NCBI RefSeq assembly: GCF_006442545.2
Contig: NZ_CP083952.1
Span: 1,364,001 to 1,428,000 of the forward strand
From: Mesorhizobium sp. B2-1-8
GTDB taxonomy: Bacteria; Pseudomonadota; Alphaproteobacteria; Rhizobiales; Rhizobiaceae
DNA length: 64,000 nucleotides
Direction of reading: 5' to 3'
Part shown: one piece after another, positions 1 to 64,000 of the stretch
Layout: every line of letters starts with the position of its first letter
Numbering within the stretch: the first letter of the stretch is position 1
The notes under the pieces: model-generated
Databases searched by the model: none
What the model was told of the DNA's origin: nothing
What the model saw: only the letters and a program-made list of their open reading frames with translations
Program-made: the position numbers and the translations under genes

Positions 1-163
1 CGCGGGCCAGCAGCCTGAGCGGCAGGCCGATGACGCCGGTTTCGTGCGCCACCATGCGCTCTATGGCGAGATGGGTCTTGCCCGTGTTGGTCGGGCCAAG
101 CACGGCGGTCACGTCGCGGCCCGACAGGATCAGCGGCTCGGTGTGTTTCTGCTGAATGTTCAT
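1..163 (-). CDS. SUV3-like DEAD/DEAH-box helicase, N-terminal fragment
   Basis: Only the first 54 codons lie in the window; the gene continues past base 1. The start is the ATG at 161-163. Residues about 23-31 read GPTNTGKTH, a Walker A P-loop, followed by LAIERM and a VIGLPLRLLAR stretch. This arrangement is typical of alphaproteobacterial relatives of the mitochondrial SUV3 RNA helicase, in which the P-loop sits very near the N terminus. The expected role is ATP-driven RNA or DNA unwinding in the cytoplasm. The downstream partners cannot be seen. Upstream lies a long non-coding spacer, so its promoter is probably there. Family assignment rests on the P-loop context alone. Confidence 0.8.
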   Translation of the reverse strand, partial: MNIQQKHTEPLILSGRDVTAVLGPTNTGKTHLAIERMVAHETGVIGLPLRLLAR

Positions 164-341
164 CGGCTCGGAAATAAGGCTTTCTGGCCTCTCGTGGTCG
201 GGAGCGTGCCTGGACGGCGCGTATGACAGCCGACACATAGGGATTTCGGGCGCGAAGCGAAAGCGGAATGTTCCGGCAGGGTGCCGAAGACGTGCGCGTC
301 GACCCGCAAATGAGCCGCTGCTTAACAGTTGGAACGAGTCT

Positions 342-391
342 GGAACGAATCAGCGACGAATCGCTGACTCCGAGAGATTCAGCTTTTGTTC
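342..391 (+). repeat. imperfect direct repeat, copy 1
   Basis: The block begins GGAACGAATCAGCGAC and ends CTTTTGTTC. The same two blocks recur 274 bp downstream with identical internal spacing of 41 bp. The first 21 bases match at 19 positions and the last 9 match exactly; the middle is diverged. A further GGAACGAGTC lies immediately upstream at 331-340. Confidence 0.55.
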
Positions 392-615
392 ACGGCTAGA
401 TATGGATTTTGTGACGACGAGTCTCACCACATGCTGAATCGTCGAAACTGGCCCGTTTTATGCTAGGTAGGCCTTGCCGTTAACTTTTGCCGGTAAACGA
501 TGCGGGAAGTACGGTACGCCCCGCTCAACATTATGAAATTGTTAATCTTTCTGAACTCGGCGTTAAGGAATTGCAGGCAATCGAGGCCATTAATGTTAAC
601 ATTGCGCTCAAAGCC

Positions 616-665
616 GGAACGAATCGGCGACAAATCAGCGCCAGCGGTATTTTCTCCTTTTGTTC
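616..665 (+). repeat. imperfect direct repeat, copy 2
   Basis: Second copy of the element at 342-391, beginning GGAACGAATCGGCGAC and ending CTTTTGTTC. It lies 26 bp upstream of the cluster of DnaA-box-like sequences. Function unknown; it could be a protein-binding module or a remnant of a local duplication. Confidence 0.55.
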
Positions 666-691
666 CCCCAATATCTTGTGTTGTGAACAGC

Positions 692-723
692 TTATCCACC
701 GAGAATCCACAGGCTTAACCACA
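692..723 (+). promoter_or_regulatory. cluster of three DnaA-box-like 9-mers
   Basis: TTATCCACC (692-700), GAATCCACA (703-711) and TTAACCACA (715-723) lie in the same orientation at about one helical turn spacing. They differ from TTATCCACA by one, two and one bases. Binding by DnaA is inferred from this resemblance only. Confidence 0.4.
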
Positions 724-897
724 GGGTTTCGCACAGACGCGGCTGCCGTCATTAACCTTTGCGTGCCGGATTGGAGCATCGCGCCACAGCGAAGCCTTCC
801 AAGGATCAAGCGTCGTTTGAAAGCGGACCGGTTTTCCGGTCCGCTTGTTGCGAGCACGCGTCGATCCCCCAGCCGTTAGCTGCGGTGAGAAGAGGAC

Positions 898-1623
898 TCA
901 GATGAAGTACTGGCCGCCATTGGCGGTGAGGGTCGAGCCGGTGATGAAGCCGGCGTCTTCGGAAGCCAGGAAGACAACGCAGCGCGCGATCTCTTCCGGT
1001 TCGCCCAGGCGGCCGACCGGGATTTGCGGGATGATGCGTTCGTTGAGCACCTTCTCGTCGATCGCCTTGACCATCTCGGTGGCGATGTAGCCGGGGCAGA
1101 TGACGTTGACGGTGATGCCGGCGCGCGCGCCTTCCTGGGCGAGCGCCTTCGAGAAGCCGATGTCGCCGGCCTTGGCGGCGGAGTAGTTGACCTGGCCGGC
1201 CTGGCCCTTCTGGCCGTTGATCGAGGAGATGGTGATGACGCGGCCGAACTTGCGGTCGCGCATGCCGCTCCACAGCGGATGCGTCATGTTGAAGACACCG
1301 GACAGATTTGTGTCGATGACCTCTTTCCACTGGTCGCGCGTTAGCTTGTGGAACATGGCGTCGCGGGTGATGCCGGCATTATTGACCAGCACGGACACCG
1401 GGCCGAGGTCAGCCTCGATCTGCTTGATGCCGGCGGCGCAAGCGTCATAGTCGGCGACCGACCATTTGTAGACCGGAATGCCGGTTTCGGCCTTGAACTT
1501 CGCCGCCGCGTCGTCGTTGCCGGCATAATTCGCGGCAACCGAATAGCCGGCAGTCTTCAAAGCGGTCGAGATCGCCGCGCCGATACCGCGCGATCCACCC
1601 GTGACGATTGCAACCTTGGTCAT
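898..1623 (-). CDS. phbB: acetoacetyl-CoA reductase (PHB pathway)
   Basis: A 241-residue short-chain dehydrogenase that reduces acetoacetyl-CoA to (R)-3-hydroxybutyryl-CoA with NADPH, the second step of polyhydroxybutyrate synthesis in the cytoplasm. The Rossmann motif TGGSRGIG is at residues 8-15, NNAG at 81-84, and the catalytic Ser134 / Tyr147 / Lys151 set is in SSINGQKGQAGQVNYSAAK. Full length for the family. The ATG at 1621-1623 is preceded by AAGGGGA. It lies 106 bp downstream of phbA on the same strand, which points to a phbAB operon. Assignment as PhbB rather than FabG is supported mainly by the adjacent thiolase and phaR. Confidence 0.95.
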   Translation of the reverse strand: MTKVAIVTGGSRGIGAAISTALKTAGYSVAANYAGNDDAAAKFKAETGIPVYKWSVADYDACAAGIKQIEADLGPVSVLVNNAGITRDAMFHKLTRDQWKEVIDTNLSGVFNMTHPLWSGMRDRKFGRVITISSINGQKGQAGQVNYSAAKAGDIGFSKALAQEGARAGITVNVICPGYIATEMVKAIDEKVLNERIIPQIPVGRLGEPEEIARCVVFLASEDAGFITGSTLTANGGQYFI

Positions 1624-1729
1624 GCATTTCCCCTTTTGAAATCGCCCTGTTGTCGGGCTTGGCAGGCACTGGATTTGCTACAGGCACTACATATGAACCG
1701 GGCGGCTTGCGCCGCCCGTCCAAAATCTA

Positions 1730-2908
1730 TCAGAGAGCCTCCACACACATGGCGACGCCCATGCCGCCGCCGATGCATAGGGTGGCGAGACCCTTCTTGG
1801 CGCCGCGTCGGCGCATCTCGAAGACCAGCGTGTTGAAGATGCGGGCGCCCGAGGCGCCGATCGGGTGGCCGATGGCGATGGCGCCGCCATTGACGTTGAC
1901 GATCGAGGGATCCCAGCCCATGTCTTTGTTGACGGCGCAGGCCTGTGCGGCGAACGCCTCGTTGGCCTCGACAAGGTCGAGATCCCCTGCCGACCAGCCG
2001 GCCTTTTCCAATGCCTTGCGCGAGGCGGGAATGGGTCCGGTGCCCATGATCGCCGGATCGACGCCGGCGGTTGCCCAGGACGCGATCCGCGCCAGCGGGG
2101 TGATGCCGCGCCTGGCGGCTTCCGCTTCACTCATCAGCAGCGCACCGGCAGCACCGTCATTGATGCCGGAGGCGTTGGCCGCGGTCACCGTGCCGTCCTT
2201 GTCGAAGGCCGGCTTCAGCTTGGTCATAGCATCGATCGTGGCGCCGTGGCGGATGTACTCGTCCTGGTCGACAATGGTGTCGCCCTTCTTGCCCTTGATG
2301 GTGAAGGCGACGATCTCGTCCTTGAACTTGCCGGCCTTCTGCGCGGCCTCTGCCTTGTTCTGCGAGGCCAGCGCGAACTGGTCCTGGTCGTCGCGGGTGA
2401 TCTGGAACTGGCGGGCGACGTTCTCGGCGGTGTTGCCCATGTGGTAGCCATTGAAGGCGTCCCACAACCCGTCCTTGATCATGGTGTCGATCATCTTGTA
2501 GTCGCCCATCTTGACGCCGGCGCGCAGGTGCTCGGCGTGCGGCGACAGCGACATCGATTCCTGGCCGCCGGCGATGATCACCTTGGCGTCGCCGGTGGCG
2601 ATCTGCTGCATGCCGAGCGCGATGGCGCGCAGGCCAGAGCCACAAACCTGGTTAAGGCCCCAGGCTGTGGTCTCCTTGGGCAGGCCGGCCAGGATCGAGG
2701 CCTGGCGAGCCGGGTTCTGGCCTTGCGCCGCGGTCAGCACCTGGCCGAGGATGACCTCGTCGACCTCGGCCGCCTCGACACCGGCACGCGTCAAAAGTTC
2801 CTTGACGACGACGGCGCCGAGTTCATGCGCGGGCGTGGCGGCGAAGGCGCCGTTGAAGGAGCCTACGGCCGTGCGCGCGGCGCTGGCAATGACGATGGAA
2901 GCGGACAT
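1730..2908 (-). CDS. phbA: acetyl-CoA C-acetyltransferase (beta-ketothiolase)
   Basis: A 392-residue thiolase that condenses two acetyl-CoA into acetoacetyl-CoA, the first step of PHB synthesis. The nucleophilic Cys89 is in NQVCGSG, His348 in GHPIGASG and Cys378 in CIGGGMG, the classical biosynthetic thiolase catalytic set at its usual positions. Length is normal. It is the promoter-proximal gene of the minus-strand phbAB pair and is divergent from phaR; the 296-bp spacer contains a PhaR-type operator, so repression by PhaR is likely. Confidence 0.96.
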
Positions 2909-3050
2909 TTTCTTCTCCAGACTTCAAGGGTGTTGTTGTGCCGTTGAGGACTTTTCTTGCCCTTTCCCAACTCCAAGTCAAACCGGAAATCGGCATGGCG
3001 CCGATGCGCCGCAAGCAGACCTCGCCTCGTGGTGCCGGCGGTCTGGCCGG

Positions 3051-3081
3051 TGCTGCGCAGCATATTTAGCCTGCCATGCAG
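3051..3081. promoter_or_regulatory. putative PhaR operator region between phbA and phaR
   Basis: CTGCCATGCAG at 3071-3081 matches exactly the CTGC-N3-GCAG site described for alphaproteobacterial PhaR proteins (recalled from Rhodobacter work). Ten bases upstream a perfect 12-bp palindrome TGCTGCGCAGCA lies at 3051-3062, and both are followed by an AT-rich tail (CATATTTAG, CATTATATG). The site is 124 bp before the phaR ATG and 163 bp before the phbA ATG, suitable for autoregulation and for control of phbAB. Confidence 0.65.
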
Positions 3082-3204
3082 CATTATATGATCCCGCACT
3101 GCACAAACTGCTTGGAATTATGAGGCTTTTGCGCATATCCTCAAAAAGGGCGCAATCGTTACCGGCTGCTTACTCAGGCGTGCCGGTGTCCGGGGAGGAT
3201 GCAG

Positions 3205-3816
3205 ATGGCCGCAAAAGACGACCCGATCATTATCAAGAAATACGCCAACCGCCGCCTCTATAATACGGGGACGAGCACCTATGTGACGCTCGAGGATCTG
3301 GCCGAGATGGTCAAGAAGGGCGAGGAATTCACGGTCCAGGACGCCAAGACCGGTGACGACATCACGCATCCCGTGCTGACCCAGATCATTTTCGAGCTGG
3401 AGAACAAGGACGGGCAGAACATGTTGCCTATCCCGTTCCTGCGCCAGCTGATCGCCTTCTACGGCGACCAGATGCAGATGATCGTGCCGAGCTTCCTCGA
3501 ACAGTCGATGATCGCCTTCTCCAAGGAACAGGAGCGGTTCCGCGAGCAGATGAAGGGCGCCATCGGTAAATCGCCACTGGACGTGATGAAGATGGCGACG
3601 CCGATCAAAGCGCTGGAAGAACAGACACGCCGCAACATGGAAATGTTCCAGAACGCAATGCGGCTGTTCACGCCTTTTCCACCCCCGGGCTCGTCGGCGC
3701 CTGCCGCGGCTCCCGCCGAGCCGGCCAGGAAGGAAACGCCGGAAAAGCCGGACGATCTGCAACAGCTGAAGGATCAGATCGCGGCCATGCAGCGCAAGCT
3801 CGACACGATGTCGTAA
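3205..3816 (+). CDS. phaR: PHB synthesis repressor PhaR
   Basis: A 203-residue regulator that in this family binds both PHB granules and DNA and represses phasin genes and its own gene. Residues about 5-65 form the conserved N-terminal DNA-binding domain (DPIIIKKYANRRLYNT, then YVTLEDLAEMV). A PHB accumulation-type domain follows (LPIPFLRQLI, SFLEQSMIAFSKEQERFR), then an Ala/Pro-rich linker and a short C-terminal coiled coil (LQQLKDQIAAMQRKLD). An ATG exists at 3199, but GGGGAGG runs directly into it; the ATG at 3205 has proper spacing from that ribosome site and begins MAAKDD. Confidence 0.94.
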   Translation: MAAKDDPIIIKKYANRRLYNTGTSTYVTLEDLAEMVKKGEEFTVQDAKTGDDITHPVLTQIIFELENKDGQNMLPIPFLRQLIAFYGDQMQMIVPSFLEQSMIAFSKEQERFREQMKGAIGKSPLDVMKMATPIKALEEQTRRNMEMFQNAMRLFTPFPPPGSSAPAAAPAEPARKETPEKPDDLQQLKDQIAAMQRKLDTMS

Positions 3817-3835
3817 GCGCATAGCACTCACGCAT

Positions 3836-4978
3836 TCAGGCCAGCAATCCCTCATAGCGGCCGCGCGGCCTGATGCTGCTGCCGCTCGCGATCTGTTCGA
3901 CCATGTGCGCGGCCCAGCCGACGCTGCGTCCAAGCGCGAACAGGTGGAATGGTGCATCGCGCGGCAAGCCAAGGCCGCGCGTCAGCACGGCCAGGGCAAA
4001 GTCGATGTTCGGTTGGGCGCCTGTCGCGGCAATGGCGGCGGCTTGCAGCGATTGCAACGCCTCGTCGGTGTTGTCGAGGGAGGCCAGAAGCACTGCGGCC
4101 CGGGGATCGCCCTCGGGATAGAGCGGATGGCCGAACCCCGGCAGTGGCCGGTCATGGCCGAGCCAGCGCCGGATCGCGGCATCGGCGCCGTGCCGCCCCG
4201 CGTCTTCAGCGAGTTGCATCACCGCTTCGCCGGCGCCGCCGTGGCGGGGACCGGACAGTGTCGCCAGGCCAGCCAGCAGACACGCGGCGGGCGAGGCTCC
4301 GGTCGAGGCTGCGACGCGGGTTGCGAAGGTCGATGCGTTGAGTTCGTGATCGGCGAGCAGGACAAGGGCACGGCGGATCGCTTCCGCGCCGCCATCATCC
4401 GCCGACCAACCCCGTGCCAATCGCCGATGCACTGGTTCAGATCCCGCGATGGCACCAAGGGCGCTGGCCAGCACGCCGATCGCGTGCGCGGCATCAGTGC
4501 ACAGCAAGGCAGCACTTCGTCCAAGCGAGGGCCGCGCCTGGCCGGCAAGCAAAGCGAGTTGCGCAAAGGCCGGGGCGCGGCCGATCTGGGACGGCGCATC
4601 TGGCGACGGCGCTTCGAAACTGATCGGGCCGGGCAGGGCCCAGAGCAGCCCAGCGGTTTCTTCCAGCGTGGCATGGTCGGACAGCGCCGCGGCGTCCCGA
4701 CCCCGATAAATGAGGTGGCCGTGCCAGACGGTCGAAATCGCGGTGACGATCGACGGCTCGCCCCAGGCGATCGCGCTTTCGGCGATGGCCGAGGGGCTGC
4801 GCCCCCGCGCCCTTCGCGTCGCCAGCGCCGCGATGTCGTCGGCACGGTACTGGCTGCGGCGCGGGTCGGCACGATCCGGGCGCATGCCGATGCGGCCGCG
4901 GCTGACATAGGCATAGAGCGTCTGCGGCCTAACCCGGAGCCTTTCCAATGCCTCTTCCCGCGACAACCATTCGGACAT
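3836..4978 (-). CDS. citrate synthase family protein with N-terminal helix-turn-helix
   Basis: A 380-residue protein. Residues about 1-60 (MSEWLSREEALERLRVRPQTLYAYVSR, split here only for description) resemble a MerR-type or excisionase-type winged helix. The remainder is a citrate synthase fold with the expected His/Asp stations: DHELNAST, GPRHGGAG, GFGHPLYPEGDPRA and PNIDF. Divergent from the second citrate synthase gene with a 92-bp spacer. The helix-turn-helix suggests it may bind DNA, perhaps the shared promoter, but this is inference. A TTG 30 bases upstream also opens the frame; the ATG at 4976-4978 is preferred. Substrate could be oxaloacetate with acetyl-CoA or propionyl-CoA. Confidence 0.85.
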   Translation of the reverse strand: MSEWLSREEALERLRVRPQTLYAYVSRGRIGMRPDRADPRRSQYRADDIAALATRRARGRSPSAIAESAIAWGEPSIVTAISTVWHGHLIYRGRDAAALSDHATLEETAGLLWALPGPISFEAPSPDAPSQIGRAPAFAQLALLAGQARPSLGRSAALLCTDAAHAIGVLASALGAIAGSEPVHRRLARGWSADDGGAEAIRRALVLLADHELNASTFATRVAASTGASPAACLLAGLATLSGPRHGGAGEAVMQLAEDAGRHGADAAIRRWLGHDRPLPGFGHPLYPEGDPRAAVLLASLDNTDEALQSLQAAAIAATGAQPNIDFALAVLTRGLGLPRDAPFHLFALGRSVGWAAHMVEQIASGSSIRPRGRYEGLLA

Positions 4979-5070
4979 ATCGAGCCAGATGTTGATTCTA
5001 TTGATCAAGATTGATGCTTATGGCGCCCACCCTTATCTCCCATCGGGAAAAGCTTCAAGGAGACAAGGCT
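4979..5070. promoter_or_regulatory. divergent promoter spacer with TTGAT repeats
   Basis: The 92 bp between the two citrate synthase genes contain three TTGAT units within about 25 bp (4992, 5001 and 5011), including the palindrome TTGATCAA at 5001-5008. The spacing does not fit an FNR box. It is a plausible operator for the helix-turn-helix citrate synthase, but no footprint evidence exists here. Confidence 0.35.
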
Positions 5071-6159
5071 ATGGCGAATGGGCTGGATGATGTGGTGGCG
5101 GCCGAAACCGTGCTGTCCGATGTCGATGGTCTGGGCGGTCGCCTGACGATCCGCGGCCATTCGCTTGGGGAATTGGCTGGACGATGGAGTTACGCCCAGG
5201 TCGTCCACCTACTGCTGGACGGGTTCTTCGACGGTCTGCCTGGCGACGCCGAACTGGCGGCAAAACTGGGTGAGGCACGCGTCGAGGTGTTCGAGCGGCT
5301 CGAGCCTGCGCTGCCCTTGCTGGCACCGCTTGATGTCTACAGCGCCATGCGCGCCGGCATGGCCTTGCTGCCGGATGGCGAGACGCTGACGGACGCCTTG
5401 CGGCTGATCGCGGCGCCCGCGGTGCTGACGCCTGCGCTGCTGCGCCTGCAGCGCGGTGAGCAGCCGATCGTACCCGACGGCAAGGCCGATCATGCCGCCG
5501 ACATGTTGAGGATGCTCAGGGGCTCCATCCCGTCGCCTGATCTGGCCAAGGCACTCGACACCTATCTGGTGACCGTATGCGACCATGGCCTCAATGCCTC
5601 GACCTTCGCCACCCGCGTTGTCGCCTCGACCTTGGCCGGCCTGACATCGTCGGTGCTGGCCGGCCTCGGCGCGCTCAAGGGTCCACTGCATGGCGGCGCG
5701 CCCGGCCCGGTCATCAAGATGCTCGACGCCATCGCTGCGCATGGCGACGCTGCCGGCTGGCTGCGCGGCGAGATCGCGCGTGGCGAACGCATCATGGGTT
5801 TCGGCCATCGCATCTATCGCGTGCGCGATCCGCGCGCCGATGTGCTGAAAGCGGTGGTCCGCAAGCTTGGCGGCGAGGGCGAAACCGGTCGCCGGCTGGC
5901 CTTCGCCGAGACGGTCGAGCAAACGGCGCTCGACGTGCTCCGGGTCGCCAAGCCGCAGCGCTCGCTGCAGACCAATGTCGAGTTCTACACCGCGCTGGTG
6001 CTGGAAGCGGCGGGATTTCCTCCTGATGCCTTCAGCAATGTCTTTGCCGCCGGGCGCGTTGCCGGCTGGATCGCGCATGCGCGCGAGCAGCAGACCACCG
6101 GACGGCTGATCCGTCCGCAGTCACGCTATGTCGGGCCGGTGCCTGACCTCGTCGCCTAG
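5071..6159 (+). CDS. citrate synthase / methylcitrate synthase family protein
   Basis: A 362-residue stand-alone citrate synthase domain protein. The catalytic histidines are His207 (GPLHGGAP) and His246 (GFGHRIYRVRDPRA), with DHGLNASTFATRV at 171-183. The usual catalytic aspartate of NVDFY is replaced by Glu304 (NVEFY). The start at 5071 (MANGLDD) follows AAGGAGAC at 5057-5064; the longer frame from 5011 lacks such a site. Shorter than the hexameric TCA-cycle GltA (about 430 residues), so it is probably an accessory enzyme using acetyl- or propionyl-CoA. It ends before a strong terminator. Exact substrate unknown. Confidence 0.88.
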   Translation: MANGLDDVVAAETVLSDVDGLGGRLTIRGHSLGELAGRWSYAQVVHLLLDGFFDGLPGDAELAAKLGEARVEVFERLEPALPLLAPLDVYSAMRAGMALLPDGETLTDALRLIAAPAVLTPALLRLQRGEQPIVPDGKADHAADMLRMLRGSIPSPDLAKALDTYLVTVCDHGLNASTFATRVVASTLAGLTSSVLAGLGALKGPLHGGAPGPVIKMLDAIAAHGDAAGWLRGEIARGERIMGFGHRIYRVRDPRADVLKAVVRKLGGEGETGRRLAFAETVEQTALDVLRVAKPQRSLQTNVEFYTALVLEAAGFPPDAFSNVFAAGRVAGWIAHAREQQTTGRLIRPQSRYVGPVPDLVA

Positions 6160-6185
6160 ATTTTCCGTCTGTTTCGAAAGCTACG

Positions 6186-6215
6186 GCCCCTCCGCATCGC
6201 AGCGGAGGGGCTTTT
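6186..6215 (+). terminator. rho-independent terminator after the citrate synthase gene
   Basis: A 10-bp GC-rich stem (GCCCCTCCGC, 6186-6195, pairing with 6202-6211) with a 6-base loop is followed by TTTT at 6212-6215. It lies 27 bp beyond the stop codon. Confidence 0.85.
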
Positions 6216-6283
6216 CGCATCACCGAAATTTCATGTGATCACGCGACCGTGTTCGTGTTCTTGCCTTGGTCCATCCTTATATG

Positions 6284-6294
6284 CTGCACTGCAA
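6284..6294. promoter_or_regulatory. PhaR-like operator upstream of the patatin-like gene
   Basis: CTGCACTGCAA differs by one base from CTGC-N3-GCAG. In the opposite orientation the longer context reads TTGCAGTGCAGCATATAAGG, close to the TGCAGCATTATATG context at the phaR site. It lies 72 bp before the ATG and overlaps a TATA-like stretch (TTATATG). Confidence 0.5.
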
Positions 6295-6365
6295 CATAAG
6301 CCGGCCATGGCTGCTTCCTTCCAATGACGTTGGGCAGGCCGGCGCATCAGGATGACAGGAACGCC

Positions 6366-7496
6366 ATGACGAAGAACGGCAAGGCGGAGGAAAAGAAGAA
6401 GATCAACATCGCCCTTCAGGGAGGCGGCTCGCACGGCGCCTTTTCCTGGGGCGTGCTCGACCGGCTGCTGGAGGATGGCAGGCTGGAGATATCGGCGGTT
6501 TCCGGCACCAGCGCCGGCGCCATGAACGCGGTCGCATTGGCCGATGGTTTCGTGCGCGGCGGGGTCGAGGGTGCCAGGCAGAAGCTGGACGATTTCTGGC
6601 ACGCGGTGGCGGCGAAGGGCCGGTTCAGCCCGGTGCAGCGCATGCCGTGGGATGTCGCCTGGGGCAATTGGTCGATCGAGAACACGCCGGGCTATGTCTT
6701 CTTCGACACCATGTCTCGAGTGTTTTCGCCCTATGTCGCCAACCCGCTCGGCCTCAATCCGTTGCGCGACGTGGTCGCAAGGGAGATCGACTTCGGGAAT
6801 GTCCGCGCCTGCAAGTCGATGGAGCTGTTCATCTCCGCCACCAATGTCGAGACAGGGCAGTTGCGGGTGTTTTCCGATGGCGAGATCGACCTCGACACGG
6901 TGATGGCGTCGGCCTGCCTGCCGCAACTGTTCCGCGCCGTCGAGATCAAGGGCGTGCCCTATTGGGACGGCGGTTACGGCGGCAATCCGGCGCTCTACCC
7001 GTTCTTCAAGACCGCGGCGACCGAAGATGTGCTTCTGGTACAGATCAATCCGGTGGTGCGCGAGGGAACACCAAGAAGCGCCAACGAGATCCAGAACCGC
7101 ATCGACGAGATCACCTTCAATGCCGGGCTTCTGCGCGAATTCCGCTCGATCGCCTTCGTCAAGGAACTGATTGCGGCAGGTCGACTGCCGCATGGCGAAT
7201 ATCGCGACATCCGCATGCATCGCATCGATGCCGACGAGGCGTTCAAGGATCTGTCGGCATCGTCCAAGGTCAATGCCGAATGGGCCTTCCTGACCTATCT
7301 GCGCGACCTCGGCCGCACCGCCGCCACCGACTGGCTGGAAGAGAATTACGATGCCGTCGGCAGCCAAGCTACGCTCGACCTGTCCGGCGAACTCGATGAT
7401 GGGTTCAAGCCGGTACGCGGTCCCGCACCCGGCCGTCGGGTCAAGGAATTTCTCGCCGCGCGCAAGAACCCCGAGGCCGAACGCCGTCGGGCCTGA
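6366..7496 (+). CDS. patatin-like phospholipase / acyl hydrolase
   Basis: A 376-residue patatin-fold serine hydrolase. The oxyanion motif GGGSHG is at residues 19-24, the nucleophile elbow GTSAG puts Ser49 in the active site, and Asp201 in DGGYGG completes the Ser-Asp dyad. There is no signal peptide, so it is cytoplasmic or granule/membrane-associated. The ATG at 6366 follows ACAGGAA; an upstream in-frame ATG at 6324 lacks a ribosome site. Neighbourhood and a PhaR-like operator suggest it could act on PHB granules or their lipid coat; that is inference, and the family as a whole hydrolyses phospholipids and other acyl esters. Confidence 0.88.
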   Translation: MTKNGKAEEKKKINIALQGGGSHGAFSWGVLDRLLEDGRLEISAVSGTSAGAMNAVALADGFVRGGVEGARQKLDDFWHAVAAKGRFSPVQRMPWDVAWGNWSIENTPGYVFFDTMSRVFSPYVANPLGLNPLRDVVAREIDFGNVRACKSMELFISATNVETGQLRVFSDGEIDLDTVMASACLPQLFRAVEIKGVPYWDGGYGGNPALYPFFKTAATEDVLLVQINPVVREGTPRSANEIQNRIDEITFNAGLLREFRSIAFVKELIAAGRLPHGEYRDIRMHRIDADEAFKDLSASSKVNAEWAFLTYLRDLGRTAATDWLEENYDAVGSQATLDLSGELDDGFKPVRGPAPGRRVKEFLAARKNPEAERRRA

Positions 7497-8316
7497 ATCC
7501 GACGGCGCTGGCTCCACGGCAGCGTCTGCCGGCAGCCATGACGGGGGTCTCCGGAGCAGCGCCCAGTCCAGCGTTGTCGGCGTGACGGCAACCTTGGCGT
7601 GCGGAAGAGCCGTCATCATGCTGACGCCTGCTGCCACTGACGGTCGGATGGTGCTGCCCCGGAGCGTTCAGTGGCATCGGGCGCAATGCTCGGTACAGAA
7701 TTGCGAATAGGACGAAATACACCTGGTATTCCCGCACCTGTCTCGCGCCGCGCCCGAAGTCGGGCGTATCATGACACGCGGTCCGGGACGCAATAATGCG
7801 GGCGCATAGGTGCTTTCAGCATCTGTCCGACGTCGGTGCATCGGGGTCGGCAAGCAGCCTGATCCGAAGGGGCCGTCGTCCCGTTTCCCGAGCGATTCCA
7901 GTCCTTTGGCCGAGTGTTGTGGCGCCGCTGCCATTGTCCCTCGCCGATCGCACTGACGCCGATCGTCGGTTTGTGCCTGCACTTCAATCAGCGACGCGAC
8001 GCGGATCGCGGCTGTAGTCCGGAGACGACCCATGGCGAGCGCGGCTGGTCGCCCGTGGCCGAAGTTTCAGGGGCGGATCGCGAGCCAGCGGGCGCTTCGT
8101 CAAGTAGACAGGCAAGTCACGAAGAACCGTTTCATGGCGACCACACCTTGCCCGGCTATGCAATGCTGCTGCAACTTTGGGACTATATTGCGATGCAACT
8201 TTGATGTAGAAGCGCGCTCGCCGATCACGGCGATTTGAACACGGTCAGGCGCGCACCCATATCGGCGACGCGCCCGCGTCATAAGAGGCGGTGCTGGCCG
8301 AACCCGCAGTGGAAAA
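7497..8316. other. 820-bp stretch without a recognisable gene
   Basis: Several short open frames exist on both strands but none has a ribosome site, a familiar domain or a plausible composition. The stretch keeps the local GC content to about 8100, then becomes more AT-rich. It holds a small hairpin (CGCCCG / CGGGCG near 7755-7770), a direct repeat at 8170-8203 and an inverted repeat TCGCCG / CGGCGA at 8218-8233. The last part presumably contains the promoter of the RND operon. The rest may be a decayed gene. Confidence 0.5.
8170..8203 (+). promoter_or_regulatory. TGCAACTTTG direct repeat upstream of the RND operon
   Basis: TGCAACTTTG occurs at 8170-8179 and again at 8194-8203, 24 bp apart, flanking a TATATT element. 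Two identical half-sites about two helical turns apart, 114 bp before the adaptor gene, suggest a regulator-binding site. No regulator gene is adjacent. Confidence 0.4.
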
Positions 8317-9498
8317 ATGACGATGCCTAAAATCAGGTTTCACAAGCTTGCAGCCATTGTTGTGCTCATCGGTTTCGCGGCGTGGATGGCGACGGGCGAG
8401 TTCTCGTCGGTCGGCAGTGTAGCGGCCAACAAGGCCAAGGCAGCCGAAGTCGAGCAGGGCAAGGCGCCGGATGCGAGCAAGCCGAAGGCGGCGGAAGCCG
8501 AACAGAAAGCGCCGCTGCGCACCGTCGCGGTGGTGACGCCGCCGCGCAAGACCTATGCGCGCGCCATCCGCATTTCCGGGCTGACCGAAGCCGACAAGCG
8601 CGCGGTGCTTGCAACCCGCGTCGCCGGCGTCATCGACCAGCTACCTGTCAAGCAAGGCGATCACGTCAAGACCGGCGACCTGGTGCTGATGCTCGCCGCC
8701 GAGGAAAAGATCTCGATGGTCGACAATGCCAAGCAGCTTGTCGCGCAGCGCCAGGCCGAGCTGGACGCGTCGTTGCGGCTGATGAAGACCGGCAATTTGC
8801 CCAAGCTGCAGCTCGACACCGCCCGCTCCAATCTGACTCTGGCGCAATCCCAGTTGGACACCGCGCAGGCCGAGCTCGACCGCAACGAAGTAAAGGCGCC
8901 GTTTGACGGCGTCATCGACCGGGTGCCGGTGGAACTGGGCAGCTCCGTCATGCAGGGCGGCGAGGTAGCGACCATCCTCAAGCTCGATCCTGTGATCGCG
9001 CGCGGCGAAATCAGCGAGCGCGACCTCGGCTATCTCAAGATCGGTGACAAGGCCAGCGTTCGGCTGGTCAGTGGCCAGACCGTCGAAGGCACCGTGCGCT
9101 ATATCAGCCGCGACGCCTCGTCGGCGACCCGCACCTTCCGTGTCGAGATCGCCATCCCCAATGCCGATGGCTCCGTGCCGGCCGGCATGACGGCCGAAAT
9201 CCAGCTCAGCGCCTTGCCGACCGACGCCGTCCTGTTGCCTCGCTCGGTGGTGACGCTCGGCGACAAGGGCGATCTGGGCATCCGCGCCGTCGGCAAGGAC
9301 AACAAGGTGGCGTTCTTCCCGATCGACCTGGTCGACGATACGCCGACCGGTCTCGTGCTCGGCGGCATCCCGGCCGATGCGCGCATTATCGTCGCCGGCC
9401 AGGAACTGGTGAAGGAGGGCGATGAGGTCCATCCGGTCGAGGCCGACCAGGCAACCATCAACAAGCTGATCGGCGAAGCCACCGCCGGGACGCAGTAG
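8317..9498 (+). CDS. efflux RND transporter periplasmic adaptor (HlyD/MFP family)
   Basis: A 393-residue membrane fusion protein linking an inner-membrane RND pump to an outer-membrane channel. Residues about 8-28 form an N-terminal membrane anchor or signal segment, followed by a Lys/Ala/Glu-rich linker. The barrel-sandwich hybrid halves are visible as GVIDQLPVKQGDHVKTGDLV and VKAPFDGVIDRVPVELG (quoted as separate short pieces), separated by a helical hairpin with many Gln/Ala/Leu residues. The beta-barrel domain and C-terminal membrane-proximal domain follow. Cotranscribed with the pump gene 79 bp downstream. Substrate unknown. Confidence 0.93.
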   Translation: MTMPKIRFHKLAAIVVLIGFAAWMATGEFSSVGSVAANKAKAAEVEQGKAPDASKPKAAEAEQKAPLRTVAVVTPPRKTYARAIRISGLTEADKRAVLATRVAGVIDQLPVKQGDHVKTGDLVLMLAAEEKISMVDNAKQLVAQRQAELDASLRLMKTGNLPKLQLDTARSNLTLAQSQLDTAQAELDRNEVKAPFDGVIDRVPVELGSSVMQGGEVATILKLDPVIARGEISERDLGYLKIGDKASVRLVSGQTVEGTVRYISRDASSATRTFRVEIAIPNADGSVPAGMTAEIQLSALPTDAVLLPRSVVTLGDKGDLGIRAVGKDNKVAFFPIDLVDDTPTGLVLGGIPADARIIVAGQELVKEGDEVHPVEADQATINKLIGEATAGTQ

Positions 9499-9577
9499 CG
9501 CGGGGCGCCGGCGCCGGGCCTTGCCCGGCGACAGCATGTCCGTTCGCCACTCCCCAAGCCAACAGCAGGCATAAGTC

Positions 9578-12500
9578 ATGGATATCGTCAGACTCGCAAT
9601 CAACAATGCCCGCCTGACCATCTCGGTCCTGGTCTTCCTGCTGATCGCAGGCTGGGTCGCCTATCAGTCGACGCCGAAGGAAGCGGAACCCGACGTTCCG
9701 ATTCCGATGATGTATGTCAGCCTGATCTATCAAGGCATTTCGCCCGAAGATTCCGAGCGCCTTCTGCTGCGGCCGATGGAAAGCAAGCTGAAGAGCCTGA
9801 AAGGCCTCAAGGAGATGCGCTCGGCCGCTTTCCAGGGCGGCGGCTATGTGCTGGTCGAGTTCCAGCCGCAGACCAACCTGGCGACGGCACTGCAGGATAC
9901 GCGCTCCAAGGTTCAGGACGGCAAGGCCGACCTGCCGCAAGCGGCCGAAGAGCCCGTCGTCACCGAGGTCAACATTTCCGAATTTCCGGTGCTCGTCGTC
10001 ACGCTGTCGGGCGAATTGCCCGAACGCGTGCTGGCGGCTGCGGCGCGCGAACTGCGTGACCGCATCGAGGAAGTGCCCGGCGTCCTCGAAGGTTCCCTGC
10101 AAGGGTCCCGCGACGATCTGGTCGAAGTCGTCATCGATCCGATGAAGCTGTCGTCTTACGGTTTGCAGCTCGATCAGCTGATCGGCGCCGTCGGCGCGTC
10201 CAACAGCCTCGTCGCCGCCGGCAACATCGAGGGCTCGCAGGGCAAATACGCCGTCAAGGTGCCGTCGCTGATCGAGACGCCCGAGGATGTGGCCGCACTT
10301 CCCGTGGTCGCCGGTCCCAATGCCGTGGTTCAGGCCAAGGACATCGCGACGATCCGCTCGACCTTCGCCGATGCCACGACGATCACGCGCCTCAACGGCA
10401 AGCCGGCCATCGCCATCGAGGTCAAGAAGCGCATCGGCGCCAATCTGATCGACACGCTGACCAAGGTCAGGGAGGTGTCCGACACCTTCGTCAAGACCAT
10501 GCCGGAAGGCATGCACGTCACCTACACGCAGGACAAGTCGGTCTTCGTCAACCAACTGCTCGGCGATCTGCAGAACCACGTGATGATCGCCGTCATCCTG
10601 GTGTTCATCGTCATCCTCTACGCGCTGTCCGGGCGTGCCTCGCTGCTCATCGGCCTGGCCATTCCGTCATCCTTCCTGATCGGCATCCTGCTGCTGGCCA
10701 TGATGGGCTACACGATCAACATGATCGTGCTGTTCAGCCTCATCCTGGCCGTCGGCATGCTGGTCGACGATGCCATCATCGTCACCGAGTTCGCCGAACG
10801 ACGGATGAGCGAGGGCATGCCGAAGCAGGAAGCCTTCGCGCTCGCCGCCAAGCGCATGGCCGGTCCGGTCATCGCGGCGACGATGACGCGTATCGCCGCC
10901 TTCTCGCCGCTGTTGTTCTGGCCGGGGATCATCGGCGATTTCATGAAGTACATGCCGATCACGCTGATCGTCACGCTGTCGGCCTCGATGCTCTATGCAC
11001 TGGTCTTCGCGCCGACGCTGGGGGCGATCTTCGCCAAGGCGCCGCAGCATCACGAGGAAGGCAATCGCGATGGCTGGTACATGGCTGTCGTCAAGCAGGC
11101 AGTACGCTTCCCCATCACCGTGATGGTGCTCACCGTCGTCTTGCTGGCCGGCATCTTCGTTGGCTATTCGAAGTACGGTGCCGGCGTCGAGTTCTTCCCG
11201 AGCGTCGAACCCGACTACGGCCTGCTCTATGTGCATGCCCGCGGCAACCTCTCGCTGGCCGAAATGGATACCGCGACCAAGATTGCCGAAAACCGGCTGC
11301 TCGGCTGGCCGGGCGTGAAGTCGGTCTATACGCGCGTCGGCAAGTCCCAGGGCGGCGGCCAGGACGTGCCCGAAGACGTCGTCGGCGTCATCCAGTACGA
11401 ATTCATCGACTGGCGCGAGCGCAAATCGGCCAACGATATCCTGAACGACCTGCGTGGCGTGATGGCCGGCATTCCCGGCGTCGACGTCGAGGTGCGCGTG
11501 CCGGAAGCCGGCCCGCCGACCGGCAAGCCGATCCAGATCAGGCTTTCGGCCATCGACCCCAAGGGATTGGACGAGAAGGCGCGCGAAGTCGCCGCACGCA
11601 TCGGCAAGGTGCCCGGCGTCATCGACATTTCCGATGGCTTGCCGCCGCCAGGCGTCGACTGGGCACTCGAGGTCGACCGGGCCAAGGCCGCCCAATACGG
11701 CATCAGCCCAACCTCGGTCGGGACGGTGGTGCAACTCGTCACCAACGGTCTGAAGCTCTCGGAATACCGGCCGGCCGGCGCCGACAAGGCGGTCGACATC
11801 CGGCTGCGCTTGCCCGAGGACCGGCGCACGCTGTCGACGCTCGACGAGCTCAGGGTACAGACCTCGCAAGGATCGGTGCCGATCTCGAACTTTGTCGTTC
11901 GGAAGGCGAAGCCGAGCGTCGGCATCCTCAATCGCATCGACGGTGCCCGCACCGTGGTGGTGCAGGCCAACGTCGCCGCCGGCGCTCAGGTCGCCGCCGT
12001 TCAGCAGGAGGTTACCCAGGCCGTCGCCGACATGAATCTCGGCAGTGGCATACGCTGGAAACTGGCCGGCTCGAACGAGGACAGCGCGGAAGCCAGCGCC
12101 TTCCTCAGCAAGGCCTTCGGGGCCGCGATCTTCCTGATCTTCCTGGTGCTGCTGGCGCAGTTCAACAAGTTCACCAGCGTCTGGCTGGTGTTGTCCTGCG
12201 TCGTCATGGCGACGATCGGCGTGTTCCTCGGATTGCTGATAACAGGCGAGACGTTCGGCATCGTCATGTCGGGCATCGGCGTCATCGCGCTGGCAGGCGT
12301 GGTGGTGAACAACAACATCGTGCTGATCGACACCTATGACCGGCTGCGCGAGGAAGGCTGGGACAAGATGGACGCGGTGCTGCAGACCTGCCGCGAGCGT
12401 GCGCGTCCGGTTGTGCTGACGGCGGTATCGGCCATTCTCGGCGTGCTGCCGATCGCCTTCGGCCTCGGGCTCGAAATCTTCCATCACGAGACGACGATCA

Positions 12501-12754
12501 ATGCGCCGTCGACGCAATGGTGGATTTCGCTGTCCTCGGCGATCGTCTTCGGCCTGTCCTTCGCCACCATCCTGACGCTGGTGGTGACGCCGTCGATGCT
12601 GATGGTGTTCACGCGCGCCAAGATCAAACCGGGTGCGCGGCGCGGCTGGTTCAGCCGCCTGTTCCGGCGTGGCAAGGGCCAGATCTCATCGGACACGCCG
12701 GCAGCGGATGCAGGCGCCGAGCCGGCAATTGCCTTCCCGAAAGCCGCCGAATAG
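9578..12754 (+). CDS. efflux RND transporter permease subunit
   Basis: A 1058-residue inner-membrane proton/drug antiporter of the AcrB superfamily, with about twelve predicted membrane helices and two large periplasmic loops. Helix 1 is near residues 12-32. The proton-relay Asp pair is in VGMLVDDAIIVTEF, and the corresponding region of the second half is GVVVNNNIVLIDTYDRLREEG (two adjoining motifs). Length is normal. It follows the adaptor gene directly, and no outer-membrane factor gene is present, so a TolC-like protein encoded elsewhere is expected. A strong terminator follows. Confidence 0.96.
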   Translation: MDIVRLAINNARLTISVLVFLLIAGWVAYQSTPKEAEPDVPIPMMYVSLIYQGISPEDSERLLLRPMESKLKSLKGLKEMRSAAFQGGGYVLVEFQPQTNLATALQDTRSKVQDGKADLPQAAEEPVVTEVNISEFPVLVVTLSGELPERVLAAAARELRDRIEEVPGVLEGSLQGSRDDLVEVVIDPMKLSSYGLQLDQLIGAVGASNSLVAAGNIEGSQGKYAVKVPSLIETPEDVAALPVVAGPNAVVQAKDIATIRSTFADATTITRLNGKPAIAIEVKKRIGANLIDTLTKVREVSDTFVKTMPEGMHVTYTQDKSVFVNQLLGDLQNHVMIAVILVFIVILYALSGRASLLIGLAIPSSFLIGILLLAMMGYTINMIVLFSLILAVGMLVDDAIIVTEFAERRMSEGMPKQEAFALAAKRMAGPVIAATMTRIAAFSPLLFWPGIIGDFMKYMPITLIVTLSASMLYALVFAPTLGAIFAKAPQHHEEGNRDGWYMAVVKQAVRFPITVMVLTVVLLAGIFVGYSKYGAGVEFFPSVEPDYGLLYVHARGNLSLAEMDTATKIAENRLLGWPGVKSVYTRVGKSQGGGQDVPEDVVGVIQYEFIDWRERKSANDILNDLRGVMAGIPGVDVEVRVPEAGPPTGKPIQIRLSAIDPKGLDEKAREVAARIGKVPGVIDISDGLPPPGVDWALEVDRAKAAQYGISPTSVGTVVQLVTNGLKLSEYRPAGADKAVDIRLRLPEDRRTLSTLDELRVQTSQGSVPISNFVVRKAKPSVGILNRIDGARTVVVQANVAAGAQVAAVQQEVTQAVADMNLGSGIRWKLAGSNEDSAEASAFLSKAFGAAIFLIFLVLLAQFNKFTSVWLVLSCVVMATIGVFLGLLITGETFGIVMSGIGVIALAGVVVNNNIVLIDTYDRLREEGWDKMDAVLQTCRERARPVVLTAVSAILGVLPIAFGLGLEIFHHETTINAPSTQWWISLSSAIVFGLSFATILTLVVTPSMLMVFTRAKIKPGARRGWFSRLFRRGKGQISSDTPAADAGAEPAIAFPKAAE

Positions 12755-12772
12755 ACGGCTCCCCGATCTAAC

Positions 12773-12815
12773 TGCCAAAGGCCGCCCGGAACAACCGGGC
12801 GGCCTTTGGCATTTT
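12773..12815 (+). terminator. strong rho-independent terminator after the RND operon
   Basis: A perfect 17-bp stem (12773-12789 with 12795-12811) with the loop AACAA is followed by TTTT. It begins 18 bp after the permease stop codon. Confidence 0.92.
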
Positions 12816-12873
12816 CCCTCAGGGCCGATGTCCCAGCATTGTCTCGCAAGCAACGCAGAGCGGGGAATTTGTC

Positions 12874-13032
12874 ATGCCGATCAGCACCATCGTCATCATC
12901 GTCCTGATCCTCGTCCTCATCGGAGCGGTGCCGGCGTGGCCGCACTCGCGATCCTGGGGTTATGGACCTTCGGGCATTGTCGGTGTGGTGCTGGTGGTGG
13001 TTCTGGTGCTGGTGTTGATGGGGCGGCTTTGA
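12874..13032 (+). CDS. DUF3309 family small membrane protein
   Basis: A 52-residue peptide starting MPISTIVIIVLILVLIG. It has two hydrophobic segments (about 4-17 and 35-49) joined by the signature AWPHSRSWGYGPSG, which is the conserved core of DUF3309 proteins widespread in Proteobacteria. The ATG follows GGGGAATTT. Predicted to be an inner-membrane peptide. Function unknown. It stands alone between the RND terminator and a convergent SDR gene. Confidence 0.85.
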   Translation: MPISTIVIIVLILVLIGAVPAWPHSRSWGYGPSGIVGVVLVVVLVLVLMGRL

Positions 13033-13106
13033 GCCGTCGCCTCAATTCGTAAAGGACGAAAGGCCTTCAGCCTCGGGTAAGTTTTAAGTGCCGTCGGCGT
13101 CGGAAA

Positions 13107-14066
13107 TCAGGCAGCTTCCGCGGCGCCATTCACGGTGGCGATGCCGACATCTTCGAGAGCCTCGGCGACCGCCCGATCAAGCGGCGTATGCGGGATTTCT
13201 CCAATGACGCCTTCCAGCCGCGTCGAAGCCAGCCGGTGTGGCTGGAAGCGCAGGTACGACATCGAGACGATCTCGCGCCACATCGCCACGAACGGGCTGC
13301 CGGCGCGCAGCACCCACCAGGGCATCGCTGCCATCTTCAACTGATGGCCGACGGCCTTCTCGACCGCGGCCTTGATCTGAAGATCGGTGACGGCGTGGCC
13401 GGGGAAGTTCAGCGCCTCATAGAAGCCGAGCTTGTCGAGATTGCGGGCCAGCGCGACGAAACCGACGGCGAAGTCCGGCAGATAGGCCCATTCATGCACG
13501 AGGTCGGCCGGACCAGGTGCTGTGTACGTGCCCTTGTTGATCTTGGCGGCGACGATCAGGTCGAACCACGAGCCGCTGCCGGTGCCGCCGAAGAAATCGC
13601 CGGCGCGCAGAAGGATGGTGCGCACCCGGCCGGCCTCGGCCTCACGGCGGAACAAATCCTCCATGGCGCAGCGAATGCGGCCTTTTTCCGTGGTCGGATG
13701 GAAGGGGGTGTCTTCCGTGATCACCGCCGGCATTGGCGAGCCGTAATTGTAGACGGTGCCGGGGAAAAGGTGCAGCGCGCCGTTGGCATGGCAGGCCGCC
13801 ATGACGTTCTGCGCCATCGGCAGGCACTTGCCCCAATCGGTGTAGATCGGGTTCAGGCCGTTGAAGATGATATCGACACCCTCTGTGGCCTGGATCAGCG
13901 ATTGACGGTCGAGCGCATCGCCGGCAACCGCCGTGGCGCCCTTAAGCTCAGCCGGCATCTTGCCGGTACGGGTGACGGCACGGATGTCGAAGCCAGCGTC
14001 GATGAAGGCTCTGGCAACCACGCGGCCGAGCCGGCCATTGGCGCCGAGGATTGCGATCTTGGTCAT
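13107..14066 (-). CDS. NAD(P)-binding SDR / NmrA-like epimerase family protein
   Basis: A 319-residue extended or atypical SDR. The N terminus MTKIAILGANGRLGR has the GxxGxxG dinucleotide-binding loop, and a YNYG motif near residue 117 may supply a catalytic-type tyrosine. The start at 14064-14066 follows AAGGAGACGAA; the open frame extends 31 codons further upstream only because of a short tandem repeat there. No neighbour indicates a substrate. Confidence 0.82.
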   Translation of the reverse strand: MTKIAILGANGRLGRVVARAFIDAGFDIRAVTRTGKMPAELKGATAVAGDALDRQSLIQATEGVDIIFNGLNPIYTDWGKCLPMAQNVMAACHANGALHLFPGTVYNYGSPMPAVITEDTPFHPTTEKGRIRCAMEDLFRREAEAGRVRTILLRAGDFFGGTGSGSWFDLIVAAKINKGTYTAPGPADLVHEWAYLPDFAVGFVALARNLDKLGFYEALNFPGHAVTDLQIKAAVEKAVGHQLKMAAMPWWVLRAGSPFVAMWREIVSMSYLRFQPHRLASTRLEGVIGEIPHTPLDRAVAEALEDVGIATVNGAAEAA

Positions 14067-14083
14067 TCTTCGTCTCCTTGTTC

Positions 14084-14157
14084 GCTTTGAAGTGCGGGGA
14101 TTGGCTTTGAAGTGCCGGGTTGCTTCGAAGTGCGGGTTTGCCGTGAAGCGACGGGAC
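14084..14157. repeat. four imperfect tandem repeats of about 19 bp
   Basis: Units related to GCTTTGAAGTGCGGGG recur at about 14084, 14104, 14123 and 14141. They lie between the SDR start codon and the DUF680 stop codon and translate as a false N-terminal extension of the SDR protein. Confidence 0.7.
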
Positions 14158-14195
14158 AAGCCCGCCGCTTTCTGGATCTTCGGAGGATCCGCCGT

Positions 14196-14405
14196 TCAGC
14201 GGCTGCCCGAGAGGTCGCGGTTGCTGCCCTGGACGACAGGCTTCTGATTGGTCGCCTCGGATTTGCCGATCGAAGCGGTGGTCGTGTTGTCGGTGCTGGC
14301 GACGGCCGGCTGGCTGGCATTGCCCGAGCCAAACTTGTCGCTGCCGGCAAAAGCGGTGCTGCCGGCGATGAGGAGGGCGGCGGCGGTGAGTGCAATCTTG
14401 GTCAT
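14196..14405 (-). CDS. DUF680 small secreted protein
   Basis: A 69-residue protein starting MTKIALTAAALLIAGSTAFA, a clear signal peptide with cleavage expected after AFA. The mature part GSDKFGSGNASQPAV is Ser/Thr/Asn-rich and ends SNRDLSGSR. This pattern (MTKIALTAAALL, AFAGSD, then a short polar tail) is that of DUF680, a family described essentially from Mesorhizobium loti, where many paralogues occur. Likely periplasmic; function unknown. Divergent from the LysR gene. Confidence 0.8.
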   Translation of the reverse strand: MTKIALTAAALLIAGSTAFAGSDKFGSGNASQPAVASTDNTTTASIGKSEATNQKPVVQGSNRDLSGSR

Positions 14406-14507
14406 TGGATTACTCCTGGTTGGTTGTTGCAGTCGGTATCGGTGTTTGCAGGGTGAATATGATTGCTTCATGGATGAATTGGAATTGACTACGAATGCAG
14501 TTTTGAT

Positions 14508-14521
14508 ATTCATTATTGAAT
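14508..14521. promoter_or_regulatory. inverted repeat overlapping the lysR start codon
   Basis: ATTCA (14508-14512) and TGAAT (14517-14521) form a 5-bp inverted repeat with a 4-base centre, within the 114-bp AT-rich DUF680/lysR spacer. The T-N-A content fits a LysR-type site, but the match is short. Confidence 0.3.
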
Positions 14522-15434
14522 GGATGACATCGACTGGAATCTGATCAAGAGCTTTGTCACCGTGGCGGAAACCGGCAGCCTGTCGGCCGCGGCGCGAAAG
14601 CTGTCGGCAAGCCAGCCGACGCTTGGCCGTCACATCGGGGAGTTGGAACAGGCGCTAGGCGTCACGCTTTTCCGGCGCGGGCGAAGCGGCTATGCGTTGA
14701 CGGAAGCCGGTGCCACGCTGTTCGAACGCGGCAAGGCGGTTAGCGAGCAGGCGAATGCCTTTTCACGGCTCGCGCTGGGCTCGGTGGAGGCGATCGAGGG
14801 CACGGTGCGGATTGCCGCCAGCGAAGTGGTGGCGGCCTATGTGCTGCCAGACATGATGGCAAGGCTCGGCATCGAGGAACCCGGCATCGAGGTCGAGATC
14901 GTTGCGTCGAACCAGGTCGAGAACCTGCTGCGTCGCGACGCCGACATCGCCATTCGCATGGTCAAGCCGGCGCAAAACGAACTGGTGGCACGCAAGGTCT
15001 GCGATATCGCGCTCCGTGCCTGCGCGGCCATCTCCTATCTCAAGAGACAGGGGCGCCCGCTGGGGCCGGCTGATCTCGTCAATCACGCCCTGATCGGCTT
15101 CGATCGCAGCGACGAGATGATCCGAGCCTTTTCCCAGTATGGCGCCTCGGTCACCCGAAACAGTTTCCGCTTCAGGGCCGACAATCAGATCGTGCTCTGG
15201 GAAGCGGTGCGGGCGGGAAACGGCATTGGTCTTGGCCAGGAGCCGCTGGCAGACCGCGATCCGCTCGTGGAAAAGGTGTTGCCCGGCCTGCCATTACCTG
15301 CCCTGCCGGTCTGGCTCGCCATGCATCGCGACGTGCGCGGCAGCGTGCGCATCCGCCGCGTGGCCGACTTTCTCCATGAGGAGTTGAGGCGCTATTCGGC
15401 AGGTGCGGCGTCGGGGGCGAATTCGGCGCGGTGA
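14520..15434 (+). CDS. LysR family transcriptional regulator
   Basis: A 304-residue regulator. The N-terminal winged helix-turn-helix is at residues about 5-62 (SFVTVAETGSLSAAARKL, then SQPTLGRHIGELEQALG), followed by a periplasmic-binding-protein-like effector domain (GTVRIAASEVVAAYVLP). Length is normal. Divergent from the DUF680 gene and convergent with the MFS gene, whose 3' end it overlaps by 43 bp. Effector and targets are unknown. Confidence 0.93.
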   Translation: MDDIDWNLIKSFVTVAETGSLSAAARKLSASQPTLGRHIGELEQALGVTLFRRGRSGYALTEAGATLFERGKAVSEQANAFSRLALGSVEAIEGTVRIAASEVVAAYVLPDMMARLGIEEPGIEVEIVASNQVENLLRRDADIAIRMVKPAQNELVARKVCDIALRACAAISYLKRQGRPLGPADLVNHALIGFDRSDEMIRAFSQYGASVTRNSFRFRADNQIVLWEAVRAGNGIGLGQEPLADRDPLVEKVLPGLPLPALPVWLAMHRDVRGSVRIRRVADFLHEELRRYSAGAASGANSAR

Positions 15435-16573
15435 GCCAACCCGGCCATCAAAAGAACGACGATCAGCAGGCCCGCCATGGCGATGAAGATCGGGCCGAAG
15501 CTGAAATGTTCGGCAACGAAGCCGATCGCCGACGGCGCCACCAGAATGCCGGAATAACCCATGGTGGTGACCACGCTCATGCCGGTGCCCGACGACATGC
15601 CTTCCTGGTTGCCGCCGGCCGAAAATATGATCGGCACCATGTTGGCGATGCCGAAGCCGCAAAGCGCAAAGGCCGCGATAACGAGCCAGGGCGAGGGTGA
15701 CAGGCCGGCGATCAGCATGCCGGCGGCGGCGAATACAGCCGATCCGCGCAGCGTCGTCACCGCGCCGAAGCGGTTGCGGACACCATCACCGAAAAAGCGC
15801 ATGATCGCCATGACGCCGGAGAAGGCGGCGTAGGCCAAGCCGGCGACGGCGAGGTCGGCGCCGAGTTCCTGCCGCAGATACAGCGCCGCCCAGTCGAGTA
15901 CCGCGCCCTCGGAAATCATCGTCAGCAGGGCCATCAGGCCGATCAGGTAGACCAATGGGTTTGCCGGCAAAGTGAATTTGTGGTGCTCGGCCGCTTGAGG
16001 CCTGTTTTCGGCCACGATATGGGGGACCGCCGCCGCGATCGCCGCAAAGGCAAGCGCGGTCACCACCGCGGCATGGGCGAAATGGCCATAGGTCTGGATG
16101 GCAAAGCCGCCAAGGGCGCCGCCGGCGAAACCGCCGAGGCTCCAGAAGCCGTGCGAGGAGGACATGATGGCGCGCCCCAGCCGCCGTTCCACCACCACCG
16201 CATTGGCATTCATGGCGACATCCATGCCGCCGATCGAGCCGCCGAAGATGAACATGGCAGCGGCCGCCAGCGGCACGTTGGGCGCCAGCGCCACGACCAG
16301 CAGGCCGAGGCTGCCGCAGAGACCGAACCAGCGCAGCACGGTGCGCGAGCCATGTCTGGAGATCAGGTGGCCGCACCATGTCATGGCGGTGACCGCGCCG
16401 GCGCCAAACAAAAGGATCAGCAGGCCGAGCGTGAATTTCGAGATGTCCAGCCTGGTCAGGAACACCGGAATCTGCGGCGCCCAACTGCCGGTCAGAAAAC
16501 CGTTGGCGAGGAAAATGGCGGCCACCGCCCATCGCCCGCGGATGGCAGTCTGCATGGCGTTCGACGCGTTCAT
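15392..16573 (-). CDS. MFS transporter, YbjJ-like
   Basis: A 393-residue, twelve-helix major facilitator protein. The sequence resembles the YbjJ subgroup: early helix FLTGSWAPQIPVF, then GGSIGGMDVAMNANAV, HGFWSLGGF and the central EGAVLDWAALYLR. Inner-membrane exporter or importer of unknown substrate. Its last 43 bp overlap the convergent lysR gene. No operon partner. Confidence 0.88.
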   Translation of the reverse strand: MNASNAMQTAIRGRWAVAAIFLANGFLTGSWAPQIPVFLTRLDISKFTLGLLILLFGAGAVTAMTWCGHLISRHGSRTVLRWFGLCGSLGLLVVALAPNVPLAAAAMFIFGGSIGGMDVAMNANAVVVERRLGRAIMSSSHGFWSLGGFAGGALGGFAIQTYGHFAHAAVVTALAFAAIAAAVPHIVAENRPQAAEHHKFTLPANPLVYLIGLMALLTMISEGAVLDWAALYLRQELGADLAVAGLAYAAFSGVMAIMRFFGDGVRNRFGAVTTLRGSAVFAAAGMLIAGLSPSPWLVIAAFALCGFGIANMVPIIFSAGGNQEGMSSGTGMSVVTTMGYSGILVAPSAIGFVAEHFSFGPIFIAMAGLLIVVLLMAGLAHRAEFAPDAAPAE

Positions 16574-16671
16574 AGGGCGAATCCGGTCAGAAAATGGCTT
16601 TGCGCGGCAAATTAGATCGATTCAATTTTCAGTCAAGCGCTCTTGTGGGAAAGCATTTGGGCCAAACGGAC

Positions 16672-16980
16672 TCAGTGATCCCTAGGACGCCTGGCTTCGA
16701 ATTCGGCCTTCTTGGCGTCCGAAGCCTCTGTCTGGTTGAGCGCCTGCCACTGCGCATAGGGCATGCCGTAGACGATCTCGCGCGACTGGTCCTTCGAGAG
16801 ATCGACGCCCTCGGCATTGGCAGCCTCGCGATACCAATTCGACAGGCAGTTGCGGCAGAAACCGGCGAGGTTCATCAGATCGATGTTCTGCACGTCGCTA
16901 CGTTCGCGCAAATGGGTCACCAGCCGGCGAAAGGCGGCCGCCTCGAAGTCGCGCTTCTGTTCGTCGCCGAGTTTGGTCAT
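16672..16980 (-). CDS. DUF1244 domain protein
   Basis: A 102-residue protein with the DUF1244 core: FRRLVTHLRERSDVQNIDLM, then NLAGFCRNCLSNWY and YGMPYAQWQA (separate motifs). Two cysteines in FCRNC may bind metal. The ATG at 16978-16980 follows GGAGG; an ATG 15 bases upstream overlaps the previous stop codon. It begins 11 bases after the amidohydrolase gene ends and is surely cotranscribed with it. Function unknown; the pairing is conserved in rhizobia from memory. Confidence 0.85.
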   Translation of the reverse strand: MTKLGDEQKRDFEAAAFRRLVTHLRERSDVQNIDLMNLAGFCRNCLSNWYREAANAEGVDLSKDQSREIVYGMPYAQWQALNQTEASDAKKAEFEARRPRDH

Positions 16981-16991
16981 CGGAACCTCCG

Positions 16992-17789
16992 TCATAGCGG
17001 CCCGGTGCGCGAGCCAAACATCTTTACCGCATGTATATCGGGACGGCGGTCGATGCCGTCAACGATCGGGGCCAGCCGCTCGGCCCAGGCGAGAATGCCC
17101 TGCTGGTCCGCTATCAGGTCCTGGCGGATTTCGATCAGCGCATGGGCGTAGCCATTGACGATGGCGTGCCTGAACATGGTGTCGCCGCGCAGCGCGCCGT
17201 CATACGGTTCGTTGTCGCCGACGATGAGGTCTTTGTCCTCAGCCAGCATGTCGATCAGCTGTCGCGCCGCCCGGTCGTCTTTGTCCCAGAGGATGCCGAC
17301 ATGCCAGGGCCGCTGCCTGCCTTGCATGGCCGGCGTGAAGGAGTGCACCGAGAAGATGAAGGGCGCCTTGCCGGTGGCTTGCACGACCGACGCAATCATG
17401 GCGCCGACCGCATCGTGATAAGGACGGTAGAACCGATCAAGCCGCCTTTCGCGTTCTTCCGGCGCCATGGGATAATTTCCTGGAATGATGGTGCCGTCAT
17501 AGAGCTGGCGAATGAGGGTTGGATCGTCCTCGCCCCGGTTGGGATCGATCAGCAGCCGCGAGAAATTGGCGAGCACCGCCGGTACGTCCAGCAGGGCCGC
17601 CAGTTCGCGCGTCACCGCTTCGACGCCGATGTCATAAGCGATATGGCGGCCGAATTCGGCCGATGGCAGCCCCAGGCTGCCATACTCCTCGGGCAGGTCG
17701 CGGCGGGCATGATCGGCCAGAAGCACGATGCCCCGCTTGCGGTCGCCCTCGACAATATCGAATGGCGCGAAAACTGTGGATCGGGTCAT
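16992..17789 (-). CDS. N-formylglutamate amidohydrolase family protein
   Basis: A 265-residue hydrolase. The start MTRSTVFAPFDIVEGDRKRG is followed by LLADHARRDLPEEYGSLGLP, the family's N-terminal signature. Later stations are IDPNRGEDDPTLI, FSVHSFTP and VGDNEPYDG. Members hydrolyse N-formyl-L-glutamate in histidine breakdown, but no hut genes are present here, so the true substrate is open. The open frame runs 108 codons further upstream without a ribosome site; ATG at 17787-17789 is chosen. First gene of a pair with DUF1244. Confidence 0.88.
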   Translation of the reverse strand: MTRSTVFAPFDIVEGDRKRGIVLLADHARRDLPEEYGSLGLPSAEFGRHIAYDIGVEAVTRELAALLDVPAVLANFSRLLIDPNRGEDDPTLIRQLYDGTIIPGNYPMAPEERERRLDRFYRPYHDAVGAMIASVVQATGKAPFIFSVHSFTPAMQGRQRPWHVGILWDKDDRAARQLIDMLAEDKDLIVGDNEPYDGALRGDTMFRHAIVNGYAHALIEIRQDLIADQQGILAWAERLAPIVDGIDRRPDIHAVKMFGSRTGPL

Positions 17790-18004
17790 TGGCGGGAAAT
17801 GGGCTGTTCGCTGGCTTCCGGGGAGGGTGCTATCGTCATTCCACGAAGACGACGCGTGCGCAATGCCGTTGTTTGGCCAAGGTTTCCGCTGAAATCTGGC
17901 AAGGGGCGACGGATGGCGCGCCGAGAGCCTTCCTAAATCGATTGGATTGGTTGAAACGGCGCGTTGACATGCGCCCGGACTTTTCCGAAAAGGGGCGCAG
18001 AGAG

Positions 18005-18523
18005 ATGCTGATGTGGTTCTTGAGGGGTTTTGGAATGGGTTGCGCCGGCAGGCAGCGCATGCGCTCAGCCTTTGCCATGCCATTCCTGATCCTGACCGTT
18101 GGCGCGTCGGCAATGGTCATGGCCTCGCCGGCGCACGCCGATTTCCGCGTCTGCAACGCCACGCAGAACCTGGTCGGTGTCGGCATCGGCTATCGTGCCA
18201 AGGCCGGCTGGATCACCGAGGGCTGGTGGCACATCGATGGATCGAGCTGCAAGACGTTGATCGAAGGGCCGTTGTCATCAAGGTTTTACTATCTTTATGC
18301 AGAAGACGCCGAGCGCGGCGGACGCTGGGACGGCCCGATCAACATGTGCGTGGCTGAAAAAGAGTTCAAGATCGCCGGCGTAAGCGACTGCGTCGCCCGG
18401 GGCTTCCAGCGCGCCGGATTCCAGGAATATGACACGGGCGAGCAGGCAAGCTGGATGGTCCAGCTCACCGATGAGCCCGCAACGGGAGGCGCCCCAGCCG
18501 CCCCGGGAACGAATAGTCAATGA
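18005..18523 (+). CDS. DUF1036 secreted protein
   Basis: About 172 residues. A signal peptide (SAFAMPFLILTVGASAMVMA, then SPAHA) precedes the DUF1036 domain, which starts DFRVCNATQNLVGVGIGYR and includes WITEGWWHI and Cys pairs likely to form disulfides. Expected in the periplasm. Starts at 18005, 18011, 18035 or 18059 are all possible; 18035 has the best upstream GAGGGG. The stop overlaps the pyruvate kinase start as ATGA, implying translational coupling. Function unknown. Confidence 0.85.
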   Translation: MLMWFLRGFGMGCAGRQRMRSAFAMPFLILTVGASAMVMASPAHADFRVCNATQNLVGVGIGYRAKAGWITEGWWHIDGSSCKTLIEGPLSSRFYYLYAEDAERGGRWDGPINMCVAEKEFKIAGVSDCVARGFQRAGFQEYDTGEQASWMVQLTDEPATGGAPAAPGTNSQ

Positions 18524-19950
18524 GACGTAGCCGTAAGGTCAAGATCCTCGCCACCATCGGTCCGGCCTCCTCGTCCGAGGAGATGCTGAAGAAGCTGTTC
18601 GAAGCGGGCGCCGATGTCTTCCGCATCAATATGAGCCATACCGATCATGAGCTGATGCGCACGCTGGTCGCACGCATCCGCGCCGTCGAGGAAAAAGTCG
18701 GCCGGCCGATCGGCATCCTGGCCGACCTGCAAGGCCCGAAGCTGCGCGTCGGCAAATTCGCCAACGGCAAGGAAGTGCTGACGCTGGGCCAGACCTTCAC
18801 GCTCGACGACAATCCCGAGCCTGGCACCTCGACCAGGGTCTACCTGCCGCATCCGGAAATCCTGAGTTCGGTCGAGGCTGGCCATCGCCTCTTGATCGAC
18901 GACGGCAAGCTCGAGCTGAAGGCGGTGAAGAGCGACGGCAAGTCGATCGTCTGTACCGTCATTGCCGGCACCACGATTTCCGACAAGAAGGGCGTCAGCC
19001 TGCCCGATACCGACCTGCCGGTCGGCGCGCTGACCGAGAAGGATCGCAAGGACCTCGACGCGGTGCTCGCCACGGGCGTCGACTGGGTCGCGCTGTCCTT
19101 CGTGCAGCGGCCGGAAGATCTGGCCGAAGCGCGCAAGATCGCGCGCGGCCGCGCGCTCATCATGGCCAAGATCGAAAAGCCGCAGGCTGTCGCCCGGCTG
19201 GCCGAGATCATCGAATTGTCCGACGCGCTGATGGTCGCCCGTGGCGATCTCGGCGTCGAGATGCCGTTGGAAGCCGTGCCCGGCATCCAGAAGCAGATAA
19301 CGCGCGCCGCGCGCCGCGCCGGCAAGCCCGTGGTGGTCGCTACGCAGATGCTGGAATCGATGATCACCGCCCCGGTGCCGACCCGCGCCGAGGTCTCCGA
19401 CGTTTCGATCGCCGTCTTCGAAGGGGCCGACGCCATCATGCTGTCGGCGGAATCGGCGGCGGGCGCCTATCCCGTCGAGGCGGTTGCCATGATGAACCGC
19501 ATCGCCACCAAAGTCGAAACAGATCCGACTTATGCCGGCATCATCAACGCACAGCGTTCGGAGCCGGAAGCGACCGGTGCGGATGCCATTTCGCTGGCCG
19601 CCCGCGAAATCGCCGAAACGCTGAAACTGTCGGCGATCGTCACCTACACGGCATCAGGCACCACCGGCCTGCGCGCCGCGCGTGAGCGCCCACAGGTGCC
19701 GATCATCGCGCTGTCACCGATCGTCGACACGGCGCGGCGGCTGTCGCTTTTGTGGGGCACGCATTGCGTGGTGTCGCCGGACGCCACGGATCTCGACGAC
19801 ATGGTCAACCGCGCCTGCCGCATTGCGCTGGAAGAAGACTTCGGCAAGCCGGGCGACCGCGTCATCATCACCGCCGGCGTGCCGCTGCGGACCCCGGGAT
19901 CGACCAACATGCTGCGCATCGCCTATGTCGGATCGGAAACCGGCCGGTAG
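18520..19950 (+). CDS. pyk: pyruvate kinase
   Basis: A 476-residue enzyme converting phosphoenolpyruvate and ADP to pyruvate and ATP. The N terminus KILATIGPASSS and FRINMSH, the active-site signature IMAKIEKPQAV, then MVARGDLGVE and ATQMLESM mark the catalytic barrel; the C-terminal regulatory domain ends SEAESAAGAYP onward. Length normal. ATG overlaps the DUF1036 stop codon by four bases, so the two are cotranscribed. Confidence 0.98.
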   Translation: MRRSRKVKILATIGPASSSEEMLKKLFEAGADVFRINMSHTDHELMRTLVARIRAVEEKVGRPIGILADLQGPKLRVGKFANGKEVLTLGQTFTLDDNPEPGTSTRVYLPHPEILSSVEAGHRLLIDDGKLELKAVKSDGKSIVCTVIAGTTISDKKGVSLPDTDLPVGALTEKDRKDLDAVLATGVDWVALSFVQRPEDLAEARKIARGRALIMAKIEKPQAVARLAEIIELSDALMVARGDLGVEMPLEAVPGIQKQITRAARRAGKPVVVATQMLESMITAPVPTRAEVSDVSIAVFEGADAIMLSAESAAGAYPVEAVAMMNRIATKVETDPTYAGIINAQRSEPEATGADAISLAAREIAETLKLSAIVTYTASGTTGLRAARERPQVPIIALSPIVDTARRLSLLWGTHCVVSPDATDLDDMVNRACRIALEEDFGKPGDRVIITAGVPLRTPGSTNMLRIAYVGSETGR

Positions 19951-19963
19951 TCGGCCGCCAGCC

Positions 19964-20422
19964 TCATTGCGATCCTGAGCGCTCTTGCCGCGGCTTCCGG
20001 GTGGTTTCACGCTGGAGAAACCGGTGCGCGCGGGGAATAGGGTCGTACAGATACTGATCCGGGCCCAGTATCTTTCGACGGTTGAGTTCGGTCGTATCGA
20101 GCAGATCGAAATCGACCTTCGCGATCGTGCAACGCCATCCGGCGTTCCGCGAGGCCCAGCCTCTTTCATGATGTTCGAGCAACCGCTCTCGGGCGCAATA
20201 GCCGTGGTAGTCGAAAGCGATCATGCCGTTCGTCACATAGATATGGTTTCCCGAAAAGTTCTCAGCGGGGATGATCCGCTCGCCGTAAAATCCCTCAAGA
20301 GGCGGATGCTCGAGGAAGGTGCCGGCGAGAATGGCGCACGCGCCGTGACCGAAGAAGATGCGATCCGGCAGCGCCCATCGCTTTTCCGGATTTCTCTTTA
20401 TGCCGTGTTTCAGGACGTACAT
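19964..20422 (-). CDS. conserved hypothetical protein
   Basis: A 152-residue soluble protein with no signal peptide. Visible conserved blocks are RWALPDRIFFGHGACAILAG, NHIYVTNGMIAFDYHGY and a C-terminal DPIPRAHRFL. I recall related hypothetical proteins in rhizobia with the same layout but no known activity. The ATG at 20420-20422 is the first convincing start; the frame stays open further upstream into the hydrolase gene. It lies 53 bp downstream of that gene on the same strand and converges on pyk. Confidence 0.65.
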   Translation of the reverse strand: MYVLKHGIKRNPEKRWALPDRIFFGHGACAILAGTFLEHPPLEGFYGERIIPAENFSGNHIYVTNGMIAFDYHGYCARERLLEHHERGWASRNAGWRCTIAKVDFDLLDTTELNRRKILGPDQYLYDPIPRAHRFLQRETTRKPRQERSGSQ

Positions 20423-20474
20423 GCCGCTCAGGTCCTGATGGGGTCTTGCGATGACCGTTTTCGGATGGCAGGCA

Positions 20475-21395
20475 TCAGGTCGGCGCGAGCTCCGCTTCAG
20501 GTTCCTTGATGTCGGCGCATTTGCCCACGCCATAGGCGTCGTCGGCAATCCGGGCTTCCACCTTCCTGGCGATTGCTTCCAGGTCGATATCCTTGCCGGC
20601 GACTTTCCCGATGGCGCCGACAACGAGGTCGGGGGCGATCCAGTCGGGTTTGTGACCGAGATTATGCACCCAGACGAGCTCGGCGCCTGAGATGTCGCGC
20701 ACTAGGCCAACGGAATGGATATGCGCATAGACGACCTTGTCGCGGTCGCCCGAAATGACGACGGTCGGCACCGTGATCTCGTTGTAGCGCGGCGCGGCAC
20801 CAAGCGCATAGCGATAGAGCCCGGCCACGTCGGTGGCATTGGCGCGAAAGGCCGATGGCCGCAGCACCAGCGGGATCGAGGCTGAGGCGAGATAATCGTC
20901 CGGCACCTTGTTGGGCGCGAAGACGCAGGTCGTGGCATCAGCCATCCGCAACGTTCCCGCAGGATAGCTCAGGGTCTCGGAGAACAGCCGGCCGATCACC
21001 GGAATGGTGGTCAGGTCGTAGTACCAGGACGTCGCGCCGCCCGGCCAGGGATGGGTTGCCGGTGCCAGGAAGACGAGGCCGAGCGTCCTGTCCGCATGCT
21101 CGCGGCCGAAAGCCGCCGTCACCACGCCACCGAAGGAATGGCCGACAATGATTGCCTTCTTGATGCCGAGACGGTCCATGAGCGCGGCGATGGTGTTGGC
21201 CTGAGCCGACGGATCCTCACTGTTGCCGGGGCGGCGTCCCGACCAACCGGCTCCCGGCCGGTCGAGGAACAGCATTTCGGCCCGCCCTTCGAGCCGTGGC
21301 CTCAGCGGCAGCATCTGATCCCTAAGATTGGCGCTGGCGCCATGGATGAAGACGATCGGAGGCAGATCCGCATTGGTTGGAGCGGATGTGGACAT
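20475..21395 (-). CDS. alpha/beta hydrolase, main frame of a frameshifted gene
   Basis: A 306-residue frame carrying the alpha/beta hydrolase core: FIHGASAN (oxyanion loop), LDRPGAGWS, the nucleophile elbow GHSFGG, an acidic VISGDRDKV and the final His in NLGHKP. All catalytic elements are present. However, the normal N terminus (membrane anchor plus the first strand, ending GARIHYVH) is encoded in another frame just upstream (21322-21540). The ATG at 21393-21395 has no ribosome site and cuts the first strand. So either a one-base frameshift inactivates the gene, or the sequence has an error. Confidence 0.8.
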   Translation of the reverse strand: MSTSAPTNADLPPIVFIHGASANLRDQMLPLRPRLEGRAEMLFLDRPGAGWSGRRPGNSEDPSAQANTIAALMDRLGIKKAIIVGHSFGGVVTAAFGREHADRTLGLVFLAPATHPWPGGATSWYYDLTTIPVIGRLFSETLSYPAGTLRMADATTCVFAPNKVPDDYLASASIPLVLRPSAFRANATDVAGLYRYALGAAPRYNEITVPTVVISGDRDKVVYAHIHSVGLVRDISGAELVWVHNLGHKPDWIAPDLVVGAIGKVAGKDIDLEAIARKVEARIADDAYGVGKCADIKEPEAELAPT

Positions 21396-21540
21396 AGTGG
21401 ATGCGGGCGCCGTCGATGTCGGCGAATTCGCCGATCGGCGGAACGCGGCGCTCGATCAGCCATGAGCCGACGCGGGTCACGCCGACAAGGGCAAGGGCAA
21501 GCGCCATCAGGAAGGCCAGCGCGGCATAAATCAGGTTCAT
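21322..21540 (-). pseudogene. displaced 5' part of the alpha/beta hydrolase gene
   Basis: This frame encodes an N-terminal membrane anchor (MNLIYAALAFLMALALALVG) and VGSWLIERRVPPIGEFADIDG then ARIHYVH, exactly the sequence expected before PPIVFIHG in the main frame. After about base 21375 it drifts into nonsense (SNQCGSASDRLHPW). Restoring one base in 21370-21395 would join the two frames into a protein of about 355 residues. Confidence 0.7.
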
Positions 21541-21618
21541 GCGGGAATATACGAGAGTGAGATGGGATTGGTTGTGGGGTAGGCAGTAGGGAGGTTCAAG
21601 CGCCTAATGCCCAATCTA

Positions 21619-22266
21619 TCAAATGCCTTCGCCGGCAAGCTCTTCCGACAGGGTGGCGACCTGGTTCTGGGCGCTTCGCATCATCGGATAGATGGCCAGC
21701 ACTCTCTGCCAGGCCTCGAGCGCCGATTGCTTGTGGCCGGTCTCCGCCATGATCTGGGCCAGCCCCGACAACGCACCGAAATGGCGTGGTTCGAGCTGCA
21801 GTGCGCGGTCGATGTCGGCCATCGACTTGCCGTAGTTCTTCATCATGAAATGTACGGTGGCGCGGCGGTTCCAACCTTCGGCGTAGTTTGGCTGCAAGGT
21901 CACCACCTGGTCCAGGAAATCGAGCGCGACGTCGAACTTCTGATCGCTCATCGCTTTTTGCGACCACTGCATCATCAGGTCGATCGAGGCGCTGCCAGAC
22001 TGGGACCATTCGTTCCAGATGTTGCCGGCAATGCGCTCGGCGGCCTTTTCGTTGCGCTCGCGCTTCAGATCGGAGAACAGCTTGTCGAGCCGGGCCTGTT
22101 TCGTCATCGGCGGGGCCGGAGCGTCCGGAGCCACGGGCTGGGCACCGGAGGGCGCCGACTGACCATCCGCGGCTGCCACCGCGATCGGCCGATCACCGGC
22201 CTGCGTCGGCAGGGAGATGACACCGGAAACAAGGAAAGTCGTCAAAAATACAAAAGGAATCCGCAT
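21619..22266 (-). CDS. secreted tetratricopeptide repeat protein
   Basis: A 215-residue protein with a signal peptide (MRIPFVFLTTFLVSGVISLP) and a Pro/Ala-rich linker to residue about 53. A tetratricopeptide array follows: QKFDVALDFLDQVVTLQPNY, EGWNRRATVHFMMKNYGKSM and GLAQIMAETGHKQSALEAW (three repeats). Probably periplasmic, acting in protein-protein contacts. Partners unknown. Monocistronic between the hydrolase and rpmJ. Confidence 0.82.
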   Translation of the reverse strand: MRIPFVFLTTFLVSGVISLPTQAGDRPIAVAAADGQSAPSGAQPVAPDAPAPPMTKQARLDKLFSDLKRERNEKAAERIAGNIWNEWSQSGSASIDLMMQWSQKAMSDQKFDVALDFLDQVVTLQPNYAEGWNRRATVHFMMKNYGKSMADIDRALQLEPRHFGALSGLAQIMAETGHKQSALEAWQRVLAIYPMMRSAQNQVATLSEELAGEGI

Positions 22267-22346
22267 TGCCCGAGTTTACTCCCGGGCGGCGGAACATCAA
22301 AGTGATTTAGCGTGGGAAGGTCGGCTGGCCGACAAACATCAATGGG

Positions 22347-22366
22347 CGGAGGCAAAAAAGCCTCCG
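22347..22366. terminator. hairpin downstream of rpmJ
   Basis: CGGAGGC (22347-22353) pairs with GCCTCCG (22360-22366) around a six-base A loop (U on the minus strand). It is 10 bases beyond the rpmJ stop codon. There is no U tract after the stem, so termination is only suspected. Confidence 0.4.
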
Positions 22367-22375
22367 GCCGAGAAG

Positions 22376-22501
22376 TCAACCCTGGCGCGCCTTGTAGCGC
22401 GGGGCGGTCTTGTTGATGATGTAGATGCGGCCCTTGCGGCGAACCAGCTGGTTGTCGCGGTGACGCGCCTTCAGCGCCTTGAGCGAATTCTTGATCTTCA
22501 T
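22376..22501 (-). CDS. rpmJ: 50S ribosomal protein L36, zinc-independent form
   Basis: A 41-residue peptide [18 protein letters not shown] then [23 protein letters not shown]. It matches L36 of the B type (YkgO-like) in length and layout. The zinc-ribbon cysteines of ordinary L36 are absent; there is no cysteine at all. In many alphaproteobacteria this is the only L36. The ATG is at 22499-22501. Confidence 0.93.
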
Positions 22502-22743
22502 GGTCTTGCCTGTCGGTGTGAACCCGGTTCCGGGTCGAAATTTTAAGGCGCGCCAGAAGACGCGCCTTTTGAACGGTGGGTGGCTCATAAACGAGGAGCC
22601 TTGCCCATGTCAACCGTAAGTCAACCGCAAGCGTGCTCCGCGTCCCGATATCATCAAATATCCGCCATGTCGGCCCCGTGGCATTGCGCGACCTCAGGCG
22701 GGCTGGGATCATGCCGCGACAATCAAGTGATTTGGGGACAAAG

Positions 22744-23157
22744 ATGCGCCGAATTTTACTGTCCACCTGCCTTGTCGTCCTGGCGGCGAGCGCGGCTGCC
22801 CGAGCACAGGAATGCGACCGCTCCGACGACGGCCAGCAGATGATGAATATCTGTGCCGGTGAGGATTATCAGGCGGCCGACGCCAGGCTCAACAAGGCCT
22901 ATCAGGATCTCATCGGCTCCGATGATGCCGATGGCAGGAAATTGCTACAGGCGGCGCAACGGGCCTGGATCGCCTTCCGGGACGCCGAGTGTACGCATTC
23001 CACCGCCGCCAGCCAGGGTGGGTCCATCCATGCCATGGAGGTCTCGCAATGCCTGACCAGGCTGACCAATGCTCGCATCAAGCAGCTCGCCGCCTCCGCC
23101 CACTGCGAGGAAGGCGATGCGGGCTGCGCCGGCGAGGACAGTGACGAGGTGCAATAG
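22744..23157 (+). CDS. lysozyme inhibitor LprI-like (DUF1311) protein
   Basis: A 137-residue protein with a signal peptide (MRRILLSTCLVVLAASAAARA) and the DUF1311/LprI domain: QQMMNICAGEDYQAADARLN, then AYQDLI, LLQAAQRAWIAFRDAECTH and MEVSQCLTRLTNARI. Several cysteines could form disulfides. Likely periplasmic. LprI members inhibit lysozyme in Mycobacterium; that role is not proven for this branch. The start at 22744 is the only one giving a signal peptide. It converges on purK. Confidence 0.85.
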   Translation: MRRILLSTCLVVLAASAAARAQECDRSDDGQQMMNICAGEDYQAADARLNKAYQDLIGSDDADGRKLLQAAQRAWIAFRDAECTHSTAASQGGSIHAMEVSQCLTRLTNARIKQLAASAHCEEGDAGCAGEDSDEVQ

Positions 23158-23169
23158 GCGCGTTTGGGA

Positions 23170-24246
23170 TCAGCCGCGGCGGCTGATGCGGGTGAAATGG
23201 CCCATCTTGCGGCCGGGCCGGGCCTCGGCTTTGCCGTAGAGATGCAGCATAAGATCGGGCTCGGCGAGCAGGGCTGGAACGCGCAGCACGTCGTCGCCGA
23301 TCAGGTTCTCCATCACGCAATCGGAATGGCGATCGGGGCTGCCAAGCGGCAGTCCGGCGATGGCGCGGATATTTTGCTCGAACTGCGAAACGATGCAGGC
23401 GGCTTCGGTCCAATGGCCGGAATTGTGGACACGAGGCGCGATCTCGTTGGCCAGCAGCGAACCGTCGGCCAGCACGAAGAACTCGACGCCGATCACGCCG
23501 ACATAGTCGAGCGCGGATAATATCTTCGATGCCGCAACTCGTACCGCTACCGCCGTTTCGGGTTTGATGCCGGCCGGCAAGGTCGATGTGTGCAGAATAC
23601 CGTCGCGGTGCACATTTTCGGCCGGATCATAGGCGGCGACAGTGCCGTCCAGGCCCCGCGCGGCGATGACGGAAATCTCGCGCTCGAACGGCACGAAGGC
23701 CTCCAGGATCAGCGGCACATTGCCCATCGCCTCGCAGGTGCCGGCGAAACTGCCGGCTTCCATGTTGCTGAAGACGCGCTGGCCCTTGCCGTCATAGCCC
23801 ATGCGCCGCGTCTTCAGGATTCCGCTGCCGTCGAACGCCTTCAGCGCCGCCGTCAGTTCCTCGTCGGTGTCGACCTGATGGAACGCGGCGGTGGCGATAC
23901 CGATGCCGTTGAGGAATGTCTTTTCGCTCACCCGGTCCTGCGCCACGTCAAGCGCACGCGCCGGCGGATAGACCGGCACCCTGGCGGCAAGCGCGGTTGC
24001 AGCGGCCACCGGAACGTTCTCGAACTCGTAGGTGACGACGGCGCTCGCCGCCGCCAGTTCGGCAAGCGCGGCCGGGTCGTCATAGGCGGCCGTGATCTGC
24101 CGGTTGGCGACCTGGGCGGCTGGGCAATCCGGCTGTGGCTCCAGCACGATGGTGCGGTAGCCGAGGCGGCCGGCGGCCATCGCCAGCATGCGGCCAAGCT
24201 GGCCGCCGCCAATGATGCCGATCGTCGATCCGGCGGGCAGGCTCAC
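23170..24246 (-). CDS. purK: 5-(carboxyamino)imidazole ribonucleotide synthase
   Basis: A 358-residue ATP-grasp enzyme that carboxylates AIR to N5-CAIR with ATP and bicarbonate in purine synthesis. N-terminal [12 protein letters not shown], the ATP-grasp parts [28 protein letters not shown] and the ligand-binding [20 protein letters not shown] (separate motifs) then NSGHWT. The start is GTG at 24244-24246 and overlaps the purE stop codon (GTGA), so the two are translationally coupled. Length normal. Confidence 0.96.
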
Positions 24247-24761
24247 GGCGTGTCCGTCGGTTCTGCCGCGACCTTGGCGGTCTGCGAGGCGCGCCAGGCA
24301 TCCAGCCGCGCGGCCAACTTGTCGTCGTTCAGCGCCAGCACGGCGGCGGCAAGGAGAGCCGCATTGGCAGCACCGGCCTTGCCGATGGCGAGCGTTCCGA
24401 CAGGAATGCCGGCCGGCATCTGGACGATGGAGAGCAGCGAATCCTGGCCGGACAGCGCCTTCGATTCCACCGGTACGCCGAAAACCGGCAGTGGCGTCAT
24501 CGCAGCCGTCATGCCGGGCAGATGCGCCGCGCCGCCCGCGCCGGCGATAATCACCTTGTAGCCGGCCGCCTTGGCGCCCTTGGCGAATTCATAGAGCCGG
24601 TCAGGCGTGCGGTGCGCCGAAATGATCAACCGTTTGTGGGGGACACCAAGCGCCTCCAGCGTCTCCGCCGCCTGGCGCATCGTCGCCCAGTCGGATTGGC
24701 TGCCCATGATGATGGCGACGTCGGCGCGTTGATCGTCCAAGCTTCTGCTCCCCGGCGACAA
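24243..24761 (-). CDS. purE: N5-CAIR mutase
   Basis: Catalyses N5-CAIR to CAIR in purine synthesis, acting directly after PurK. The active-site segment IIMGSQSDW is near residues 16-24, with [13 protein letters not shown] and [12 protein letters not shown] following. There is no ATG near the expected start; the frame opens at TTG 24759-24761, and a second TTG lies 18 bases inside (LDDQRADV). Translation probably begins at one of these, giving 165-172 residues. First gene of purEK. Confidence 0.93.
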
Positions 24762-24838
24762 AGGCGCGCCTTAGCGGAATTCGCGCGGGGCCGCAAGGAT
24801 TTCAGGCCACCGGCGAGATGCCGATGGCCGCATCCGGC

Positions 24839-25741
24839 TCACACCGCCGCCTTGCGGAAGCGGGCGACGAAGTCGTCGAGCTCGGGCCGCTCCATGTCGG
24901 AGATCGCCCAATAGGAGAAAGCACCGTCGCTCCAGTGCACCATCGAGAAGCCGCCCGAGGAAAGATCGTCCGGCTGGGTGACCTTGCCGCCCTGCTGCGG
25001 TTCGGCGACCAGCGTGATCAGGTGCTCGCGGTGGCGGTAGACCAGTGCCGGCACTGGTCGGCCTGATATCACCTCGACCCGGCCGCCGATGAGGACGAAA
25101 CCGTCCTGAGCAAGGTCGGGCGCCGGCGGCGAGACGCCGATCCGGGCGTCGAGCCACGGCTTGACCGTATGGCGGTCGGACGAGACGATGTCGAGGGGAC
25201 TCGCGGCAAGCAGGCTGCGGCGATGGCCGCTGGCGACAGCGGCGGCAAAGCCGTCATCCACGCCACTCTGCATGACCCATTGCGTCGCTCCACTGGCCAG
25301 CACCGCGCTGATCATGATCGACGCGGCCATGGCGCGCCAGTCGAACGAGCCGAAGCGGCGTGCCCTTGGCAATGTGCGCGCCTGCGAAGGACGCGTCCCC
25401 GCCTCCCGTCTCTGGCCTGCGCCGGCAATCAATCCCGGGAGCTTCGACGGCGTGCCACGCTGCGGCTGCGCCGCATCGGGCTCCTGCTGGTCGGTGCCCG
25501 CGAAACCAATCGCCGCGATGCGAGCCAGAAAGGCATCGCTGACTTCGGGGCGTGGCAAGCGGCTGACCGCGCCTCGCAAGGCAACGATACGGGCGTGCTC
25601 GGCGGCAAGCCGGGGATCGGCGGCGATGCGACGCTCCACGGCAAGGGCCGCCGCCGCATCGAGCTCGCCATCGACAAGGGCGTGGATCATCAGTCTGATA
25701 CCTTCCGGATCATTGGGCAGTCCGTCGTCATGGCTGGTCAT
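24839..25741 (-). CDS. anti-sigma factor, single-pass membrane protein
   Basis: A 300-residue protein. The N-terminal part (LMIHALVDGELDAAAALAVE) resembles the anti-sigma domain that holds ECF sigma factors; no HxxxCxxC zinc motif is present. A single membrane helix lies near residues 143-160 (AASIMISAVLASGATQWV). The C-terminal part is periplasmic. It overlaps the sigma gene by ATGA, the usual arrangement for coupled stoichiometry. The inducing signal is unknown. Confidence 0.85.
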   Translation of the reverse strand: MTSHDDGLPNDPEGIRLMIHALVDGELDAAAALAVERRIAADPRLAAEHARIVALRGAVSRLPRPEVSDAFLARIAAIGFAGTDQQEPDAAQPQRGTPSKLPGLIAGAGQRREAGTRPSQARTLPRARRFGSFDWRAMAASIMISAVLASGATQWVMQSGVDDGFAAAVASGHRRSLLAASPLDIVSSDRHTVKPWLDARIGVSPPAPDLAQDGFVLIGGRVEVISGRPVPALVYRHREHLITLVAEPQQGGKVTQPDDLSSGGFSMVHWSDGAFSYWAISDMERPELDDFVARFRKAAV

Positions 25742-26409
25742 GGCGCTCTCCCCAGTTCAGATGCCAGCAGGCTACGGGCACGAGCCAGCCTGGACATCAC
25801 CGTGCCCATCGGCACGTCGAGCATGGCAGCTATCTCGCGATAGCTGAGACCGTTGATGTCGCGCAGCACCAGCGTTTCGCGAAACGGCTGCGGCAGGGCA
25901 GCGATCGCCGCCTCGAGTGCCGCCGTATCGGCCCTGGCGATCAGGCTCGCTTCCGGGCCGTCCTCGTCGGACAGGCTGGTGCCATGGGCGGCGGCCATGT
26001 CGTCGAGATCGCCGAGATCGCCGACGGCCATCATGCCGCGCGGCCGGTTGCGCGCCATCCAGGTATAGGAGGTGTTGCGCACGATAGTCAGCAGCCAGGC
26101 ACGGGCATTGCCGCCGGCATAGCCCGATATGCCGGCATGCGCCTTGATGCAGGCGTCCTGCACGACGTCCTCGGCATCGGCGGCATTGCCGGTCAGCCAG
26201 CGGGCAAGCGCCAGCGCGTCGCCGAGATGCGGCAGCACTACCTCGTTGAAGCGCTCTGCCAGGGCTCTCTCGCTCAAAGCAGCACCATGATCCCCTCCGG
26301 GATGGACTGGGCGTGCCGCCTCAAGATGCGACAGCGATTTTGCCTTGTCTGCAGGAGCAAAGCCCCCGGAAACGGGCGAAGTCGCCTGCCTTGCTGAAAG
26401 TGAATTCAT
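25738..26409 (-). CDS. ECF-type RNA polymerase sigma factor
   Basis: About 223 residues. Region 2 is visible as LARWLTGNAADAEDVVQDAC and NARAWLLTIVRNTSYTWM, and region 4 as LPQPFRETLVLRDINGLSYR then EIAAMLDVPMGTVMSRL. The ATG at 26407-26409 is preferred over a TTG 18 bases upstream. The gene overlaps the downstream anti-sigma gene by four bases. The N terminus is about 45 residues longer than in typical ECF factors. The target promoter is not identified. Confidence 0.92.
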   Translation of the reverse strand: MNSLSARQATSPVSGGFAPADKAKSLSHLEAARPVHPGGDHGAALSERALAERFNEVVLPHLGDALALARWLTGNAADAEDVVQDACIKAHAGISGYAGGNARAWLLTIVRNTSYTWMARNRPRGMMAVGDLGDLDDMAAAHGTSLSDEDGPEASLIARADTAALEAAIAALPQPFRETLVLRDINGLSYREIAAMLDVPMGTVMSRLARARSLLASELGRAP

Positions 26410-26669
26410 CTGCGTCACCAGTGTCAAGCGCCATCAAAAGGAGGGGCGCCAAGGAGGAGTGACTGATGACGATCATGTTCGCCAGCGCATGACGGCGGCT
26501 GACGCCGCAGCCGTGTTCGCTGTGCTCGCGATGATGGGGCATGCCGATCTCCTCAACGCCAGCTTTGGCGTATGTCGAGGAGACTTGTTGAGGAGACGAT
26601 TTATTCCCGCGTGGGCAAATCCGGCTGTTCACGGTCGCGTGATCAGCCGGTGCATGGTCGGTTTGGCGA

Positions 26670-27875
26670 TCAATCCGGCCAGCGCAAGACGCCCGGCGAA
26701 TCCTTGCGGGCGATTTTCATCGCGTCGGCCGGGCGATCCTTGGCGGTCAGCACGGCGCGCAGCCGTTCGGCGACGATTTCCGCCTCGCCGGGATGGAGGT
26801 TGCAGGGGTCGAGGAAAAAGTGGCCGCGCTCGACCTCGTGGTTGCGCACGATGATCGGCGGCGAGCCGGCGGCAAGCGCCGAGGCGAGCCCTGCCGCGGT
26901 GAAGCGGCTCTCCGGCGAGACGAAGATTTGCAGCCGGTCGAGTGGATTGGCTGTCGGGTCCGGAATAATGTTGGCGGCGATGCCGGGCAGCCCCTGCAGC
27001 GCATCCTTCCACAGATTGAGCGCCGCCTCCTCGCGCCGGCGGATGCCGGCATGGTCGCGCTTCTCCCAGGCTTCGAGCGCCGCCATGGTGCCGGCGATGC
27101 TTTCCTTGCCGACCTTCATGGCGCGGGCGACGCCGCGGTTCTGCAGATAGGCCGATCGCACCAGATCCTTTCGGCCGGTGACGATGCCGCTGGTCGGTCC
27201 GCTGAGGAATTTGTGGCCGCTGTAGACGACGACGTCGGCGCCGCGCGCCAGGAAACCGCGCAGATCATATTCGGACGCGGCGTCGACGATGACAGGCACG
27301 CCCTTGGCGTGGCAGATCTCGCAGAATTCCTCCAGCGAGAGCATGCCATACTGCACGGTGTGGTGGGCGACGACATAGAGGCCCGCCGCCGTGCGCTCGC
27401 TGATCGCCTCGCGCACATGGTAGTCCTGCGTGACGCTGACCGTGCCGGCGGGCACCACCCTGGCGCCGGCGACGCGGACCGACTGGTCGATCGGCGCGCC
27501 ATAGTTGACGATGTGGCCAAGCTGGATGACGACCTCGCACTTGAGGTCGCCGGTGTCGTCGGGCAGACGCTCGATGGCAAGCAGGCTGGTTCCCGTCATT
27601 GCGCCGGCAATCGCCATGGTGATGCCGCTGGCGCAGCAGGCGGTGATGAAACCGGCCTCGCCGCCGGTGAGGCGCGCGACGACCGTGCTCGCGGCACGTT
27701 GCAGATCGTCCATTTCCACCCATTGCGAGGCCATTTCGGCCATGGCGCTGATGGCTTCCGGGACGATGATCGAGGCGCCGAGCGCGGTCATGGTGCCGGA
27801 GACGTTGATGATCGGCCTCAAGCCCAGCCGTTCGCGGATGGTGGTGTTTGAGCCGGTGTCGGAATAGGTTTTCAT
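26670..27875 (-). CDS. SelA-fold PLP-dependent lyase / aminotransferase class V-like enzyme
   Basis: A 401-residue fold-type I PLP enzyme of the selenocysteine synthase / D-glucosaminate-6-phosphate ammonia-lyase group. Lys222 in [14 protein letters not shown] is the expected Schiff-base lysine, and Asp198 in [10 protein letters not shown] would contact the pyridine nitrogen. No selenocysteine genes are nearby, so it is not SelA. With RidA immediately upstream and an amino acid ABC importer beyond, it probably eliminates ammonia from an imported amino compound. Substrate not known. It is the last gene of a six-gene minus-strand locus. Confidence 0.83.
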
Positions 27876-27901
27876 GTGAGCTAATCCCGTGGGGTGGCAG
27901 G

Positions 27902-28363
27902 TCAGGCGGCGATCTCGACGACCGCTTCGATTTCAACGGTGATGTTTCCAGGCAGCGAGCCGACGCCGATCGCCGAACGGGCATGGCCGCCGATCTTGTC
28001 GAAGACATCGGCGAACAGGTCCGAACAGCCATTGACCACCTTTGGATGGTCGCTGAAGGTCGGCGTCGCGTTGACGAAGCCGAGCAGCTTGACGACACGC
28101 ACGATGCGGCCGAGATCGCCGGCAGCGGCATGCATGACAGCAAGCAGGTTGAGCCCGGTCAGGCGGGCATGCTGATAGGCCTGCTCGACCGTCACATCGT
28201 CGCCCACCTTGCCGGTGCAAAGCGTGCCGTCGGCGCGCAATGGCCCCTGGCCGGAGAGGAAGATCAGCCGGCCGCTTTCGGCGTGCGTGACGAAGTTGGC
28301 GATGGGCGTCGGCGGCTCGGGCAGCGTCAGGCCGAGTTCGGCGAGCCTGGTATAAGGCGTCAT
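27902..28363 (-). CDS. RidA family protein (enamine/imine deaminase)
   Basis: A 153-residue YjgF/YER057c/UK114 member. Landmarks are [14 protein letters not shown] near residue 35, then [20 protein letters not shown] and [17 protein letters not shown], and the final [11 protein letters not shown]. Members of this longer branch do not always keep the catalytic Arg of RidA itself. The family hydrolyses reactive enamine/imine intermediates released by PLP lyases, which fits its place next to a PLP lyase gene (26 bp apart). Start ATG at 28361-28363; the open frame upstream overlaps the ABC ATPase gene. Confidence 0.9.
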
Positions 28364-28400
28364 GGATGAAGGCTCCTTGGGCGGCCTTGGCCGCCTGAGT

Positions 28401-29195
28401 TTAGAAATGCGAGGCGCGGAAGCGCGCCAGGAAAGTGCGGAGGCGTTCGTTGGTGGTCTCCGCCGCGAGGATCTCCTTCGGCGGTCCGACGGCGCTGACG
28501 CCGCCATCGGCCATGAAGACGATGCGGCTCGAAGCGTCGCGGGCGAAGGCCATTTCGTGCGTCACCATCAGCATCGTCATGCCGTCCTCGGCGAGGCTGC
28601 GCACCACGGCCAGCACTTCGCCGACCAGTTCGGGATCGAGGGCGGAGGTGATTTCGTCGAGCAGCAGGATCTTCGGTTCCATGGCCACGGCGCGGGCGAT
28701 GCCGACGCGCTGCTGCTGGCCGCCGGACAGTTCGGCCGGGAGGCTGTCGGCCTTGTGGGCGAGGCCGACGCGGCCGAGCCAGTGTTCGGCGATCGACCGC
28801 GCCTCGGCCTCGCTCTTTCCCCGCACCTTGGTCAAGCCCAGCATGATGTTGCCGGCGGCCGTCAGGTGGGGGAACAGGTTGAAGCTCTGGAACACCATGC
28901 CGGTCTCGGCGCGCATGGCGGCAAGATCGCGCTCGCTGCGGCGCTGGCGCGTCCCGGCCTCGCGATAGCCGACCTCCTTGCCGTCGATGCGGATCGAGCC
29001 GCTGTCGTAGCTTTCGAGGAAGTTGACGCAGCGCAGCAACGTGGTCTTGCCGCTGCCGGAAGGGCCGATGACGGTGACCACCTCGCCGCGCTTCACCTGA
29101 AGGCTGACGGAGCGCAACACCTCGACGGCGCCGAAGGCTTTCGAGACATCGCGCACGTCGAGCAGCGCGGGACTGGCGTTCGAGGTTTCGGACAT
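28401..29195 (-). CDS. amino acid ABC transporter ATP-binding protein
   Basis: A 264-residue ATPase. Walker A GPSGSGKTT, Q-loop MVFQSFNLFPH, signature LSGGQQQRVGIARA, Walker B ILLLDEITSALDPE and the H-loop VTHEMAFA are all intact. The sequence is of the polar amino acid (GlnQ/HisP) class. It powers the two permeases encoded just upstream, 5 bp away. The start ATG is at 29193-29195. Confidence 0.95.
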   Translation of the reverse strand: MSETSNASPALLDVRDVSKAFGAVEVLRSVSLQVKRGEVVTVIGPSGSGKTTLLRCVNFLESYDSGSIRIDGKEVGYREAGTRQRRSERDLAAMRAETGMVFQSFNLFPHLTAAGNIMLGLTKVRGKSEAEARSIAEHWLGRVGLAHKADSLPAELSGGQQQRVGIARAVAMEPKILLLDEITSALDPELVGEVLAVVRSLAEDGMTMLMVTHEMAFARDASSRIVFMADGGVSAVGPPKEILAAETTNERLRTFLARFRASHF

Positions 29196-29199
29196 CGTG

Positions 29200-29850
29200 C
29201 TATTCCCGGATGAAGGAGAAACGCCGCTCGAGCCGCCGGCTGGCGAGCGAGAGTGCGTAGTTGACCGCGAAATAGATGAGCGCGCCCAGTATATAGAGCG
29301 GCATCGCTTCATAGGTGCGGCCGATGACCTGGTTGATGGCCTGCATCAAATCGGTGATGCCGAGCAGCGACACCAGCGCGCTGCCCTTGACCGCGTCAGT
29401 GACGCCATTGATCCAAGGCGGCAGGAAGCGCCTGAAGGCCTGCGGAAAGATGACGTAGGTGAGCCGTTGGCGAAAGGTCAGCCCGATCGCCATCGCGGCT
29501 TCGGACTGTCCCTTCGGGATCGAGCCGACCGCGCCCCTGAGATACTCGATGACCTGCGCCGTCTTGAACAGAGTGAGCGCGAAAACCGCGGCCCAGAACG
29601 ACGGCAGATGCAGCCCGATCGCGGGCAGGCCGTAATAGACGAAGAACATCAGCACCAGGATCGGAATGCCGCGAATGGTGTCCGAGAAGATGCGCACCGC
29701 CCAGCGCAGCGGCATTGGTCCATAGACCAGGCCGACGCCCAGCAGCACGCCGGCGATGAGCGACAGAACCACGACCAGCAACGAGACCCACAAGGTCACG
29801 GCGAAGCCTGCGGCAAGGAAGGGCAGTGCATAGAGGATCTGGCTCAGCAT
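29200..29850 (-). CDS. amino acid ABC transporter permease 1
   Basis: A 216-residue HisM/GlnP-type inner-membrane permease with about five helices. The EAA loop reads EAAMAIGLTFRQRLTYVIFP, which contacts the ATPase. The ATG at 29848-29850 directly abuts the stop of the second permease gene (one base apart), implying coupled translation. Confidence 0.94.
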   Translation of the reverse strand: MLSQILYALPFLAAGFAVTLWVSLLVVVLSLIAGVLLGVGLVYGPMPLRWAVRIFSDTIRGIPILVLMFFVYYGLPAIGLHLPSFWAAVFALTLFKTAQVIEYLRGAVGSIPKGQSEAAMAIGLTFRQRLTYVIFPQAFRRFLPPWINGVTDAVKGSALVSLLGITDLMQAINQVIGRTYEAMPLYILGALIYFAVNYALSLASRRLERRFSFIRE

Positions 29851-29851
29851 G

Positions 29852-30517
29852 TCAGCGCGCCGCCCTGAACCGGCGCTCGACGAGCCGCAGCCCAAAAAGC
29901 AGCACGTATCCCGTCACCAGATACATCGCGGTGGTGACCAGGTAGACCTCGACGATGCGGAAAGTGTTGAAGTTGATCCACTGGGCGCCGAAGGTGAGTT
30001 CGGGCACCGAGATGACCGAGGCGATCGAGGTGTCCTTGAACAGCGAGATGAAGGTGTTGGATAGCGCCGGCAGCGTGATGCGCAGCATGGTCGGCAGGCG
30101 CACATGCAGCAGCCTTTGCCAGGGCGTGAGGCCGATCGCCTTGCCGGCGTCGAGCTGGCCGCGTGGGACAGCCTCGAGCCCGGAGCGAAATACCTCGACC
30201 AGATAGGCGCCGCTATAGACCGACAGGGTCAATACAAACGAGGTTGGTGCGCTGTAGGCCAGGTCGACCACGGTCGGCAGGCCGTAGAAGACGAGATAGA
30301 CCAGCAGGATCAGGGGCACGTTGCGGATGAATTCGACATAAGCCGCGATCACCGCCCGCACCACGCGTCCGGCCGAGACATACCAGACCGCGAGCACCAG
30401 CCCGATGACGACACCGATGGCGATCGAGATCACGGCGAGCTCGAGGCTGAGCAGCAGGCCGCCCCACAGCTTGTCGAAATGCCGCCAGATCAGGTTGAAA
30501 TTGAGCGTATAGCCCAT
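29852..30517 (-). CDS. amino acid ABC transporter permease 2
   Basis: A 221-residue HisQ/GlnP-type permease. The N terminus is FNLIWRHFDKLWGGLLLSLE, the membrane core contains FIRNVPLILLVYLVFYGLP, and the EAA loop is DAGKAIGLTPWQRLLHVRLP. It heterodimerises with the neighbouring permease. Located 77 bp downstream of the binding-protein gene. Confidence 0.94.
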   Translation of the reverse strand: MGYTLNFNLIWRHFDKLWGGLLLSLELAVISIAIGVVIGLVLAVWYVSAGRVVRAVIAAYVEFIRNVPLILLVYLVFYGLPTVVDLAYSAPTSFVLTLSVYSGAYLVEVFRSGLEAVPRGQLDAGKAIGLTPWQRLLHVRLPTMLRITLPALSNTFISLFKDTSIASVISVPELTFGAQWINFNTFRIVEVYLVTTAMYLVTGYVLLFGLRLVERRFRAAR

Positions 30518-30594
30518 GCGCCTCTCTCGGTGCCGAGCGATTCAAGGATAGGCTGCGGGGGAAGAACGCTCAAGACGCTCTTCCCCCGGCTGGG

Positions 30595-31467
30595 TCAGAT
30601 GACCGGGAAGCCGGGATGGCGTGCCGGCGGTTCCTGGCCGAAATAGTCCTTGAATGCGGCGTCGTAGAGCGCCGTCTCATGGCCGAACATGGCGATGGTG
30701 AAGGTCTGGTCGACATAGGTCAGCCAGTCGAGATCGCCTTGCCGAAGTGCGGCTCCGTAGAGCATCGAGTACCAGCTCTTGCCGGCATCGAAATACTTGT
30801 CAGGGTTGCGCGAGGCGAGCCAGCGCACTGTGGAGAGGTCGACGGCGGCGGCGTCGGCGCGCTTGGACTCCAGCGCCTGCAGCACGTTGGCCTGGGTGTC
30901 GATCTGCAGCACCTGCGCCTGTGGCAGAGCGTAGTGGACCGAGTTTTCGGCGTCGACATTCTGCAGGATGGAAATGCGGGTCGCCGAACCGCCGGCCAGC
31001 AGCTTGTCGAAGGTCTTGTTCTCGGCTGTCGGCAGCGTCAGCAAGGCAACGCCTTCGACATAGTAGGGCCGGGAGAAATTGATCAGCTGCGAGCGCTGCG
31101 CCGTCATCGTCATGAATTGGATGGTGATGTCGACCTTGTTGGTGGTGACGTTGGGAATACGCTGGGCCGGGTCCTGCATGACGAACTCGACCTTGGTCGG
31201 ATCGTCGAAAAGGCCCTTGGCCAGGATGCGACCCATGGTGATGTCCATGCCGACCAGTTCGCCGGCATCGTTCTCGAAGTGCCAGGGGGCGTTGGTGCTG
31301 CCGGTGCCGACAATAAGCTTGCCGCGGTCAAGCACCGTGCGCAGCAGGCTGTCGGATGCGGCTTGCGCGGCGGCCTTCTGGGCATCGACGGTTGCCAGCA
31401 CGCCGGCCGTCGCAAGTCCCGCCATTCCTAATTTCAGAAAATCACGTCTTCCGGATGTGTCGTTCAC
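30595..31467 (-). CDS. ABC transporter substrate-binding protein with Tat-type signal
   Basis: A 290-residue family 3 (amino acid) solute-binding protein. The N terminus GRRDFLKLGMAGLATAGVLA is a twin-arginine signal, so it should fold before export to the periplasm. The core shows KLIVGTGSTNAPWHFENDAG and GMDITMGRILAKGLF, typical of polar amino acid binders. First gene of the import/catabolic operon, divergent from the IclR gene across a 128-bp spacer containing an operator-like palindrome. Confidence 0.92.
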   Translation of the reverse strand: MNDTSGRRDFLKLGMAGLATAGVLATVDAQKAAAQAASDSLLRTVLDRGKLIVGTGSTNAPWHFENDAGELVGMDITMGRILAKGLFDDPTKVEFVMQDPAQRIPNVTTNKVDITIQFMTMTAQRSQLINFSRPYYVEGVALLTLPTAENKTFDKLLAGGSATRISILQNVDAENSVHYALPQAQVLQIDTQANVLQALESKRADAAAVDLSTVRWLASRNPDKYFDAGKSWYSMLYGAALRQGDLDWLTYVDQTFTIAMFGHETALYDAAFKDYFGQEPPARHPGFPVI

Positions 31468-31535
31468 GGCAACCTCCTTTCGTGTTGTGTTCCCCTATGC
31501 ACAGGCCATACACGCGACAGTGATCGTCAAGGATT

Positions 31536-31574
31536 GTCTCTTACAAGAGACGCGTGTATCCTGTACAAGACAGA
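31536..31574. promoter_or_regulatory. putative IclR operator in the divergent spacer
   Basis: A perfect 16-bp palindrome GTCTCTTACAAGAGAC lies at 31536-31551. About 20 bp on, CTGTACAAGACAG carries a weaker inverted repeat with the same ACAAGA core. The position, between the binding-protein gene (-) and the IclR gene (+), suits control of both directions. Confidence 0.6.
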
Positions 31575-31595
31575 TACTAACACCGGGAATCGACA

Positions 31596-32384
31596 ATGCA
31601 AGATGGTAGCGTTTTGGCCGTGTCAGCCGACGAGAAGACGGCGGGCTCCCGTGAAAAGGGTCTCAACCGGGTCCTGGAGATCCTGGAGTTCCTTCATATG
31701 ACGCAGCGCGCGATCGGCATTGGCGATCTCGCCAAGGGGGTCAATGCGCCGCGTTCGACGACCTACACGCTGGTGCGGTCGCTGGTCGATGCCGGCCTGC
31801 TGGAAATGGCCGGCGACGGCAACCGCGTCTATTTCGGCAAGAAGCTCTACCTCTACGGAATGGACTATGTGCGCGGCAACGACCTGTTGCGGCGCGGGCG
31901 CCAAGAGGTCGATCATCTGTCGCGCGAGACCGGCGAGACCTCGGAACTGTGCATGCTGCAGAGCGGCCGCTACACGATCGTCCATTCCAGCCCCGGCACC
32001 AGGCCGTTCCGCATCAGTTCGGCCACCGGCCTGCAGATACCGCTGCCCTGGACTGCCTCGGGCCGGCTGCTGCTTGCGGGGCTGGAGAGAGCGGCGATCG
32101 AAGCCATGGTGTCGGACGACGATCTCGTGCTTCCCGACGGCCGCAAGCTGCGGCTCGAAGATTTCATCGCCGATATCGCAAAGGCAGGGGTGACCGGCTA
32201 TTGCGTCACCTCGGGCCTGGTCGACGCCTATACGAAATGCCTCGCCGTACCGGTCTTTTCAGCGCCAGGCAAGGTCGAGGCGACGATGTGCCTGGTGGTT
32301 CCGATCGATACGTCGGAGGAGCGGACCGCCGATCTCATCGGCCTGTTGCGCGGCCGCGCCGCCGGGCTTTCGATCGGCGGATAG
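31596..32384 (+). CDS. IclR family transcriptional regulator
   Basis: A 262-residue regulator. The winged helix-turn-helix is at about 20-85 (GLNRVLEILEFLHMTQRAIG, then IGDLAKGVNAPRSTTYTLVR). The C-terminal ligand-binding domain includes ELCMLQSGRYTIVHSSPG and a conserved TASGRLLLA. It most likely senses the substrate or product of the adjacent import/PLP-lyase pathway. Start ATG at 31596; alternative starts would remove only the non-conserved first residues. Confidence 0.93.
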   Translation: MQDGSVLAVSADEKTAGSREKGLNRVLEILEFLHMTQRAIGIGDLAKGVNAPRSTTYTLVRSLVDAGLLEMAGDGNRVYFGKKLYLYGMDYVRGNDLLRRGRQEVDHLSRETGETSELCMLQSGRYTIVHSSPGTRPFRISSATGLQIPLPWTASGRLLLAGLERAAIEAMVSDDDLVLPDGRKLRLEDFIADIAKAGVTGYCVTSGLVDAYTKCLAVPVFSAPGKVEATMCLVVPIDTSEERTADLIGLLRGRAAGLSIGG

Positions 32385-32413
32385 GCGGAAAGTGCCAACC
32401 GGGGTCTCGCGTC

Positions 32414-32617
32414 TCAGGCGATGATGTCTGGAATGATCTTGTCTTCCAGCTTCATCAGCCGGTCCTTGAGGGCCAGCTTCTTCTTTTTCATGCGCTGGAT
32501 CTGCAGCGGGTCGCAATTCGTGGCGATCATCGCGTTGATCGCGGCATCGAAATCGGCGTGCTCCTGCTTCAGCCGGGAAAATTCGAGGCGAGTATCGGCC
32601 TGTTCCTGATCGGACAT
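32414..32617 (-). CDS. YdcH family (DUF465) small protein
   Basis: A 67-residue, highly charged helical peptide with the DUF465 signature LKQEHADFDAAINAM then RMKKKKLALKDRLMKLEDKI. Predicted coiled-coil hairpin, cytoplasmic. Function unknown. It converges on the IclR gene, and a second DUF465 gene lies 240 bp away in the opposite direction. Confidence 0.88.
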   Translation of the reverse strand: MSDQEQADTRLEFSRLKQEHADFDAAINAMIATNCDPLQIQRMKKKKLALKDRLMKLEDKIIPDIIA

Positions 32618-32856
32618 TCTCTACCGTCTGCACGTCTGCGGCGCCCAAAACTGGGCCTGATTGGGCGGGGGCGGCAATTTCTGCCACCGGCGCGCAGCCC
32701 ATATCACATTTCATCTTGTCGTGGAATGCTACCACGCAGCATTCGACATCGCTGCCCGATGGTGGCACACTGTCATTGTGCCGTCACAGATGCGACCTGC
32801 GGTGGACGTGCCTTTGACGGCTGCAATCGAGGAAACCATGAAAGGGAGAACCAATC

Positions 32857-33036
32857 ATGTCTCTTGCATCCCATCTTGATGAGTTGCAGCGGAAACACGG
32901 CGACATCGAACGCGAAATCGATGACGCGATGAACCACCCATCGGTGGACGACCTCGAGATCGTAAATCTCAAGCGACGCAAGCTGGCACTCAAGGATGCG
33001 ATTGAGAAACTGAGGGCGCAACCAACCACGCATTGA
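32857..33036 (+). CDS. second YdcH family (DUF465) small protein
   Basis: A 59-residue peptide MSLASHLDELQRKHGDIERE then IDDAMNHPSVDDLEIVNLKR and RKLALKDAIEKLRAQ. The KxKLALKDxxxKL core is shared with the divergent gene at 32414-32617, so the two are paralogues. The ATG follows AAAGGGAGAA. Too short for many gene finders. Function unknown. Confidence 0.85.
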   Translation: MSLASHLDELQRKHGDIEREIDDAMNHPSVDDLEIVNLKRRKLALKDAIEKLRAQPTTH

Positions 33037-33384
33037 TCCTCACCTGACATAGCCGCTCATCACTGGCGGTCTTCCTTGCCGGCGGCGCCAGCCGCCGGTG
33101 CAGTGGTTTTAAATTCAGCGCTTCCGCAAGTCGAAGCTAATATTCGTCAGGCCAATTTATGCCCGGCCGCCGTCAGGTCGTGCGCTGTTTCAGGTCCCTA
33201 GCCGGCACCAATTGCTGCCAGTGGCGACCTGTCGCCATTGACAAGCCATCTTTGCTCCTCCACCTCATGCCCGGACTTCAGCGCATCGGACCCGGCTTGT
33301 GCGTCCAAGCGGACGCACGGGCTTCAGAGAGACGCATAGCGCTCCAGAGAGACGCATGGCGCTCAGAGACAAAAGGCTGCCGGC
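33037..33384. other. 348-bp non-coding leader region upstream of ispG
   Basis: No gene is evident. It contains a perfect 8-bp hairpin (GTGCGTCC at 33299-33306 with GGACGCAC at 33311-33318) and, directly after, a short tandem repeat. An AT-rich patch (TTTTAAATTC) near 33105-33115 and TAATATTCG near 33138 may mark a promoter. Confidence 0.45.
33325..33370 (+). repeat. 20-bp tandem repeat before ispG
   Basis: CAGAGAGACGCATAGCGCTC at 33325-33344 is followed by CAGAGAGACGCATGGCGCT at 33345-33363 and a partial third copy CAGAGAC. The repeats end 15 bp before the ispG start codon. Confidence 0.75.
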
Positions 33385-34638
33385 ATGACCGGATATTTTT
33401 CTTCACCTTTCCCCCGCCGCACTTCGGTCGGCGTCGATGTCGGTGGCGTGGTCGTCGGCGGCGGCGCACCTGTCGTCGTCCAGTCGATGACCAATACCGA
33501 CACCGCCGATATCGACCAGACGGTCGCGCAAGTCGCGGCGCTGCATCGCGCCGGCTCCGAGATCGTGCGCATCACCGTCGACCGAGACGAGAGTGCGGCC
33601 GCCGTGCCGCGCATCCACGAGCGACTGTTGCGGCTCGGCATCGATGTGCCGCTGGTCGGCGACTTCCACTATATCGGCCACAAGCTGCTGGCCGACCATC
33701 CGGCCTGCGCCGAGGCACTGGCCAAGTACCGCATCAATCCCGGCAATGTCGGTTTCAAGGACAAGAAGGACCGGCAGTTCACCGATATCGTCGAGATGGC
33801 GATCAAGCACGACAAGCCGGTACGCATCGGCGTCAACTGGGGCTCGCTCGACCAGGAGCTGTTGACCCGGCTGATGGACGACAACCAGGACAAGGGTTTC
33901 CCCCTGACGGCGCAGGAAGTGACGCGTGAGGCGATCGTGCAGTCGGCGATCCTGTCGGCCGAGATGGCCGAAGAGATTGGCCTCAGCCGCGAAAAAATCA
34001 TCCTGTCGGCCAAGGTCAGTGGCGTGCAGGACCTGATCGCCGTCTACACCGAACTCGCCACCCGCTCCAACCACGCGCTGCATCTCGGCCTCACCGAAGC
34101 CGGCATGGGTTCCAAAGGCATCGTTGCCTCTTCCGCCGCCATGGGCATCCTCCTGCAGCAAGGCATCGGCGACACCATCCGCATCTCGCTGACGCCGGAG
34201 CCCAATGGCGACCGCACCCGCGAAGTGCAGGTGTCGCAGGAACTGCTGCAGACCATGGGCTTCCGGCAGTTCGTGCCGATCGTCGCGGCCTGCCCCGGCT
34301 GCGGCCGCACCACCTCCACCGTGTTTCAGGAACTGGCTCAGAACATCCAGGCGGACCTGCGCAAGAACATGCCGGTGTGGCGTGAGAAATATCCGGGCGT
34401 CGAGAACCTCAAGGTCGCGGTGATGGGCTGCATCGTCAACGGCCCGGGGGAATCCAAGCATGCCGATATCGGCATTTCGCTGCCCGGCACCGGCGAGACG
34501 CCGACCGCGCCGGTCTTCGTCGACGGCAAGAAGGCGGCGACGCTGCGCGGGCCGTCGATCGCGGCGGATTTCGAGAAAATGGTCGCCGATTATATCGAAC
34601 AGAGGTTCGGTCAGGGCGGCAAGGCCGCGGCAGAGTAG
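33385..34638 (+). CDS. ispG: flavodoxin-dependent (E)-4-hydroxy-3-methylbut-2-enyl-diphosphate synthase
   Basis: A 417-residue iron-sulfur enzyme of the MEP isoprenoid pathway. N-terminal barrel motifs are [23 protein letters not shown] and INPGNVG. The 4Fe-4S ligands are the cysteines of ACPGCGRTT and of [17 protein letters not shown], followed by the conserved Glu. Length is normal. Followed after 5 bp by a lytic transglycosylase gene. IspG feeds the prenyl synthase encoded 6 kb away. Confidence 0.97.
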
Positions 34639-34643
34639 GTCAA

Positions 34644-35498
34644 ATGCGGCGTTTCCCCTGGGCGACGCTGATTTTCCTGTGTGGCATGGCCTTGTCGACG
34701 CTTGCCGAGGCCGATCCGCCGCAATCGGCCAAGCAGCGGCTGATCGATAAGGTCTGCAACCTGATCCAGGCGCATGCCGACCAGAACGGTCTGCCCCGAG
34801 ACTTTTTCGCCCGCCTTATCTGGAAGGAAAGCCGTTTCGATCCCAATGCCGTCAGCCCCGTGGGCGCCGAAGGCATCGCCCAGTTCATGCCGGGCACCGC
34901 CAAGATGCGGGGGTTGGAAAATTCCTTCGACATCAACGAGGCGATCCCCGCATCGGCCAGGTATCTCGCCGAAATGAAGACCAGCTATGGCAATCTCGGC
35001 CTAGCGGCGGCCGCCTACAACGCCGGCGAGAGCCGGGTGTCGCGCTGGCTGAATTCCGGCGGCTTCCTGCCGATGGAGACGGAAAGCTATGTGTTCGACG
35101 TGATGGGCGAGCCGGTCGACAAGTTCGCCGACCGCGCCTATGCCGGAAAAGTCGAGCCACTCGATGCCAAGCTGGATTTCGCGGTCGCCTGCCGCAAGCT
35201 GCCGGTGATCATGTCGAAGACCGTGGCGATGGCCTCGATCAACATCAAGCCATGGGGCGTCCAGGTGGCGGGTAATTTCCGTCGCAGCGCCGCGATCAGC
35301 CAATGGCTCAGGGTGCGGGGCCGTTTTCCGGCCCTGCTTGCCGGGCATGATCCGGTGGTGAGCCGGGTGCGCACGCCGATCGGCCGGCGCGGCATCTACG
35401 CCGTCAGAATCGGGATCAACGACCGCGCTGCCGCCAATGTCATCTGCCAGAAACTGCAAAGCGTGGGCGGTGCGTGCGTGGTGGTGCGAAACCGGTAG
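34644..35498 (+). CDS. lytic transglycosylase (SLT domain), secreted
   Basis: A 284-residue protein. A signal peptide (MRRFPWATLIFLCGMALSTL, AEA) precedes a soluble lytic transglycosylase domain: FFARLIWKESRFDPNAVSP has the catalytic Glu in KESRF, then GAEGIAQFMPGTA and LAAAAYNAGE. The C-terminal 75 residues (YAVRIGINDRAAANVICQKL) look like a divergent SPOR-type peptidoglycan-binding domain. Cleaves peptidoglycan glycan strands in the periplasm. Starts 5 bp after ispG and is probably cotranscribed. Confidence 0.9.
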   Translation: MRRFPWATLIFLCGMALSTLAEADPPQSAKQRLIDKVCNLIQAHADQNGLPRDFFARLIWKESRFDPNAVSPVGAEGIAQFMPGTAKMRGLENSFDINEAIPASARYLAEMKTSYGNLGLAAAAYNAGESRVSRWLNSGGFLPMETESYVFDVMGEPVDKFADRAYAGKVEPLDAKLDFAVACRKLPVIMSKTVAMASINIKPWGVQVAGNFRRSAAISQWLRVRGRFPALLAGHDPVVSRVRTPIGRRGIYAVRIGINDRAAANVICQKLQSVGGACVVVRNR

Positions 35499-35531
35499 TG
35501 ACAATGTGACGACCTGTTTTTGGGTGACGGC

Positions 35532-36509
35532 CTATTTTTGGCTATCGTCGCTCGCCAATTCCTGGCAACCGTGGACCATGTCCCCCTTCCATTGCCGTGG
35601 GATGATCCTTCCGTCAAGCCGAGCAAAGGCTTTCTGGGTGGTGCTCGCGTCAAGTGAAACACAAGCGAAGCGCGCCCAAGCATTGATGTTCCAGTCATCT
35701 GGATACTGCTTGATCAAATCTTCAAATCCGGCATTGATCTGTGGCCAATCGACCGTTGATCCCCGAAAATGCCGGGCGCCCAGAACTTCATCCATCGCAT
35801 ACCAATATCCTCGAGCGTAGAAGCCGATCCCATCCTCGGGCTTGGTCATCGCCACGGCATACTCAATCACTTTACGAACAGCATCGAGGCTTCCGCCCCA
35901 CATTGGAGATTTGTGTCGGATGGCAACGAAGTATGACTGGTAGTAATAAGGTTCTTTCGTCGCAGCTTCATCCAGGAGCGCGTCGAATTTTGCCTCAGGC
36001 CAATTTTCCCCGTTTGCCACATCCAACATCGCCGCATACCAATGTGGGTCCGATGATGCGATAGCCTTGCTGGCTTCAAGTTGGCGACGAGCCTTGCCCA
36101 GGTATTTCAGATAGCCCGGCCATCTCTCCGGCGGTACCGAAGGGGCGTAGCCGTCGCCTCGAATGAAGAAGGCATGCCGGGACAGCAAAATTGCATATGC
36201 GATGTATGCGGACTTCGATTCCGGCGCCTCGTCGATCCATTTTTTTACCTGCTCCTCAAGGCGATAGAGAGATTGCTCATCGCCGGCAGGATCGTATCCA
36301 AGTATATCAATTGCGTTGTAGAATTTGGTAAGTTTCCACAATCCGCTGGGAGTTCGAGTTTTTCCGTTGCGATATTCATCGGCAATCTGGTCGAGTTCCT
36401 TGAAATTTCCGTCGAGAAAAGCGGCTTTGACATTGTCGAAAATGCCTTGTGTCTCGGAAATCTCGTCCGCGTGCCCGCTCGTTGCAAAAAGAAATGCCAG
36501 TATTATCAA
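35532..36509 (-). CDS. hypothetical secreted protein, DUF4034-like helical repeats
   Basis: About 325 residues. The N terminus (IILAFLFATSGHADE) looks like the end of a signal peptide; the rest is alpha-helical with TPR-like spacing and Trp/Tyr-rich pieces (SPMWGGSLDAVRKVIEYA, FYARGYWYAMDEVLGARHF). Composition is clearly lower in GC than its neighbours, suggesting transfer. Within the open frame the only start is TTG at 36507-36509. A full signal peptide with ATG at 36529-36531 appears if a run of seven T is read as six, so the true start may be hidden by a frameshift. Confidence 0.65.
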   Translation of the reverse strand: MIILAFLFATSGHADEISETQGIFDNVKAAFLDGNFKELDQIADEYRNGKTRTPSGLWKLTKFYNAIDILGYDPAGDEQSLYRLEEQVKKWIDEAPESKSAYIAYAILLSRHAFFIRGDGYAPSVPPERWPGYLKYLGKARRQLEASKAIASSDPHWYAAMLDVANGENWPEAKFDALLDEAATKEPYYYQSYFVAIRHKSPMWGGSLDAVRKVIEYAVAMTKPEDGIGFYARGYWYAMDEVLGARHFRGSTVDWPQINAGFEDLIKQYPDDWNINAWARFACVSLDASTTQKAFARLDGRIIPRQWKGDMVHGCQELASDDSQK

Positions 36510-36709
36510 AGCCGCTTGAAAAAAATCGCATAGTCAGTCTCCAAAAATGGCTGCCGACGATTGCACGCTTCGGTTGACGTCAGCGTTAATTGCTAATGGC
36601 AATTTTGATAGATTGTCTGGATAGTATTTGATCGGAGCAAAACAGCTGAGCCTGACGTGATACCACGTGGGTCAGGCCTCGATGCTGATGTTAAGAGGTG
36701 CATTTGACC

Positions 36710-37261
36710 ATGACCGCCAGGATCGTTGTGCTCAACGGCGTCGGCAGCGCCGGCAAATCCTCGATTGCCCGGGCTTTGCAGGCAATAACCGCCGAGCCGT
36801 TCCTGCATGTCCAGATGGACAGCTTTCTCGAGATGCTGCCCGATGCCCTGCAGCACCATGCCGAAGGCTTCTCCTATGAAACCATCTGGCAGAACGGCAA
36901 GCCTTCGGTGGTGATCAGGACCGGGCCGACCGGGGCGCGGACGCTGCGCGGCATGCGCCATGCCATTGCGGCCATGGCCGGACAGGGCAACAATCTCATT
37001 GTCGATGACGTGCTCTGCAATGGCGAAATATCGGAATATGTCGACTTGCTGTCGGCCTTCGAGCTCCATCTGGTCGGTGTCATGGCGCCTCTGGAGGTGA
37101 TCGAGGCGCGCGAAGAGCTGCGAGCCGGCAGGTTGGCGGGGCTGGCGCGTTGGCAATATGATCGCTTGCACAAGGGGATATGCTACGATCTCGAAGTCGA
37201 CACGAGCCTGCTGACGCCGCTGGAATGCGCCGGTCGCATCCAGCAACGATTTCAGCTATAG
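36710..37261 (+). CDS. chloramphenicol phosphotransferase-like (CPT family) kinase
   Basis: A 183-residue P-loop kinase. The Walker A motif GVGSAGKS is at residues 10-17, and Asp37 in HVQMDSFLEM matches the catalytic Asp37 of Streptomyces chloramphenicol 3-O-phosphotransferase. The end of the fold includes VIEAREELRAGRLAGLARWQ, a lid-like Arg-rich helix. Physiological substrate unknown; family members may modify small hydroxylated metabolites. ATG at 36710 follows AAGAGGTG; an in-frame GTG four codons earlier is possible. Confidence 0.82.
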   Translation: MTARIVVLNGVGSAGKSSIARALQAITAEPFLHVQMDSFLEMLPDALQHHAEGFSYETIWQNGKPSVVIRTGPTGARTLRGMRHAIAAMAGQGNNLIVDDVLCNGEISEYVDLLSAFELHLVGVMAPLEVIEAREELRAGRLAGLARWQYDRLHKGICYDLEVDTSLLTPLECAGRIQQRFQL

Positions 37262-37312
37262 CGGCGGCCACCATCTTCCCCTGGGCAGCAGCCCTGTCAT
37301 GCGCGAGCGCCC

Positions 37313-38065
37313 ATGTTCGACGGATATATCCTCTGCGGCACGCCCAGAACCGGCAGCACCCTGCTGTGCAAGCTGCTGGCGGCCACCGGAACGACCGCCG
37401 ATCCCCACTCATTCTATCGGAGGCAGGATATATCGGAGTGGGCCGAGGACTGGGGACTGCCGGCTCGCGACACGATGGGCGAGCCTGAATTCCAGCTTGC
37501 CTATCTCAATGCGGCAATCACTGCCGGGAAGGGTGGCACTGAAATCTTCGGCTTGCGCCTGATGCGGGAAAATCTGGAGGAGCTTTCGGCGATCCTCGAC
37601 CGGATTTTTCCGGGGCTTGCGTCGGACAAAGCGCGTTTCGAGAAGGCTTTTGGCCGTGTCCTTTACATACACCTGTCGCGCGAAAACAAGCTCGCGCAGG
37701 CCGTCTCCCTGATCAAGGCACAGCAAACCGGTCTTTGGCATATCGCCCCCGACGGAACCGAAATCGAAAGGGTGGGGCCTGCCAGGGAACCTCACTATGA
37801 TTTCGAGCGCATCAAGGGCGAGGTCGACGAGCTGGAAGCCTATGACACCGCCTGGAACACCTGGTTCGCGCAACAGGGCATAGCGCCATTGCGGATCGGC
37901 TATGAGCGCCTTGCCGCCGAGCCGGCCGCGGCATTGCTACGCATTTGCGAAGCCCTGGGCGTCCGGGCGCCGGATGCCCAGCATGTCAGGCCCGGCGTGG
38001 CGAAGCTCGCCGACGAGACAAGCCTGGACTGGATGCGCCGCTTTCATCTGGACGCAGCCGTCTGA
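37313..38065 (+). CDS. Stf0-type sulfotransferase
   Basis: A 250-residue PAPS-dependent sulfotransferase. The 5'-phosphosulfate loop CGTPRTGSTLLCKLL is at residues 8-22, and the 3'-phosphate region is near YIHLSRENKLAQAVSLIKA, both as in mycobacterial Stf0, which sulfates trehalose. Cytoplasmic. The acceptor is unknown; rhizobial sulfated surface polysaccharides or glycolipids are candidates. It lies 51 bp after the CPT-like gene and converges on the histidine kinase gene. Confidence 0.87.
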   Translation: MFDGYILCGTPRTGSTLLCKLLAATGTTADPHSFYRRQDISEWAEDWGLPARDTMGEPEFQLAYLNAAITAGKGGTEIFGLRLMRENLEELSAILDRIFPGLASDKARFEKAFGRVLYIHLSRENKLAQAVSLIKAQQTGLWHIAPDGTEIERVGPAREPHYDFERIKGEVDELEAYDTAWNTWFAQQGIAPLRIGYERLAAEPAAALLRICEALGVRAPDAQHVRPGVAKLADETSLDWMRRFHLDAAV

Positions 38066-38080
38066 GGCGTTGATGGGTGG

Positions 38081-40420
<2,340 letters not shown>

Positions 40421-40530
40421 GCGCAACCCCAACACATACGCATTCTAAGAATTGGGATTACGCTTCATTTACATTAAGATTTCGTTGGCACAACCACAGG
40501 TGCAATGCGCGACCCGATAGGGGCCTGCCG

Positions 40531-41448
40531 TCAGCTGTCGCGGGTTGCCACGAAGGTCGCGGCGGCCTTCAGCAGGGCCGCCTTTTCGCCATAGGGTTCG
40601 AGCAGCGCGTGCGCCTGGCCGACGAGGCCGTCGAGCTGCTTGCGTGCCCAATCCGCGCCGTGCAAGGCCACCAGCGTACCCTTGCCGGCGGCGGCATCCT
40701 TGCCGGTCGCCTTGCCCATCTGCCTGGCGTCGGCCGTCAAGTCCAGCAGGTCGTCGGCGAGCTGGAAGGCAAGGCCGATCGCCGACCCGAACTCGGCCAG
40801 CCGTTCGCGGTCATCCGACTGTGCGCCGGCCAGGATTGCACCCGCCTCGCAGGCGAAGCGGATCAAGGCCCCGGTCTTCATCGCCTGCAGCCGGATGATG
40901 CCGGCCTCGTCCGGTCGCACCTGCTCGGCTTCGAGATCGAGCTTCTGGCCGCCGACCATGCCGCCGGCCCCGGCGGCGCGGGCCAGCGCCAGCACAAGGG
41001 CTGCGCGCCGCTGGGCCGGCAGCGCGGTCGCTTCGGCGGCGAGGATATCGAAGGCGAGCGTCAGCAGTGCGTCGCCGGCCAGGATTGCGGTGGCCTCGTC
41101 GAAGGCCTTGTGCACGGTCGGCTGGCCGCGGCGCAGGTCATCGTCATCCATCGCCGGCAGGTCGTCATGAATCAGCGAATAGCAATGCACGCATTCGAGT
41201 GCCGCCGCGACGCGCAGCGCCGCTTCGCCATCGGCGGAGAACAGGCCCGCACTCTCCATGACCAGGAAGGGGCGCAGGCGCTTGCCGCCGTTCAGCACGC
41301 CATGGCGCATCGCCGCCATCAGGCGATCGGGCCGCGCGATCTCGCCCGATAGCGGGCGATCGTCGAGCAACCGACGCAGCATCACCTCGACGGCGGCCGC
41401 GCGCCTGATGAGCGCCATTTCGAACGCCATTTCGTCCTCATTCGTCAT
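40531..41448 (-). CDS. ispA: polyprenyl synthetase (farnesyl/geranyl diphosphate synthase)
   Basis: A 305-residue trans-prenyltransferase that elongates IPP/DMAPP. The first Asp-rich motif DDLPAMD is at residues 95-101 and the second is QLADDLLD in the C-terminal half; NGGKRLRPFL binds the diphosphate. The residue pattern ahead of the first motif (CVHCYSLIHDD) fits short-chain FPP synthases. ATG at 41446-41448. Divergent from mtgA, with the histidine kinase gene downstream. Confidence 0.9.
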   Translation of the reverse strand: MTNEDEMAFEMALIRRAAAVEVMLRRLLDDRPLSGEIARPDRLMAAMRHGVLNGGKRLRPFLVMESAGLFSADGEAALRVAAALECVHCYSLIHDDLPAMDDDDLRRGQPTVHKAFDEATAILAGDALLTLAFDILAAEATALPAQRRAALVLALARAAGAGGMVGGQKLDLEAEQVRPDEAGIIRLQAMKTGALIRFACEAGAILAGAQSDDRERLAEFGSAIGLAFQLADDLLDLTADARQMGKATGKDAAAGKGTLVALHGADWARKQLDGLVGQAHALLEPYGEKAALLKAAATFVATRDS

Positions 41449-41577
41449 GGCCGGGACCGGTAGCCGACACTCAGACGTTGCGCAAGAAGGCAAGCGCCAT
41501 TATGCCGGAGCAAGGAGAAGTACGGGTTGGGCGGCTTGGCGGAACCGATCGTCGATCATGATACCGAAAAGCTGGAC

Positions 41578-42288
41578 ATGGCGACGAGATCGCGAGGCGT
41601 GAACCGCCGCAGTCTCAGGCGCTGGGTCCGGCGTGGCATCGTCGTGGCCGCCGTGCTGGCGCTTATCCCGGTGGCACTGACCTTTCTCTACCTGCCGTCC
41701 TTCGTGCATCCGGTATCGACGCTGATGCTGAAGGACCTTGCTACCTTCTCCGGCTACGACCGGCGCTGGGTTTCCATTGATGACGTGGCGCCCGTGCTCG
41801 CCCATTCGGTCATCATGTCGGAGGACGGGCAGTTCTGCTTCCACCGCGGCGTCGATCTCGGCGAGCTCAGGAGCGTCGTCGACGATGCGCTGGCCGGCGA
41901 GGCGACGCGCGGCGCCTCGACCATCACCATGCAAACGGTGAAGAACCTGTTCCTCTGGTCGCGGCCGCTGGGCAGCGTGCGCAAGATCGTCGAACTGCCG
42001 CTGGCCGTCTATTTCGACGCGGTGATGTCGAAACGGCGCATCATGGAGATCTATCTCAACATCGCCGAATGGGGGCCAGGCATCTACGGCATCGAGGCGG
42101 CGGCGCAGCACCATTTCGGCATTTCCGCAAAGCAGTTGTCGCGGCGGCAGGCCGCGTTGCTCGCCGTCACGCTGCCCAATCCGATCGCCCGCAATCCGGC
42201 AAAACCCGGGCCGGGCCTCAGACGGCTCGCCAACCTGATCGAGCGGCGCGCCGGCCGCTCAGGCGCTTATGTCGGCTGTCTCGACTAG
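41578..42288 (+). CDS. mtgA: monofunctional peptidoglycan glycosyltransferase
   Basis: A 236-residue GT51 enzyme that polymerises lipid II into glycan strands. An N-terminal membrane anchor ([20 protein letters not shown]) is followed by the catalytic domain: [13 protein letters not shown] with the catalytic Glu, [17 protein letters not shown], and [20 protein letters not shown]. Length is normal for MtgA. The ATG at 41578 gives MATRSRG; a TTG at 41527 would add 17 residues without homology. Confidence 0.95.
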
Positions 42289-42429
42289 CCGGTACAAAAA
42301 AGATTCACCGCAGTGCTGGCCAAAACGGTGTCAGGCGTGTATAGGCACCCGACTTTCTCAGATTTAGGCCCCGACATGGCCCTTTCACGAGGGCGGGCGG
42401 GGCTTTTGACCATGTAGTGGAGCATATCC

Positions 42430-42612
42430 ATGGCCGTTCCGAAACGCAAAACCTCTCCGTCCAAGCGCGGCATGCGCCGCTCGGCCGACGCCCTCAAGGC
42501 CCCGACCTATGTCGAGGACAAGAATTCCGGCGAAATGCGCCGCCCGCACCACATCGACCTGAAGACCGGCATGTATCGCGGTCGCCAGGTGCTGACGCCC
42601 AAGGAAAGCTGA
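42430..42612 (+). CDS. rpmF: 50S ribosomal protein L32
   Basis: A 60-residue ribosomal protein, [20 protein letters not shown] at the N terminus and ending [21 protein letters not shown]. It lacks the zinc-binding cysteines found in some L32 proteins, normal for alphaproteobacteria. A terminator follows. Not linked to plsX here, unlike in many other bacteria. Confidence 0.97.
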
Positions 42613-42644
42613 GCCCAGCTTTCCGAAGGTTAGAGTTGCAAAAG

Positions 42645-42667
42645 ACCGGCCGCTGGCCGGTTTTTTT
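42645..42667 (+). terminator. rho-independent terminator after rpmF
   Basis: ACCGGCC (42645-42651) pairs with GGCCGGT (42655-42661) around a GCT loop, followed by a run of seven T. It starts 33 bp after the stop codon. Confidence 0.93.
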
Positions 42668-42860
42668 ACGTTGGTTCGCCGTACGCGCCGGCTACTTCAA
42701 GCGCTGAGCTTTCGTCTCTCGTTTCTCCATGTCGGCCGGGCAACCGGCTGACGTGGTTGTTGCATCCGGTCTTCGACCGTGTTTGCGACCGCGCACGAAA
42801 AATCTTGACGCCGTGCCTGCGGCGCATTCTACAGAAGGTGCCCCCATATGGAGACGCCAG

Positions 42861-43262
42861 ATGTTCGGTGCCGTCCCGCTTTTGATCGTGCCTTTCGTGC
42901 TCTACAATCTCGGCCTGCTCGGTATATTCGGCGGCGGCGACGATCCGTGGGCGAGCGAGATATTCTCGTTCCGCATGATGTCGGGCGGCGTGTTCTCGAT
43001 GACGCTCGGCGACCTGATCGTGCTGATCGGGCTGATCTTCCTGTTCCTCGAAATGGTGAAGTCGGCGCGCACGACCACGGCGTCGATCATGGACCATCTC
43101 CTGTCGACGCTTGTCTTCGTCGCTTTCCTGGTCGAGTTCCTGCTGGTGAAGGGTGCGGCGCACTCCATCTTCTTCACGCTGATGATCATCGCGCTGTTCG
43201 ACGTGATGGCCGGTTTCGCGGTGTCGATGCGGTCGGCCAGCCGCGACATCAATTTGAATTGA
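42861..43262 (+). CDS. conserved hypothetical membrane protein
   Basis: A 133-residue protein with four predicted membrane helices: residues about 2-22 (AVPLLIVPFVLYNLGLLGIF), 48-66, 80-100 and 106-122. A polar loop GGGDDPWASEIFSFRMMSGG lies between helices 1 and 2. The ATG at 42861 follows GGAGACGCC; the open frame upstream has no ribosome site. I do not recognise a named family. Convergent with the heme-binding gene, 3 bp apart. Confidence 0.8.
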   Translation: MFGAVPLLIVPFVLYNLGLLGIFGGGDDPWASEIFSFRMMSGGVFSMTLGDLIVLIGLIFLFLEMVKSARTTTASIMDHLLSTLVFVAFLVEFLLVKGAAHSIFFTLMIIALFDVMAGFAVSMRSASRDINLN

Positions 43263-43265
43263 GCC

Positions 43266-43697
43266 TCAGCCCGGATCGGCGTTGAAGCCGGCGGCTTCGA
43301 TGCCGGCAATCGCGGCCGCCTCGTCATTGTCCGACGTGTCGCCGGAAATGCCGACGGCGCCAATGATGGCGCCGGCCTTGTCGCGGATCAGCACGCCGCC
43401 GACGACCGGCAGCACGCGTCCCCCCGACACGTCGGAAATGCCGGCAACCAGATGCGGCCGCTCCTTGGCGAAAGCCTCGACCTTGCGCGAGCCCATGCCG
43501 ATCGCCAGCGCGCCATAGGCCTTGCCCGCCGACATTTGCGGGCGCAGGAACGAAGCGCCGTCCTGGCGCTGGAAGGCGACCAGGTGTCCGCCGGCGTCGA
43601 GCACCGAGACGCCGAGCGGCTTGAGCTTGAGATCGGTGCCGCTGGCGAAGGCGGCATTGATGATCTCGACGGCTTTTTCGAGCGACAACGCGGTCAT
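43266..43697 (-). CDS. GlcG/HbpS family heme-binding-type protein
   Basis: A 143-residue DUF336 protein. Landmarks: VSVLDAGGHLVAFQRQDGA near residue 30, MSAGKAYGALAIGMGSR, and the C-terminal GGVLIRDKAGAIIGAVGISG. Relatives include GlcG of the glycolate locus and the heme-binding HbpS of Streptomyces; no signal peptide is seen here, so it is cytoplasmic. Precise function unknown. Confidence 0.88.
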   Translation of the reverse strand: MTALSLEKAVEIINAAFASGTDLKLKPLGVSVLDAGGHLVAFQRQDGASFLRPQMSAGKAYGALAIGMGSRKVEAFAKERPHLVAGISDVSGGRVLPVVGGVLIRDKAGAIIGAVGISGDTSDNDEAAAIAGIEAAGFNADPG

Positions 43698-43862
43698 GGC
43701 AATCTCCTGTTGAATAACCCGATCATCGGCGGCCAGCCGGGCGAGGCAATCCCGGTTTTGGTTGAAATTGCTTCCCGTGAAGCAGCGGGATGAAGGCGCA
43801 CCTGTCCGATGGCGTCACGACCGCTCGGTTCATGGCGAGGAATTGGCGGAGAGGCGGGAGCG

Positions 43863-44117
43863 TTACTTTTTCTTGGCGCGGGCCGGCTTCTTGGCGGGGG
43901 CGGCAGGCGTGTTGGCCAGATCTTCGGCTTCCTTGGCGAGCCGTAGCGCCCGCAGCTTGTCGGTCTTGGCCTTGCGGGCGTCGCTCTCGGCGACATACTC
44001 GGCCATGGCCTTCTGACGGACCGTCGCCGCCTCTTCCTGCTTCTTGAAGCGCAGATCGGCACGCGCGCGGGCAGTGTCCCTAGAGTTCTCAACCAAGAGT
44101 CTATCCAATCCCGTCAC
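43863..44117 (-). CDS. small basic rhizobial protein of unknown function
   Basis: About 84 residues if the GTG at 44115-44117 is the start. The core TARARADLRFKKQEEAATVR, MAEYVAESDARKAKTDKLRA and LRLAKEAED is a long charged helix, followed by a Pro/Ala/Lys tail ending PARAKKK. I recall related small rhizobial proteins sometimes labelled transcriptional regulators without proof. There is no ATG near the conserved part, so the start is uncertain. The lysine-rich tail may bind nucleic acid; that is inference. Confidence 0.6.
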   Translation of the reverse strand: MTGLDRLLVENSRDTARARADLRFKKQEEAATVRQKAMAEYVAESDARKAKTDKLRALRLAKEAEDLANTPAAPAKKPARAKKK

Positions 44118-44172
44118 GTGTGATTTCCGTCCCTTGTAGCAGAGCCGGCCTCTCAACGGGGAAAATAGTTGG

Positions 44173-44691
44173 TCAGGCGGCCGGGCTGGCGCTGCGGGCC
44201 TTTCCGGCGACGACCGCCTCATAGGCGGCCTGCAGCGTCGCGCGGACAGAGGGGCCGGGCGCATTGAGGGGGGTGCCGAGGTGCTCATGGCGCAACTCGT
44301 CCATGAATTTCTCCCACATCGGCGGTCCGCCCTTTTCCAGGAGTTCGGCGCGGATCGAAAGTTCCTCGCTGGTCGGCAGCCAGACGCGGCCCCAGGCGCC
44401 GAGATGGGCCAGGATGGGCACCAGCGTGATGGCCATCTCGGTCAGGCTGTAGATCGCCTTCTGCTTGTGACTGGGATCGTCCGCCTTGGTCAGCATCCCG
44501 AGCTCCATCAGCCGCTTCAACCGGTCTGCGAGGATGTTGGAGGCAATACCTTCCATCGACCCATTGAGCAGTTCACGAAAATGGCGCCTGCCGCCGAAAA
44601 TCATGTCGCGCAGGATGATCAGGCTCCAGCGGTCGCCGAACACCTCGAGCGAGAGGTTGATCGGGCAGCCGGACCGGCGATCGAGGGTCAT
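44173..44691 (-). CDS. HxlR family transcriptional regulator
   Basis: A 172-residue winged-helix regulator. It opens RRSGCPINLSLEVFGDRWSL, with the cysteine characteristic of HxlR proteins, then FRELLNGSMEGIASNILADRL and KAIYSLTEMAITLVPIL. The C-terminal tail of about 60 residues is longer than usual. ATG at 44689-44691 has GGAG nine bases upstream. Divergent from the glutathione transferase gene, with a palindromic site in the 261-bp spacer. It may sense electrophiles via Cys. Confidence 0.9.
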   Translation of the reverse strand: MTLDRRSGCPINLSLEVFGDRWSLIILRDMIFGGRRHFRELLNGSMEGIASNILADRLKRLMELGMLTKADDPSHKQKAIYSLTEMAITLVPILAHLGAWGRVWLPTSEELSIRAELLEKGGPPMWEKFMDELRHEHLGTPLNAPGPSVRATLQAAYEAVVAGKARSASPAA

Positions 44692-44711
44692 TCGATTTTT
44701 CTCCACAAAAC

Positions 44712-44750
44712 CGGTTGCATTATCGTACCGGTCTTAGTATCGTGCAACCG
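44712..44750. promoter_or_regulatory. putative HxlR operator
   Basis: CGGTTGCA (44712-44719) and TGCAACCG (44743-44750) are perfect 8-bp inverted arms. Between them sit two TATCGT direct repeats and ACCGGT. The site begins 20 bp before the HxlR ATG. Confidence 0.55.
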
Positions 44751-44952
44751 ATTGCAAAATGCAAGCAGACTGAGGGGGGCCATAAATCCGGTGCTGCTGC
44801 TGATCATGGGCGCGATGGCCTCGGTGGCCGGAGGCCATCGTCGCGCACGTCCGATCCAGTTGAGACTTCGCGGGTGAGCCTTGACGAGCGAGGCTTGCCG
44901 CAATAGTTAAGTGAATGCTTCAGTGTTGCCGCAAAAACAGACGAGAACAAGA

Positions 44953-45609
44953 ATGTCCCTGATCCTGCATTTCCATCCGCTGGCTTCCTTCTGCTGGAAG
45001 CCGCTGATCGCGCTCTACGAGAACGACACGGCCTTCGAGCCGGTCATCGTCGACCTTGGCGACGAGCAATCGCGCGCGGCTTTCCTGAAGATTTCGCCGA
45101 CCGGCAAGATGCCGGCGCTGCGCGACGATAGGCGCGACCGCACGGTGCTGGAATCGACCATCGTCGTGGAATATCTGGCCGCGCACTATCCGGGACCGGT
45201 CGACCTCGTTCCCGCCGGCATCGACCTGGCGCTGGCGGTCCGCCAGGCCGACCGCTTCTATGATTTCTATGTGCAGGAACCGATGCAAAAGATCGTCGGT
45301 GACAGGTTGCGGCCGCAGGGCGAGACCGATCCATTCGGTGTCGAGCAGGCGCGCGGCCAGTTGCGCAATTCCTACGCCATCATCGAACGGGAGATGCAGT
45401 CGAGAGAATGGGCTGTGGGCGATGCCTTCACCATGGCCGATTGCGCGGCGTCTCCGGCACTCTTCTACGCCAACAAGGTCGAGCCGTTCGGCGACAACTA
45501 TCCCGCCGTGAAGCGCTATCACGACCGCTTGCTGCAGCGCGCCGCCTTCATCAGGGTGATCGAGGAGGCGCAGCCCTATTTCAAGTTCTTCCCCTACAAC
45601 AACGGCTGA
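44953..45609 (+). CDS. glutathione S-transferase family protein
   Basis: A 218-residue GST. The N-terminal thioredoxin-like domain shows FHPLASFCWKPLIALYEND, with FCWK in place of a Ser/Tyr catalytic site, then SPTGKMPALRD (cis-Pro) and LESTIVVEYL. The C-terminal helical domain includes WAVGDAFTMADCAASPALFY. Conjugates or reduces electrophiles with glutathione. ATG at 44953; frame open from 44911 but less likely. Upstream of an ArsR gene by 4 bp, and possibly cotranscribed with it. Confidence 0.9.
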   Translation: MSLILHFHPLASFCWKPLIALYENDTAFEPVIVDLGDEQSRAAFLKISPTGKMPALRDDRRDRTVLESTIVVEYLAAHYPGPVDLVPAGIDLALAVRQADRFYDFYVQEPMQKIVGDRLRPQGETDPFGVEQARGQLRNSYAIIEREMQSREWAVGDAFTMADCAASPALFYANKVEPFGDNYPAVKRYHDRLLQRAAFIRVIEEAQPYFKFFPYNNG

Positions 45610-45613
45610 TCGC

Positions 45614-45937
45614 GTGTTGCACGATCCGGCCCAGCTCGACCTGATGTTCCAGGCGCTCGCAGATCCGGCGCGACGGCAGATGGTCGACCGGTTGTCACGC
45701 GGCCCCGCCTCGGTGAGCCAATTGGCCGAGCCGCTGGCGATGTCGCTGTCGGCGGTCGTCCAGCACCTCAACCTCCTTGAGGCGAGCGGCCTCGTGCGCA
45801 CGCAGAAGGTCGGGCGGGTGCGCACCTGCCAGATCGATCCGAAGGCGCTGCGAGCGGCCGAGCACTGGATCAATGAGCGGCGCCTGTCATGGGAGCGCCG
45901 GCTGGATCGGCTCGGCGATTTCCTGGCCGAGAGCTAG
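45614..45937 (+). CDS. ArsR family transcriptional regulator (SRPBCC-linked)
   Basis: A 107-residue winged-helix repressor: [20 protein letters not shown], then [20 protein letters not shown] and [20 protein letters not shown]. No metal-binding CxC motif, consistent with the non-metal ArsR branch linked to AHSA1 genes. Start GTG at 45614 (TTG at 45617 also possible). The gene lies 13 bp before an SRPBCC gene. Confidence 0.92.
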
Positions 45938-45950
45938 AGAGGAATATGTC

Positions 45951-46439
45951 ATGTCGAAGATCGAGGAAGGTTTCATGACTGAACGATCCGTTGTCCATTC
46001 CACCTTTGTCGTCGAGCGGAGTTATCCGGTGGCACCGGCGAAAGTCTTCTCCGCGTTCAGCAGCCCGGATGCCAAGCGGCGCTGGTTCGTCGATCCCCAT
46101 GACCCGGCGCCAAGCCAGCACGAGATGGACTTCCGCGTCGGCGGCAAGGAGGTCAATGCCGGCTGCCCGAGCGATGGGCAGATGCATTTCTTCAACGCGG
46201 TCTATCAGGACATCGTGCCGGACCAGCGCATCGTCTATAGCTATGAGTTGCTGTTCGGCGAAACCCGTGTCTCGGTGTCGCTGGCGACGATCGAATTTGT
46301 GGCGGAAAGCGGCGGCACGCGGCTTGTGATGACGGAGCAGGGGGCCTTCTTCGATGGCCACGACACCCCGGCCACGCGCGAGCATGGAACGGGCGAACTG
46401 CTAGACGCGCTCGACGCTTTCGTGAATTCGCAGTCCTGA
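45951..46439 (+). CDS. SRPBCC / AHSA1 domain protein
   Basis: A 162-residue START-like protein. The N-terminal [20 protein letters not shown] and [10 protein letters not shown] begin the helix-grip fold; [29 protein letters not shown] and a closing helix ([14 protein letters not shown]) follow. It likely binds a small hydrophobic ligand. ATG at 45951 has GAGAGGAA upstream. Paired with the preceding ArsR gene, a common bacterial module of unclear purpose. Confidence 0.9.
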
Positions 46440-46471
46440 ACCAGCGGGTCGGGTGCGGCGTCGAGAACTGA

Positions 46472-46735
46472 TCAGGCTTCCCAGAATTGATCGAGCCAGA
46501 TGTTGAGTCTCAGGAAGCCGGCATTGCTCACCGTATAGACACGCCGCGTGCCTTCAGGTTTGGCATTGACCAGTCCGGCGTCGAGCAACACTTTCAGATG
46601 CTGTGATACGGCCGGGCGGGAGACTGGCAGCCCGGCCGCCAATTCGTTGACGGTCTTCGGACCGCGTCGAAGTTCTTCCAGAAGATGGCGCCGGTTGGGG
46701 TCGGCGATCGCCATGAAGGCGTCGGAAAACATCAT
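46472..46735 (-). CDS. ArsR family transcriptional regulator 2
   Basis: An 87-residue winged-helix protein: FMAIADPNRRHLLEELRRGP, KTVNELAAGLPVSRPAVSQH, then LKVLLDAGLVNAKPEGTRRV and YTV. Short compared with most ArsR proteins (about 100 residues) but complete in the DNA-binding core. Sits 31 bp downstream of the MFS gene on the same strand and converges on the AHSA1 gene. Confidence 0.88.
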   Translation of the reverse strand: MMFSDAFMAIADPNRRHLLEELRRGPKTVNELAAGLPVSRPAVSQHLKVLLDAGLVNAKPEGTRRVYTVSNAGFLRLNIWLDQFWEA

Positions 46736-46766
46736 GCTTCATTTGTGAGGCAAAGTTTTTCAAATC

Positions 46767-48014
46767 TCAACTGTTTGCTTCTGCTTTTCTTCTCGGATCG
46801 AGCCGCAATGCTTCCGGGGTCACCGAGCGGTCGGCCGGCTGCGTCTTGAAGGCATCGCGGTCTTCGATCGGCACCGGCGCGCGACGGCTGATGCGCAGCA
46901 GCGTGTAACCAGCCAGCGACAGGTGCGCGAAGGCGGTCGCCAGGAACAAGCCCTCCGGGCGCATCCAGCCCATCAGCGCCGCCGCCAGCAACGGGCCGAT
47001 CATGGTGCCGAAGCCGTAAAGCAACAGCAGTCCACCCGATACCTTGACGAAATCCTCCGACCGCGCGTGGTCGTTGGCATGCGCCACGGCGATCGAATAG
47101 AGCGTGTAGGCGAAAGCGCCATAAGCGGCGGTGAAGATGATGACGAAGATGCCAGAGCGCGGTTCGAACAGGAAGATCATGAGTGCGAATAGCGCGGCGC
47201 CGAATGCGGCGCCGGCCAGCACGAAACGCCGGTCGGTCTTGTCGGAGAGGCGCCCGGCCGGAAGCTGCATGGCGGCACCGGCAACGACCACAAGGCTCAT
47301 CATCAAGGCGATCTCGGCAGTCGGGATGCCGATGCGGGCACCGTAGACCGCGCCTAGCGTGCCCCAGGCGCCGTTGGCGATGCCGATCAGCACGCAGGCG
47401 ATCGCCGACACGGGTGAGTTGGCATAGAGCCCCTTGACGTCGAGCTTGACGTCCTGCAGCGGCTTGGGGTGGGACGCCGTCGACACAGCGGTCGGGATCA
47501 GCGAGAGGCAGAACAGGATGCCGGTGATCATGAACAGCGATGCCGATTTGACGTCGCCGCCGGCGACGATCATCTGGCCGCCCATGATCGAGGCGTAGGT
47601 CACCATCATGTAGAGGCCGAAGACGGTGCCGCGGTTCTCGTTGGTGGCTTTCTCGTTCAGCCAGCTTTCGATGACCATGAAGGCACCGGCCATGGTGAAA
47701 CCGGTAAAGGCGCGCAGCAGGATCCAGACATATTCGTCGATGATCAGGCCGGTGAGCAGCGCCACGATGGCACCCGACGCTGCAAAGGCACCGAACGCGC
47801 GCACATGTCCGGCTCGGCGCACGATGCGCGGCGCAAAGAAACAGCCGGTGACGAAGCCGCCGGCCCAGGCCGTGCCCATCAGGCCGAGCGAAGCGGTCGA
47901 AAACCCTTCCACCTGGCCGCGCAGGGGCAACAGCAGCCCGTGCAGTCCCGATGCCGCCAGAAGGAAGGCGGTGCCGCGAAGCAGGGAAAGGATCGGTCTG
48001 TAGGCTGCGAGCAT
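46767..48014 (-). CDS. MFS transporter, YcaD-like
   Basis: A 415-residue, twelve-helix major facilitator. Landmarks are GTAWAGGFVTGCFFAPRIVR, FTMAGAFMVIESWLNEKATN and GAAMQLPAGRLSDKTDRRFV (the motif A-like loop). The pattern GESWLN/ESWLNE is typical of the YcaD group. Inner membrane; substrate unknown. It may be cotranscribed with the following arsR-like gene. Confidence 0.88.
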   Translation of the reverse strand: MLAAYRPILSLLRGTAFLLAASGLHGLLLPLRGQVEGFSTASLGLMGTAWAGGFVTGCFFAPRIVRRAGHVRAFGAFAASGAIVALLTGLIIDEYVWILLRAFTGFTMAGAFMVIESWLNEKATNENRGTVFGLYMMVTYASIMGGQMIVAGGDVKSASLFMITGILFCLSLIPTAVSTASHPKPLQDVKLDVKGLYANSPVSAIACVLIGIANGAWGTLGAVYGARIGIPTAEIALMMSLVVVAGAAMQLPAGRLSDKTDRRFVLAGAAFGAALFALMIFLFEPRSGIFVIIFTAAYGAFAYTLYSIAVAHANDHARSEDFVKVSGGLLLLYGFGTMIGPLLAAALMGWMRPEGLFLATAFAHLSLAGYTLLRISRRAPVPIEDRDAFKTQPADRSVTPEALRLDPRRKAEANS

Positions 48015-48102
48015 TTTTTGATCCGGCTGAGGACTGGGAGGGACGCAGGTTCGAAGACAGTCGCATTCGGGCTTTTCGGCGGCGGACGGTTACCGCAGCG
48101 AA

Positions 48103-48297
48103 TTATCCGCGGCGGAACAGCGCCTCGGCGGCCGACTTGGTATTGTCCTTGCTCTTGAGTTCGGCTTCCAGCCTGGCGATCTCGTCGCGCAGGATGCCGA
48201 TGCGCTCGGACAGTTCCCCGACGGAAAGCAGCGACAGGTCCTGCCCGATCTCGTGCGGGCGCGCCTTCTTCTTGGGTTCGTCGTCGAAGATCGCCAT
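48103..48297 (-). CDS. DUF1192 family small protein
   Basis: A 64-residue protein MAIFDDEPKKKARPHEIGQD, LSLLSVGELSERIGILRDEI and ARLEAELKSKD. The motif LSLLSVxELxxRI is the core of DUF1192, found across alphaproteobacteria. A C-terminal coiled coil is likely. Start ATG at 48295-48297. Divergent from the quinone oxidoreductase gene. Function unknown. Confidence 0.9.
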   Translation of the reverse strand: MAIFDDEPKKKARPHEIGQDLSLLSVGELSERIGILRDEIARLEAELKSKDNTKSAAEALFRRG

Positions 48298-48419
48298 CGT
48301 TGCTCCTCCTCCGCCAGACCAGATTGGCCATTTGCCTGATTTGCCAATGAGCATACATAGGGCAGGGGCGTCGATGCAAACAGCCGGTAAGAGTGCGGCG
48401 AGGAAAGACGGGAAACTTC

Positions 48420-49430
48420 ATGGCGAGCGGACAGAAAATTCCGGCACGGATGACGGCGATCGCGATCTCGGAGCCGGGCGGCCCCCGGGTGCTGAAGCCG
48501 GAAACGCGCGACGTGCCGCTGCCCGGCCCCGGCGAAATCCTGATCAAGGTCCATGCCGCCGGCGTCAACCGGCCGGACGTCCAGCAGCGCAAGGGCGCCT
48601 ATCCGCCGCCGCCCGGCGCATCGGACCTGCCGGGTCTCGAAGCGTCGGGTGAGGTGGCGGCGCTTGGCGACGAAATATCGCGCTGGCGCATCGGCGACCG
48701 GGTCTGCGCGCTCACGCCCGGCGGCGCCTATGCCGAGTATGTCAAGGTGCATGCGGGCAGTGTGCTGCCGCTGCCGGCGGGCTTCACCCACACGGAAGCG
48801 GCCGCCGTGCCGGAGAACTATTTCACCGTCTGGCACAATGTCTTCGAGCGCGGCGGACTGAAAAAGGGTGAGACACTGCTCGTCCATGGCGGCTCGTCCG
48901 GCATCGGCACCACGGCGATCCAGCTCGCCTCGGCCTTCGGCGCCTATGTCATCACCACCGCCGGATCCAAGGAGAAATGCGACGCCTGCTTGAAGCTGGG
49001 CGCCGACCACGCGATCAACTACCGCGAGCAGGATTTCGTCGCCGTCGTCAAGGAGGCGACCGAAGGCCGGGGCGCCGACGTCATCCTCGACATGGTCGGC
49101 GGCGATTATGTCCAGCGAAACTACGAGGCCGCCGCCATCGAGGGCCGCATCGTGCAGATTGCCGTGCAGGCAGGTGCTGTGGCGACCGCCGACTTTTCCA
49201 AGATCATGGTCAAGCGGCTGACCCATACGGGTTCGACGCTGCGGCCGCGTACCGTCGAATTCAAGGCAGCGATCGCGGCGGCGCTCGAGGCGCAGGTGTG
49301 GCCTCTGCTGGGCACGCGCAAGGTCGCTCCGGTCATGGACATGATCTACCCGCTCACCGATGCCTGGAGGGCGCATGAGCGGATGGAGGAGGGTGAGCAC
49401 ATCGGCAAGATCGTGCTCGACGTCGGCTAG
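48420..49430 (+). CDS. NAD(P)H quinone oxidoreductase (zeta-crystallin-like MDR family)
   Basis: A 336-residue zinc-independent medium-chain reductase. Landmarks: HAAGVNRPDVQQRKGAYPPP near residue 42, GLEASGEVAALG, and the NADPH loop HGGSSGIGTTAIQLA, followed by GADHAINYREQDF. It resembles human PIG3/TP53I3 in order of motifs. Reduces quinones or enones with NADPH. ATG at 48420 is chosen; 48450 is an alternative. Confidence 0.9.
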   Translation: MASGQKIPARMTAIAISEPGGPRVLKPETRDVPLPGPGEILIKVHAAGVNRPDVQQRKGAYPPPPGASDLPGLEASGEVAALGDEISRWRIGDRVCALTPGGAYAEYVKVHAGSVLPLPAGFTHTEAAAVPENYFTVWHNVFERGGLKKGETLLVHGGSSGIGTTAIQLASAFGAYVITTAGSKEKCDACLKLGADHAINYREQDFVAVVKEATEGRGADVILDMVGGDYVQRNYEAAAIEGRIVQIAVQAGAVATADFSKIMVKRLTHTGSTLRPRTVEFKAAIAAALEAQVWPLLGTRKVAPVMDMIYPLTDAWRAHERMEEGEHIGKIVLDVG

Positions 49431-49483
49431 GCCAGCATCCCCTAAATGGGGCCGCTGCCTACAAGGTGAACAGGAGCTTAATG

Positions 49484-49517
49484 GTGCAATGCAGCATTTG
49501 CATCATTGCTATGCAAA
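49484..49517. promoter_or_regulatory. PhaR-like site and inverted repeat upstream of the DUF1127 gene
   Basis: GTGCAATGCAG (49484-49494) differs by one base from CTGC-N3-GCAG and continues GCATTTGC, close to the phaR site. Directly after lies a perfect 7-bp inverted repeat TTTGCAT / ATGCAAA (49497-49503 and 49511-49517). The block is 75-108 bp before the ATG. Confidence 0.45.
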
Positions 49518-49591
49518 ATCAGCCATTCAAGTCCTCATCGATGATCACTATTTGAGCATCATCGAAACGAACCCAATTCAGGAGGACTACC

Positions 49592-49732
49592 ATGAACCCG
49601 ATCCGCGCTTTCCGTAACTGGCGCATGTACAACGAGACCGTTCGCGAACTGAACCGCCTCAACGCACGCCAGCTCAGCGACCTCGGCATCAACCGCGGCG
49701 ACATCGAACGGATCGCCCGTCAGGCGACCTGA
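49592..49732 (+). CDS. DUF1127 small protein
   Basis: A 46-residue basic peptide MNPIRAFRNWRMYNETVREL, NRLNARQLSDLGINRGDIER, IARQAT. The closing motif RQLxDLGInRxDIxxIAR defines DUF1127, a family of small Arg-rich alphaproteobacterial proteins; some members bind RNA or influence phosphate and carbon metabolism in Agrobacterium (recalled). GGAGGA precedes the ATG. A terminator follows, so it is monocistronic. Confidence 0.92.
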   Translation: MNPIRAFRNWRMYNETVRELNRLNARQLSDLGINRGDIERIARQAT

Positions 49733-49805
49733 TTGCAAGCGCGACCCGCCGCAAGGCAGGGTCGCAATGCAGAGCCGCCGCGGACGCCTGTCGTCGCCGG
49801 TTCCG

Positions 49806-49840
49806 AACCCGCTGGACCCTGTCCGGCGGGTTTTGTCTTT
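49806..49840 (+). terminator. terminator after the DUF1127 gene
   Basis: AACCCGC (49806-49812) and GGAC (49814-49817) pair with GTCC (49821-49824) and GCGGGTT (49826-49832), leaving one mismatch and a three-base loop. A T-rich tract TTTTGTCTTTT overlaps and follows the stem. Confidence 0.8.
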
Positions 49841-50081
49841 TGGGGGCAGAAAAAATAGTGGCAGAGGCAATCGTGCCGTCGCTATCGGGCACAAGGGCGA
49901 ACCCTGGATGGAGGCGGCGGCAAGCGCCAACATCACCGTGAAGACCGGATGAACCTATCTCGAACGGATACTCGCCAAGACCGGAACACGCCAACAGAGC
50001 CAACTTGTCGCGCTGCTCAAGGGCACGGAACCGTTCCGGTAACTGCCGGTTCGCGGTTTCCGGTGGGCTTCTCCAAAAACA

Positions 50082-50168
50082 TTGCGAAACAGGCAGGGAA
50101 CGGTTATACAGGCCCCGAATTTCCCATTTTGGTGGCTCTAAACCACCGCCCGCGCGGGAACGCGGGCG
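50082..50168 (+). promoter_or_regulatory. candidate promoter and structured leader of trcR
   Basis: TTGCGA (50082-50087) and TTATAC (50104-50109) are separated by 16 bp. Downstream, GGTGG/CCACC (50131-50147) and CGCCCGCG/CGCGGGCG (50147-50168) can form two consecutive hairpins that end about 20 bp before the ATG. No T tract follows, so these look like leader structures rather than a terminator. Confidence 0.45.
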
Positions 50169-50188
50169 AACGAGAAGGATTTTTAAAA

Positions 50189-50884
50189 ATGGCCAATACG
50201 CTGCTGATGCCCAAGGCGACCGCCGTCTGGCTGGTCGACAACACCGCGCTTTCCTTCGAGCAGATCGCGCAGTTCTGCGGGCTGCATCCGCTCGAGGTCA
50301 AGGCGATCGCCGACGGCGAATCGGCGCAAGGCATCAAGGGCATGGACCCGATCATGACCGGTCAACTGACCCGCGACGAGATCGCGCGCGCCGAGAAAGA
50401 CCCGAACCAGCGCCTGAAGCTTTCCGACCCCAAGGTGCGGGTGCCGGAATCCAAGCGCAAGGGTCCGCGCTACACGCCGCTGTCGAAGCGCCAGGACCGG
50501 CCGAACGCCATCCTGTGGCTGGTGCGTAATCATCCCGAACTCAAGGACGCGCAGATTTCGCGCCTCGTCGGCACCACCAAGTCGACGATCGAGCAGATCC
50601 GCGAACGCAAGCACTGGAATTCGGCCAATCTGCAGCCGATGGACCCGGTGACGCTGGGCCTAGCCTCGCAGATCGACCTCGACATGGAAGTCAACCGCGC
50701 CTCGCGGGGTCGCGAACAGGCGCAGCCGGTCGGCGACACGCTGCTGCCGGCGGCATTGACCGAGCGGCTGGTACCAGCGCCGGAGAAGCCGAAGGACGAG
50801 GACGCGGAGCTCGACGCCAACGCCGTCTTCGCCAAGCTGTCGGCGCTGAAGTCGAAGGATACCGACACGGACGACGAGGAGTAG
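50189..50884 (+). CDS. trcR: cell cycle transcriptional regulator TrcR-type (DUF1013) protein
   Basis: A 231-residue protein beginning MANTLLMPKATAVWLVDNTA, then LSFEQIAQFCGLHPLEVKAI, the conserved N-terminal helix-turn-helix of DUF1013. A second helix-turn-helix-like block is NAILWLVRNHPELKDAQISR then LVGTTKSTIEQIRERKHWN. The C-terminal 60 residues are acidic and variable. In Caulobacter this family is an RNA-polymerase-associated regulator of cell-cycle genes (recalled). ATG at 50189; the open frame upstream crosses the leader and is not used. Confidence 0.9.
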   Translation: MANTLLMPKATAVWLVDNTALSFEQIAQFCGLHPLEVKAIADGESAQGIKGMDPIMTGQLTRDEIARAEKDPNQRLKLSDPKVRVPESKRKGPRYTPLSKRQDRPNAILWLVRNHPELKDAQISRLVGTTKSTIEQIRERKHWNSANLQPMDPVTLGLASQIDLDMEVNRASRGREQAQPVGDTLLPAALTERLVPAPEKPKDEDAELDANAVFAKLSALKSKDTDTDDEE

Positions 50885-50894
50885 GCAGCGCCTC

Positions 50895-51078
50895 TTCCTT
50901 CTCCCCCTGTGGGAGAAGGTGGCCGAGCGAAGCTCGGTCGGATGAGGGGTGTTCCAGCTTGGCACCGACGCACTCCGTCGCGCACCCCTCAACCGTCTCG
51001 ACGCCGCGTGCCGATCCACCGCCCTGGGGCGAGCCGCTGGTCTCGCCCGTCCTTCCGACCCCACAGGGGGAGAAGGAA
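50895..51078. repeat. 184-bp element bounded by perfect 19-bp inverted repeats
   Basis: The left end TTCCTTCTCCCCCTGTGGG (50895-50913) is the exact reverse complement of the right end at 51060-51078. Inside, CCGAGCGAAGCTCGG forms a hairpin near 50922-50936, and GGATGAGGGGTG / CACCCCTC pieces give further pairing. The sequence type (CTCCCCCTGTGGGAGAAGG, then GCTCGGTCGGATGAGGGGTG) is one I associate with dispersed intergenic repeats of Rhizobiales. It lies in the convergent trcR / WYL regulator spacer. It could act as a bidirectional transcription barrier or be a non-autonomous mobile repeat. Confidence 0.8.
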
Positions 51079-51085
51079 GGAACCG

Positions 51086-51805
51086 TCAGCTTCGCGCCGC
51101 GCGGTCCGGCGCCATGCCGTAATCCTCGCTGCGCTCCACCGCCCGGTAGAAATCGGCAAGCTGCTTGCCGCGTTCCGGCTTGAAGATGCGCCCTGCGATG
51201 ACCACAGAGGCGATGCGGTCGATGCGGAAGGCGCGGAAATCATCGCGCATCTCACACCAGGCGACCAGCGTCCACACCTTGCCCCAGAACCACAGGCCGA
51301 GCGGCCTGATATCGCGCGCGGTGCCGCGGCCGGCTTCATCCGAGTAGTCGATGGTCAGCACCTGGCGCTTTTCGACCGCGCGTTCGATCAGATCGATCGC
51401 CTCGCGGGCGGCGTCGCTGACCACCCACATCGGCGTATGGATCTCGGTGCGGGCGATGCGGTCCTTTTCTGCATCGGGCAACACGGCACCGATCTTGACC
51501 AGCGCCTCGTCGGCGGCCCGCGCCATCGCGGCGCCGCCAAAGGCACGCACCATTCGCGCGCCGGCGACCAGCGCCACGATCTCGTCACGCGTGAACATCA
51601 GCGGTGGAAGGTCGAAACCCTCCCTCATCATGTAGCCAACGCCGGCCTCGCCGTCGATCGGCACGCCCGTCGACTGCAGGTCGGCTATGTCGCGATAGAT
51701 GGTTCGCTCGGAAACCTCGAGCCACGTGCCGAGCTTCTGGGCGGTGACCAGACGGCCACCACGCAGATGCTGCACGATCTGAAAGAGCCTGTCGGCGCGG
51801 CGCAT
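51086..51805 (-). CDS. YafY/WYL-domain transcriptional regulator
   Basis: A 239-residue regulator. The N-terminal HTH is RRADRLFQIVQHLRGGRLVT, then AQKLGTWLEVSERTIYRDIA (DeoR/HTH_11 type). The WYL domain follows, with RPLGLWFWGKVWTLVAWCEM and DFRAFRIDRIASV. Likely controls itself and neighbours through the palindromes at 52334 and 53235. ATG at 51803-51805; the frame opens 23 codons earlier without support. Downstream of the 135-residue hypothetical gene in the same direction. Confidence 0.9.
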   Translation of the reverse strand: MRRADRLFQIVQHLRGGRLVTAQKLGTWLEVSERTIYRDIADLQSTGVPIDGEAGVGYMMREGFDLPPLMFTRDEIVALVAGARMVRAFGGAAMARAADEALVKIGAVLPDAEKDRIARTEIHTPMWVVSDAAREAIDLIERAVEKRQVLTIDYSDEAGRGTARDIRPLGLWFWGKVWTLVAWCEMRDDFRAFRIDRIASVVIAGRIFKPERGKQLADFYRAVERSEDYGMAPDRAARS

Positions 51806-51877
51806 CGTTTGCTTCCCCAGTGTCTTTCCTAAGCATGCCGTGGCTCCCGGACCGGATCCACTTCCACATGGCATGCA

Positions 51878-52285
51878 TTACGGTTTCAGCCCTTCGCGCT
51901 TGCGCTGCGCGGCGACGAAATCCGCGCCGAAGGATAGTTTACTCGTTGTCGGCGTCGTCGCATCGAGCACGCGCCAGAAGGGTGCGATGTCGCGGAGAGT
52001 CATCCCGCGCTCAAGGTCCTCATTGGCGGCTTCGGCGACCGTGCGCAGATGATAACCTATGGTGACCGGGCATGTCACTTCGGCGCCGTGCTCGATGGCA
52101 AGGGCCGTGCGCAACGCGCGGACATCCATCTCGACGCCTTCGGGAATCGAGCGGATGAAATCGTCGACCTGGCGCGCGGTCGGCACCAGCATGGGCTGGC
52201 CCTCGATGACATCTCCCACCGTGCGCGGCGTTGATTTCACGCCGTTGATGCCTGGTGTGTTCAGCCTGTCGTTCCAACTCTTCAT
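51878..52285 (-). CDS. conserved hypothetical protein, possible alkyltransferase-like relative
   Basis: A 135-residue protein. The core DVRALRTALAIEHGAEVTCP, VTIGYHLRTVAEAANEDLER and PFWRVLDATTPT then AAQRKREGL is recalled from many hypothetical proteins. The order CP..PFWRVL..QR..EGL faintly resembles the end of MGMT / alkyltransferase-like proteins, but there is no PCHRV motif, so that link is weak. A 26-bp palindrome lies 49 bp upstream of the ATG (52283-52285). It forms an operon with the WYL regulator, 72 bp downstream. Confidence 0.7.
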   Translation of the reverse strand: MKSWNDRLNTPGINGVKSTPRTVGDVIEGQPMLVPTARQVDDFIRSIPEGVEMDVRALRTALAIEHGAEVTCPVTIGYHLRTVAEAANEDLERGMTLRDIAPFWRVLDATTPTTSKLSFGADFVAAQRKREGLKP

Positions 52286-52333
52286 CGATCGTCCTCTCGG
52301 CCGGCCAGGCGCATCATCCCACCATCGCACGCA

Positions 52334-52359
52334 CCTCCTGACAGCATACTGTCAGGAGG
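52334..52359. promoter_or_regulatory. 26-bp perfect palindrome B upstream of the hypothetical/WYL operon
   Basis: CCTCCTGACAG and CTGTCAGGAGG are 11-bp inverted arms around CATA. The site overlaps the last codons of the DJ-1/PfpI gene and lies 49-74 bp before the next start codon. The flanking GCAC is also shared with the second copy at 53235. Confidence 0.75.
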
Positions 52360-52942
52360 CTTCAGCATACTCCTTGGCGAATAGCGTCCGCATCTGCGCG
52401 AGTTGGCTGCCTTTCTCGGGATAGAGCGTCTGCAGGAAGGCAAGGGCAAAGGTGCCCGGTGCCGAACCCGGCGCGGACACGATCTTGCCGTCAGCCACGG
52501 CATGCGGCACATCCTGATAGTTCAGGTCGCCGGCATAGCCGGCTTCGTGACCGTTGATCCAGTCACGGCCATTGCTGGTGTGCCTGGCGTTCTCGAACAT
52601 GCCGGCGCGGGCCAGCGCAAGCGTTCCCGCACAGATGCCGCCAACGACACCGCCGCGCCTGGCGACCGCCGTCAGCAGTTCGGAAGCATCCGGCGGCGCC
52701 TTGCCCGCCCACCGGTCGGAACCGATGACGGCCATGGCATCGAGATCGGTATTCTCATCGGCGTCTGCCGAGCGATCCGGCGTCAGCCGAAAGCCGCTGA
52801 TTCCGGTCACCGGCTTGCCTTCGGGCGTAATCGACACGGCGCGCGCGCCGAACCATTCGACCGCCGAGGCCGCCAGCAGCCCGTATTCCCAGTCGGCAAA
52901 ACCTTCGACGAACAGAAAGCCGATTGTCTTCTGATCGGGCAT
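52352..52942 (-). CDS. DJ-1/PfpI family glutamine amidotransferase-like protein
   Basis: A 196-residue class I glutamine amidotransferase-like protein. The nucleophile elbow is GGICAGTLALARAG with Cys, and residues such as FLFVEGFADWEYGLL begin the fold. Related proteins act as stress-response or regulatory factors, and some have glyoxalase activity. ATG at 52940-52942. It probably shares a transcript with the small DUF1127-like gene 83 bp upstream. A half-site CTGACAG at 52985-52991 lies between the two. Confidence 0.88.
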   Translation of the reverse strand: MPDQKTIGFLFVEGFADWEYGLLAASAVEWFGARAVSITPEGKPVTGISGFRLTPDRSADADENTDLDAMAVIGSDRWAGKAPPDASELLTAVARRGGVVGGICAGTLALARAGMFENARHTSNGRDWINGHEAGYAGDLNYQDVPHAVADGKIVSAPGSAPGTFALAFLQTLYPEKGSQLAQMRTLFAKEYAEAS

Positions 52943-53025
52943 GAGTTCGCTCCATCCCTCGCGCGCGGATCTGATATCTGGATGCTGACAGGTTAGCATC
53001 CAACCGCCGCGTTGAAAATTCTGCC

Positions 53026-53193
53026 TCAATTGCCGTGATGGCGGCGCTCGGCATACATGTCAGGCCAGCCGATATCCTTGCGGATGTCGGCGGGCAGCGC
53101 GTTCATGAACCGCTGGGTCCGGATCTCGTTGCGCATCGTGCGGATCTTGCCGACATAGTGCTGCATGCCGCGCAGAATGGTAAAACCGTTCAT
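53026..53193 (-). CDS. small DUF1127-like protein
   Basis: A 55-residue basic peptide MNGFTILRGMQHYVGKIRTM, RNEIRTQRFMNALPADIRKD, IGWPDMYAERRHHGN. The RTQRFMNALPADIRKDIGWP segment has the layout of DUF1127 (hydrophobic-basic, then LP..I.KDIG). ATG at 53191-53193 follows AGGAGA. It starts 42 bp from the second palindrome. Too short for many gene finders. Confidence 0.75.
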   Translation of the reverse strand: MNGFTILRGMQHYVGKIRTMRNEIRTQRFMNALPADIRKDIGWPDMYAERRHHGN

Positions 53194-53234
53194 GACCAAT
53201 CTCCTCTCTCTGACTGGAGACAGTATCGCACACC

Positions 53235-53260
53235 CCTCCTGACAGCAGTCTGTCAGGAGG
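53235..53260. promoter_or_regulatory. 26-bp perfect palindrome A upstream of the DUF1127-like/PfpI genes
   Basis: Arms CCTCCTGACAG and CTGTCAGGAGG identical to the copy at 52334-52359, here around CAGT. It is 42-67 bp before the start codon of the small gene, nearly the same distance as for palindrome B. Confidence 0.75.
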
Positions 53261-53458
53261 ATGGCAGGGTCGTGCGACGTCAGTTCCGTTCTTGCCGTGA
53301 CGGGTCAGGCGAGCGCGGATTGTTCACCGTGAGGGACCAATCGGGGTCGTGTTGTTCATTGATTGGTGACGGACTGTCGGGATAGGCGGCCTTCAGCGGC
53401 GTGACGGGAGTTCTGATATGAAGGGAGAAAATTTTTCCCCAAAAACAGGGAGACGACC

Positions 53459-54412
53459 ATGAGCCTGCAACTGATGGGAATTCACCATCTGACCGCCATC
53501 ACCGCCAATGCGCCCGGTAATCTTCACTTCTACACGAGGGTGCTGGGGCTGCGGCTGGTCAAGAAGACGGTGAACCAGGATGACACATCGGCCTACCACC
53601 TCTTTTATGCCGACGGCGAGGCAACGCCGGGTACCGACCTCACCTTCTTCGACTGGCCGGTCGGCCGCGAACGGCGCGGCACGCACAGCATCGCGCGGAC
53701 CAGCCTCAGGGTCGGCAGCCGGGAGAGCCTTGCCTGGTGGAAGCAGCACCTTGCCAGCGAAGGCATCGTGACAGGAGAGATTGCTGATATCGGCGGCTAC
53801 TCCAGCCTGGATTTCGAAGACCCCGAGGGCCAGCGTCTGCGGCTCGTCAGCGATGGCGGCAAGGGCGGCAGCCATCCCTGGGCGCAGAGCCCGGTGCCGG
53901 CGGAGCATCAGATCCGCGGGCTCGGGCCGATCGTCATCAGTGTTCCCGACATCACCAACACCGAGGCGGTGCTGACCAGCGTGATGAACATGCGTAAGGC
54001 CCGCGACTATGCTTCGCCGGACGGTGAGGGCCAGGTCCACGTCTTCGAAATGGGCGCGGGCGGGCCGGCGGCGGAGCTTCATGTAGCCGTGCAGCCTGGG
54101 ATTGCGCCGGCTAGGCAAGGCGCCGGTGCGGTTCATCATGTTGCCTTCAGGGCGCCCGACCAGGAGACGTTGCATCAATGGACGGCACGCCTGGCCGAAT
54201 TCCGGCTGCCATCGAGCGGCGAGGTCGAGCGCTATTACTTCCGCTCGCTCTATTTTCGCGAGCCGAACGGCATCCTGTTCGAGATCGCCACCGACGGGCC
54301 GGGGTTCACCGCCGACGAGCCGCTGGAAACGCTCGGCGAAAGCCTGGCCCTGCCGCCGTTCCTCGAGGCAAAACGCGCTTCGATCGAGGCTGGCCTCAAA
54401 CCGCTGAAGTAG
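53459..54412 (+). CDS. VOC family ring-cleaving dioxygenase-like protein
   Basis: A 317-residue two-module vicinal oxygen chelate protein. The first metal ligand region is [14 protein letters not shown]; the second module has [20 protein letters not shown] and the third ligand region [19 protein letters not shown]. The layout matches the MhqO/LinE-type hydroquinone dioxygenases. Substrate not known. ATG follows GGGAGACGACC. Monocistronic, with a terminator after it. Confidence 0.87.
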
Positions 54413-54431
54413 ATCGCTGCGCGGTCAAGGC

Positions 54432-54472
54432 GGGCGCCGCGTTCCGGTCCGGGATCGCGGCGCCCTTTCTTT
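54432..54472 (+). terminator. terminator after the VOC gene
   Basis: GGGCGCCGCG (54432-54441) pairs perfectly with CGCGGCGCCC (54456-54465), with a 14-base loop and TTTCTTT after. It begins 20 bp beyond the stop codon. Confidence 0.82.
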
Positions 54473-54528
54473 CCCGGAGACGGAACGAACCGCTTTGACA
54501 GGTGACAGCGTTGCTGGTCAAAGGCGGC

Positions 54529-54690
54529 ATGACCAAACTCCTCGCCCTTGTCATTGTCGGGTTCATGGTGATCCAGATCATCAAGCCGGTCGGTTGGCCC
54601 GGGCTCAAGCGCCGCGCCGATTTCTGGAAATTGGCATTGCTCGCCATGGCGGCAATCTCGCTGGCGGCCGTGCTCGGGCATTTGACATAG
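54529..54690 (+). CDS. small conserved membrane protein
   Basis: A 53-residue peptide MTKLLALVIVGFMVIQIIKP, VGWPGLKRRADFWKLALLAM, AAISLAAVLGHLT. Two hydrophobic helices (about 3-18 and 33-50) flank a basic loop GLKRRADFWK. I recall similar rhizobial peptides. A GTG 27 bases upstream is an alternative start. Function unknown. Confidence 0.72.
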   Translation: MTKLLALVIVGFMVIQIIKPVGWPGLKRRADFWKLALLAMAAISLAAVLGHLT

Positions 54691-54716
54691 GCCCTCGCGA
54701 CACCTGTCGTCGGCTT

Positions 54717-55430
54717 TCAGTCCGCAAGCACAGGGCCGACGAGATGTTCCGCCCAGGCCCGGTAGCCGGCCTCCGAGGCATGGAACCCGTCGGAGGCAAA
54801 ACCGGCCTCGGGATTGGTGATCGGCAGGCGCGGCGCCGGCACCGCGCCGCGTTCCAGGCAGAGGCGTTCGCCCATCCGGTTCATCGCGGTGGCGCGGATC
54901 TCGAGGATCTTGCCGAGCAGCGACGGCATGGCCGGCGCACGCGTGAACTCCAGTACCGGTGACCATACCACGCGCGCCTCCGGCCATTTGGCGCGCAGCG
55001 CATAGAGCAGGCCGCCGAACTCCTTCTTGAAACGCGGTACTGAATGGAAGTTCTTGGTATCGTTGGTGCCGATGGCGAGCACGATGTGCGTCCACGGATC
55101 GGCCGACAGATTGGGCAGGACATGGTCGCGAATCTGGCCCGATGTCGCCGAATTGAAGCCGGCTGCACGCCAGCGCACAGCGCTGCCGGTGCGCTGTGCA
55201 ATCAGGACGGCGAGCTGCGCGGCAAGTCCGTTTTCGGAATTGCCGATGCCGACCGACGCGGCTGAGGAATCGCCCAGCACCAGCAGCGAGATCACCGGCG
55301 GGTTGCCGGCGAGATCGTGCATGACCGGGCCTCGCGCCGGCAGCATGCGCGAGGTGCGGCGGCGCACGCCCAGCCCCTGCCAGACATAGACAGGGAAGGC
55401 GAGCCAGGTGAGAATGGTCGGGAAACGCAT
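54717..55430 (-). CDS. SGNH/GDSL hydrolase
   Basis: A 237-residue hydrolase. Block I is SLLVLGDSSAASVGIG (catalytic Ser in GDS), block III has IVLAIGTNDTKNF, and the Asp/His pair is in SDGFHASEAGY. An N-terminal hydrophobic segment (MRFPTILTWLAFPVYVWQGL) may anchor it to the membrane. Probably an esterase or lipase. ATG at 55428-55430. Confidence 0.88.
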   Translation of the reverse strand: MRFPTILTWLAFPVYVWQGLGVRRRTSRMLPARGPVMHDLAGNPPVISLLVLGDSSAASVGIGNSENGLAAQLAVLIAQRTGSAVRWRAAGFNSATSGQIRDHVLPNLSADPWTHIVLAIGTNDTKNFHSVPRFKKEFGGLLYALRAKWPEARVVWSPVLEFTRAPAMPSLLGKILEIRATAMNRMGERLCLERGAVPAPRLPITNPEAGFASDGFHASEAGYRAWAEHLVGPVLAD

Positions 55431-55523
55431 GGCAATACCGTGTAACAATCCGTGGCAGCCTTAGCGTATGTTTTGGCCGGCGTGAACGGATCCCTGCTTC
55501 TACGCGCTTTTGCTGGAATTTCT

Positions 55524-56261
55524 TTAGCGGCCGGCGTCGTCCTGCCGCGACCTGTTTCCATAGTCGTCGTGCAACCGCACCCAGTCCATCGAAGTCCCGT
55601 AAGGACCTGTCTCGCCACGGCCTTTCGGCGTCATGTCGAGATATTGATAGGCGCCGATGAACTGCTCGCTGCCACGGGCGCGCGACATGAACGTCAGAAA
55701 GATGTCGCCGGCTTCCTCCCGGTAGAAGACCGTGGTGCCGGGCAGGTCCTTCGACGTCGACACAGGTGTTTCGAAATTGTAGACGGCTTCGCCGGATGCG
55801 ATCTGCCTATCGGTGAAGGACACCTGCATGTCGAAGTTGAAGTCCGAGGCGTAGGAGGACACCCAGTCAAATCTCCAGCCCATGCGCTGCTTGTAAGGCA
55901 GTAGCTCGGCGAGCGGCGCGCGCGCGATCACGACAAGCGACACGTCGTGATGCCTGAGATGCTGGTTGGCGCCATCGATGTGATCGGCGACGAAGGCACA
56001 GCTCTCGCAGTGATGCGTTGAACCTGGTGCGAACACGAAGTGATAGACGATCAGCTGGCTGCGGCCGGCGAAGAGATCGGCCAGTTTCTTCGGCCCCTGT
56101 TCGGCTTCGAAGACATAGTCCTTGCGAATTTTCAGCCAGGGCAGTTCGCGCCGCTCGGCCGCAACGCGCTCGCGTAACCGTGTCAGTTCCTTCTCGCGGG
56201 CCAGATGTGCCTTATGAGCCTCGAACCAGTCTTCGCGCGAAACGACCTTGTTGCGATACAT
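55524..56261 (-). CDS. DUF899 thioredoxin-like protein
   Basis: A 245-residue protein of DUF899. It starts MYRNKVVSREDWFEAHKAHL and LAREKELTRLRERVAAERRE, followed by the domain core YVFEAEQGPKKLADLFAGRS, SQLIVYHFVFAPGSTHHCES and a final YQYLDMTPKGR. HCESC sits where the redox site of the thioredoxin fold would be. No signal peptide from this start. ATG at 56259-56261. Function unknown. Confidence 0.85.
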   Translation of the reverse strand: MYRNKVVSREDWFEAHKAHLAREKELTRLRERVAAERRELPWLKIRKDYVFEAEQGPKKLADLFAGRSQLIVYHFVFAPGSTHHCESCAFVADHIDGANQHLRHHDVSLVVIARAPLAELLPYKQRMGWRFDWVSSYASDFNFDMQVSFTDRQIASGEAVYNFETPVSTSKDLPGTTVFYREEAGDIFLTFMSRARGSEQFIGAYQYLDMTPKGRGETGPYGTSMDWVRLHDDYGNRSRQDDAGR

Positions 56262-56380
56262 GAACTTCTCCCTGTCTGCACTCCAAGGACGTACGGGATG
56301 GGCGCAAGCCGACATCGCCGCTGCCAGGAATGCCCAGAGCAAATAAGAATGCGAACGCCTTGCCCCAAGGCCGGTGCGCC

Positions 56381-56414
56381 AAAACAAAAAACCCGGGCAT
56401 GTCGGCCCGGGTTT
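56381..56414 (-). terminator. terminator after fba (minus strand)
   Basis: AAACCCGGGC pairs with GCCCGGGTTT (56389-56398 and 56405-56414) around a 6-base loop; on the minus strand it is followed by TTTTTTGTTTT. It lies 25 bp beyond the fba stop. Confidence 0.9.
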
Positions 56415-56439
56415 GAAGGAAAGGAATAGCAGGGGGTCT

Positions 56440-57465
56440 TCAGGCAGCCTGTTCCAGGCTCGCCTTCCATTTACCCAGTGCCGCCAGGTGATTCATGTGG
56501 GCACGGTGGGTGAAGGCGGCCTGGCCGGCGGCGACGTTCGAGGCCTTGCCGCTCCAGGCCTTCTGCGGCGCGGCCTGCAGCGCGCGGCCATAGGAGAAGG
56601 TCAGCTTCCACGGATGCGGGCCGATGGCGTTGATGGCATTGAGGTTGGCGGTCGCCTCCTCGTCCTCCTGGCCGCCGGAGAGGAAGGCGATGCCCGGCAC
56701 CGCCGCCGGCACCGTCTCGCGGAACAGTTTTATGGTTTTTTCGGCGACTTGCTCGGGGCTGTCCACCGTGCCCGATTTCTTTCCCGAGAGCACCATGTTG
56801 GGTTTCAGGATCGTGCCTTCGAGCACGACACGGGCGGCATAGAGTTCGTCGTAGAGCCTCGTCAGCGTCGCCTTGGAAACCTCGTAGCAGGTGTCGATGT
56901 CGTGGGCGCCGTCCATCAGCACTTCAGGCTCGACGATCGGCACGATGCCGGCTTCCTGGCAAAGGGCGGCATAACGGGCGAGGGCATGGGTGTTCGCGCC
57001 GATCGAGGTGGCCGAGGGCGCGCCCCTGGTCTTGTCGATGTCGATCACCGCGCGCCATTTGGCGAAGCGGGCGCCGAGCTTGTAATAGTCGGCAAGGCGC
57101 TCGCGCAGGCCGTCGAGGCCTTCGGTGATGGTGTCGCCGGGAAAGCCGGCCAGCGGCTTGGCACCGGCATCGACCTTGATGCCGGGAATGGCGCCTGATG
57201 CCTTGATGATGTCGACCAGCGGCGTCCCGTCGGCGGCCTTCTGGCGGATGGTCTCGTCGTAAAGGATGACGCCGGAAATGTACCGGGTCATCGCGTCCTT
57301 GGTGCGGAACATCATCTCGCGGTAGTCGCGGCGGCTGTCGGCGGTCGATTCGACGCCGATGACATCGAAGCGCTTCTTGATGGTGCCGGAGCTTTCATCG
57401 GCAGCCAAAAGGCCCTTGCCGTTGGCCACGATCGCGGCGGCAATGTCTTCGAGACGTTCGCTCAT
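56440..57465 (-). CDS. fba: fructose-bisphosphate aldolase class I
   Basis: A 341-residue class I (Schiff-base) aldolase, cleaving fructose 1,6-bisphosphate to triose phosphates. Landmarks: AIVANGKGLLAADESSGTIK near the N terminus, VDIIKASGAIPGIKVDAGAK, and ARVVLEGTILKPNMVLSGKK containing the Schiff-base lysine, then FLSGGQEDEEATANLNA. No metal ligands of class II. In rhizobia this is often the FbaB aldolase used in gluconeogenesis. Downstream of pgk on the minus strand. Confidence 0.96.
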   Translation of the reverse strand: MSERLEDIAAAIVANGKGLLAADESSGTIKKRFDVIGVESTADSRRDYREMMFRTKDAMTRYISGVILYDETIRQKAADGTPLVDIIKASGAIPGIKVDAGAKPLAGFPGDTITEGLDGLRERLADYYKLGARFAKWRAVIDIDKTRGAPSATSIGANTHALARYAALCQEAGIVPIVEPEVLMDGAHDIDTCYEVSKATLTRLYDELYAARVVLEGTILKPNMVLSGKKSGTVDSPEQVAEKTIKLFRETVPAAVPGIAFLSGGQEDEEATANLNAINAIGPHPWKLTFSYGRALQAAPQKAWSGKASNVAAGQAAFTHRAHMNHLAALGKWKASLEQAA

Positions 57466-57612
57466 GGTTGCTCTCCTTGACGGTATCGTTCGCGTTTAAC
57501 GGAACTCTACCGCCAAAGGAATGATGCCGGAAAGCTCGAATCGATTGAAAGTCGCCGGCGCTGCCGCCGGCTCCCCTCGAGTTGATCGGATTGTCGGCGA
57601 GCGCCGACCGCC

Positions 57613-58809
57613 TCAGCGCTTGAGCACGTCGACGCCGGGCAAGGGCTTGCCTTCCATCCACTCCAGGAAGGCGCCGCCGGCGGTCGAGACATAGGTGAAG
57701 TCGTCGGCGACACCGGCATGGTTGAGCGCCGCCACCGTGTCGCCGCCGCCGGCGACCGAAACCAGCTTGCCGGCCTTTGTACGCGTGGCCGCATGCTTGG
57801 CCGCAGCCACCGTGGCGTGATCGAACGGCTCGATCTCGAAGGCGCCGAGCGGACCGTTCCAGACCAGCGTCGCCGCACGATCGATCCACTCGCCAATCGT
57901 CGTCACGGTTCTGGCGCCGACATCGAGGATCATGCCATCGGCTGGCACGTCAGAGATGGCGACGGTCTCGCAGGCCGCACCCGCCTTGAATTCCTTGGCG
58001 ACGACGCCGTCGACCGGCAGGATGATGGCGCAGCCGGCCTCGGCGGCTTCGATCATGATCTGCTTGGCGGTCGGGGCCAGGTCATGCTCGCACAGCGACT
58101 TGCCGACATCGGTGCCGCGCGCGGCGAGGAAGGTGTTGGCCATGCCACCGCCGATGACCAGCGCGTCGACTTTCTTCACCAGGTTCATCAACAGGTCGAT
58201 CTTGGTCGAGACCTTGGCGCCGCCGACGATGGCGACGACCGGACGGACCGGATTGCCCAGGCCCTTCTCCAGTGCCTCGAGTTCGGCCTGCATGGTGCGA
58301 CCGGCAAAGGAGGGCAACAGGTGCGCCAGCCCTTCGGTCGAGGCATGGGCGCGGTGGGCGGCGGAAAAGGCATCGTTGACGAAGATGTCGCCATTGGCGG
58401 CGAGCCGTTCGGCAAAGGCCGGGTCGTTCTTCTCCTCGGCCTTGTAGAAGCGGGTGTTTTCCAGGAGCAGCACGTCGCCCTTGTCCATGGCGGCGATAGC
58501 GCTGCCTGCCGTGTCGCCGACGCAATCGCTGGCGAAGCCGACGGGGCGGCCGAGCACCTCAGCGGTTGCCCTGGCGATAGGCTCCAGCGAGAATTCGGGC
58601 GAGGGGCCATCCTTGGGACGGCCGAAATGGGCGAGCAGGATGACCTTGGCACCCTTGCCGGACAATTCGGCGATGGTCGGCGCGATGCGTTCGATGCGGG
58701 TGGTGTCGGTGACCTTGCCGTCGGTGACGGGAACGTTGAGGTCGACGCGCACCAGCACGCGCTTGCCGCTGATGTTGCCGATATCGTCCAGTGTCTTGAA
58801 GGCAGCCAT
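57613..58809 (-). CDS. pgk: phosphoglycerate kinase
   Basis: A 398-residue enzyme interconverting 1,3-bisphosphoglycerate and 3-phosphoglycerate. Landmarks: [69 protein letters not shown] and the nucleotide loop [11 protein letters not shown]. The ATG at 58807-58809 is preceded by AAAGGAA; 48 upstream codons in frame are not conserved. Located between the antiporter and fba genes. Confidence 0.97.
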
Positions 58810-58965
58810 GCCGGTTCCTTTCGTCTGAAAATCGCCGGGACCATACCCCGCATCGGCGGCGATGCAAGGCTTTGGCGGGGTCGGACGCGAAATTTTGAAA
58901 CGGGTGAGGGCATAGTCCGTGAAGACGCCCCAAGTATGTCTGGGGTGGTGCAACGATCGCCCGCG

Positions 58966-60846
58966 TCAGCTTTCGGCCGATGCCTTCTCGACCGGAGGCT
59001 CAGGGGCGTCATCCGCCTGTGCCGTTACCTGCGCCCCGGCCGGCTTGCGCCACTTGCGGATAAAGGCACCGAGACGGTCGCCGATCTCGCCGGCGCTCAG
59101 GAAGACAGGCACGCGCGCCACCGGTGCGGTCGGCTCGAAAGAGAGGCCGAGACCTGTGATCCTGCCCTTGTCGTCGACATCCCTGACGATCAGCTCGATC
59201 GGGCCAAGCAGAACCCGGTCGGCATATTCGGCATGGCCGCCGAGCCGCGCCGTGACCAGCGCGCCGACTGTTTGCTTCTGCTCGGCCTCGGTGAGACCGG
59301 GCGCATAGGCGACTTCCAGTTCGGCGGCGGAGCGTTCGGGGTCGACGGCGAAGGCGCCGAAGAAATCGGCGTCCTCCGGATCGACCACGGCGCGGCTGGC
59401 GAACAGCTTGTCGAGCAGGCGCGGATAGCGGTCGGGCACGAAGATGTAGACCTGATCGCCGGCGGCGAGTCGGCCCATGTCCTGGAAACGCATCGAGCGG
59501 CCGTCACGCAGCACCAGCGAGGGCCGCGCCCAGCGCGGGATGCGCTCGCCGCGCGCCACCGGGCTGCCTGGCGCCACACGATAGGCAAGGAGTTCGTGAT
59601 GCGCGGAGCCGGGCAGCTCCAGTTCGACCTTGTCCAGAGGTCCGAGCCGCGCCGGCACGATCAGGCCCAGGCGACGCGCCAGCGGACCGACGGTCCAGCC
59701 CTGGATGACCAGCGACACCAGAACGATGATGAAGGCGGCGTTGAAGATGGTGCGGCCGTTCTCCAGCCCGCCGAGCAGCGGTGTGATGGCGAGCAGGATG
59801 GATACGGCACCGCGCAGCCCGACCCAGGAGACGAAAGCGACTTCGGGACGCGGCAGGCGGAACGGGACCAGGCAAAGCCACACGGCGACAGGCCTGGCAA
59901 TGAACATCAGGAACAGGCCAAGGGCTATCGCAGGCACCATGATCGCCGGAAATTGCGAGGGCGTCGCGAACAGGCCGAGGATGAGGAACATGATGATCTG
60001 CGCCAGCCACGACATGCCATCCTGGAAACGCTTCAGGATGGTGACGGCGCGGATGTCGGAATTGCCTGCGATGAGCCCGGCGATATAGACGGCTAGGAAG
60101 CCCGACCCGCCAATCGCGCCGGCGGCGGCGAAGACCATCAGTGACAGGGTCAGCACGAAGATCGGCAGCAGGCCATGGTCGAGGTTGAGCCGATCGACCA
60201 GGCGCACGATGGCGAGGCCGCCAAGCACGCCGACGATGGCGCCGAGGCCCATGTTGACGAGGAAGCCGAGGATCAGATTGGTGACCAGGACATTGGCTTC
60301 GGGATTGGCGTGGGCGGCAATGACCTCGACCAGCGTGATGGTCAGGAAGATGGCGATCGGATCGTTGGTGCCCGATTCCACCTCGAGCGTGGAGCGCACG
60401 CGCTCGCGCAGATTGATCTCGCCGGCGCGCAGCAGGAAGAACACCGCGGCCGCGTCGGTCGAGGCGACGGCGGCACCGAGCAGGAAGGATTCCAGCCAGC
60501 TGAGGTCGAGCAGGTAGTAGGCGGCGGCGCCGAACAGGCCGGTGGTGAGAAGCACGCCGAAGGTCGCCAGCGACAGGGCTGGTCCTGCCGCCTGCCGCAA
60601 GGCGTTGAGCGGCGTGCCGAAACCGGAATCGAACAGGATGACGGCGAGCGCCAGTGAGCCGGCAAAATAGGCGATACGGGCGTTGTCGAACTGGATGCCG
60701 AGGCCGTCGGTTCCGGTGGCGAGCCCGATGCACAGAAACAGGAGCAGGAGCGGGGCGCCGAAGCGGAAGGCGATCAGGCTCGAAAACGCGGCGGCGACGA
60801 CAAGCGCTGTGCCAACCAGCGTGACGAGATAGATCGCATGCTCCAT
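58966..60846 (-). CDS. potassium/proton antiporter, NhaP2/CvrA type
   Basis: A 626-residue CPA1 cation/proton antiporter. About twelve to thirteen helices span residues 5-400, with the ion-binding signature STLEVESGTNDPIAIFLT (Glu and NDP) and ASTDAAAVFFLLR. A cytoplasmic TrkA_C-type domain (about 415-490) and a C-terminal CorC/HlyC-like domain (YADRVLLGPIELIVRDVDDK) follow, as in NhaP2. ATG at 60844-60846. It lies inside the glycolytic cluster between gap and pgk. It probably regulates cytoplasmic K+ and pH. Confidence 0.93.
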   Translation of the reverse strand: MEHAIYLVTLVGTALVVAAAFSSLIAFRFGAPLLLLFLCIGLATGTDGLGIQFDNARIAYFAGSLALAVILFDSGFGTPLNALRQAAGPALSLATFGVLLTTGLFGAAAYYLLDLSWLESFLLGAAVASTDAAAVFFLLRAGEINLRERVRSTLEVESGTNDPIAIFLTITLVEVIAAHANPEANVLVTNLILGFLVNMGLGAIVGVLGGLAIVRLVDRLNLDHGLLPIFVLTLSLMVFAAAGAIGGSGFLAVYIAGLIAGNSDIRAVTILKRFQDGMSWLAQIIMFLILGLFATPSQFPAIMVPAIALGLFLMFIARPVAVWLCLVPFRLPRPEVAFVSWVGLRGAVSILLAITPLLGGLENGRTIFNAAFIIVLVSLVIQGWTVGPLARRLGLIVPARLGPLDKVELELPGSAHHELLAYRVAPGSPVARGERIPRWARPSLVLRDGRSMRFQDMGRLAAGDQVYIFVPDRYPRLLDKLFASRAVVDPEDADFFGAFAVDPERSAAELEVAYAPGLTEAEQKQTVGALVTARLGGHAEYADRVLLGPIELIVRDVDDKGRITGLGLSFEPTAPVARVPVFLSAGEIGDRLGAFIRKWRKPAGAQVTAQADDAPEPPVEKASAES

Positions 60847-60977
60847 CCGTGATTTGCCCCTCGAATTCCTCTGCCTCCTGGCTTTACGGCAGAGTGGGGC
60901 GAAGGCGTGACCAGTGCAAGGCGGGAGGGTGGTTTTTTGCCCAGCGCCGCTGATTTTCGCGCTGCTGCTCCGGTAAA

Positions 60978-61007
60978 CGAAAAACGCCCGGACGAAGCCG
61001 GGCGTTT
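60978..61007 (-). terminator. terminator after gap (minus strand)
   Basis: AAACGCCCGG (60982-60991) pairs with CCGGGCGTTT (60998-61007) around a six-base loop; on the minus strand TTTTTCGTTT follows. It lies 27 bp beyond the gap stop codon and separates gap from the antiporter gene. Confidence 0.9.
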
Positions 61008-61033
61008 CGAGTGTCGAGAAGACGGATCTTCGA

Positions 61034-62044
61034 TCAGGCGATGGTCTTGCCGAAGGCGACGGCGGTGTCGCCCATGCGGTTGGAGAAGCCCCATTCATTG
61101 TCGTACCACGACAACACCGAAACGAAGTTGCCGTCCATCACCTTGGTCTGGTCGAGCGCCATGATCGAGGAGCGCGGATCGTGGTTGAAGTCGATCGACA
61201 CGTTCGGGTGATGGGTGACGCCGAGGATGCCCTTCAGCCTGCTGTTGGACGCGGCGATCACCGCCTCGTTGATTTCCTGCACCGTGGTCGAACGCTTGGC
61301 GATGAACTTGAAGTCGACGACCGAGACATTCGGCGTCGGCACGCGGATCGAGATGCCGTCGAGCTTGCCCTTGAGGTCGGGCAGGACGAGGCCGATGGCC
61401 TTGGCGGCACCGGTCGAGGTCGGGATCTGCGACAGGGCGGCGGCGCGGGCGCGGTAGAGATCCTTGTGCATGGTGTCCAGCGTCGGCTGGTCGCCAGTGT
61501 AGGAATGGATCGTCGTCATCATGCCCTTTTCGATGCCGACCGTCTCGTGCAGGACGGCCGCGAGCGGCGCCAGGCAGTTGGTGGTGCAGGACGCATTCGA
61601 GATGACGATGTGGTCCTTGGTCAGCTTGTCGTGGTTGATGCCGTAGACGACGGTCAGATCAGCGCCGTCGGCAGGCGCCGAGACCAGCACGCGCTTGGCG
61701 CCGGCGGTCAGGTGGGCGGCGGCCTTGTCGCGGGCGGTGAAGATGCCGGTGCATTCGAGCGCGATGTCGACGCCGAGTTCCTTCCACGGCAACTGCGTCG
61801 GGTCCTTGATCGCCGTGACCTTGAACTTCTCCCTGCCGACGGTGATCTGGTCGCCGTCGACCGACACTTCATGGGGGAAACGGCCGTGCACGCTGTCAAA
61901 GCGCAGCAGGTGGGCATTGGTCTCGACCGGGCCGAGATCGTTGACGGCGACGACATCGATGTCCCTGCGGCCGGACTCATGGATGGCACGCAGGATGTTG
62001 CGGCCGATGCGGCCAAATCCGTTGATGGCAACTCTGACGGTCAT
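61034..62044 (-). CDS. gap: type I glyceraldehyde-3-phosphate dehydrogenase
   Basis: A 336-residue GAPDH converting glyceraldehyde-3-phosphate to 1,3-bisphosphoglycerate. [14 protein letters not shown] binds NAD, the catalytic Cys is in [12 protein letters not shown], and [12 protein letters not shown] plus the basic pocket around [20 protein letters not shown] follow. ATG at 62042-62044. Upstream is tkt; a terminator follows. Confidence 0.97.
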
Positions 62045-62257
62045 TGTTCTCTCCCTGGGAGCTGGAAGGCAGACGATTGGTCCGCAGCTTCATAGCGGCG
62101 GACGGGCGAAGAATCCAGCCGCAGCGGGCTGGATTTAAATCGATTAGGTTAGGCCAGTCCAGCGAAACCGCTTTTCACGCGATCTCGCCGGGGATTTTGT
62201 TTCGTGCATGTCGTTATCCCAAAACCGCGATACACTTTTGGGCGACATGCCCGGGCC
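62045..62257. other. 213-bp spacer between tkt and gap
   Basis: No gene seen. AT-rich ATTTAAATCGATTAGG near 62133-62148 may be the gap promoter region; ATTTAAAT is an 8-bp palindrome. No terminator with a clear T tract follows tkt. Confidence 0.35.
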
Positions 62258-64000
62258 TCATTTGCCGTGCAGGCGGGCTTCCGCTGCCTTGGCAGCCGCA
62301 TCGGCGGTGATACCGAAATGCGGATAGAGCTGCTCGATGGTGCCCGAGGCACCGAAGCTGGTCATGCCGATGAAGATGCCATCGGATCCAATGAGATGAT
62401 CCCAGCCCTGGCGGATGCCGGCCTCGATCGCCATCTTGATCGGCGCCGAACCGATCGTCTTCTTGCGATAGGCGCCGCTCTGCTTGTCGAACAGTTCGAA
62501 GCAAGGCACCGAGACGACACGGGTCGGGTGGCCATGCTTTTCCAGAAGGTCGCGGGCGCCGAGTGCGATCTCGACCTCGGAGCCGGTAGCGAAGATCGTC
62601 ACCGCGGCTTCACCGCTGGCGGCGGCGAGTTCATAGGCGCCCAGGCTGCTAAGGTTGTTTTCGGTGAACTCGGTGCGCACGGTCGGCAGGTTCTGACGGG
62701 TCAGCGCCAGCGTCGACGGCGTCTTTTCGGATTCGAGCGCGATCTGCCAGCATTCAGCGGTTTCGACCGCGTCGGCCGGACGGAACACATTGTGATTGGG
62801 AATGGCGCGAAGGGCCGCCATGTGCTCGACCGGCTGGTGGGTCGGGCCGTCTTCGCCCAGACCAATGGAATCATGGGTCATGACGAAGATCGAGCGGATG
62901 CCCATCAGCGAGGCAAGCCGCATCGACGGACGGGCATAGTCGGAGAAGCACAGGAAGGTGCCGCCATAGGCGATGAGGCCGCCATGCAGCGTCAGGCCGT
63001 TGATGGCCGCGGCCATGCCATGCTCGCGAATGCCGTAGTGGACATAGCGCTGGCCGTAGTCGTCCGGCGTGATGTTCTTGGTCTGGCTGGTCTTGGTGTT
63101 GTTGGAGCCGGTCAGATCGGCCGAGCCGCCGATGGTTTCCGGTACCGCGCCGTTGATGACTTCCAACGCCATCTCGGAGGATTTGCGAGTGGCGACCTTC
63201 GGCTTGTCGGCCGTAAGCTTCTTCTTGTAGTCGACGATGACGGCGTCGAAGTTCGCCGGCAGCTTGCCCGCGGTGCGGCGCTCGAACTCTGCCTTCAGCT
63301 TCGGATCGGCCTTGGCGAGGCGGCCTTCCCAGTCTGTGCGCGCCTTGACGCCGGCCTTGCCGGCGGTGCGCCAGGCATCGAGGATGTCGGCCGGGATTTC
63401 GAAGGGCGGAGAATCCCAGTTGAAGAACTTGCGCGCGCCGGCGATCTCGTCGGCGCCTAGCGGCGAGCCGTGCGCCTTGTTGGTGCCGGCCTTGGTCGGC
63501 GCGCCGAAGCCGATGGTCGTCTTGCAGGCGATCATCGTCGGCTTGTCGGAATGGCGGGCGGCTTCGATGGCATAGGCGATCGCTTCGGGATCGGTGCCAT
63601 CAATGTGGCTGGCGTTCCAGCCGGAGGCCTGGAAGCGGGCGACCTGGTCGGTGTTGTCGGCGAGCGACACCGGGCCGTCGATCGAGATGTTGTTGTTGTC
63701 CCAGAAGACGATCAGCTTGTTGAGCTTGAGGTGACCGGCAAGCGCGATGGCTTCCTGGGAAACACCTTCCATCAGGCAGCCGTCGCCGGCCAGCACGTAG
63801 GTGTAATGGTCGACGAGGTCGTTGCCGAAGGCGGCGTTCATGATGCGCTCGCCGAGCGCGAAGCCGACCGAATTGGCGAGGCCCTGGCCGAGCGGGCCGG
63901 TCGTGGTTTCGATGCCGGTGGCATGACCGTATTCGGGATGGCCGGCCGTTTTCGAACCCAGCTGGCGGAAGTGCTTGATCTGATCGATGGTCATGTCTTC
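62258..64000 (-). CDS. tkt: transketolase, N terminus cut by the window edge
   Basis: The visible 580 residues begin inside the TPP-binding domain ([19 protein letters not shown], then [17 protein letters not shown]). The TPP motif is [16 protein letters not shown] followed by [10 protein letters not shown]. The pyrimidine domain has [13 protein letters not shown] and the substrate pocket [19 protein letters not shown]; the C-terminal domain is complete. About 80-90 N-terminal residues are missing beyond 64000. It links pentose phosphate and glycolytic pools and heads the tkt-gap-pgk-fba cluster. Confidence 0.96.

Follow-up and report, generated by a model that had tools for sequence, protein, structure and literature searches.

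Palindromic promoter-linked sites that accompany a short WYL regulator in Mesorhizobium and its family

Two nearly identical palindromes precede neighbouring transcription units in the genome of Mesorhizobium sp. B2-1-8, and one of these units encodes a regulator of the WYL type. The question raised by this arrangement is whether the palindromes are binding sites of that regulator and, if so, what might be controlled from them. The window referred to here is the whole stretch of DNA that was analysed, 64,000 nucleotides in length. Comparisons with related genomes support the view that the palindromes are linked to promoters and occur together with orthologs of the WYL protein encoded here. We further consider it reasonably likely, from the sequence comparisons described below, that they are operators of this regulator and that it activates transcription of a small set of repair and detoxification genes.

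The palindromes and the genes around them

The palindromes precede two minus-strand units, one with genes for a 55-aa protein and a DJ-1/PfpI protein and the other with genes for a 135-aa protein and the WYL regulator. The features of the locus are as follows.

53235..53260, minus strand: palindrome 2, candidate operator of the 55-aa/PfpI unit (exact match; orthologous site across the genus; oriented promoter alignment)
53225..53230, minus strand: predicted extended -10, TGCGAT, 7 bases after the 20-mer core CCTGACA-N6-TGTCAGG (5/6 matches to TGCTAT)
53026..53193, minus strand: small protein of 55 aa (open frame; DUF1127-like by resemblance only)
52352..52942, minus strand: DJ-1/PfpI family protein, 196 aa (Pfam DJ-1_PfpI, 8e-17)
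52334..52359, minus strand: palindrome 1, candidate operator of the 135-aa/WYL unit (exact match; orthologous site in relatives)
52324..52329, minus strand: predicted extended -10, TGCGAT, at the same offset of 7 from the palindrome 1 core (5/6 matches to TGCTAT)
51878..52285, minus strand: protein of 135 aa, unassigned to any family (without a match in Pfam or NCBIfam)
51086..51805, minus strand: WYL regulator, 239 aa, with HTH_11 (residues 6-58) and WYL (136-201) by Pfam; candidate binder of both palindromes

Read on the minus strand, palindrome 2 is CCTCCTGACAG-ACTG-CTGTCAGGAGG and palindrome 1 is CCTCCTGACAG-TATG-CTGTCAGGAGG. An earlier note on this DNA had described two 26-mers of the form CCTCCTGACAG-N4-CTGTCAGGAGG that differ in their four central bases alone, and both were located, at 52334-52359 and 53235-53260. 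The pair is far beyond chance; 100 shuffles of the window gave zero matches to the 26-mer with 3 mismatches allowed. The distances to the start codons given in that note, 49-74 and 42-67 bp, came out the same when recomputed, for the ATG at 52285 (135-aa protein) and the ATG at 53193 (55-aa protein), respectively. The stop codon of the PfpI gene lies inside palindrome 1. A half-site, CTGACAG, said to lie ahead of the PfpI gene, is present in the window but not conserved: neither it nor its complement was found within 75 bp 5' of PfpI in any of 39 relatives (the gene was found by script in 39 of 80). Because of this lack of conservation, the half-site is probably a chance occurrence. The PfpI gene and the 55-aa gene probably form one unit.

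Pfam agrees with the DJ-1/PfpI identity proposed for the 196-aa product and, likewise, finds both WYL and HTH_11 in the local regulator that had been placed in one of the units; it finds no DUF1127 match in the 55-aa peptide that had been called DUF1127-like. A true DUF1127 gene lies 3 kb off, at 49592-49729 on the plus strand (Pfam 4.8e-15), and adjoins a homolog of the cell-cycle regulator TrcR (49949-50881), which neighbours the WYL locus in several relatives as well. On the far side of palindrome 2, and beginning about 200 bp beyond it, the plus strand encodes a two-domain VOC (extradiol-dioxygenase-like) protein at 53459-54412. Of the 622 relatives of the 135-aa protein, the 120 among the matches listed carry no Pfam domain; a distant match (31%) is found on a plasmid of Rhizobium sp. 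007. One stretch of it looked like MGMT/ATL (O6-alkylguanine transferase) proteins, and this candidate relationship was rejected: DNA_binding_1 was unmatched in Pfam up to E 10, a profile comparison gave a probability of 0.3%, and no MGMT appeared among the PDB profile-search matches.

The regulator itself scores above the curated cut-offs for both of its domains (HTH_11, 59 bits with a cut-off of 25; WYL, 64.9 bits with a cut-off of 21.8). Its WYL match ends at residue 201, leaving 38 residues, too short for a complete WCX domain, and it has W-T-L where the name of the domain has W-Y-L. Besides this gene the genome has just one other WYL gene, on the same contig and about 0.76 Mb away.

Distribution of the sites and their targets

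Searching for the palindrome elsewhere, as the earlier note had proposed, revealed a site before uvrB in the same genome and further sites across the genus and the family. Within Mesorhizobium, at least one site is present at all 80 relative loci with orthologs at 97-100% identity, and both sites at 78 of them. When up to one mismatch is allowed, the 24-mer CTCCTGACAGN4CTGTCAGGAG is found in 142 of 146 genomes of the genus, with 0 to 5 copies per genome over the whole set, and the reversed pattern that served as control in none of the 146. The four genomes that lack the 24-mer have a WYL ortholog at 88-94% identity and, beside it, weaker sites with one to three mismatches. The spacing between the two sites falls into two groups, 292-376 bp with no frame of more than 150 aa between them (38/78 loci) and 848-962 bp (40/78), 38 of the latter having such a frame, a pattern suggesting that PfpI has been gained and lost between the sites while the putative operators stay.

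For the wider family, 297 genomes were drawn evenly from the same GTDB family, with a WYL ortholog defined by E <=1e-70 and the strict motif as CCTGACAN6TGTCAGG. The motif is found in 126 of the 142 ortholog carriers versus 8 of the 155 non-carriers, and its reversed form in 5 of the 297 genomes; the exceptions are thus 16 carriers without the strict motif and 8 non-carriers with it. Genome-level counts of this kind are inflated by relatedness, and a count of one genome per genus (108 genera) was therefore made, in which sites are present in 42 of 51 genera with the ortholog versus 3 of 57 without. Each of 46 WYL loci (L146-L191) has a site within two mismatches of CCTGACAGN4CTGTCAGG.

The core CTGACAG-N4-CTGTCAG occurs exactly three times in the 6.87-Mb genome to which the window belongs, at the two window sites and before uvrB. 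With up to two mismatches it occurs at 33 places, versus 17 for the reversed pattern, and most of the weak matches are therefore ascribed to chance; sites within or at the ends of genes (in or near L008, L009 and L010) were rejected on the same view. A sequence-only model built from 31 sites was used to scan this genome and two genomes that lack the ortholog. At E <0.01 it finds six places in the former: the two window sites, uvrB, an XRE/desaturase pair, a 133-aa VOC protein and an ArsR/MFS gap. In this last region, at C1:2408052-2408071 (L012), a perfect TGCTAT stands at the fixed offset described below, before an MFS transporter gene divergent from an ArsR-type regulator gene. As to the genomes without the ortholog, the best match in one (G264) has an E of 0.07, and the other (G378) has one good match, at 6.5e-5, which is an unexplained exception.

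Candidate targets were read from 50 motif loci, namely 30 that were listed and 20 picked from about 23 further dispersed ones, with genes called by script, and the counts that follow refer to the matches listed. UvrB, whose identity is above the NCBIfam cut-off and agrees with Pfam, appears in 10 of the 50 and glutathione S-transferase (GST; Pfam on three) in 7. The WYL gene itself is among the targets, and in several genera a VOC protein (Pfam on one) is encoded directly before it. A 154-aa protein of no family appears in 4 loci (L209, L227, L232, L233); the name "DUF1579-like" was dropped for it, since neither Pfam nor NCBIfam gave a match. In 2 of the 50, an XRE regulator gene and a fatty acid desaturase gene diverge from each other, and SnoaL-like, MATE, GMP synthase and other genes are single or double cases. 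The stress or repair regulon envisaged in the earlier note would thus include repair (uvrB) and detoxification genes, and had been drawn too narrowly, with at least four more sites in the genome of the window itself.

Two kinds of promoter arrangement

Aligned in the direction of the gene, the non-uvrB sites have the consensus CTCCTGACA-N6-TGTCAGGAG-N5-TGCNAT. Twenty-five of 60 oriented sites were dropped before the count (uvrB 16, SnoaL 2, guaA 2, L206, L208, MATE, ArsR and MFS). Among the remaining sites, TGCTAT is matched at four or more of its six positions, 7 bases after the 20-mer, in 24 of 35, and at any other offset in at most 4 of 35, the -10 and core motifs having been picked after inspection of the sites. 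In a second set, 46 sites from 25 WYL loci of other genera, the -10 stands at the fixed offset in 40 on the gene side and in none on the opposite side, the best other offset giving 13. When the nine dropped non-uvrB sites are scored at the fixed offset, the MFS site matches at 6/6 and the ArsR site at 4/6, with the other seven at 0 to 3; a -10 there is absent from the SnoaL, GMP synthase, MATE, L206 and L208 sites, and the desaturase/XRE sites mostly fail as well. SnoaL genes are weak candidates for targets: their sites, in the genome of the window and in L204, both lack a -10 at the fixed offset, and the former was missed by the model.

If TGCNAT is an extended -10, the 20-mer spans about -42 to -23 and its N6 occupies the position of the -35 hexamer. 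On average the N6 agrees with TTGACA at 0.71 of the 6 positions, the range over all 35 scored sites being 0 to 2 of 6. It appears, then, that at most non-uvrB sites the palindrome stands in place of a -35 box, the start sites being predicted ones.

The uvrB sites differ in their geometry, and no -10 is found in them at the offset of 7 after the 20-mer. They are accompanied by a core promoter, CTTTCC-N18-CATATT-N6-ATGG, that is conserved in genomes without the ortholog as well and that lies at C1:2328147-2328187 (L003/L011) in the genome of the window. Its 18-base spacer is present in 32 of 36 distinct uvrB loci, the remaining four being without the CTTYYY form. CATATT lies 12 nt from the ATG in 16 of 16 loci, and because of this short distance the uvrB mRNA is probably leaderless. 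The centre of the palindrome is near -82 in 10 of the 16 loci, at -71 in 3 and at -93 or -94 in 3, positions that recall those of CRP class I sites.

Palindrome and uvrB core promoter occur together in 99 of the 297 family genomes, spread over 43 genera, and 96 of these genomes carry the ortholog. The lengths of the matches are 84-87 (17 genomes), 94-99 (69), 106-107 (11) and 77 and 82 (1 each), and thus cluster in three groups 10-11 bases apart, approximately a helical turn. In a helical-phase test, restricted by the search pattern to match lengths of 77 to 109, 14 of 24 genus-level deviant lengths fall no more than 1.6 bases from one turn, where 21% would be expected, with 77, 82, 87, 97 to 99 and some at 84 lying off the turn. 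The core promoter is found in 152 genomes (a few perhaps not uvrB), and the palindrome stands beside it in 78 of 97 WYL carriers versus 3 of 55 non-carriers; this contrast is the strongest single control because the gene and its core promoter are present in both groups. A uvrB site without a detected WYL ortholog is seen in G156, G233 and G334. The last of these genomes is 79% complete and G233 is in about 770 contigs, and G156 has no such excuse. The G156 genome is 99% complete and has the uvrB palindrome at the usual distance (G156:C90:16716-16811) with a distant WYL relative only (best E 1.1e-44); another binder or a recent loss of the ortholog is perhaps responsible.

The proposed regulator, its alternatives and known systems

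In the reading that we favor, a homodimer of the regulator would bind the palindrome. At the window sites and the GST, VOC and WYL operons it would compensate, like DriD, for the absent contact of sigma region 4 with a -35 element, and at uvrB it would act as an activator from an upstream position, keeping to one face of the helix. An activator role is suggested because the same operator overlaps the -35 of some genes and, at uvrB, is placed upstream in phase with the helix. By analogy, this proposed short WYL activator is probably damage-responsive. The least certain steps are that its WYL domain would respond to single-stranded DNA arising from damage, the signal of DriD and PafBC, and that the uvrB, PfpI, GST and VOC genes would rise together after genotoxic or electrophile stress. 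The fullest form of the proposal, for which we would claim somewhat less than an even chance, is that a WYL protein lacking WCX senses single-stranded DNA and activates two types of promoter with one operator, in a LexA-independent damage response that would be a homodimeric counterpart of PafBC.

The part most readily replaced is the ligand, which could be a reactive small molecule (glyoxal-type or another electrophile) in place of single-stranded DNA, with the circuit being a detoxification response in which uvrB repairs adducts. Detoxification targets (GST, VOC, PfpI, SnoaL-like) outnumber repair targets, so that the signal may be an electrophile, and Tyr196 of PafB has Thr179 as its counterpart in 23 of 23 orthologs. 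Set against this, R164, R187 and R191 are invariant in the same number of orthologs and have the spacing of R181, R204 and R208 of PafB, the arginines by which it binds single-stranded DNA. On balance we regard a small-molecule ligand as a serious possibility, if less likely than not.

It is unlikely that the WYL protein is a repressor that covers the promoter from -42 to -23 and is released by a small electrophile or a damaged nucleotide. The spacer and -35 region is a usual seat of repressors too, the TG of an extended -10 could permit a promoter to function without a -35, and one of the regulator's solved relatives, CapW, is a WYL protein that represses a defence system. A single-site repressor would do little near -71, -82 or -93 at uvrB, however, where the sites are in helix phase, and the non-consensus N6 in 35 of 35 scored sites suits an activator. 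Less probable again is a different binder with the WYL gene as a mere target. The best candidate, and the one compared with WYL, was the XRE-type regulator that shares its site with the fatty acid desaturase; a site stands in the divergent promoter of its own gene, and it is associated with sites by genus (42 of 57 genera with it versus 9 of 51 without). Where the two regulators differ in occurrence, however, the sites follow WYL, being present in 5 of the 6 genera that have WYL alone versus 1 of the 12 that have XRE alone, and this candidate was rejected; moreover, the WYL HTH, like the motif, hardly varies, as judged from 23 orthologs whose identity to the protein encoded in the window is 55-93%. 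That the palindromes are a transcription terminator, an RNA hairpin or the dispersed repeat unrelated to promoters that the earlier note had named as its refuting case is very improbable, for although they are perfect inverted repeats and the PfpI gene ends within palindrome 1, the sites keep a fixed distance to the -10 on the gene side alone, number 0 to 5 per genome in 146 genomes and are tied to the presence of the regulator.

An activator of this kind would mean that rhizobia and many of their relatives have a WYL damage response that includes a core nucleotide excision repair gene, and that DNA repair (uvrB) and detoxification are jointly wired across many genera of plant-associated and soil alphaproteobacteria. 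Literature searches, with subscription papers mostly outside their scope, returned no report joining uvrB, WYL and Alphaproteobacteria and none on LexA-independent control of uvrB in rhizobia; by title among the matches listed, none looked relevant for Mesorhizobium WYL and, searched by half-site, none dealt with the present regulator. The proposed damage-response circuit seems unstudied. With a putative operator, its 40-bp promoter consensus, a candidate regulator, a list of candidate targets and the natural series of helical phases seen at uvrB, the position rules of WYL activators and their ligand become directly testable.

Several known systems invite comparison. In the LexA/SOS system, uvr repair genes stand under a palindromic operator; unlike that case, no LexA box of the GTTCN7GTTC type (exact pattern only) is present in 16 uvrB loci from 250 bp upstream to 150 bp downstream of the palindrome. 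In Caulobacter and the actinobacteria, WYL proteins are known to direct damage responses that do not depend on SOS. PafBC of the actinobacteria, with its motif core TGTCRG, is the best match to the regulator among solved structures, and CapW also appears in that sequence search, with DriD not among the matches listed. PafBC is described as acting at -26; R181, R204 and R208 of PafB are required for binding single-stranded DNA, and the uvrB transcript is down 37% without PafBC (PMC11804915, PMC6789036, PMC5656591, PMC8223512). The two systems would share sigma70-type promoters without a -35, and the -26 point of action coincides with the downstream TGTCAG half-site here. Expression of uvrB depends on PafBC; here a uvrB site is conserved and tied to the presence of the regulator, which may control the gene. 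PafBC is a heterodimer on a non-palindromic motif, whereas here there are one gene and a palindrome.

SiwR of Mycobacterium smegmatis is described as a WYL activator with a 19-bp imperfect palindrome between -35 and -10; it needs the -26 region, is linked to genotoxic stress and has glyoxalase-like neighbours in some species (PMC10693628). Its known targets are adjacent DinB/YfiT-like genes only, whereas a dispersed regulon with uvrB is proposed here. For DriD, the literature describes a site centred on the -35 at a constant distance to the -10, a conserved G-14 and promoters with 1-2 of 6 matches at the -35, and a protein of 327 aa with a 3HB-WYL-WCX core that uses its WCX (residues 246-327) to dimerise (PMC12340889). 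The present system differs from DriD in its site (CTGAC-N8-GTCAG versus ATACGAC-N7-GTCGTAT), in its other target genes and in a regulator of 239 aa that, with 38 residues after the WYL match, lacks the WCX part of the core. It resembles DriD in having a WYL+HTH protein, an inverted repeat with GAC...GTC half-sites and repair genes among the putative targets and, for the non-uvrB class only and with start sites predicted, in a site that lies over a poor -35 at a constant distance to the -10. The best reading, by analogy, is that the regulator would act in the mode of Caulobacter DriD and mycobacterial PafBC, the claim extending to the mode of action and not to family membership.
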